From Bacteroidales bacterium (GTDB lineage Bacteria > Bacteroidota > Bacteroidia > Bacteroidales > UBA932): a stretch of DNA of 35,671 nucleotides. This document shows positions 1-35,671 of this stretch, one piece after another; position 1 is the first letter of the stretch; each line of letters starts with the position of its first letter. Under the pieces are notes generated by a model, which searched no databases, was not told where the DNA came from, and saw only the letters and a list, made by a program, of their open reading frames with translations. The DNA lies in NCBI GenBank assembly GCA_028700975.1, contig JAQVRQ010000015.1:1-35671 (forward strand), written 5' to 3'. A program made the position numbers and the translations under genes.

Positions 1-965
1 AGCAATCCGGACTCACCTGCGTTAAAAGTGAGTGGCGATTTTGACTTTGCAAACTCAAGACTAATTGCATTTGATCCCGGGCTTTTAATATAAAGGTGCC
101 CCCTTTTGCTTTTGAATTTAACCTGAACGCCAAATTTTTTAGCCATCTCCAGAGCTGCATCGGTATCATTACAAGGTGTGTATCCGTATATATTTGATAT
201 TCCCTTGGCAAGACTCGCTGCAATTATTGCTCTTTGTGCGTGACTCTTAGAAGAGGGAGCTTTTATTATAGTTTGAAGAGATTTATATCTGATTTTATTT
301 GGATAGCTCTTTGGGTTTACAGCTGCTTTTGCCTCTTCTGCAACTGGCTGACCGGGAGCAGTTGCCAGCTCCTCTTTTGGAGCGGCAAATGTAAATGGAG
401 CCCCAAGATTGAGGGAGAGAAATCGTGTAAATTTTCCCGATTCTCCCATTGAGAAGGCCAGCAATCGCTCTTTTTCAAAATGTCGGTATAATCGTAAAGT
501 CCTAACCCCCTCCTCGGTAATTATTGCAGTTGTAGCAATTTTTGCAATATCTGCTCCATATTCAAAGCATCTTCCGGTAATCTCCAAAAGCCTTTCAAAG
601 GGGTCTGTATTTGAAAAGTTATGGTATGAATGAATTATTTTAAAGTCATTTTCACGTGCAAGAGTTACCATTGCATTTCTGTACTCTTCAGGAGCATCGT
701 ACTCAATGTCTATATATTTTTCAAATTTACTCTTCTTAATAGGACCATTTCCTTTAATAGCAGCAGAGAGCCTCTCAATACAAACATCTTTGGGCTGTTT
801 GTCGAGTCTGCAGGTTGCAATTAATTTTTTTTCTTTAGAGAAAATTTTACTTATTTCCTTTACGGATAAATCAGTAAGATCTAGGCGAATTTCAGCCATC
901 TCTGCACGAGAGACTGCCTTAATTAATGCCTTGTATTCAAGTTTTTGTAAACTAAGACAAATCAT
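1..965 (-). CDS. Bifunctional type I 3-dehydroquinate dehydratase / EPSP synthase fusion (partial, runs off the left edge)
   Basis: Manual reverse-strand translation from ATG at 965: MICLSLQKLEYKALIKAVSRAEMAEIRLDLTDLS...IIHSYHNFSNTDP...KIATTA...AFSMGESGKFTRFLSLNLGAPFTFAA...ATAPGQ (type I DHQase motifs), then in the same frame ...IIKAPSSKSHAQRAIIAASLAKG...FNAGESGL (EPSP synthase N terminus). No stop codon between the two parts. Confidence 0.85.
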   Translation of the reverse strand, partial: MICLSLQKLEYKALIKAVSRAEMAEIRLDLTDLSVKEISKIFSKEKKLIATCRLDKQPKDVCIERLSAAIKGNGPIKKSKFEKYIDIEYDAPEEYRNAMVTLARENDFKIIHSYHNFSNTDPFERLLEITGRCFEYGADIAKIATTAIITEEGVRTLRLYRHFEKERLLAFSMGESGKFTRFLSLNLGAPFTFAAPKEELATAPGQPVAEEAKAAVNPKSYPNKIRYKSLQTIIKAPSSKSHAQRAIIAASLAKGISNIYGYTPCNDTDAALEMAKKFGVQVKFKSKRGHLYIKSPGSNAISLEFAKSKSPLTFNAGESGL

Positions 966-2004
966 TTAGCAAACCTTTTAATCTCTCAATAGTGAGAGGA
1001 TATATTACAGCTTTTCCAATTCCCTCAAGAAGAATGAACTGAATAGCCTCTCCATCTTTTTTCTTATCTTTTGTCATAATCTCTACCAACTCCTTGGGGG
1101 GTACAGGGGATGTAAAGGGAAGACCAAGAGCATCTAGGTCTCTAATTATTTTATTTCCCTCTGACTTTGGTAAAAGTCTGAGTTTTACCGATAGTTGTGT
1201 ACACAGTGCAATGCCTATACTTACGCCCTCTCCGTGAGAAATTCCACAAAGTTTTTCAAGTGCGTGTCCAAAAGTATGGCCAAGGTTTAGAAGCTTTCTC
1301 TCTCCCTTTTCAAATGGATCTCTTTTAACAATTTCGCTCTTTATCTCAGTGGCTCTTTTGATAAAAGGAAAGAGCTCGGAAAAAGAGGAGAGTTTTTTAA
1401 GATGAGGATTTCCTCCAATAATAATATCAACAGCATCAAGATATGTAGTCTTATCAGCTAAAAGGAAGGTTTTTAGCATCTCAGCAAGACCTTCATCTAT
1501 CTGTTTTCGGGGTAGTGTATCAAGAAATTCACTGCAGAAAATTGTAAAGTTTGCAGGGTTGAACAGACCCAATATGTTCTTAAAGCCTCTTACATTAATA
1601 GCTGTTTTCCCCCCTATTGAAGAGTCAACTTGAGAGAGTAATGTTGTTGGGATTATTCCGAAATCAATACCTCTGTAATAAACAGATGCAAGAAAGCCTC
1701 CCATATCTCCAACAATGCCACCTCCGGCTATCAGCAAAAGAGTCCCTCTGTCTGCGCCCGCATCCATAAGTTTTATTGTGAGATTTTCAATTGTCTCAAA
1801 GCATTTGTTATCCTCTGTAGAGTCCACTGTAATTACAGGATAGGGGAATATCTCAATAAAAACGCTTTCAAGACGTTTATCGGCGAGTACAACTACTCTT
1901 CTTCCCTTAGGTATGAAAACCGGGATATCTTTGATTTTTTCACAATAGTATAAAGCTGTCTCTTTCATTTCTATTCCCACAAATCTACAAAATTTCCGCA
2001 TCAA
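952..2004 (-). CDS. aroB: 3-dehydroquinate synthase
   Basis: GGGIVGDMGGFLASVYYRGIDFGIIPTTLLSQVDSSIGGKTAIN and LNLGHTFGHALE motifs; overlaps the start of the downstream aroD-aroA-like ORF. Confidence 0.95.
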   Translation of the reverse strand: MMRKFCRFVGIEMKETALYYCEKIKDIPVFIPKGRRVVVLADKRLESVFIEIFPYPVITVDSTEDNKCFETIENLTIKLMDAGADRGTLLLIAGGGIVGDMGGFLASVYYRGIDFGIIPTTLLSQVDSSIGGKTAINVRGFKNILGLFNPANFTIFCSEFLDTLPRKQIDEGLAEMLKTFLLADKTTYLDAVDIIIGGNPHLKKLSSFSELFPFIKRATEIKSEIVKRDPFEKGERKLLNLGHTFGHALEKLCGISHGEGVSIGIALCTQLSVKLRLLPKSEGNKIIRDLDALGLPFTSPVPPKELVEIMTKDKKKDGEAIQFILLEGIGKAVIYPLTIERLKGLLNDLS

Positions 2005-2034
2005 GAAATCGCTTATATGATTTAAATAAAATAA

Positions 2035-3159
2035 ATGTTATATTTGAACAACTTTGAAAAACCGTCGACACCTATGGTAAAAACTTTAACTTTCCCAAGT
2101 GTGTATGAGGCTACAATTAGAGAGTACTACACAAGTAACGACCCTATTCTGGGCTTCTCAAAAATTAAATTCGAAGGGATGGATTATATGATAGGAGTAC
2201 AAGCTCTTAATGAGGGCGTATCACCTAACAAGTACATCAATGCCTCTCCTTCAGAAACAGACTACAAACTTATTGCGCAATCTGCCCTCTTGCTGGCATC
2301 TGAAATGTGTTGTTCAGCTGCTAAAACTGCAAAAATGCCTAAACTCTGCGTAACAGCAGGATTTCCCTATGCAACATTTCAGCTAAACAGAGATATTGCA
2401 AAGGAGTATCTTCTTACAGAGAGTATAATTACTTACTATGTTGCCTCAGAGAAGGGAGATATAGTAACGGAACAGAAACTAATCCCTATTGCCTCTGTGA
2501 ATATAATTCCAGAAGTACTTGGTTGTGATTACGCTATTAGAAAGGGTGCTCAGCCTGTTGATGGGAATTATATTGTTATAAGTTTGGGATACGGAACCTG
2601 TGAAGGCGCCCTTAGTACGCCACAGGGACTTGTTAACAGATCAATATTCAGTACTCACGGATTGAGCTATGCTGTTGATATTTTTGGCCAGGAGCTGGTC
2701 AAGAACACCAATATTGGTATTAAGAATGAGCATCAGCTTGATCAAATTTTTGTAAAGGGCTTTACCTATTCAGAGAGGAAGCATAAAGATCTCTCTAAAG
2801 AGAAGCAAACTGCAATTGAGATTTACTTCAAAAATATTATAATGCCTGCCCTAAGAAAGTTTATTACAGATTCAGATGTTGAAGGTGCAACCTCTGTATA
2901 TCTTGCGGGTGGAGGGGCATATAACGACGAGCTTGTAACTCTATTTAGAGAGGAGTTTGGCGATGCTTGTAATGTGATTGTTCCTGAGAATCCTGAGAGA
3001 TTTGCATCGATTGGATATGCACTCTATTCAAAATTTAACTCTAATCACGAGGAGCCTAAAATTGGTGAAGACGGATTTTATATAACTGATAAAGGAGGCG
3101 TAGCCTTTGTAGGTGTAGATATTGGAAATGCAAATACTTGCGTTTCTGTTCTTGATTAG
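2035..3159 (+). CDS. Actin-like (ParM/StbA-type) ATPase, apparently circularly permuted
   Basis: TFPSV...YMIGVQAL, LCVTAGFPY, phosphate-2-like YIVISLGYGTCEGAL, adenosine motif VYLAGGGA, RFASIGYALY; the phosphate-1 motif VGVDIGNANTCVSV lies at the extreme C terminus. Confidence 0.75.
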   Translation: MLYLNNFEKPSTPMVKTLTFPSVYEATIREYYTSNDPILGFSKIKFEGMDYMIGVQALNEGVSPNKYINASPSETDYKLIAQSALLLASEMCCSAAKTAKMPKLCVTAGFPYATFQLNRDIAKEYLLTESIITYYVASEKGDIVTEQKLIPIASVNIIPEVLGCDYAIRKGAQPVDGNYIVISLGYGTCEGALSTPQGLVNRSIFSTHGLSYAVDIFGQELVKNTNIGIKNEHQLDQIFVKGFTYSERKHKDLSKEKQTAIEIYFKNIIMPALRKFITDSDVEGATSVYLAGGGAYNDELVTLFREEFGDACNVIVPENPERFASIGYALYSKFNSNHEEPKIGEDGFYITDKGGVAFVGVDIGNANTCVSVLD

Positions 3160-3180
3160 TTGATTCTAGAAATTACTTGA

Positions 3181-3234
3181 TTGCCCGATTTTGGAAAAAT
3201 TTCTTCCGGAATCGGGTAATCCTTTTAACAGGAG
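3181..3234 (+). terminator. Putative rho-independent terminator after the actin-like gene
   Basis: Imperfect inverted repeat TTGCCCGATT...AATCGGGTAA (3181-3219), followed by a short T-rich stretch (CCTTTTAAC). Confidence 0.4.
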
Positions 3235-3274
3235 CTCTCTATCCCCTCCAAATAGTTTAGCTTTAAAATAAAAA

Positions 3275-4804
3275 ATGCTCAGAAGAACATTTAGTGCAAC
3301 CTGTCTTGGAGTAGATGCGATAACAGTTACCGTGGAGGTGGATGTAGCAGATGGGATAAATTTTCATTTAGTGGGACTACCCGATAGCGCTGTGAGGGAG
3401 AGTCAACAGAGAATTAGTACTGCACTTGGAACCCTGGGGGCGAGAATCCCAGGTAAGAAAATCATTGTGAATATGGCGCCGGCAGATCTTAAGAAGGAGG
3501 GATCTTCATTTGACCTTGCTATAGCACTTGGTATTCTTGCAGCATCCGGCCAATACTCGTTTTTAAATCTGGAAGATTTTATGATTTTAGGAGAGCTGGC
3601 TCTTGATGGTTCTCTCAGACCTATTAGCGGAGCCCTGCCTGTAGCTGAGCACGCAAGAGAAGAGGGTTTCAAAGGGTGCATATTCCCACAACTCTCTGCA
3701 ATTGAGGCCTCGGAAATTGAGGGAATAGATGTGTTTGGTGCGAATAACATTCAAGAGGTAATTTCAATACTCTATGGAGAGGAGGTTGTCTCTCCTGTTA
3801 AGCCTATCTTTAAAAGAGGAGGGGCGAGGCTTGGCTCAGAGACCCCCGATTTTGCAGAGATAAAGGGGCAGGAGAGTGCAAAAAGAGCCCTTGAGATAGC
3901 TGCGGCAGGCTCTCATAACATACTTCTTTGTGGCCCGCCCGGTGCAGGAAAAACCTTTATGGCAAAAGCTTTAGCGGGCATTTTACCTGAGATGACAACT
4001 AAGGAATCAATTGAAACCAGTAAGATTTATAGTGTTGCAGGTAAGGGGGCTCTTAGTGATGGTCTTATAAGAGAGAGACCATTCAGATCACCTCATAATT
4101 CGGCATCAATATATGCAATAGTTGGAGGAGGAGCAAATGCTCGTCCCGGAGAGATTTCGCTTGCCCATAACGGTGTGCTATATCTTGACGAAATTGCAGA
4201 ATATCAGAGAAATGTGCTAGAAGTGCTCAGACAGCCTATGGAAGATAGGTCTGTTTCAATATCAAGGCTGAAATATAAATTGAGTTATCCGGCTAATTTT
4301 ATGCTTGTTGCCTCAATGAATCCGTGCCCTTGTGGGTTTTTTGGGCAACCCGGAGATAGATGCACCTGCACTCCCTACCAAGTTCATCGTTATCGCTCAA
4401 GACTTTCCGGCCCCCTTATAGATAGAATAGATTTACTTTGTGAAGTTAATCCAGTTCCCTCTGTACTTCTAACAGCAGAGACCTTAGCTGAGAGCAGTAG
4501 TGATATAAGAGCGAGGGTTGAGAGGGCAAGAGCAATCCAGAGAGAGAGATTTAATGGAGATATATTAGCAAATTCTCAAATCTCTCCATCGGAATTGCGT
4601 ATTCATTGCAAAATTGGGAAAAGAGAGAGTGATTTTTTAGCTGATGTAATAGAAAAATTGTCTCTTTCTGCACGAGCGTATAGCAGAATTCTCAAGGTTG
4701 CACGAACCATAGCAGATTTAGAATCGTCAAAATTCATATCTTTGAACCATCTTGCCGAGGCTGTTGTTTACAGAGGTCTTGACAGAAGAGAGAGAAATGG
4801 ATAA
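3275..4804 (+). CDS. comM: YifB/ComM family Mg-chelatase-like AAA+ ATPase
   Basis: GVDAITVTVEVDVADGINFHLVGLPDSAVRES, Walker A LLCGPPGAGKTFMAKALAGILP, FRSPHNSAS, GEISLAHNGVLYLDE, MNPCPCGFFG. Confidence 0.93.
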   Translation: MLRRTFSATCLGVDAITVTVEVDVADGINFHLVGLPDSAVRESQQRISTALGTLGARIPGKKIIVNMAPADLKKEGSSFDLAIALGILAASGQYSFLNLEDFMILGELALDGSLRPISGALPVAEHAREEGFKGCIFPQLSAIEASEIEGIDVFGANNIQEVISILYGEEVVSPVKPIFKRGGARLGSETPDFAEIKGQESAKRALEIAAAGSHNILLCGPPGAGKTFMAKALAGILPEMTTKESIETSKIYSVAGKGALSDGLIRERPFRSPHNSASIYAIVGGGANARPGEISLAHNGVLYLDEIAEYQRNVLEVLRQPMEDRSVSISRLKYKLSYPANFMLVASMNPCPCGFFGQPGDRCTCTPYQVHRYRSRLSGPLIDRIDLLCEVNPVPSVLLTAETLAESSSDIRARVERARAIQRERFNGDILANSQISPSELRIHCKIGKRESDFLADVIEKLSLSARAYSRILKVARTIADLESSKFISLNHLAEAVVYRGLDRRERNG

Positions 4805-5213
4805 AAAAGTAATTATAAAGGGCCTTGATCATATTGATGATGTAGCCCGTGAATTTTTAAAGAAGAGAGAGGGTGCTCTTGTTATTGCGCTTTATGGAGA
4901 GATGGGCGCCGGTAAAACAACCTTTACAAAGGCTATTTGTAGGGTTTTAGGAGTTTTGGATGGGGTAAACAGCCCCACATTTACCCTTATTAACGAGTAT
5001 AGAACAAAAGGTGGGGATACTATTTATCACTTTGACTTTTATCGTATCAACAAGCTTGAAGAGGCTTTTGATATTGGCTTTGAAGAGTTTGTGGATTCAG
5101 GCGATTTGTGTATAATTGAGTGGCCTGAAAAAATAGAACAGATACTTCCGACTGATGTACTCAGAGTAAAAATATCTGTTCTTGATGATGGTTCCAGAGA
5201 GCTTACATTTTAG
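4797..5213 (+). CDS. tsaE: tRNA threonylcarbamoyladenosine biosynthesis ATPase TsaE
   Basis: ALYGEMGAGKTTFTKAICRVLG...VNSPTFTLINEY...IYHFDFYRI...IIEWPEKI. Likely start is the internal ATG at 4797 (MDKKV...), overlapping the comM stop. Confidence 0.93.
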   Translation: MDKKVIIKGLDHIDDVAREFLKKREGALVIALYGEMGAGKTTFTKAICRVLGVLDGVNSPTFTLINEYRTKGGDTIYHFDFYRINKLEEAFDIGFEEFVDSGDLCIIEWPEKIEQILPTDVLRVKISVLDDGSRELTF

Positions 5214-5238
5214 TCACCTCCAGGATATTATTCTGTGG

Positions 5239-6405
5239 TTAGTTCTCCGGATAGAGAAGATATGGTCTTCTCTCTTCTTTGAATTTTGCAACATCGCCAG
5301 CCCACATAGCCTTAATCTCTGATGCTGATTTGCCCTCCTTAATCATTTTTCTTACATAGCCCTGACCAACAAGAAGCTCAAAAAATGAGCGGAAAAAATG
5401 GTCGTCCAGATTAAGATTGTGATATGCATCAATAACATATTCAAGATTTATTCCGGCTCTGTTTATCTCCTCAATAGAGGGTTCTGTTCTCAAATCAACA
5501 CCAAAACACTCTTTGTTTAACTGAGGAGGAAATTTGGCGCCGGGAATGCTTTTGGGGGTAAACGAGAATTCATATCCCTTCATATTTGGATGTCCGTACA
5601 TCTGAAAAGCCTGAGCTGTTCCTCTTCCAAGACTTACCGGGGTTGCCTCAAAGTAGCAGGTTGATGGATATAGGTAAATTGAGCGCATATCCGGAAGGTT
5701 TGGAGAGGGTTTAACAGGAAGCTGATACATACTGGCGTGTGTATAATTTGTACACTTTATTACAGTTAAATCACACTGCATACCATCTTTTAGCCACTTC
5801 TCACCATTTATCATTCCGGCAAGCTCCCCAAGTGTCATACCGTGTACTGTAGGGATTGGAAGCCAACCAACTCCGGATTTGTATTTCATATCAAGAATAG
5901 GCCCATCAACGTAAAATCCAATTGGATTTGGTCTGTCAAGCACAATCATCTTAACTCCGTTCTCTGCACAAGCCTCCATCATTCTGGCCATTGTGGTGAG
6001 GTATGTATAGAATCTTACACCTACATCCTGGAGGTCAAAGAGCATTACATCAATCGTCTTCATCAACTCTGCAGATGGTTTGCCGGTATTGCCTTCATAA
6101 AGAGATTTTATTGGGATGCCGGTCTTTTGATCTACAGAGCTGGCAACGTGTTCGCCTGCATCTGCATCTCCACGGAATCCGTGTTCGGGAGATAGAATTG
6201 CTATAATATTGATTTTAAGAGAGACAAGGGAGTCTACAAGATGTGTGTTTCCAATTATCCCTGTCTGGTTTGTAAGGACTGCAACCCTTTTCCCTTTCAA
6301 AAGGGGAAGGTACTCGTGAACAGATTCGGCACCTGTTTTAATGTTTCCGGCAATAAGAATAGTTGCAAGGAAAATGGTCAGTCCGGTTAAAAGAGCTTTT
6401 TTCAT
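5239..6405 (-). CDS. DUF1343 / NamZ-type exo-beta-N-acetylmuramidase family protein
   Basis: Signal peptide; GKRVAVLTNQTGIIG, AILSPEHGFRGDADAGEHV, SLYEGNTGKPS, MLFDLQDVGVRFYTYLTTM, VLDRPNPIG, PSPNLPDMRSIYLYPSTCYFEATPVSLGRGT. Confidence 0.88.
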   Translation of the reverse strand: MKKALLTGLTIFLATILIAGNIKTGAESVHEYLPLLKGKRVAVLTNQTGIIGNTHLVDSLVSLKINIIAILSPEHGFRGDADAGEHVASSVDQKTGIPIKSLYEGNTGKPSAELMKTIDVMLFDLQDVGVRFYTYLTTMARMMEACAENGVKMIVLDRPNPIGFYVDGPILDMKYKSGVGWLPIPTVHGMTLGELAGMINGEKWLKDGMQCDLTVIKCTNYTHASMYQLPVKPSPNLPDMRSIYLYPSTCYFEATPVSLGRGTAQAFQMYGHPNMKGYEFSFTPKSIPGAKFPPQLNKECFGVDLRTEPSIEEINRAGINLEYVIDAYHNLNLDDHFFRSFFELLVGQGYVRKMIKEGKSASEIKAMWAGDVAKFKEERRPYLLYPEN

Positions 6406-6442
6406 TATGGGGTTATTTTAAAAAAGTTGTTTCTCAAATATA

Positions 6443-7483
6443 CTATATAATCTCTACATAGAAATCGCCTGTGCGCTTTTTCAATCTACCTATTTTGTGT
6501 AGGGGAAAACCTTCTCTCTGTGCAACGTTCTCAAGTTCAGCAACTCCTTCCGGGAGTACTGCAATAAGAAGCCCTCCACTCGTTTGAGGATCGCATAATA
6601 ACATTTTTTGCTCTTCAGTAATAGAGGCGATCTTATCTCCGTAGCTTGTGAAATTTCTGAATGTTCCTCCCGGTATGCACTCCTTCTCAATATAGAAAGG
6701 AACACCATCTATCCGGGGTACTCTGCTATACTCAATCTCTGCAGTAAGATTACTCCCCTCTGCCATCTCAATAGCGTGACCCATAAGTCCAAACCCGGTT
6801 ATATCGGTAAGAGCAGTAACCTCACTAAGCTTGGATACTGCCACCCCTGGAGTATTTAGAGTTGTCATCAGATTAAGTGCCACAGCCTTGTCTCTCTCTT
6901 TTGCAAGACCAAATTTTTCAGCAGTAGTAACCAATCCAATACCTATCGGTTTTGTCAAGAAAAGAATTGAGCCCTCTTTTGCACCGCTGTTTTTTTTAAG
7001 CCTCTCTTTATCCACTATCCCGGTTACAGCCAGACCGAATATAGGATCCGATATGCTTATGCTATGCCCCCCTGCAAGCGGAATACCAGCATTGTCGCAA
7101 ACCTCCCTTGCCCCCGAGACAACATCTGCTGCCAATGAGCCGGGGAGTTTGTCAAGAGGCCATCCGAGTATAGCTATTGCCATTAGAGGAGAGCCTCCCA
7201 TCGCATAGATATCGGATATTGCATTGGTTGCCGCTATTCTTCCAAAATCGCGGGGATTATCAACAATTGGAGTAAAGAAATCTGTAGTACTTACAATAGC
7301 TCTTCCATCCCCCAGGTCATAAACTGCCGCATCATCCTTACTGCCATTTCCAACAAGAAGTTCAGGAAAATCTAACCCGGAAACACTCCCTTTTAATATC
7401 TCTTCCAAATCTTTAGGTGCTATCTTACATCCACACCCTGCACCCGGGCTAAACTGAGTCAATCTTGTAACCTCTTCCCTCAT
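6443..7483 (-). CDS. selD: Selenide, water dikinase (Cys-containing form)
   Basis: [10 protein letters not shown] active-site region with Cys (TGT) rather than Sec; [59 protein letters not shown]. Confidence 0.95.
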
Positions 7484-7836
7484 AGTTTTATAAGTTTTGT
7501 GCTATTATATTGTATATCAATTATATCAAGCATTGTTCCTACGCTGCCAACAGCAACCTCTTCCAGAAGGTTATAGTACATCAGGCAGGTTTTACAAATA
7601 ACGATTTTACTTCCCAAACTCTCCAGTTTAGTGAGCTCCTCGGTAAAGCCGGACTCTTTGCAGGCCGCCTTAACACCATCTCCGTACATACAGATATATG
7701 AGGGGATACGCTGTTCAGAAATTATAAGAGTTAGATAGTTTTTAAGAAGAGTATGAGCCAAACCTCTCTCTGCATCACCCATTCCAAATCTGTCTATAAT
7801 TACGGCAACCTTGTCATTGTTATTTCTACTATTCAT
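7480..7836 (-). CDS. yedF: YedF-type selenium-metabolism DsrE-like protein (C-terminal domain only)
   Basis: [20 protein letters not shown]...[15 protein letters not shown]...[20 protein letters not shown]; lies between selD and mnmH. Confidence 0.8.
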
Positions 7837-7847
7837 AATTGTTGATA

Positions 7848-8894
7848 TTACTCTTTAAAAGTGATCTTCTTTACAATACTCTGTAGCTCCTCAACAGTTG
7901 TTTCTCCGTCAAGAGACTCCATTATTACAGAAGGGAGCTCCTCCTTTTTACCAAAACGTGTGTCAAGTTGATTGCCGTATGCAGCATCGTAATAGTCAAG
8001 GCAAATTCTTGCCGCTGACTCTCTGTCGCCATCGTTACAAGCATCAAGAGCCTTTTTACATTTGTCATAACCTAATCTCTTCTCAATTTTTTTGATAGAG
8101 GCTACAAGGCCATCGATATCAAAGCAGGCATAATCCCTCATAAGTCTTGCAAGACGAATTTCATAAGGGGTATCAATCCTAACAAGAGGAGAGGATCTCA
8201 TCTGATCCCAGAATGGCTGAGGAAGAAATACCTTGCCCACATTACGGCTCTCATCCTCTACCCATACCGGCCTGTTATAATCAAGCGATGCAATCTCTTT
8301 TTGGAGCATATTCTCAAATTGCTCTGTTCTTGGCTGAATGGGCTGTCCCAAAGCACCAAAGGCAGAGCCTTTGTGATTTGCTAACCCCTCCAGGTCCAGT
8401 ATTTGCTCTCCTTTCGCCTTTAATAACTGAAGGAGTTCTGTCTTGCCGGAACCTGTATAACCGCCTATCAATATAATTTTCAAAGGATTTTTAAAGCTAT
8501 CCAGAACAAATTTTCTGTAAGCCTTATATCCCCCCTCAAGCAGGTATACTTTCAGACCGACACTCTCCATCAGCCAAGCCATTGAAGAGGATCTCATCCC
8601 TCCCCGCCAGCAGTGCATCAATATCTCCGGAGAGTCTAGTTTAAGTGCAAATTTTGTAAAACCTTTTAGTTTAGGACCAACTATCTCCAGCCCCTTCTGG
8701 ACAGAAATAATCTTTCCCTGCTTTTTATAAAGTGTACCCACTATTGCCCTCTCTTCATCATTGAAAAGGGGTAAAGAGAGAGCCCCCGGAATATGTGCTT
8801 GTGCATATTCTCCGGGGGACCTCACATCCAAAAGCGGAAGGCTCTCCGCTCTCTTTATAAATTCCTCAACTGATAGTACTCTTGCCATAATCAT
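7848..8894 (-). CDS. mnmH: tRNA 2-selenouridine synthase
   Basis: Rhodanese domain LLDVRSPGEYAQAHIPGALSLPLFNDEERAIVGTLYKKQGK, MHCWRGGMRSSSMAWL, P-loop GGYTGSGKTELLQLL, VEDESRNVGKV. Confidence 0.95.
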   Translation of the reverse strand: MIMARVLSVEEFIKRAESLPLLDVRSPGEYAQAHIPGALSLPLFNDEERAIVGTLYKKQGKIISVQKGLEIVGPKLKGFTKFALKLDSPEILMHCWRGGMRSSSMAWLMESVGLKVYLLEGGYKAYRKFVLDSFKNPLKIILIGGYTGSGKTELLQLLKAKGEQILDLEGLANHKGSAFGALGQPIQPRTEQFENMLQKEIASLDYNRPVWVEDESRNVGKVFLPQPFWDQMRSSPLVRIDTPYEIRLARLMRDYACFDIDGLVASIKKIEKRLGYDKCKKALDACNDGDRESAARICLDYYDAAYGNQLDTRFGKKEELPSVIMESLDGETTVEELQSIVKKITFKE

Positions 8895-8914
8895 CGCAAA
8901 AGTACTCTTTTTTT

Positions 8915-10255
8915 CTAGAACTTGAATCTCAGACCCAACGATGGAAGGAAGGCTGTGGTCTTATAGTCACCCTCAAAAAGGATGGTGTTGTTTTGGATAT
9001 ATTTGCCATTTGTTTTAACTCCGTGGTTGTACTGAAATGCAAAATCGATATCCATAAAGTTTGCAGGTTTGTATGTAAAACCAGTTGTAACACTTATTTT
9101 ATCTGAACCCGGTGAATCTGGTGTATATAGGGTAAGATCAGATGGGGTGTTATCATAAACAAATCCGGCACGAGCTGTGAACTTATTCGTGCAGTAGAAC
9201 TCTGTTCCTATGCGATATATCATTGTGTTGGAGAAGCCTTTAGGAGAGTTCATAGTGACATTAGGGAATACAATTGATAATGTGTCATATGCTTTCCATC
9301 CAACATATTGTAACTCTGCTGAGAGCAATACCTTTTCTGTAGCTCTCCAGGCCACTCCCAAGTTTGTATTTGACGGAATAGGAAGTTGAGCATTGAAGCT
9401 ACCACCATCTAACATCATAGCACCCTTAACAGCTGCAGGAAAGTTTGGACTTTGAGCAAGCATAGCAAAGAGAGCCTCTAGGTCTGCAGAACCATAGTTT
9501 ATCTCTGCGGTGCCATTGTTGAGCTTCATCATTACTTTTGATCTGTAGGAGAGACCAATGCTTATTTTGTCATTTGGGCTGTAAAGAATACCGACATTAA
9601 ATCCAAAACCTATTTTTGATTTGCCGTTAAGATGCATATCAAGAGGAGATACATTAAGATTGTTATTAATCACCGGGTGGTACACCTCTGGTAAAAGAGG
9701 TAAAAATGCTGCTATTGAACCAACAGGCATTATCCCCTTACTCATATCCATACTACCAAAATCTGCCATAAGTCCGGCACCAATACTTAAATGTTCGTTG
9801 AATTTATAGGAGATTGTTGGTTGAACGGAGAATACCTTTAAAGAGATGTTTTGAATATATGTAGAACCTCTCCAATTGTCCGGCCATACAAGAGAATTAC
9901 CGGCAGGATTTGTTATACTTATACCAGCGTAAAGGTTTTCAGTAATCTTAAATCCGGCATACCCAAAAAGAGGTGTCCCAATAGGATTATCTGTCTGAGC
10001 GGTATAACTACCAGATGTGAAATTTACCTTTGAAAAAATTGCTGTTGCACCAAGAGAAAGGTCCACCTTTCCCTCCATATATGATAATCCTGCTGGATTA
10101 AAAAGCATACTCTCTCCGCCAAGCTTTAGAGCTGTTCCCAGATGTCCCATTCCAAGCTGACGTGTACTCTGAGTATTCAACTGGTAGCCCTCTGCCATCA
10201 GCGTAAGACCAACAAGGTTGGCCATAATAAACAATGAAATTTTCTTTAGTCTCAT
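8915..10255 (-). CDS. OmpP1/FadL/TodX family outer membrane transporter
   Basis: Signal peptide, then NTQSTRQLGMGHLGTALKLGGESMLFNPAGLSYMEG and repeated beta-strand patterns to the C-terminal aromatic residue (LGLRFKF). Confidence 0.88.
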   Translation of the reverse strand: MRLKKISLFIMANLVGLTLMAEGYQLNTQSTRQLGMGHLGTALKLGGESMLFNPAGLSYMEGKVDLSLGATAIFSKVNFTSGSYTAQTDNPIGTPLFGYAGFKITENLYAGISITNPAGNSLVWPDNWRGSTYIQNISLKVFSVQPTISYKFNEHLSIGAGLMADFGSMDMSKGIMPVGSIAAFLPLLPEVYHPVINNNLNVSPLDMHLNGKSKIGFGFNVGILYSPNDKISIGLSYRSKVMMKLNNGTAEINYGSADLEALFAMLAQSPNFPAAVKGAMMLDGGSFNAQLPIPSNTNLGVAWRATEKVLLSAELQYVGWKAYDTLSIVFPNVTMNSPKGFSNTMIYRIGTEFYCTNKFTARAGFVYDNTPSDLTLYTPDSPGSDKISVTTGFTYKPANFMDIDFAFQYNHGVKTNGKYIQNNTILFEGDYKTTAFLPSLGLRFKF

Positions 10256-10388
10256 TTTCTAATAATTTTTTGAACGGCTGCAAAAGTATAACAAAAATGA
10301 TATAATTATACTTGAATTATTCAATATGGGATAAATGTAAGATTATTAGCGAGTAATAAAGTATACTTGCACTACCGTATAGGTGTAA

Positions 10389-10422
10389 AAAAAGGAGATG
10401 CAATTATCTACATCCCCTTTTT
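10389..10422 (-). terminator. Rho-independent terminator for the S9 peptidase gene
   Basis: AAAAAGGAGATG ... CATCCCCTTTTT inverted repeat just downstream (minus strand) of the 10444 stop. Confidence 0.65.
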
Positions 10423-10443
10423 AATAATATTTTAAAATGGGTT

Positions 10444-12882
10444 TTAGTTGTTGTTCATTTCAGGAATCTCTACCTCATTTTTATAGTCACCTATTAAATA
10501 TCTTGAGAAGTAATCTCCCATTCTCCAGAAGAAGTATTCAGTCATATCACCAAATCCGTGACGCTGACCCGGAAGCATCATCATATCAAACCTTTTGTTT
10601 GCACGAATTAATGCATTTACCATTCTCAATGTATTACCAGGATGGACATTGTTATCTATATCACCGGTAAAGAGAAGCAATCTTCCGCGTAGATTTTTTG
10701 CAATTTCAGAGTTTTTATCGATGCTATATTTAAAAGTTGTATCTCCCTTTTCTGTTATTGTTTCAAGAACACCGTGATGTTGTTCGCTCCACCAACGATT
10801 ATAAATATTATTCTCGTGATTACCTGCAGACGATACAGCAACTTTGAAGAAATCCGGATATACTAGCATTGCAGCTGTTGACATAAATCCTCCACCGGAA
10901 TGTCCGTGAATACCCACCTTTGAACCATCAATAAATGGATGTTTTGCGGCTAGTCTTTCAACTACAACTTTTTTGTCTTCCAGACCATAGTTGCGAAGGT
11001 TTCCGTAACCATAATTGTGGTACCATTTTGAACGTGCAGGGTGGCCTCCTCTGTTGCCAACGGTTATCACAATAAACCCAAACTGAGCAAGTCTGTCAAC
11101 CCTATCCATAGATTTTGTCCAAGATGCATTTACTGCCTCTGTTTGAGGTCCAGGATATACATACTCAATAATTGGATACTTTTTAGTGGAGTCAAAATCA
11201 AAAGGCTTGTACATAACGCCATAGAGATCTGTTACACCATCGCCGGCCTTTACGGTGAAGAGTTCCGGGAATTTATAACCGGCAGCAAAGAGCAGTGAAA
11301 GGTCTGTCTCTTCCAAATCAAGAATCTTTTTGCCTGTGTTATCGTAAAGAGCACTTCTTGGCACAGTGTTTACCCTGGAGTAGTTGCTAATAAAGTATTT
11401 GCCGTTATCAGAGGTATTTGATTCAAAATTATAATCTCCCGGATTAAGAATTTTAAGACCGGATCCGTCAAAGTTAACTCTGTATTGGTGTGTATAGTAT
11501 GGATTTTCTCCCCTCTCTTTGCCATTTGCAGTAAAAAAGATGACTCTTTGAGCCGGGTCAACAGCGGTTACGTTCTCAACGTGATAATCTCCTGAGGTGA
11601 TTGGGTTTTTAAGATTGCCGTTCTCATCAAAAAGATAAAGATGAGCCCAGCCGGATCTCTCGCTCCACCAGATAAATTCTTTGCCATTGTTAATAAGCTT
11701 TACTGGTCTTGTTTCAACATAGGTATTAAGCCTCTCTTCAACAAGAGTGCTAAGAGTATCCGATGTTACAGTTGCAGCACATAGGTCAACCCTTTTAAGA
11801 TCTCTGCTTGTTCTAGTTACAAAGAATTTTTCAGAGGTCCCCATCCAAACGCTGTGCATAATGGAGTCTCCGTAATTTTTCTGAGGAATAGGCTGATTAA
11901 GGATTCGAAGTTCCTGATCTTTAAATGCAGCGCTCTTAATCTCCTTATATGATTTACTTTCCATATCAAAGAGATAGAGGTGTCTAACCGGAGCTTCAGA
12001 TTCACCAGGCATATGATATTTGTAGGTCTCAAGTTTTGGCCTTGGATTTGCCAGAACATCTATAACCCATAAATCTTTAACCTTTGATGTATTGCTTCTG
12101 ACAAAAGCAAAACTCTTTGAATCAGGAGACCAAAGAATATATGCCCCCGTTCTTTTATTCTTCTCTTTCTCTGTTGCATAAGGGTCGCTGTTTCCACCAC
12201 CAAAACCAAAATCTTTGGTCCCCTCTGTAGTTAGTTGATGCTCAACAATTGTTGAGTCCTCATCATTTTTGCGAGCCTTTTCGTAGTTCTCCATATCCAT
12301 CCAGTATAGGTTGAAGTCTCTGGAGAATACAACATATTTTTTATCAGGTGAGATGCTTCCCCATCTCGGGTAAGGCTTAGGGGCCTTGTAATCCTTTATT
12401 TCGGTAAGTCTGCCGGAAGCAATATCATAATCAAAGCCGTGTACCTTTTTAACTTTCTTTTTCTTTCCGGTTTTCTCATCCTTCTCTTCAATATCTACTG
12501 TGCTCTTAATTTCAAATCTGAATTTAATATCGTCAATTAGGCGAATGTTTTGAATAGGAATATTCTGTGCGTCAAACGGATCTTTTACAATTTCAGTGAG
12601 TTGAGCAGCAAGTTTTACGTTGTCAAAAAGCTGTTTTTTACTACCTGTTGCAGGATCTGCAATGTAGTAGAATGTGCCTTCGTTTGTTTGCCAAGTGTAC
12701 CAAAACTTGTCTGAATTTTTAAACCATCTTGGATTTACACTGGTAGAAAATACCATTTTTCCAACTTTCTTTGCTGAAAATCTGGCTGCAAGCTCGTAAT
12801 TTGCCTTTGTCACAGGTGTGTTCTGAGCAAAAGCAAACGAAGCCGTTAGGATAACAGCCAAGAGAATGAGTGTTTTTTTCAT
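10444..12882 (-). CDS. S9 family prolyl oligopeptidase / dipeptidyl peptidase IV-like
   Basis: Signal peptide; DPPIV beta-propeller; catalytic GIHGHSGGGFMSTAAML, D in GDIDNNVHPGNTLRMV, H in LPGQRHGFGD. Confidence 0.92.
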   Translation of the reverse strand: MKKTLILLAVILTASFAFAQNTPVTKANYELAARFSAKKVGKMVFSTSVNPRWFKNSDKFWYTWQTNEGTFYYIADPATGSKKQLFDNVKLAAQLTEIVKDPFDAQNIPIQNIRLIDDIKFRFEIKSTVDIEEKDEKTGKKKKVKKVHGFDYDIASGRLTEIKDYKAPKPYPRWGSISPDKKYVVFSRDFNLYWMDMENYEKARKNDEDSTIVEHQLTTEGTKDFGFGGGNSDPYATEKEKNKRTGAYILWSPDSKSFAFVRSNTSKVKDLWVIDVLANPRPKLETYKYHMPGESEAPVRHLYLFDMESKSYKEIKSAAFKDQELRILNQPIPQKNYGDSIMHSVWMGTSEKFFVTRTSRDLKRVDLCAATVTSDTLSTLVEERLNTYVETRPVKLINNGKEFIWWSERSGWAHLYLFDENGNLKNPITSGDYHVENVTAVDPAQRVIFFTANGKERGENPYYTHQYRVNFDGSGLKILNPGDYNFESNTSDNGKYFISNYSRVNTVPRSALYDNTGKKILDLEETDLSLLFAAGYKFPELFTVKAGDGVTDLYGVMYKPFDFDSTKKYPIIEYVYPGPQTEAVNASWTKSMDRVDRLAQFGFIVITVGNRGGHPARSKWYHNYGYGNLRNYGLEDKKVVVERLAAKHPFIDGSKVGIHGHSGGGFMSTAAMLVYPDFFKVAVSSAGNHENNIYNRWWSEQHHGVLETITEKGDTTFKYSIDKNSEIAKNLRGRLLLFTGDIDNNVHPGNTLRMVNALIRANKRFDMMMLPGQRHGFGDMTEYFFWRMGDYFSRYLIGDYKNEVEIPEMNNN

Positions 12883-12932
12883 AGATAAAATGTTAGGTTA
12901 TTTTTTGTTTGACTATTAAAGTTGGCTTTAGT

Positions 12933-13448
12933 TTAAAGGCTATCCTGCATTTTAATGTGTTTTGGCCACTCACCCACCTCCATTTCTAAGATTTTCCCCC
13001 TCTCAATTCTGAATCTTAATGCAGTTCTCACGTTATGAAATCCCTGGATGCCTGCTGCGCCTGGATTGATTGTGAGCATATTATACTTTTTATCGTTGAT
13101 GATTTTTAGTATATGAGAGTGACCACAAATAAAGATATCCGGTCTATGTGCCTCTATAAGCTGGATCGCTCTGTAATCATATCTCCCGGGATAACCTCCA
13201 ATATGCATCATCAGAACTCTCATCCCCTCAACATCCATCAACTGAATATATGGATGAATAACTCTTATATCTGTTCCATCGCAATTCCCATATACCCCCT
13301 TTAATGGTTTTATTGCCGATATCAGATCAGATACCTCCCTGTTCCCAAAGTCGCCGGCGTGCCACACCTCGTCAACATCCCCCAAGAACTCTTTCAGACT
13401 ATTGTCAAAAATTGTATGAGTATCCGAAAGTAGTCCTATATATGCCAT
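12933..13448 (-). CDS. YfcE/MJ0936-type metallophosphoesterase
   Basis: IGLLSDTH, VWHAGDFG, GVYGNCDG, FICGHSHI, LTINPGAAG. Confidence 0.92.
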   Translation of the reverse strand: MAYIGLLSDTHTIFDNSLKEFLGDVDEVWHAGDFGNREVSDLISAIKPLKGVYGNCDGTDIRVIHPYIQLMDVEGMRVLMMHIGGYPGRYDYRAIQLIEAHRPDIFICGHSHILKIINDKKYNMLTINPGAAGIQGFHNVRTALRFRIERGKILEMEVGEWPKHIKMQDSL

Positions 13449-14635
13449 CAGAGTTTAATTATGATATTCTTTTTATAGAGCCAAATAGCCATAACAAGGA
13501 ATATAGCCACATACATAAGAGCATACATTAATGAGCCAAATTCATTGTTGCCCAGTAGCTCAACACAGCAGTTCCTGTATATCCAGGAGGATGCTGATAT
13601 TGTTGTCTCCCTTATTGTGTTATCATCTGCCACAACTGTCTCTGTCCATTTGATTACCCGTCCCAGTGTCTTTGCCAGAAGACCGGCCATAACAAAGGCA
13701 AAAAGCGGATTAAGACCCATTGCTCTAAATGGAAAAAATATCTTCTCTTTTCCTTTTATGTCGATAAAATATATAAAGAGGGCCAGCATAACAATTGACC
13801 AGCCGCCAGCATAAAACATATAGGATGGAGTCCAAAGAGGTTTGTTAATAGGGATAAATATGCTCATTACAACACCCGCACCTAGAGATAAAAGACCTAT
13901 TGTGTATAGCTTAGCAACAGCATCGCTTTTGTTTGAAGCTTTTCTTATTATACCCCCTATAGTATAACCAAAAAGTACTGTTGCAGAGCCTGTAAGTACG
14001 CCCAGAATACCTTCCGGGTCAAATGCTCTGCCAAATCCGTGGTAAACGTGTTTCTCTCCAAAAAGGGCTACATCTATTGAGCCGGAAATGTTCCCCTCCA
14101 AAGAAAATGGATCTCCACTCCCGAATATTACAAGAATAGCAACGTGAAGAATCATTAGTGCAGCCATACCTATGGCTATCTTTCCCGGCCTCCTAAGCCA
14201 TAGAGCAAGAACTCCTCCAACAAGATAGCAGAGGGCAATTCTTTGGAGAACCCCCATTATCCTTATGGAACCAATATAGTTAATATAGTTTTCTCCAAAT
14301 GAGAGAGCACTATCTGGAGATGTGGGATAAAATGGAAAAGCGTTGAGGAGCAGACCTGTCAGAAAAATAAGTGCAGACCTCTTTACAAGTTTCCCTAATG
14401 ACTTAGCATCCAATCCATCTCCGTATTTTGCAAAGGAGAAGGATAGGGCAGCTCCCACGATAAACAGGAAAAACGGGAAGACCAGGTCTGTAGGTGTGCA
14501 TCCGTGCCAAGAGGCGTGACGCAGAGGAGCAAATATTTTAGACCAACTTCCGGGGTTATTGACAAGAATCATTCCTGCCACTGTCATCCCCCTTAGCACA
14601 TCAAGTGCAACATATCTTTGAGAATGGGTATTCAT
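13448..14635 (-). CDS. HGSNAT-like/DUF5009 acyltransferase family multipass membrane protein
   Basis: MNTHSQRYVALDVLRGMTVAGMILVNNPGSW...LRHASWHGCTPTDLVFPFFLFIVG. Start set to the internal MNTHS methionine, because the longer ORF runs into divergent rsmE. Confidence 0.85.
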   Translation of the reverse strand: MNTHSQRYVALDVLRGMTVAGMILVNNPGSWSKIFAPLRHASWHGCTPTDLVFPFFLFIVGAALSFSFAKYGDGLDAKSLGKLVKRSALIFLTGLLLNAFPFYPTSPDSALSFGENYINYIGSIRIMGVLQRIALCYLVGGVLALWLRRPGKIAIGMAALMILHVAILVIFGSGDPFSLEGNISGSIDVALFGEKHVYHGFGRAFDPEGILGVLTGSATVLFGYTIGGIIRKASNKSDAVAKLYTIGLLSLGAGVVMSIFIPINKPLWTPSYMFYAGGWSIVMLALFIYFIDIKGKEKIFFPFRAMGLNPLFAFVMAGLLAKTLGRVIKWTETVVADDNTIRETTISASSWIYRNCCVELLGNNEFGSLMYALMYVAIFLVMAIWLYKKNIIIKL

Positions 14636-14674
14636 AAGGCAAAAATAACCTTTTTTCCTATATTTGCCCCTGCT

Positions 14675-15412
14675 ATGGAACTCTTTTTCACTAATCAAAT
14701 TCAGGGCTCCTCTGCTACATTAGACGAGCAGGAGAGTACGCACTGTCTCAAAGTCCTAAGACATAAGAGGGGAGACAAGATAACCTTTACGGACGGGGCC
14801 GGAAAGCTTTTTACGGCAGAGATATCAAATGTTCAGGGGAAAATTTGTCATTTAAATATACTCTCTTCCACTGAGCGTGGTGAGGAGAGACCCTACTATC
14901 TTCACATTGCTGTTGCACCCACAAAGAGCCTCGACAGATATGAATGGTTTCTTGAGAAGGCAGTAGAATTTGGCGTAGACAAAGTATCACCTGTAATAGG
15001 AGAGCACTCTGAGAGAAAGATATTCAAAAGAGAGAGAGGGGAGAGGGTAATACTATCTGCCCTTAAACAGTCACTTAAAACCAACCTTCCAATACTCGAT
15101 GAGACAATTGATCTAAAAGAGTTTCTTAATTCAGATTCAGTTTCAGCTTTTGACGGAGCTAAACTTATTGGTCACTGCAACTCAGGTGATAGGTCTGAGC
15201 TGACAACAATTATTGATTCACTCAAAACGATTAATGGTAAGAAGAGGGCGCTTATTCTGATAGGTCCTGAGGGAGACTTCTCTCCGGAAGAGGTTAAGTT
15301 AGCTATAGATAAGGGATTCCGTGACTTTACAATGGGTGAGTCCCGCTTTAGAGTAGAGACAGCAGCCGTGGCAGCAATCTCTGCAATGTACTTTCTCTCC
15401 AGAAGAGGGTAA
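14675..15412 (+). CDS. rsmE: 16S rRNA (uracil1498-N3)-methyltransferase
   Basis: MELFFTNQ...EQESTHCLKVLRHKRGD, KSLDRYEWFLEKAVEFGVDKVSPV, SERK, LIGPEGDFSPEEV, RVETAAVAAI. Confidence 0.93.
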   Translation: MELFFTNQIQGSSATLDEQESTHCLKVLRHKRGDKITFTDGAGKLFTAEISNVQGKICHLNILSSTERGEERPYYLHIAVAPTKSLDRYEWFLEKAVEFGVDKVSPVIGEHSERKIFKRERGERVILSALKQSLKTNLPILDETIDLKEFLNSDSVSAFDGAKLIGHCNSGDRSELTTIIDSLKTINGKKRALILIGPEGDFSPEEVKLAIDKGFRDFTMGESRFRVETAAVAAISAMYFLSRRG

Positions 15413-15426
15413 TCTCAACAATAGGA

Positions 15427-16389
15427 CTAGGCAGCCGTTAACAACCAGACCACATATCCAATATAGAGCGTAAAGAGGAGGGCCCCCTCTTTTTTATCAA
15501 TTCGTGTACCCTTCCCTCTGAATGCAAGTACAAGCACCAGAATTGTTGCCATCGCAGAAAACACCACGTCTACCATATTCTCCTTTACAAATGGCAGCGG
15601 AGATATGCTGGCAGAGATTCCCAAAATAAGGAAGATGTTAAATATGTTGCTTCCAACAACATTTCCTATTGCAATATCGCTATTACCCCTGTATGCAGCC
15701 ATCATACTTGTTGCAAGTTCTGGAAGAGAGGTTCCGGCTGCAACAATAGTAAGGCCGATAACTGTTTCGCTCATACCCCATCCTCTGGCCAGTTCGGTAG
15801 CATTTTTGACAATGAGGTCACCTCCAAAGATTAGCCCTGCTAGTCCACCGGCAACAAAAATTATTGAGAGCCATATAGGGTAAACTTTATCCTCTTTTGG
15901 GGTATCTTCAGCCTCAATTTGTCCCTTTTTTGCAGAGAGAAATATGTAGTATAAAAAGATTGAAAAGAATAGTAGTAGAATTAATCCATCTGATCTGGAT
16001 ATTACCCCTTGTCCCTCACCAAAAAATTCATCTCCTGCAACCGCTATAAGTACAAAAGCTGCAAGGATTGCATATGGGATCTCAATCTTCACAAGTGATC
16101 TTTGCAGACTTATGGGTCTCAGAAAAGCGGTTAACCCCACAATCACAAGCAGATTAAAAAGATTACTCCCCACAACATTTCCAACAGCCATACCGGGAGA
16201 ACCTCCGGAGGATGCAATAATATTTACAGCAAGTTCAGGTGCTGATGTTCCAAATGAGACTACTGTTAGACCAATAATAAGGTCAGAAATCTTCATCTTT
16301 TTTGCAATGGAGGATGCCCCCTTGACAAGATAGTCCGCTCCAAAGATGAGTACTACAAATCCTAATATCAGCAAAAGGTATGGTATCAT
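15427..16389 (-). CDS. Calcium/sodium antiporter (CaCA family, YrbG-like)
   Basis: Two alpha repeats: GLTVVSFGTSAPELAVN...NVVGSNLFN and GLTIVAAGTSLPELATS...NVVGSNIFN. Confidence 0.94.
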   Translation of the reverse strand: MIPYLLLILGFVVLIFGADYLVKGASSIAKKMKISDLIIGLTVVSFGTSAPELAVNIIASSGGSPGMAVGNVVGSNLFNLLVIVGLTAFLRPISLQRSLVKIEIPYAILAAFVLIAVAGDEFFGEGQGVISRSDGLILLLFFSIFLYYIFLSAKKGQIEAEDTPKEDKVYPIWLSIIFVAGGLAGLIFGGDLIVKNATELARGWGMSETVIGLTIVAAGTSLPELATSMMAAYRGNSDIAIGNVVGSNIFNIFLILGISASISPLPFVKENMVDVVFSAMATILVLVLAFRGKGTRIDKKEGALLFTLYIGYVVWLLTAA

Positions 16390-16399
16390 AACTATTTGG

Positions 16400-16984
16400 T
16401 TACTCTCTGATAATTTTAACCTCTCCTCCTGTGCCCAGCATAATTATTGAAGATGGTTTTCCGGTAGAGCCAGCTTCAAAGGAGTTGTCGGCAACCCAGT
16501 CTGCAGCTTCAATAATCTCTATTGAGATTGATTCAAACATAGATGGAGAGGGTGACCCGGATATATTTGCAGAGGTAGAGACAATTGGTCTTCCGAATTT
16601 TCTTATAAGAGCCTGGCAAAACTGATGTTCCGGAATTCTGAATGCCGCTGTTCTCTCTTCAGGAATAGCATTAGATGCAATTCTCTCCACACCAGAGTAG
16701 ATAATAGTAAGAGGCTTGTCATTTATTTCAATAATCTGCCAGGCAACATCCGGCACCTCTCTGATGTATCTGGAGAGCATATCGGGACCATCTACAAGCA
16801 TTATTAAGCTTTTGCTCTCTTCACGTCTCTTTATTTTGAATATTTTTTCAACTGCCTTTGGGTTTGTTGCATCGCAACCAAGTCCCCATACTGTATCTGT
16901 AGGGTAGAGAATTACACCACCCTCTCTGAGTACTTTTACAGCCTCATCTACAGCTTTTCTTAGTTCTTTTTCCTTAGATATCAT
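16400..16984 (-). CDS. tsaC: L-threonylcarbamoyladenylate synthase (Sua5/YciO/YrdC family)
   Basis: GGVILYPTDTVWGLGCDATN, KIKRREESKSLIMLV, RPIVSTSANISGSPSP. Confidence 0.93.
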   Translation of the reverse strand: MISKEKELRKAVDEAVKVLREGGVILYPTDTVWGLGCDATNPKAVEKIFKIKRREESKSLIMLVDGPDMLSRYIREVPDVAWQIIEINDKPLTIIYSGVERIASNAIPEERTAAFRIPEHQFCQALIRKFGRPIVSTSANISGSPSPSMFESISIEIIEAADWVADNSFEAGSTGKPSSIIMLGTGGEVKIIRE

Positions 16985-16988
16985 TGCT

Positions 16989-18095
16989 TTATGGTATTAT
17001 CAACTCTGCTACAACAGGGTAGTGGTCGGACCAGGGAACCTTTGGTGTTGTATGGCTCATAGCCCACCACTCGGCAGGGTAGAGTATATAATCAATTCTC
17101 AGCATAGGCCATAGAGAGCCATAGGAGGCGCTCATACCCTTTCCGGATTCCCGGAAGCTGTCTTTTCTGCCTTTAGCCAGTATATGGTATGTATAGGACA
17201 TAGGGGTGTCGTTGAAGTCTCCGCATATAACCGCAGGAATATTGCAGGCCGATGAATGGGAGGCTATTGTATCCACCTGTCTGGATCTCCTTTTGAATGT
17301 GTTAGCCATCTTGTCGTGCACATCGAGAAGCTCCTCAGACATCTTGTCGCTGTTTGAAATTCTTTTTACAAGAGATGTGAAGGAGATACTGTGAGACTCC
17401 AGATGGGTATTGTATATCCTCACTCTTCTTCCATAGTGGTCAATATCATTGAAAATGCAAAGATTTGTACTCCCTTTGAAGGTTATTTTGCCAGACTCGT
17501 GAAGGGGGAATTTGCTAAGAGTGAGATTCCCAAACATTGTTCCGTTACTGAGTTTGTAAAAATGGCTGCCTCTGTAAGGGTACTCTTTAAAAAGAGTCTT
17601 TATCATTGCGGTATCCTTTATATAGAACTCCTGAAAACAAATTATATCGGGTGCAGTTTCATCTGCAAAACGGGCTATACTTCCAAGCGCAGACTCTCTT
17701 CCAATATCCTTTTGATGTGCAAACATCCCTACGTTATAGGTCATAATTTTAAGGGACAAACCCTCCCTTTCGCTCTTTGTCTCTCCCCAGTTAACAAACA
17801 TATCGGCAAATAGAAGAGATGGCAGAAGTGCAATAAATGTAATCCAGGTGGCTCCACTTTTGCGAAACATCCCCACGATAAGTAAAAGGATATTTATAAG
17901 AAGGATAGGAATAAAATAGAGGCCAAAGAAGAGAGGAAAGGAGACCTTTGAGGGGTTAATAAAGGCCGAGAGGTATGAGAGAGCAAGAGCTCCGGCTGCT
18001 GTTATAAGGATTAGCCGGAACAACAAAGCAAATGGCCAGGGTGAGCCTCCTGTTGCCTCTTTTTTTCTACCTCTGTTTACTCTCTTTTTAGGCAT
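16989..18095 (-). CDS. Endonuclease/exonuclease/phosphatase family protein with N-terminal TM segments
   Basis: LKIMTYNVGMF, DIICFQEFY, IYNTHLESHS, VICGDFNDTPMSYTY, SDHYPVVAEL. Confidence 0.9.
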   Translation of the reverse strand: MPKKRVNRGRKKEATGGSPWPFALLFRLILITAAGALALSYLSAFINPSKVSFPLFFGLYFIPILLINILLLIVGMFRKSGATWITFIALLPSLLFADMFVNWGETKSEREGLSLKIMTYNVGMFAHQKDIGRESALGSIARFADETAPDIICFQEFYIKDTAMIKTLFKEYPYRGSHFYKLSNGTMFGNLTLSKFPLHESGKITFKGSTNLCIFNDIDHYGRRVRIYNTHLESHSISFTSLVKRISNSDKMSEELLDVHDKMANTFKRRSRQVDTIASHSSACNIPAVICGDFNDTPMSYTYHILAKGRKDSFRESGKGMSASYGSLWPMLRIDYILYPAEWWAMSHTTPKVPWSDHYPVVAELIIP

Positions 18096-18775
18096 TAGAA
18101 ATACATCTTATTATTCTTTTTCCAGTATTTTATAAGAATAAATCCAAAGAGCATCCCCCCCAAATGTGCAAAGTGTGCAATGTTTCCACCAGTGTTTGAA
18201 ACACCCAGTAGTAACTCTATTCCGCCGAATATTAGTACAAACCATTTTGCCTTAAGGGCAATAGGAGGGAATATCAGCTGTAACACATTATTTGGAAACA
18301 GCATTCCATAGGCGAGAAGAACTCCGTAAACCGCTCCTGAGGCTCCTACTGTGGGTGTGAGTAGTATCTCCTGAATGTTTTCAAGTGCATATTGATTTCC
18401 TGCCTCAAAAGCACTTACTTGTGAAGAGTAATCCAGGTATAAAACCAGAGAGTGAAGTGCGGCTGCACCAAGTCCGGTAACCATATAATAGAGGAAAAAC
18501 TTCTGGCTCCCCCAAACGTGTTCAAGCACAACACCAAAGATGATGAGCGAGTACATATTGAAGAAGAGGTGTATGAAGTTTCCGTGCATAAACATATGGG
18601 TAACAAACTGGTATGGGCGGAAAAAGTCCGATTCAAAATAGAACAGAGAAAACTTTTCATACATAAAGTTTCCTGTAAAAAAGGTGATCAGCAACATTAG
18701 TGCATTTATGATCACAAGGTTTTTAATAACCGGCGGTAGTGATGTAAAGAATCCGCCTCCTCTGTATGGTATCAT
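18095..18775 (-). CDS. Rhomboid family intramembrane serine protease
   Basis: FVTHMFMHGNFIHLFFNMYSL, GASGAVYGVLLAYG (Ser), IAHFAHLGGMLFGF (His). Confidence 0.94.
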   Translation of the reverse strand: MIPYRGGGFFTSLPPVIKNLVIINALMLLITFFTGNFMYEKFSLFYFESDFFRPYQFVTHMFMHGNFIHLFFNMYSLIIFGVVLEHVWGSQKFFLYYMVTGLGAAALHSLVLYLDYSSQVSAFEAGNQYALENIQEILLTPTVGASGAVYGVLLAYGMLFPNNVLQLIFPPIALKAKWFVLIFGGIELLLGVSNTGGNIAHFAHLGGMLFGFILIKYWKKNNKMYF

Positions 18776-18798
18776 TTCTTATAGTTTTATCAGTTATA

Positions 18799-20553
18799 TT
18801 AAACGGACATTCGTCCCTCAATCTCTTCAATGGATAACATTGATATTACCGGATAGCCCGATGGTGAGATTGTTGGCTCTCCGCAGGCAAACAGAGCATC
18901 AACAAGTGCCCTGGCCTCCATATGGCTGATAGTTCCGCTCTTTTGTCTGGCCCCCGCAGAGGCAAGTGTAGAGGCAATCCTCTCTCTAACCTCGGCACCA
19001 ATGTTTCCTTTCCCTTCCGGGAGTATATTTATTAGAGTATCTGCAAGCTTGTCTACCCTCTCCATCTCTCCTGAGAAGCTGTCAGGAATACCTGTAAGCA
19101 TATACTCCTCTCTTTCTCCTTTTTGGATCTCAAAACCAAGCTGCAAAATACGTGCACTATTTTCGTCAACAACAGATTTCTGTGCCTCGCTCAAATTCAA
19201 TTCAACAGGAAAGAGAACTTTCTGTATCTCTGCAGACTCCATACTTAGAGATTTTAAATATCTCTCAAACAGTATCCTTTCCCAAGCCCTTACAATATCC
19301 AAAATCATAAGACCGGACTTGATCGTGGTGGCAATATATCTGCTGCCAATCTGAAGTACAGGCTTCTGAACTATGTGATCCTCCTGGAAAAGTGCGCCTT
19401 CATCTTTGGGCGGTTCCCAGCTTCTGTCAATCTCCCGTTCTGCTTTTCTCTCTTCTAAAAAAGGGTTGAAAAGGGGGTCATAATCAATTTTTGGAGGAGG
19501 CACCCAATATCCGTTTTTTACTTTTGGTATTTCAGGAGCATCCTCCTGATCAAAATCGATGCTGGGCATAAATGAGTTTCTACCAAGCGACTCCCTGACA
19601 GCACTATGGAGAATGTCAAATATTGCAAAATCATCCTCGAACTTAACCTCCGTCTTTGAGGGGTGAATATTGACATCTATTCTTGACTGATCTGCCTCAA
19701 GGAAGATAAAAAAAGAGGGCAGATGCCCCTCTTGTACCAGGTTTTCGTACGCTTTTAGTACAGATTTCTGGAAATAGGGGCTGCGGAAGAACCTTCCATT
19801 TGCAAAGAAATACTGGTTTCCGGGAGTTTTGCGTGCATCTTCCGGCTTGCCAATATACCCTTTTATGCTTACGATGGTGGTATCCACCGATATTTCAACC
19901 AACTCACGGCCTAACTCCTTTCCGAGTATCCCCTGGATCCTGAGGCGCAAATTTGTAGGGGGGAGATTGTAAACCTCGGTTCCGTTGTTAGTTAATTGAA
20001 AATGCAAATCAGGTCTGGTTATAGCAATTCTGGTGAATTCGGCCAGTATCTGTCTGTACTCGGCAGCATCGGATTTAAGAAATTTCCTTCTTGCAGGGAT
20101 ATTGTAGAATATGTTTCTTATAGAGAACATAGAGCCTTGTGGCGCAGCCACCTGGCTTACGGAATTGACTTTAGATTCAGAAATTTTTACCTCAGTGCCA
20201 GTCTCCTCTTTCTCTCTTTTGGTGCGTAAAGTCACCTCCGCTACAGAGGCAATGGAGGCCAGAGCCTCACCCCTGAAACCAAAAGTGCCAATCTGCTCCA
20301 GATCCTCAATTTGAGAAATCTTTGACGTTGCGTGTCTCTCAAAGGCAAGAACTGCATCCTCTTGAGACATTCCACAACCATTGTCTGCAACCTGAATGAG
20401 AGTTCTGCCGGAGTCTTTAATCAAAACCTTAATCTCTGTGGCTCCAGCATCAACGGCATTCTCCATTAACTCCTTGACCACGGAAGCGGGTCTTTGAACC
20501 ACCTCCCCCGCAGCAATAAGATTTGAAACGTGTCCCGGAAGTATTTTGAGCAT
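18799..20553 (-). CDS. mutL: DNA mismatch repair protein MutL
   Basis: IKVLIKDSGRTLIQVADNGCGMSQEDAVLAFERHATSKI...GTFGFRGEALASIASV; C-terminal dimerisation domain with LMILDIVRAWERILFERYL. Confidence 0.95.
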   Translation of the reverse strand: MLKILPGHVSNLIAAGEVVQRPASVVKELMENAVDAGATEIKVLIKDSGRTLIQVADNGCGMSQEDAVLAFERHATSKISQIEDLEQIGTFGFRGEALASIASVAEVTLRTKREKEETGTEVKISESKVNSVSQVAAPQGSMFSIRNIFYNIPARRKFLKSDAAEYRQILAEFTRIAITRPDLHFQLTNNGTEVYNLPPTNLRLRIQGILGKELGRELVEISVDTTIVSIKGYIGKPEDARKTPGNQYFFANGRFFRSPYFQKSVLKAYENLVQEGHLPSFFIFLEADQSRIDVNIHPSKTEVKFEDDFAIFDILHSAVRESLGRNSFMPSIDFDQEDAPEIPKVKNGYWVPPPKIDYDPLFNPFLEERKAEREIDRSWEPPKDEGALFQEDHIVQKPVLQIGSRYIATTIKSGLMILDIVRAWERILFERYLKSLSMESAEIQKVLFPVELNLSEAQKSVVDENSARILQLGFEIQKGEREEYMLTGIPDSFSGEMERVDKLADTLINILPEGKGNIGAEVRERIASTLASAGARQKSGTISHMEARALVDALFACGEPTISPSGYPVISMLSIEEIEGRMSV

Positions 20554-20576
20554 AATTGTTAATTATCTAACGCTGT

Positions 20577-20870
20577 CTATTTAAAAAAGTTGCTTAACGC
20601 GTCAGCAAAAAAGTAAACTACAGCCATCATAGCAAGAATTGATACTAGAATAATTATTCTTGATATCAAAGGAGAGATAGAGCTCTTTCTACCCTCATAT
20701 ACCGCCTTTTGAATCTTTCCGCGGATATGGCTTCCAATGATGTGAACATCATTGTTGCCCTGAGCAGCCTTAACTCTTCCCTCCAGCTCCTCTTTCTTAG
20801 GATCGTAGTAGCGAGGTTGGTAATTAAAGGACTTGTGCTTAGGTACATTAAAAAAATTGAATAAAGCCAT
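20577..20870 (-). CDS. Small hypothetical protein with one C-terminal TM helix
   Basis: 97-aa ORF (MALFNFFNVPKHKSFNYQPRYYDPKKEE...), hydrophobic C terminus, located between mutL and ispF. Confidence 0.7.
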   Translation of the reverse strand: MALFNFFNVPKHKSFNYQPRYYDPKKEELEGRVKAAQGNNDVHIIGSHIRGKIQKAVYEGRKSSISPLISRIIILVSILAMMAVVYFFADALSNFFK

Positions 20871-20934
20871 TTGCCACTCGTTTAATTTATTTATACAAAG
20901 ATAACAATAATTAATTTTCTACTTTTGTACTGTT

Positions 20935-21435
20935 ATGAAAACTACAGAAACTATCTATCCGCAGTTTAGAATAGGCAACGGATACGACGTCCACAGACTG
21001 GCCCCAAGGCTCCCGCTCTGGATCTGTGGAATTAAACTACCACACGAAAAAGGCTGCGTTGCACACTCAGATGGAGATACCCCTCTCCACGCACTCTGCG
21101 ATGCAATTCTTGGAGCACTCGCCCTTGGCGATATTGGAAAACACTTTCCGGACAGCTCCAACGAATACAGTGGCATTGACAGCAAAATTCTTCTGAAAAA
21201 GGTGAACATCTTAGCCCTTGAGCAAGGTTGGGTCGTAGGCAACTGTGACATAACCATTGCACTTCAACGCCCCAAGATAGCCCCCTATATTCAGGAGATG
21301 CGCTCAACAATAGCAGGTATACTCAATATAGACCTTAATTCCGTATCAGTCAAAGCCACCACCACAGAAAAACTCGGCTTTGTAGGAAGAGAAGAGGGAA
21401 TAGAGAGCTGGGCAACCGTACTAATGATCCGGTAA
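20935..21435 (+). CDS. ispF: 2-C-methyl-D-erythritol 2,4-cyclodiphosphate synthase
   Basis: RIGNGYDVHRL, AHSDGDTPLHALCDAILGALALGDIGKHFPDSS, VSVKATTTEKLGFVGREEGI. Confidence 0.97.
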   Translation: MKTTETIYPQFRIGNGYDVHRLAPRLPLWICGIKLPHEKGCVAHSDGDTPLHALCDAILGALALGDIGKHFPDSSNEYSGIDSKILLKKVNILALEQGWVVGNCDITIALQRPKIAPYIQEMRSTIAGILNIDLNSVSVKATTTEKLGFVGREEGIESWATVLMIR

Positions 21436-21546
21436 CCCAATCATTTACTCCTGGGGTAAGAAATCACTAACAAAAATTGATAATTTACACCCGGAAATTT
21501 GTCACATAATAAAAAAGTATTACTTTTGCCCTCCCAAACCAAACGC

Positions 21547-21620
21547 GGCGCGATAGCTCAGATGGTTAGAGCGCATGATTCATAATCATGAGGTCCCCAG
21601 TTCAATCCTGGGTCGCGCTA
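21547..21620 (+). tRNA. tRNA with CAT anticodon (elongator Met; Ile2 not excluded)
   Basis: GGCGCGA/TCGCGCT acceptor stem (one G-U), anticodon stem-loop CATGA-TTCATAA-TCATG, T-arm CCCAG-TTCAATC-CTGGG. Confidence 0.95.
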
Positions 21621-21622
21621 CA

Positions 21623-21740
21623 AGAGAACCCCTTTTGCCAAAGCAAAAGGGGCTTTTTCATTTTGTACGCGATTCAAAGCTAGCTTTGATCGCAGCAAAA
21701 TGAAAAAACCCCGCAATGGCTACGCCTTGCGGGGTTCTCT
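21623..21740. repeat. Nested multi-stem inverted repeat
   Basis: AGAGAACCCC (21623-21632)/GGGGTTCTCT (21731-21740); TTTTTCATTTTG (21654-21665)/CAAAATGAAAAA (21696-21707); ACCCCGCAA (21708-21716)/TTGCGGGGT (21727-21735). Confidence 0.85.
21629..21658 (+). terminator. Rho-independent terminator downstream of tRNA-Met
   Basis: Perfect 10-bp stem CCCCTTTTGC-caaa-GCAAAAGGGG followed by CTTTTT. Confidence 0.85.
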
Positions 21741-21767
21741 ACTCTTGGGCTGTATTGCCGACCGTTA

Positions 21768-21903
21768 CAGGATCACGGAGCGAAGCGAGGTAATCCTGGC
21801 CTTGCGAAAATCATTCAAATTAGGATTAACAGCGTAGGGAGGTAATCCTGGAATTGCGAAAATCATTCAAACCAGGATCACGGAGCAAAGCGACGTAATC
21901 CTG
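21768..21903. repeat. Short tandem repeat cluster, ~52-bp period, three AGGATnA...GTAATCCTG units
   Basis: CAGGATCACGGAGCGAAGCGAGGTAATCCTG (21768-21798), a diverged copy at ~21820-21850, CAGGATCACGGAGCAAAGCGACGTAATCCTG (21873-21903). The two spacers share TTGCGAAAATCATTCAAA. Confidence 0.85.
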
Positions 21904-21965
21904 CAAACAAAACTGCAGATGACTCAAAATCATCACATTTTTTTTGTAATTTTATACAAACAAAA

Positions 21966-22832
21966 TTGGAGGAGAGAGATATGGAGAGAGAGAACCGAAA
22001 AGACGTAGCCTTTTTCGAGGCGTGGCTAAAGGGTCGCAGATACAGCACCCGGACAATCAAGGTCTATTTGAATGCCATAAATGTATTTCTTAATTACTTC
22101 GCAGATAAAGATCCCGGGGATATTACAAATTCAGATTTAGTGCTGTTCAACAGGAACTACATTCTTAAGCGCGGATATTCAGCCTCATACCAAAATCAAG
22201 TGATAAATGCCATCAAACTCTATTATCAGAAGATTGAGAAAAGGCAACTCTCAATTGAAGAGATAGAGAGACCCAGAAAATACCGCCCGCTCCCGAAGGT
22301 CATCTCAAAGCAAGTCGTAGAGCAAATGCTTGTGTCAATTCCCAACTTCAAACACAAAACGGCACTCACCCTTGTTTATGCCTGCGGTTTGCGCAGAAGT
22401 GAAATCCTGAATCTAAAACTCGTGGATTTGGATTCCAAGCGTAAGACATTGACTGTCATCAATGGAAAAGGGCAGAAAGATAGGGTGCTACCATTAAGTG
22501 ATAAACTTATGGATCTGATTATAAGATATTACAAAATGTACCGACCGAAAAAATATCTGATAGAGGGACAATCACCCGGAGAGCAATACAGCGAAACAAG
22601 CATAGAGAATATCTTTCACAAATATTTGGGAAAAATTATTAAAAATCATAGCTTTACACTACATTGTCTGCGACACAGTTATGCCACACATCTATTAGAG
22701 GCAGGAGTAAGTTTGAGATACATTCAGGAGTTGTTAGGACATAAAAGTAGCAAGACAACTGAGATATACACCTGGGTAAGTATGACCGGCCTCCAGAAGA
22801 TCAAAAACCCTACAGATGACTTTGACTTATGA
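21966..22832 (+). CDS. Tyrosine recombinase/integrase, XerC/D-like
   Basis: SAM-like N-terminal domain; catalytic R in ACGLRRSEILNL, K in NGKGQKDR, HCLRHSYATHLLEAG, LGHKSSKTTEIYTWV (Tyr). Alternative start MERENRKDV at 21981. Confidence 0.93.
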   Translation: MEERDMERENRKDVAFFEAWLKGRRYSTRTIKVYLNAINVFLNYFADKDPGDITNSDLVLFNRNYILKRGYSASYQNQVINAIKLYYQKIEKRQLSIEEIERPRKYRPLPKVISKQVVEQMLVSIPNFKHKTALTLVYACGLRRSEILNLKLVDLDSKRKTLTVINGKGQKDRVLPLSDKLMDLIIRYYKMYRPKKYLIEGQSPGEQYSETSIENIFHKYLGKIIKNHSFTLHCLRHSYATHLLEAGVSLRYIQELLGHKSSKTTEIYTWVSMTGLQKIKNPTDDFDL

Positions 22833-22939
22833 ATAAAACATTAACTGCACCCAATTGCTTAATTTATATTATTCAATAAAACTATTTCAAGCCCCATTAC
22901 TTCAACTCATTGATTCAACTTTATTGTATACATAAACAA

Positions 22940-22949
22940 GTTGTAGGCT
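22940..22949 (+). promoter_or_regulatory. Putative crossover site at the integrase/cassette-1 junction (attI-like)
   Basis: GTTGTAGGCT is the exact reverse complement of AGCCTACAAC (23649-23658); with flanks, GTTGTAGGCTaGTTA vs GTTGTAGGCTgGTTA (14/15). Confidence 0.6.
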
Positions 22950-22969
22950 AGTTAAAAAAAGCTGCTAAA

Positions 22970-23692
22970 ATGAAAAATATGCAAGATGAAAGAATTAGTC
23001 TCTTTATTAAAGACCTTAATGATTGTTTAAAGCCGAATTATGAGATTGTTAAAAGTATTTTTAACAATGAATATGGCTTTCCTGCATTAGACCCTCTAAG
23101 AGATGAAATATGTAAATGTTTTATGTGTGGTTTATACCAATCTACAATAACACTAACAAACCATCTACTTGAAAGGTCATTAAAATTCTGCTTAGCAAGT
23201 AAATATACTTTCGAAACAAAAGAAAAAGAAAGTGACATTAGAACTGTATTTAAAGAAGGGATTGATAAATATGACAATTCTATGTTGGAGCAAACTATAA
23301 ATGCAGCGTGTACACAAGGTATTATAACGAAAGACCAAAAAAAAGAACTCAAAGCATTTAGAGATAAATTTAGAAATCCTTATTCTCACGCGTTTAATAA
23401 TATTTTTGAGGGCAAGAAAGTAAAAGGGAAAGTTATTTCTTCGGCAGACCTTGAAAATGGTATCGATAATTTTTTTAAGCACTGTTTTGATAAAACTACT
23501 GACGAAGAGTTTGACCTTGAAAATTTACCATTTGCTCAAGGCATAATGCAAATTAAAATTGCCAAAGAAGACTCATTGCCTTATTTCAAAAGGGTAGATG
23601 AAATTATCAGAGATATGTTAAACAAGATAGTTTCGCAAGAAAATAACCAGCCTACAACACACCGTATACTGCATAGCCTGCCGCAGGCGTAA
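22970..23692 (+). CDS. HEPN-like protein (candidate RNase/Abi-type), cassette 1 cargo
   Basis: 240-aa alpha-helical ORF with an R-x4-H motif (KFRNPYSHAF). Its C-terminal residues are encoded inside the attC-like palindrome. Confidence 0.6.
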   Translation: MKNMQDERISLFIKDLNDCLKPNYEIVKSIFNNEYGFPALDPLRDEICKCFMCGLYQSTITLTNHLLERSLKFCLASKYTFETKEKESDIRTVFKEGIDKYDNSMLEQTINAACTQGIITKDQKKELKAFRDKFRNPYSHAFNNIFEGKKVKGKVISSADLENGIDNFFKHCFDKTTDEEFDLENLPFAQGIMQIKIAKEDSLPYFKRVDEIIRDMLNKIVSQENNQPTTHRILHSLPQA

Positions 23693-23728
23693 CACAGGCT
23701 ACGCAGCATACGGCCAAACGTTGGCAGC
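23649..23728. repeat. attC-like imperfect palindrome 1
   Basis: Arms 23662-23680 CCGTATaCTGCaTAGCCTG and 23695-23713 CAGGCTAcGCAGcATACGG (17/19 complementary), flanked by CAAC (23655-23658) and GTTG (23720-23723). Confidence 0.75.
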
Positions 23729-23896
23729 AAGTGTATTAAGACAGCGACACGACAAACAAACGAGTGACAGAAACAGAAAAAAGTAAACCATTTTGACAGG
23801 TGACCAAAGACATAGAAACGATATAACAAACGGACAACGAGTAAGCCGACACTCATTGCCGACCCTCATTGCCGACCCTATGTTTTTTATTTTTTA

Positions 23897-24002
23897 CCCA
23901 CCCGCATTTTTTAAAAACAATTTTATGCCCACCCGCAAGTGGCACATTTGGCTTTGCCCCTACCCACAAAGCCGACCCTTCGCAAAGCCAAAAGAGCCAC
24001 TT
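23897..24002. repeat. Left cassette-2 repeat block: CCCACCCGCA duplication, 19-bp IR element and a long hairpin
   Basis: CCCACCCGCA at 23897 and 23928; hairpin AAGTGGC-aca-TTTGGCTTTGC ... GCAAAGCCAAA-aga-GCCACTT (23937-24002); ATTTTTTAAAAACAATTTT at 23906-23924. Confidence 0.8.
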
Positions 24003-24049
24003 CTTATCATCGCTGTATTGTAAACAAAATTTACTTTATTGAATATAAG

Positions 24050-26875
24050 ATGAAGTATTTAGAATGGAATAATATCATATCGGCTTATTTTTTCAACCCT
24101 GCCAATGCAGGAAAGGAAATTCATTTGTATCTAACCAAGAATGATATTATTGGTTTAGCAAGGCAAAATTTCAGCGGAGAAACAGAAGACGAAATTTGGA
24201 CTGATTTTATCAATTCTATTAAACGTGGCATTCCGGGCTCAATCGGAAATGTGATTGCAAAGGCAAAACATGCTCATTCCAAAAACAATCTTATCGGCTT
24301 AAAAAAAGCGGACGGAACATTTGCCAAAATAGACGATGTTCCTGTTTTATATCCGCCTTACATTTCTTATTTGACTTTCATTGTGCTTCCGTTAATTGAA
24401 AGTCCTGACAACACTAACCTAAGAGCAAACAACTATTATAGAAGGCTTAATACTTTTCTGCAAAGTCATCAAATAAACGAAAACATCGGAACAACCGATT
24501 TTAGCAACAATCAAATAAATTGTTTGTGGGAAGATTTAGCGAATTGGGCTAATGTAAAAAACAATGGCGATTTAGGTTTGTTTAATGTAATTCCATTTCA
24601 AAACGCAAATTGGGTTTATGTTGGAAAAGTTTTTTCTCAATGTGTTCTGCCACCAAAGTTTTTAAACCGTTTACCGGAATTATTTGAGTCTATTGGTTTA
24701 GTGCCGAACACGTTTTACGATGACAAGTTTTTAAAAGAAAAAATCAAAAACAGTAGAACAGATTTAATTCCAAAAAGCACGTTAGATTTTTTGAAAAAGG
24801 ATGATGAGTTATCCAATTCAATTATTCAAACAATCCAACGTCAATACAAAAAATGGTCAGGCGAAACACACGAAGAAATTGAAGAAGGAACAAGAAAGAA
24901 AAGAAAATACACCATTGCACCTTTGTTACTTCAATTTAAAGTAAACACAAACGATGAATTTATTAAGTTTTCTTACAGAATGTATTCTTCAAATGATTAT
25001 CCGGAAGATTTGAAATTTGGTGAGCACGAAAACTTGTATGAAATTAATGGCTGGTCAAAAACACTACCACTTGATTTTGAAGAAGGACTTGAACTTAAAG
25101 ATAATTTCAACAAATGGATTGCAAAATTTCCAAATCGTGATGTGAGATTATTTGTAAGTGCAGGAACATTTCAGTTGAGTAATGATTTTTGGATTGAAAC
25201 GGACTTTCTTTCAACAACAGAACGAATGTATTTGCTGTGCAAAAATGACAAACAAGAACTAATAAGAGATTGGGGAAAAACATTCGGTAACGGAAATTTT
25301 AAACAAGAAGATTTTGACGGCTTGCCTGAAAACTATTCTTTGTTTTGGTTTCGCAATCCAACACAAGGACTTTCTGAAATTCCACTTCTTACACTTTACA
25401 CTGAAAAACGAATTGAATTAGTTGGTGGGTTAAAAATAAATTTCAGAACCTATTCAAATGAATTTTTACCGGAAGTTGAAATTGTAAATTCACACGGAAA
25501 AGAAAATGTTTATTTACAATACAAAGATACGGACGAAAAAATATATCTTTCTAAAAAAACATCGCTCAACAACCGTTGGTTATTACCTGAAACAACAGCA
25601 ATAAACACCGATTTTTACATTAAAGTTGAAGATGAAAAATTTTCAGGAAATGCACTTGTATACAATCTTGTTTCTTCTGACAATACCGCTATCAAAGTTA
25701 ATGAATCTAAATTGCCCAAAAGAGATTCCTTTGGAAGAAAAATCACAACTGATGTAGAACAATATTGTTTAGGCAGCAATATCATAAACCCAAACATTCA
25801 ACGACAAGTCCTTTACACACATTTATTCCGTTCCATAAACACAGATACAGCTACACAAATAACAACAGGAATATTTAATCACCATTGCGGAAATAGACTA
25901 TGCGATTTTCTTTCATTAAAAAGCGTAATGACTACTGAAGAATTTTTCAGAGCATTTGAGTTTTACTATTCAAAAGAATTTTCTGAACAGCGAGAAAGTT
26001 CAAATTTCAATCTCACAAAATTGAAAAGAGCATCTTTAAATTTTTATGATTTTATCGGAATTCTTGATTATGATTACGAAACAAAAAGTATTGTGTTGAA
26101 TCCTCCTCAATTAATCTACATACCTACAACAAAAGGAAGAAAAGTTTTGCTGATTGGTGCAAGAGATTCAGCATTGATTGAAACAATCATAAAAACTGCA
26201 CCAAAACACAATTTACAAGTAGAAATAACGAAACAATTTTCTACCAATGAAAGATTGCTTTTACCCGATGTTATTACTATAAAAGCATTTCAACAATCTT
26301 CTGACAACTTTGGTGAAAAAAGCTTAGTAGCATTTGCAGATGAATTGCAGATAAAATTCAATGAAAATACACTACCTCAAGTTGCATTCCTGAATTTTTC
26401 AGCAAGCATCACAGAATATGAGAGCTTATTACAACTTACAGATGAAAATGATTACGATTGGGCAAGATATACTTTCAATCCTGAAACTTTAATGTTTGAG
26501 AAATGCGAGGAAAATTCAATTGATAAATCATTTTCATTACTTCAATACAAATTAAACGAATACACCTATCAACACAAACTTTGGAAAGAAAACAAATGTT
26601 ACCAGATTGATATGAATTGGGGAAGATTTATTGCGTTAAAACATTTCAAAAAGGACGTGATTTTGTTTGATAGTACGCATACTAAAGTTGCCATTCCAAT
26701 AGAACTTCCTTTACCAAGACTACTTGCCGAATCAATTATGCTATTAAGTGGATTAGCACCAGATTTCAGAGTAATTGAAGAAAAAAAATATAGAATTTAC
26801 GTAAATATACCAAGCATATTTACGTCAAATTTATTCAGCAGATTAGGTCAAACACCAATAAATAAAACATTATGA
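24050..26875 (+). CDS. Uncharacterised ~941-aa protein, first gene of the putative defence operon
   Basis: ORF with likely start MKYLEWNNIISAYFF (24050); the upstream part of the ORF-track call is repeat-encoded. Its stop overlaps the next start (ATGA). Confidence 0.8.
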   Translation: MKYLEWNNIISAYFFNPANAGKEIHLYLTKNDIIGLARQNFSGETEDEIWTDFINSIKRGIPGSIGNVIAKAKHAHSKNNLIGLKKADGTFAKIDDVPVLYPPYISYLTFIVLPLIESPDNTNLRANNYYRRLNTFLQSHQINENIGTTDFSNNQINCLWEDLANWANVKNNGDLGLFNVIPFQNANWVYVGKVFSQCVLPPKFLNRLPELFESIGLVPNTFYDDKFLKEKIKNSRTDLIPKSTLDFLKKDDELSNSIIQTIQRQYKKWSGETHEEIEEGTRKKRKYTIAPLLLQFKVNTNDEFIKFSYRMYSSNDYPEDLKFGEHENLYEINGWSKTLPLDFEEGLELKDNFNKWIAKFPNRDVRLFVSAGTFQLSNDFWIETDFLSTTERMYLLCKNDKQELIRDWGKTFGNGNFKQEDFDGLPENYSLFWFRNPTQGLSEIPLLTLYTEKRIELVGGLKINFRTYSNEFLPEVEIVNSHGKENVYLQYKDTDEKIYLSKKTSLNNRWLLPETTAINTDFYIKVEDEKFSGNALVYNLVSSDNTAIKVNESKLPKRDSFGRKITTDVEQYCLGSNIINPNIQRQVLYTHLFRSINTDTATQITTGIFNHHCGNRLCDFLSLKSVMTTEEFFRAFEFYYSKEFSEQRESSNFNLTKLKRASLNFYDFIGILDYDYETKSIVLNPPQLIYIPTTKGRKVLLIGARDSALIETIIKTAPKHNLQVEITKQFSTNERLLLPDVITIKAFQQSSDNFGEKSLVAFADELQIKFNENTLPQVAFLNFSASITEYESLLQLTDENDYDWARYTFNPETLMFEKCEENSIDKSFSLLQYKLNEYTYQHKLWKENKCYQIDMNWGRFIALKHFKKDVILFDSTHTKVAIPIELPLPRLLAESIMLLSGLAPDFRVIEEKKYRIYVNIPSIFTSNLFSRLGQTPINKTL

Positions 26876-29800
26876 AAGACCCAATAGGTTCGTTTGAAAC
26901 CATAAAAGAAAATTTTATACGCTATGTAAAAACATCGTTCGGAACAAAGTTTGAAGGCGTTGAAAAAGAGCGTTACGATTTGCTGAATTACGACAGAGTT
27001 CTTTATCGTAAACCTTGGATTGAACCATTGCCCGACTATGTTTCAAGTGGGAAAAAAATAAATGACTTAACAGCTGAAGATTTAGGAAATGCTTTGAACG
27101 AAGGAGAAGTCGAAACATTCAAAGGACTTGTAAATACCGGACTTGTAGGGAATTTTCCTTTGCATTCGCACCAAGCGGAAATGTTGAAACAAGCATTGCT
27201 TGGAAATAATTGTATTATCACTTCCGGTACAGGTTCAGGAAAAACAGAATCTTTTTTACTTCCGTTGTTTGCTCAACTTTCAAAAGAACTTGCAAATTGG
27301 ACAGCACCCAATCAACAATCTACAAGCATAAATACTTGGTGGCGTGAAAATGGTGGACTTTCTGCAAAGCAAATTGTCAATACTTCAAATTTCACGTTAA
27401 GCAACGATGTAAGACAACGCAATCACGAAACACGAAAAGCCGGTGTAAGAGCTTTGATTCTCTATCCGATGAACGCTTTGGTGGAAGACCAAATGAGCCG
27501 TTTGCGTAAAGCGTTAGATTCTGACGACACAAGAAATTGGTTGAGCAAAAACACAAACGGAAATAAAATTTATTTTGGACGATACAATGGAAGTTCGCCT
27601 GTTGCCGGTGAGTTGAAGAAAATAAAAGATGACGGTACTTTTGCAATCAACACCAACAAAGTAAAACAACTCAAAGAACAGTTACAGCAAATTGAAACGG
27701 ATTCAAACCGTGTTGCACAATACATTCAACAAACAGGAAAAACAGGAAACGATGCAAAAGATTTAAAATCATTCTTCCAACGCTTAGACGGTGCAGAAAT
27801 GAGAAGTCGTTTTGATATGCAAGTTGCACCACCCGACATTATGATTACAAACTACTCAATGTTGAGCATAATGTTAATGCGTGACATTGACAAAGGAATA
27901 TTTAATGAAACAAAACAATGGTTAGAAGAAAGCGAAAACAATATTTTTCACTTAATCATTGACGAGTTGCACTTATACAGAGGAACGCAAGGAACAGAAG
28001 TTGCATATTTACTCAAACTTGTTCTTAATCGTTTAGGGTTAAATCCTAATCACCCACAATTGCGAATTCTTGCTTCAAGTGCTTCGTTGGAAGCAAAAGA
28101 AGAAACGAAAGAAGGACAGGAAAGCAAGCAGTTTTTGAAGGACTTTTTTGGAACAGAAAAACCGTTCAAAATTATTGAAGGAAAAAATAATCCGATTACC
28201 GCGTTCCCTGAAAATGGAATAAAACTTCCAATAAATCCTTTCAAAGAAATTGCGGAAAAATTTTCGGAAGTAAAAGGAAATATTACTGCCGTAAATTTCA
28301 TTTCAACTTGTGAAGCAAGTGCAACACAACTTGCAACAGCGTTTAATTTACCACAAGAAGGAAACGGAATTTCAAAATTAATTTCAGTAATAATCAATCC
28401 AAGCTTTCAATTAAAAGAACGTTTGTTTTCGCCTTGTCAAGATTACAAAGCAGTTTGTTCAACCCAAGCAAACGGTGATGATGATAACGGAAAATATTTT
28501 GCTGAAACAATTTTTGAAAGAACATCCAATAAAGAAGATTTAGAAAATGCTTTGCGTGGTTTGTTGATTGTAAGAGCGATGTTAGATGAAAAAGAATTTG
28601 AAGACATTGCAAAAACAATTCCTGACGATAGGAAATTACCACGTTTTAGATTTCACTATTTCTTTAGAAACATTGAAGGAATTTGGGCATCTGTTAAACC
28701 AGACGAAATTGACCAGAAATATTCAGACGAAGGAAGGACTGTTGGTAAACTTTATTCAACTACACGAATAAATTCAGAAAAAGGAAACCGTGTTTTAGAA
28801 TTACTCTATTGTGATAATTGTGGAACAACCTTATTTGGTGGTAGCCGATTGGTAACTAGAAATGAATCGGGAAACAACTCTTTTGAAATGCTTCCGATTA
28901 GCCCTAACATTGAAGGTATTCCTGAAAAAACGCCTGCTAAATTGGTTGAAAGGCGAAGTTACCAAGAATACGCTGTATTTTGGGCTTGCGGAAATCAACA
29001 ATACACGCCACACGATGCGGAAGCAGGTATTCCGCAAGTTGGTTGGCGACAACCAACTATGAACGGTTTTAATCAAACTGATTTTCTTGCAGATTGGATT
29101 CCCGCTTCACTGAATTGTATTTCGGGCGACATTGATAATTCACATAACAAGGCGGACGAAAAACCTGAACAATGGATAAAAGGATATTATTTCATCATTA
29201 CAAACAATTCAAATCGCGACATTGCTTTGCCTGATGCAAATGGAAACATTTCTGAGATTGAAACACACAAAGCATTACCAAGCGTTTGTCCAAGCTGTGG
29301 CGTAAATCATCAAAAAAGACGACAAGATTGGAATAAAAATAAAACTTCTTCTATTCGTGGTTTTAGAACCGGTTTCGCTAAAACAACACAAATGTTTGCA
29401 AAGGAATTGATGTATCAACTTCCGAGTAACGAAGCCGAAAGAAAATTAGTTGTTTTTTCTGATAGTCGAGAAGATGCAGCCCAAATTGCAAACGGAATTG
29501 AACGCAATCACTTTTCTGATTTAATGCGTGAAGTTTTAGTCAAAGAATTGCATTCAAACTTGATGTTCCGTTTTAAAATTGTAGATGCTTTTGACAAAGG
29601 CAATACAACAAGAAAACAAGAACTAAAAGAGCAATCGCAAACAATTTTTGATGAAATTGAATTCTTAGTTGAAAATTCCGCTTACACAGGAACAAACGCA
29701 AGCCGCATACGAGAAAAACAAGAAGCAGAAATAAAGTTGAACGAAATCCGTTCGCTGACTTTGAATATAAGAAGTTTAGTTCACATCACAAATTCATTAA

Positions 29801-32800
29801 ATCTTGCACCCCTTATTAAACACTTTGTTGGTTTAGGAATAAATCCAGGCGGTAATGACATTGCTTTACAAACAAGGTTATTGAACAACAATTTTGTTCC
29901 TTGGTATGACCTGATTGATTTTACAAATTTTCAATGGGCTGCTGGTGCAAACCAGGATTACATTGACGCATTGAAAGAAGGTTCATTTGACGGTCTTGCT
30001 ACAATATTTTTCGGTTCGCTGTTTTATTCGTTTGAATCTTCCGCATTGGGATATGTTTGTATAAATCCTGAATTACAGGTTATCACAGACCAAGCAAGAA
30101 CTGTTGCTTTAGCAAAAGATGATTTTTTACAAATCGTAAATTCCACAATCCGGATTTTGGGTGATAAATACAAACACAATAAAGTTGAAGATGCAAGTCC
30201 ATTCAACTTTACGCAATACAACGATTTTCCCGGACAAGTCAAAAAATACATTCGTGCAGTTGAAACAAGGTATTCAAAAAATCAAAACGAAATTGGCGAT
30301 GCCGTTTTTAATACGCTTTCAACAAGTAGTTTATTGAGAGGCGACACAGGCATTCAAATTGAAAACCTATTTATCAAAGTGGCACGTTCAACGGATTCAA
30401 TTTGGACAAGTCAAAGAGGAAGCAGACCTCACTTGCATTTTAGTGGTGGAATTTGCACTCATTCTGTTACGTCACTGCAACAGCAACCGGACAGAATTTG
30501 TGATGATGTTTGGAAAGAAAATTATCTTTCTTACAACGCCATTAAGCAACAACGTGAACCAATCCGTTTGCATTGCGAAGAACTCACCGGACAAACAGAT
30601 GACCAATTTGAAAGACAAAGACATTTCAGAAATATCATATTACCAGATGAAGGCAACAAACAAGTCAAAACAATAGACTTATTGAGCGTAACAACAACAC
30701 TTGAAGTTGGTGTTGATATCGGTGCATTGCAAGCCGTGATGTTGGGTAATATGCCACCGCAACGTTTCAACTATCAACAAAGAGTTGGTCGTGCAGGACG
30801 TAGAGGACAAGCTTATTCCGTTATTTTGACATTTTGTAGAGGTAGAAGCCACGATGAGTTTTACTTTGCTAACCCTCAAAAAATTACAGGCGATGCTCCA
30901 CCAACGCCTTTCTTGACAATGGGACAAGAAAGGATTTTTAAACGTTTGCTTGCAAAAGAAATTTTTCGCAAAGCATACGTTGAAAAAGAAATTGACATTA
31001 CTTCAGATGATAAATCAAGTGTTCACGGAGAATTTGGTTCAGTTGATAGTTGGACGATTTACAAACCTGAAATTTCTAATTGGATAAATGAAAACAGAAC
31101 TGTCATCGAACAAACAGTAGATGCATTACTAACGCCACAGCTAAAAGACAAGAAAGATGAATTTGTAAATTGGGTTGCAGATACAACAACGCCAAATGGT
31201 TTAATTGAAAAAGCAGAAAGCATTATCAATAATGAAGAAATTGCAAGTAATGACATTTCTGAAAAATTTGCCGAAGGCGGAATTTTGCCAATGTTTGGAA
31301 TGCCGACCACAGTTAAAAACTTGTACCACGGTATAAACAGGAAACCAGAACCACTCTCAATTGACAGAGCACAAGCAATGGCAATTTATGAATTTGCACC
31401 GGGATCACAGAAAACAAAAGACAAAGCTATTCATCAAGTAATTGGTTTTACAAGCGATTTTATCAAGGTTCACAATGGCATTAAAAATGCTGACACAGTC
31501 AATCAACTTCCCTTTTCACTTAACCGTTGGTTTGTACGCTGTAGGGCTTGCGGATTTTTTGAAACGTATTCGGAAGAACGAAAAGCAGAATTGGAAAGTC
31601 AAAGTGAATTTGATGTTTGTCCAAATTGTGGTGAAGACAATCCGAATAAATATCAACCGCCATTTAAACTGAAATCGCCAAGAGCATACAGAACAAATCT
31701 TTCAGCCGGAAGCGACACAAAAGATGATTCTGAATTTTTGCTTTCACGTCCGCCAATTTTTGCAGAGAAAACAGGTTCAGCAAACGTAGAAACTATAAGT
31801 AACGCTTCAATTTCTATTTCTGATAATGATGTTACTTGGCGTGTGAATACAAATTCAGATAAATTTTTTACAGGACGACTTTACAATACAAATAACCGTT
31901 TTCCTTTTAATTCAAATGGATATTGGTTCAATAACCAATGGTTATTAAATGACTTTGCAACAAATGTCCCTGATGAAAATGGCTATTCTATGCTTATACA
32001 GCAAATCGTAACAAGTGCAGACGAGCAAATTGCGTTAGCGAGCAATAAAAACACAGAGATATTCAGAATTGCACCAGCAAATGTTTCGTATGAACTTGAC
32101 TTAAATATGTTTTTTAGCGAAACAGATTTGCCACACGTCAAAGCACAAAATAACGGAGTGCGTTCCGGTTATTATTCCGCTGCATTTTTACTTCAAAGAA
32201 TTTTAGCAGACAAACTTGATGTTGACCCAACAGAAATTGAAATTGCTGATATTTCAATGAAAGAACTTGAAGACGGAAGAAGAATTGCTGAAATTATCTT
32301 GACTGATGAATTACCAAACGGTTCGGGCTTCGTAAGATTTTTATACAAAAACCTTGCAAACATTCTTTCAGAATCCATAAATCCAAGCAATGCGAATAGT
32401 TATTTAGGGAAAATTCATTCGGAAACTCATCAAGGGAAATGTGATGATGCTTGTTATGATTGTTTGAAAGTTTTCCGGAATATGAATTATCATAGTTTGC
32501 TTGATTGGCGTTTAGGTATATCAATGCTTCGTGTAATGAATGATTCAACTTTTGTTTGCGGTGCGGACGGAAATTTCAACTTTGTTGAATTGCAGAATTG
32601 GTTTGCATTTGCAACGGAATTAAGAAATGCTTTTGCTCAAAGTTTTGGTTTCTCAAATACAGCCGAGATAAATGGTTTGCCAATTATCAAATTTGGAAGA
32701 AATCAAAGAAACGTGATAATGATTGTTCACCCATTTTGGAATATGAGAAATTTCACGGAAGCAAATTGGTTGGCGGAAATTTACAATGAAATAAAAGAAC

Positions 32801-32895
32801 ATACAGAAAGTAATGGTGGAAAAATTAGCATAATTGACACATTTAACTTGCATCGCAGACCAGGTTGGTGTTATGAAAAATTGATTGAGAGATGA
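26872..32895 (+). CDS. Giant SF2 helicase with C-terminal DUF1998-like domain (DruE-like)
   Basis: Walker A ITSGTGSGKTESFLLPL, LILYPMNALVEDQ, DELH box IIDELHLYRGTQGTE, ILASSASL, VVFSDSREDAAQIANG, TTLEVGVDIGALQAVMLGNMPPQRFNYQQRVGRAGRRGQ; Cys pairs CDNCG, CPSCG, CRACG, CPNCG; C-terminal CDDACYDCLKVFRNMNYHSLLDWRLG. Confidence 0.92.
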   Translation: MKDPIGSFETIKENFIRYVKTSFGTKFEGVEKERYDLLNYDRVLYRKPWIEPLPDYVSSGKKINDLTAEDLGNALNEGEVETFKGLVNTGLVGNFPLHSHQAEMLKQALLGNNCIITSGTGSGKTESFLLPLFAQLSKELANWTAPNQQSTSINTWWRENGGLSAKQIVNTSNFTLSNDVRQRNHETRKAGVRALILYPMNALVEDQMSRLRKALDSDDTRNWLSKNTNGNKIYFGRYNGSSPVAGELKKIKDDGTFAINTNKVKQLKEQLQQIETDSNRVAQYIQQTGKTGNDAKDLKSFFQRLDGAEMRSRFDMQVAPPDIMITNYSMLSIMLMRDIDKGIFNETKQWLEESENNIFHLIIDELHLYRGTQGTEVAYLLKLVLNRLGLNPNHPQLRILASSASLEAKEETKEGQESKQFLKDFFGTEKPFKIIEGKNNPITAFPENGIKLPINPFKEIAEKFSEVKGNITAVNFISTCEASATQLATAFNLPQEGNGISKLISVIINPSFQLKERLFSPCQDYKAVCSTQANGDDDNGKYFAETIFERTSNKEDLENALRGLLIVRAMLDEKEFEDIAKTIPDDRKLPRFRFHYFFRNIEGIWASVKPDEIDQKYSDEGRTVGKLYSTTRINSEKGNRVLELLYCDNCGTTLFGGSRLVTRNESGNNSFEMLPISPNIEGIPEKTPAKLVERRSYQEYAVFWACGNQQYTPHDAEAGIPQVGWRQPTMNGFNQTDFLADWIPASLNCISGDIDNSHNKADEKPEQWIKGYYFIITNNSNRDIALPDANGNISEIETHKALPSVCPSCGVNHQKRRQDWNKNKTSSIRGFRTGFAKTTQMFAKELMYQLPSNEAERKLVVFSDSREDAAQIANGIERNHFSDLMREVLVKELHSNLMFRFKIVDAFDKGNTTRKQELKEQSQTIFDEIEFLVENSAYTGTNASRIREKQEAEIKLNEIRSLTLNIRSLVHITNSLNLAPLIKHFVGLGINPGGNDIALQTRLLNNNFVPWYDLIDFTNFQWAAGANQDYIDALKEGSFDGLATIFFGSLFYSFESSALGYVCINPELQVITDQARTVALAKDDFLQIVNSTIRILGDKYKHNKVEDASPFNFTQYNDFPGQVKKYIRAVETRYSKNQNEIGDAVFNTLSTSSLLRGDTGIQIENLFIKVARSTDSIWTSQRGSRPHLHFSGGICTHSVTSLQQQPDRICDDVWKENYLSYNAIKQQREPIRLHCEELTGQTDDQFERQRHFRNIILPDEGNKQVKTIDLLSVTTTLEVGVDIGALQAVMLGNMPPQRFNYQQRVGRAGRRGQAYSVILTFCRGRSHDEFYFANPQKITGDAPPTPFLTMGQERIFKRLLAKEIFRKAYVEKEIDITSDDKSSVHGEFGSVDSWTIYKPEISNWINENRTVIEQTVDALLTPQLKDKKDEFVNWVADTTTPNGLIEKAESIINNEEIASNDISEKFAEGGILPMFGMPTTVKNLYHGINRKPEPLSIDRAQAMAIYEFAPGSQKTKDKAIHQVIGFTSDFIKVHNGIKNADTVNQLPFSLNRWFVRCRACGFFETYSEERKAELESQSEFDVCPNCGEDNPNKYQPPFKLKSPRAYRTNLSAGSDTKDDSEFLLSRPPIFAEKTGSANVETISNASISISDNDVTWRVNTNSDKFFTGRLYNTNNRFPFNSNGYWFNNQWLLNDFATNVPDENGYSMLIQQIVTSADEQIALASNKNTEIFRIAPANVSYELDLNMFFSETDLPHVKAQNNGVRSGYYSAAFLLQRILADKLDVDPTEIEIADISMKELEDGRRIAEIILTDELPNGSGFVRFLYKNLANILSESINPSNANSYLGKIHSETHQGKCDDACYDCLKVFRNMNYHSLLDWRLGISMLRVMNDSTFVCGADGNFNFVELQNWFAFATELRNAFAQSFGFSNTAEINGLPIIKFGRNQRNVIMIVHPFWNMRNFTEANWLAEIYNEIKEHTESNGGKISIIDTFNLHRRPGWCYEKLIER

Positions 32896-33965
32896 TGAAT
32901 AAAATTGGAGAAACAAATTTTAAGGAAATCAAACGTATTTCGCCAAGCCAATTTTATTCAATGAAAAATTGTGCTTACAAATCATTATTGGCAGAAGCGT
33001 TTGACAAGAAGCCTTTACTTCCACTTTCGCCAAATGCCTATTTCGGAACAGTACTGCACAAAATGCTTGAACTGATTGCAAAGGGAATTGTGAAAAGTGA
33101 AGATGATTTTAATGCGGAATTTGACAAGCAAGTGAAAGCACTTGAAGAAGATTTGCAACAAAAAGGTTTTGGTTTTTTTGTTCCTTTAAAAATTAAGTTG
33201 CGAAATTTTGGATTGAAAAAAATTCAACTAAAAAAGCATTTGCGAAGCGAATCTGAAAAAATAACAAGTTTAGGTAACATTAAATTTTATTCTGAAAAAT
33301 GGTTTGAATCAAACGACAAATTGATTGGCGGAAAAGTTGATTTAGTGATTGAAAACGGAAGCGAAATTGAAATAATTGATTTTAAAACCGGAGCAATCAC
33401 ACAAGATTGTTTAGATGATGAAGGCGAAATTTATTCAGATGTAAAGATTGAATACAAAGAACAACTTAAACTTTATGCATACTTGTATTTTGAAAACACA
33501 AACATGTTTCCAACGGATTTGAGTTTGGTTGATTTAGCGAAGCAAAAATTTCCGGTTGAATTTTCAGAACAAGAATGTAAATCGCTTTTTGATGAAGCAA
33601 AAAGCCTTTTAAAATCTACTAATGATAGTATAAAAACAAAATCATTTTCAGCAAATCCAAAACAAGAAAATTGCAAGTATTGCCTTTACAGACCGGCTTG
33701 TTCTTTCTTTCATAAGAAACTTGAAACAGATTTTTCTTTCAACGATGTGTTGAGTGAAATTAAAGACGTGAAGAAATTTCAGAATGGAAATGTGAGTTTA
33801 TTTTTACAATATGGAAATAAGAATTTAACCATTAAAAATTTTGCTGTCGAAGAATTTGACAAGCTAAATAATCACAAGAACAAACAAATTAGAATTTATA
33901 ATTTGAGAAAGGAAGCAGCCGAATTTGTTTATTCTGTGACCGACACAACAATGATTTATGAATAA
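32892..33965 (+). CDS. PD-(D/E)XK (RecB/Cas4-like) nuclease with predicted Fe-S cluster
   Basis: SPSQFYSMKNCAYKSL, FGTVLHKMLE, GGKVDLVIENGSEIEIIDFKTG, EQLKLYAYLYFEN, ENCKYCLYRPAC (C-x2-C-x5-C). Confidence 0.87.
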   Translation: MMNKIGETNFKEIKRISPSQFYSMKNCAYKSLLAEAFDKKPLLPLSPNAYFGTVLHKMLELIAKGIVKSEDDFNAEFDKQVKALEEDLQQKGFGFFVPLKIKLRNFGLKKIQLKKHLRSESEKITSLGNIKFYSEKWFESNDKLIGGKVDLVIENGSEIEIIDFKTGAITQDCLDDEGEIYSDVKIEYKEQLKLYAYLYFENTNMFPTDLSLVDLAKQKFPVEFSEQECKSLFDEAKSLLKSTNDSIKTKSFSANPKQENCKYCLYRPACSFFHKKLETDFSFNDVLSEIKDVKKFQNGNVSLFLQYGNKNLTIKNFAVEEFDKLNNHKNKQIRIYNLRKEAAEFVYSVTDTTMIYE

Positions 33966-35085
33966 GAGTAGAGAACATAAAATTCCGATACTTTCTTTTT
34001 TTTCAGGAGGAGGTTTTATGGATATGGGATTTGAACAAGCCGGGTTTGAGGTAATTTGGACAAATGAATTTGATGAAACTTTCGCCAAACTTCACGCTGC
34101 CGGTATGACTTCGTGGAGAAAATCGCAGGGCAATGGAATAAAAGCAGAAATATTCAATGCGAAATCAATCACAGAAGTAAAATCAGAAGAAATTGTTTCA
34201 GAAGCGTTTCCAAACGGAAAACCCGAACACTTTGGAATGATTGGAGGACCGCCTTGTCAGGACTTTAGTATGAATGGTTCATTAAAAGGTTTTGGCGGAG
34301 AAAGAGGAAAACTTACAATTGTATACTTTGATAAAATCTTGGAATTAAAACCAACGTTCTTCGTTATGGAAAATGTTACCGGTTTAACAAAGAGAAAAGA
34401 CACAAAAGAGTATTTACAAACGCTATTGAAGCGTGTTGAAAAAGAATACTACGTTGATCACGAAAACCTAAATTCGTTGAATTATGGTGTTCCGCAACAC
34501 AGAGAACGTGTATTTTTTGTAGGTATTAGAAAAGATTGTATGAGCAAAAAAGCCATTGAAAAAGCACCGTTTGGTAAATGGTTTCCTTTTCCTGTAAACG
34601 AAAAATATCACGATTCTGCGACAAAGTATAATTGGGGAAAACAAATACCTTTTGGGAACAAATTGAAAAAACCAGAAGATGTTCCTTTTGAATTGTGTGT
34701 TGAAAGCTGTTTAGTACCAAATAGTAAAATTGATATTATTCCGAATGCAAATGAGGTCTTTACCTTGCACAAGCATTTAAGCGAGTTAAGTAAAATAGCT
34801 GAAGGAGAAACAAATAGACCATCTTTTAAACGATTACACCGCTATAAATATAGCCCAACAGCTTGTTATGGAAACAATGAAGTTCATTTACACCCGTATT
34901 TAAATAGGCGTTTATCTGCGAGGGAGGCTCTAAGAATACAAGGTGTGCCTGATGAATATATACTTCCGCCAGAAATTTCATTATCTAAGAAATTTAAAAT
35001 GATTGGTAATGGCGTTCCTGTTCCATTAGCTAAAGCAGTAGCAGAATCATTAAAAGACTTTTTATTAACAAATGAAATCATATAA
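33958..35085 (+). CDS. DNA (cytosine-5) methyltransferase
   Basis: ILSFFSGGGFMDMGFEQAGFEVIWTNE, GGPPCQDFS, FFVMENVTGL, NYGVPQHRERVFFVGI, LSAREALRIQGVPDEYI, MIGNGVPVPLAKAVAES. Confidence 0.95.
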   Translation: MNKSREHKIPILSFFSGGGFMDMGFEQAGFEVIWTNEFDETFAKLHAAGMTSWRKSQGNGIKAEIFNAKSITEVKSEEIVSEAFPNGKPEHFGMIGGPPCQDFSMNGSLKGFGGERGKLTIVYFDKILELKPTFFVMENVTGLTKRKDTKEYLQTLLKRVEKEYYVDHENLNSLNYGVPQHRERVFFVGIRKDCMSKKAIEKAPFGKWFPFPVNEKYHDSATKYNWGKQIPFGNKLKKPEDVPFELCVESCLVPNSKIDIIPNANEVFTLHKHLSELSKIAEGETNRPSFKRLHRYKYSPTACYGNNEVHLHPYLNRRLSAREALRIQGVPDEYILPPEISLSKKFKMIGNGVPVPLAKAVAESLKDFLLTNEII

Positions 35086-35177
35086 ATCCCTCAATATTTT
35101 GCAAGCACATTGCCAAAGCCCCACGAGCCAACGCTCAGTCCAAACTTTGTCAAAGAGCTTGCAAAGCCAACGCAAGA

Positions 35178-35196
35178 AAAATTGTTTTTAAAAAAT
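35178..35196. repeat. Inverted copy of the 23906-23924 element, downstream of the defence operon
   Basis: AAAATTGTTTTTAAAAAAT is the exact reverse complement of ATTTTTTAAAAACAATTTT (23906-23924). Confidence 0.85.
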
Positions 35197-35324
35197 TTCC
35201 CGACCCTTCAAAAAAATAAAAAACGCAACGCACAACCCGACACAGACAGGCAAAAAAGCAAACAGACAATGACACTGAAACCCAACATTGACAATGTTTT
35301 ACAAGGACGGACGACAGAACACCA

Positions 35325-35464
35325 GCTGCCAACAGCACCTATACGCAAGTGGGGGTTCAGTGCTTCGGTTGACAAATTATCGTATATTTGAACTGTAGTT
35401 CTTCGTAGGAAAGTTTAGTGCAAGAAAGCCCCCACCTGCGTATAGCTGCAAAACGTTGTGTGTC
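35325..35464. repeat. attC-like imperfect palindrome 2
   Basis: Arms 35335-35355 GCAcCTATACGCAaGTGGGGG and 35429-35449 CCCCCACcTGCGTATAGcTGC (19/21 complementary); flanked by GCTGCCAAC (35325-35333) and GTTGTGTGTC (35455-35464). Confidence 0.78.
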
Positions 35465-35478
35465 ATTAAAGAAACGAG

Positions 35479-35671
35479 ATGAATAAAATTTACAAAAGAC
35501 TTTTATCTTCAAAAATTGAAAACTTCTTAAACGAATATCTATCATCAAGAGAAGTATTTGAAGACCTTGATAAAAGAAATAAACTTCTTCATCCAGGAGA
35601 ATATGGCACATATCGTGAAAAAATATGTGATGAATTAATCAAATTCAGTATCCCAAGTAAATTTGAAACAG
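35479..35671 (+). CDS. Partial ORF, cassette 3 cargo; possibly DUF6602-like
   Basis: ATG at 35479 open to the window end: MNKIYKRLLSSKIENFLNEYLSSREVFEDLDKRNKLLHPGEYGTYREKICDELIKFSIPSKFET. It starts 24 bp after the putative crossover. Confidence 0.5.
   Translation, partial: MNKIYKRLLSSKIENFLNEYLSSREVFEDLDKRNKLLHPGEYGTYREKICDELIKFSIPSKFET

Follow-up and report, generated by a model that had tools for sequence, protein, structure and literature searches.

A candidate integron with a recombinase apart from IntI and a Druantia defence cassette in a Bacteroidales genome

The analysed DNA (the window) is a stretch of 35,671 nucleotides from a Bacteroidales bacterium. Its right-hand part contains a tyrosine recombinase gene followed by open reading frames separated by palindromes. 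The question is whether this is a cassette array served by the recombinase and, if so, of what kind. A preliminary description had proposed an integron-like cassette system unlike the classical IntI/attC one. Relatives, a covariance model scan, genome breakpoints and a phylogeny all support this proposal. We consider it very likely (probability about 0.88) that the locus is the attI-proximal end of a Bacteroidota-type chromosomal integron, whose cassettes are moved by the adjacent recombinase.

Structure of the locus

The recombinase gene noted at the start of the array is a real open reading frame (21966..22832; this and all other features are on the plus strand). It encodes an integron-type tyrosine recombinase of 288 aa; the listed start codon is TTG, and an ATG occurs at 21981 after a GGAGG-rich stretch. 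The tRNA-Met(CAT) gene lies just upstream (21547..21621). By blastn, G011 has this chromosomal neighbourhood (ispF, tRNA gene, recombinase gene) as well.

Cassette 1 (22940..23719, 780 nt) carries an ORF of 240 aa (22970..23692) that might encode a HEPN protein. This earlier assignment stands in part: the R-x4-H motif is present (RNPYSH), but the match to Pfam Csm6 HEPN (E = 0.006) is below the family cut-off. The cassette ends with attC-like site 1 (23649..23719), where the R'' arm AGCCTACAAC is followed by a 61-nt hairpin and then by C|GTTGGCAGC.

Cassette 2 (23720..35454, 11,735 nt) contains the operon of about 11.7 kb ascribed to it previously, and PADLOC assigns it to the Druantia-type defence systems. 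It consists of a DruF-DruL fusion (23939..26875, with an ATG at 24050; PADLOC PDLC00054 and PDLC00056), a DruE helicase of 2007 aa (26872..32895; DruE2, 1924 bits), a DruK-like PD-(D/E)XK nuclease (32892..33965) and the C5-cytosine methyltransferase DruM (33958..35085), the last two having both domain and PADLOC matches. DruE and its DruF/K/L/M partners, which characterise Druantia, are all present, F and L being fused. A search of 198 genomes for further copies of the Druantia cassette gave one relative of its DruK gene (in G114, 65%). The cassette ends with attC-like site 2 (35324..35454; R'' arm AGCTGCCAAC, a 121-nt hairpin site, then C|GTTGTGTGTC). Cassette 3 (35455..35671) starts with an ORF from 35479 that is weakly similar to DUF6602. 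The contig stops at 35671, 217 nt into this cassette, and thus the array cannot be followed rightward in this genome. The cassettes have a median length of 826 nt, and the Druantia cassette is the largest among 70; 112 cassette ORFs are on the cassette strand and 15 on the opposite one.

Complementarity of cassette ends

The head of cassette 1, GTTGTAGGCTAGTTA at 22940, agrees with the reverse complement of the R'' arm GTTGTAGGCTGGTTA in a run of 10 and in 14 of 15 positions. For the head of cassette 2, GTTGGCAGCAAGTGT at 23720, and the arm GTTGGCAGCTGGTGT the run is 9, with 13 of 15 positions. These are, to the base, the values reported at the outset. For a random GTT/AAC pair in the window the chance of a run of at least 9 is 4e-4, and of at least 10, 1e-4. 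Since the array structure is symmetric, the reverse strand of the locus is unusable as a control, and Markov shuffles were used; no reciprocal hairpin pairs appeared when the window and 14 other loci were shuffled. The rarity of such runs, the empty shuffles and the restriction of reciprocity to neighbours agree with the initial statement that chance or generic terminators are insufficient.

Further reciprocal cassettes, which had been predicted, were found in relatives. Walking from the insertion point in G011, we observed eight consecutive cassettes, all of them reciprocal, and the array of G010 extends over more than 57 kb. Reciprocity also occurs in the arrays of G010, G117 and G016. For sites found by the covariance model in other genera (see below), a run of at least 8 was seen in 40 of 48 consecutive pairs vs 12 of 350 other pairs; these counts, as well as the mismatch counts below, are not independent, as the sites are related by descent. 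Where neighbours are not reciprocal (the remaining 8 of 48, and several in G010), short sites may have been overlooked, or an IS insertion or decay may have disrupted the pairing. The features expected of an integron, that is, tandem cassettes, hairpin attC-like sites with AAC...GTT ends and heads complementary to R'' arms, are all observed.

The attI-like site

The attI-like site CAACTTTATTGTATACATAAACAAGTTG (22916..22943) is an imperfect dyad with the insertion point AAACAAG|TT, and it is kept in relatives up to GTT. Two complete genomes of the same genus, G011 and G010, have recombinases 95-97% identical to that of the window. In all three the 3' flank of the recombinase gene is alike through AAACAAG|TT, and each differs past that point. 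The point of divergence is the probable place, beside the recombinase, where cassettes enter. The end of the site resembles that of attI1, AAACAAAG|TT. All junctions had been described as AAC/GTT; the first one is an exception, as it reads AACAA|GTT.

Genome breaks exactly at GTT had been anticipated, and they are seen between the window and G011 and G010. Moreover, G010 contains eight copies of one cassette of 247-249 nt that start and end there. When the other seven were aligned with one copy, homology started at the G of GTT itself in five cases.

Folding of the attC-like sites and a possible mechanism

Both window palindromes fold, with z of -3.0 and -4.6 for the bottom strand and -1.8 and -2.8 for the top strand. 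In the alignment of sites, 16 of 17 stem pairs show compensatory changes. The stem mismatches are mostly A.C in the top strand (55 vs 13 G.T/T.G), that is, G.T in the bottom strand, which therefore folds better. The newly found sites repeat this bias (A.C 125, C.A 10, G.T 11, T.G 24), and the bottom strand is more stable in 54 of 73. Because the bottom strand has G.T wobbles at fixed places where the top strand has A.C mismatches, it is the probable substrate. No attC-like family of Rfam matched. The two window sites differ in length (61 and 121 nt), and the window contains no others.

The adjacent tyrosine recombinase most likely excises and inserts circular gene cassettes, cutting at G|TT, with the attI-like site (22940) and the hairpin attC-like sites as partners. 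In the circle, the head of a cassette would pair with its own R'' arm over about 10-15 bp, restoring the full site; integration would split it and leave one half at either cassette end. The substrate would be single-stranded, probably the bottom strand of the hairpin, and the system may be active at present. The job would be the same as in an IntI/attC integron, performed by a recombinase of a separate clade that lacks the IntI insertion and points toward attI.

Distribution of the sites

The covariance model of attC-like sites, R1, was built from 30 training rows, one of which is attC-like site 2 of the window (recovered with 89.6 bits). In 80 loci with homologues of the recombinase, 68 of 73 matches are located 3' of the recombinase on the same strand, and none was found in the non-Bacteroidota loci of this set. 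In 20 whole genomes, sites follow on the 3' side, on the same strand, for most recombinases that score at least 299 bits. The arrays found by R1 are independent and spread through Bacteroidota, so that the suggested scan for sites beside homologous recombinases proved productive across the phylum. Flavobacterium enshiense DK69, an environmental bacterium in culture, has a large array, with 70 sites at E<=0.01. In G186 and G103, the closest sites are on the other side of the recombinase in divergent orientation. Numerous sites in relatives are distant from any detected recombinase; therefore, either arrays become detached or another enzyme can act on them.

The recombinase and alternative explanations

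The window recombinase is a simple, Xer-like one without an arm-binding domain. It scores 167.6 bits with the curated IntI model TIGR02249, whose cut-off is 265. In the alignment, the segment between two motifs is 56-63 aa in the window family, 64-68 in Xer-like recombinases and 100-101 in IntI, and the IntI-specific insertion (about 41 residues, near patch III) is absent throughout the window family. In a tree of 68 rows, IntI form a clade with support 100/100, the window family and a few other simple recombinases form a clade apart from it (96/95), and XerC/D from the same genomes belong to a different clade. The initial view that the system does not look like classical IntI/attC is borne out, for the recombinase, by all three comparisons.

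A classical IntI/attC integron with a merely divergent IntI would have the same attI, attC-like hairpins, G|TT junction and co-oriented cassettes. Its proponents could also cite the likeness to the attI1 end and blaVEB-1, which occurs with an R1-type site within an IntI1 integron. However, we regard it as improbable given the low score, the missing insertion and the separate IntI clade. Further, R1 found nothing in whole genomes including Allochromatium and Calditrichia, whose loci have IntI-type recombinases, nor in R388, and in G246, G196 and G154 IntI and R1 sites are on different contigs. Slightly less probable still is a CALIN, that is, cassettes that lack a recombinase of their own, are mobilised by an IntI encoded elsewhere and lie by an unrelated recombinase. 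The blaVEB-1 integrons and the sites remote from recombinases are consistent with it, but genome G000 has no IntI match at E<=1e-40, sites lie 3' of the window recombinase family across successive genera, and the recombinase-side junction is the very point where relatives diverge.

Xer/dif-type modules (pdif), with XerC/XerD acting on double-stranded dif-like sites, could explain the simple recombinase and the dyad of the attI-like site. This reading is very unlikely: instead of dif repeats there are hairpins, whose arms are specific to the cassette and whose asymmetric mismatches keep fixed positions, and the recombinase is outside the XerC/XerD clade. Finally, the hairpins are G+C-rich and intergenic, as terminators or REP-like palindromes would be, and the appearance of an array could be coincidental. 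This is hardly credible, as boundaries fall at GTT both in repeated cassettes and between genomes, and it is refuted by reciprocity, which is confined to neighbours and absent from shuffles.

Comparison with known integrons

An integron moved by the adjacent recombinase, our preferred reading, shares with the IntI/attC integrons (class 1, Vibrio-type, archaeal) a recombinase-adjacent attI, cassettes in tandem and in one orientation, hairpin attC that end in AAC/GTT, insertion at G|TT and a strand asymmetry of the sites that fits recombination of a single-stranded bottom strand. Unlike them, it has a recombinase of a separate clade without the insertion and usually transcribed toward attI, fixed bottom-strand G.T positions in the stem, cassette-specific arms of about 10 nt and cassettes of up to 11.7 kb. 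In the "reverse" integrons of Treponema the integrase also reads toward attI, in the cassette direction (PMC3607928). However, those are intI integrons, and by their description they differ in recombinase family and attC type.

The accessible part of a study of simple tyrosine recombinases (PMC8138268) calls the insertion essential for integron function, states that it "is not fully conserved" in an integron-like subgroup, and reports no arrays for members without it. The window family may be among these. Surveys with IntI-based tools recovered hardly any integrons from Bacteroidetes (In0 elements and a single complete one in Salinibacter, apart from those of Chlorobi and Ignavibacteriae; PMC9024848), yet R1-type sites are present in 82 of 148 sampled Bacteroidota genomes. 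Our search of the freely accessible literature gave no account of the Bacteroidota system as an integron. Judged by these comparisons, the putative system is a distinct, largely overlooked integron variant, common in Bacteroidota.

Resistance genes and interbacterial defence

On balance, this is likely to be a second, Bacteroidota-wide integron lineage independent of IntI, which recognises folded single-stranded attC by fixed G.T stem positions in place of the insertion, and which is the platform where tet(X), blaVEB and the rAID immunity arrays were packaged, some cassettes passing into IntI1 integrons. If so, the IntI insertion is dispensable for integron-type recombination, and a complete defence system close to 12 kb long can move as a single cassette. 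Further, tet(X) and blaVEB would gain a plausible packaging route predating uptake by ISCR2 and class 1 integrons.

R1 sites occur on both flanks of tet(X2). The blaVEB-1 gene in the class 1 integron ends in an R1-type attC, and thus at least one site of this type is evidently acceptable to IntI1. The xerD gene beside tet(X3) is a member of the window recombinase family, 73% identical to the G091 homologue. In Acinetobacter and Enterobacterales it is ISCR2/ISVsa3, IS26 or class 1 integrons that cut and move the xerD-tet(X) and blaVEB units, and the original array is lost there. The packaging of resistance genes such as tet(X) and blaVEB into mobile cassettes appears to have taken place in the Bacteroidota arrays.

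Recombinase-associated acquired interbacterial defence (rAID) arrays are described from gut Bacteroidales in PMC12247911, which cites earlier work. The word integron is absent from this 2025 paper, whose authors describe the way in which rAID arrays arise as an open question; an integron origin would give a testable answer. The window system resembles rAID in that a rAID-family tyrosine recombinase is followed by short genes of one orientation, with motifs between them. On the other hand, rAID arrays have T6SS immunity genes, short sites of about 50 nt and ATTA heads, whereas the window carries a HEPN-like gene and a Druantia system. In the tree, the rAID recombinase is nested in the window family. 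In the rAID array examined, reciprocity occurs in 11 of 12 neighbours vs 3 of 144 other pairs.

Array anatomy and boundaries

The gene of the 288-aa tyrosine recombinase (21966-22832) lies in the window, which is contig C57 of a draft genome of 1.95 Mb in 130 contigs. It is followed on the 3' side by an attI-like site, a 780-nt cassette 1, an 11,735-nt cassette 2 and a partial cassette 3, only the first 217 nt of which precede the contig end. The preliminary description had noted that the first bases of each cassette (the head) are reverse-complementary to the arm preceding its own hairpin (R''). Base-by-base rechecking confirmed this, with uninterrupted runs of 10 matched bases in cassette 1 (14/15) and 9 in cassette 2 (13/15). 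Cassette 1 may possibly encode a HEPN protein. Cassette 2 holds a Druantia-type operon with DruE, DruK-like and DruM genes and, at 23939-26875, a single ORF in which DruF and DruL appear to be fused.

Homologues of the recombinase (E<=1e-20) occur in 144 of 149 relatives, most of them distant and Xer-like. Those of two complete genomes of the same genus, G011 and G010, are 95-97% identical to it. The alignment of the window with G011 (97%) covers the upstream DNA, the recombinase gene and about 100 nt beyond, and the window, G011 and G010 part exactly past ATACATAAACAAG|TT, in agreement with the proposed insertion point G|TT. Other relatives carry the same end motif with slight variation and diverge likewise. 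In many relatives the contig ends at most about 1 kb from the 3' end of the recombinase gene, which would fit an array that is repetitive and variable.

Further cassettes of the same kind, also anticipated, begin in G011 at the divergence point. Eight follow in a row, with sites of 116-121 nt and heads of 9-10 bases reverse-complementary to their own R''. Additional candidate arrays of G011 lie at C1 82739-99089 and 2224960-2228477. The sites of G010 are spread across more than 57 kb, some being 40 and 72-73 nt long. A 247-249-nt cassette is present there in 8 copies with differing neighbours; homology begins at the G of GTT itself in 5 of 7 pairwise alignments, and extends rightward only where the following cassette is also common to both copies. 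Small cassettes of 247-249 and 378-379 nt, 8 copies each, are often adjacent in G010 (L036-L038; e.g. 2513-3138 of the joined reverse complement), and most heads of the former have one additional base (GTTAATGGGTC vs R'' CCGACCCATAAC).

Conserved hairpin sites

Thirty aligned sites, in which RNAalifold predicted 17 pairs with compensatory changes in 16, were used to train a covariance model, R1. It spans AAC to GTT only, and thus the cassette-specific arms are outside the model. Run on 80 loci that carry homologues of the recombinase in named genomes, R1 produced 73 matches, and the predicted sites beside homologous recombinases were indeed observed: 68 matches lie 3' of the recombinase on the same strand, the upstream DNA searched being almost twice as long (371 kb vs 200 kb). 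No match was observed in any non-Bacteroidota locus of this set. Runs of at least 8 occur in 40/48 neighbouring pairs of new sites, compared with 12/350 other pairs. In whole-genome controls all 8 Bacteroidota isolates were positive, one weakly, and none of the 11 non-Bacteroidota genomes; Flavobacterium enshiense has 70 sites. R388 gave no match, and the best E among true IntI gene loci was 0.036. In the phylum, 82 of 148 genomes contain R1 sites.

By counts that are non-independent trials (the sites are related by descent), stem mismatches are mostly left-arm A against right-arm C (55, vs 13 G.T or T.G), those of the new sites, 10 and 15 nt past AAC, comprise 125 A.C, 10 C.A, 11 G.T and 24 T.G, and the bottom strand is more stable in 54/73 new sites vs 100/230 random segments. 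Top-strand A.C mismatches are G.T wobbles on the bottom strand. This asymmetry is the pattern that a bottom-strand hairpin substrate would leave, by analogy with integrons of the classical integrase IntI. However, the array sites have wobbles where IntI attC sites have extrahelical bases (PMC3053210).

Several tests, some of them on data outside the R1 training, underlie the array anatomy, the boundaries and the link to the recombinase family. Catalysis by the recombinase, strand use and present activity we infer. A literature search of partial coverage found no paper describing this system.

The recombinase family and IntI

The window recombinase passed no cut-off of the curated NCBIfam models. 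In an alignment to IntI4 (2A3V), residues are missing from it in a single stretch; the matching segment measures 56-63 residues in the window's family and in simple relatives of that family, compared with 64-68 in Xer-like proteins and 100-101 in IntI. In a careful tree of 68 rows IntI forms one clade (support 100/100) and the window's family a second (96/95). Both the segment and the tree bear out the earlier statement that the system does not look like classical IntI/attC. The second clade includes the tet(X3), blaVEB-3, rAID and Chryseobacterium plasmid recombinases and a few relatives from Proteobacteria, Spirochaetes and Firmicutes.

Canonical IntI was found in 46/148 genomes of the phylum; of the genomes scoring over the cut-off, only one belongs to the window's class. 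Where both IntI and R1 sites are present in the genomes examined, the two lie apart. In two genomes (G186:C33 372907-387768; G103:C5 20079-23826) the nearest sites lie on the opposite flank of the recombinase and are divergently oriented, the arrangement of classical integrons. In four loci of CPR bacteria (L118, L121, L123, L149) the contig or available sequence stops immediately 5' of the recombinase, and an array could lie on that side.

Cassette content and resistance genes

Runs of at least 8 were found in 70 of 88 intervals examined. These reciprocal cassettes have a median length of 826 nt; 8 exceed 3 kb, the Druantia cassette being the largest. ORFs are directed along the array in 112 cases and opposite in 15. 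The cargo includes restriction-modification genes, GmrSD, an RND efflux pump, an ABC-F ATPase, a LinB-like nucleotidyltransferase, superoxide dismutase and MerT.

On a Bacteroides ovatus plasmid immunity genes come after a recombinase of this clade, as in recombinase-associated acquired interbacterial defence (rAID) arrays (PMC12247911). At junctions chosen by eye, 11/12 neighbours are reciprocal at 8 or 9 of 9 positions vs 3/144 other pairs. The rAID-type immunity-gene array (L183 7707-16786) combines this reciprocity with ATTA heads and short sites.

Judging from their flanking anatomy, tet(X) and blaVEB genes may derive from such arrays. The tet(X) loci (L184 3878-5330; L185 3719-5337; L178 2949-5117; L187 4140-4180) suggest that tet(X) was once a cassette of such an integron. 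On a Sphingobacterium plasmid two R1 sites enclose tet(X2), with head GTTATGTGCC and R'' GGCACATAAC matching at 10/10. A B. fragilis plasmid has one R1 site past tet(X2) and another about 160 nt ahead of its head. The Acinetobacter xerD adjoining tet(X3) is an N-truncated member of the family; tet(X3) and the Sphingobacterium copy are homologous from the GTT onward. The 3' flank of tet(X3) holds an apparent left half of an attC-like site, its R'' non-reciprocal to the tet(X3) head; tet(X4) retains a remnant of R'' only. Among the blaVEB loci (L186 2990-4095; L182 6001-7763), blaVEB-3 lies directly 3' of a truncated recombinase of the family (junction GGGA|GTTAGCGGTAAT). The blaVEB-1 of a class 1 integron shares the cassette head of blaVEB-3 and carries an R1-type attC (83.2 bits).
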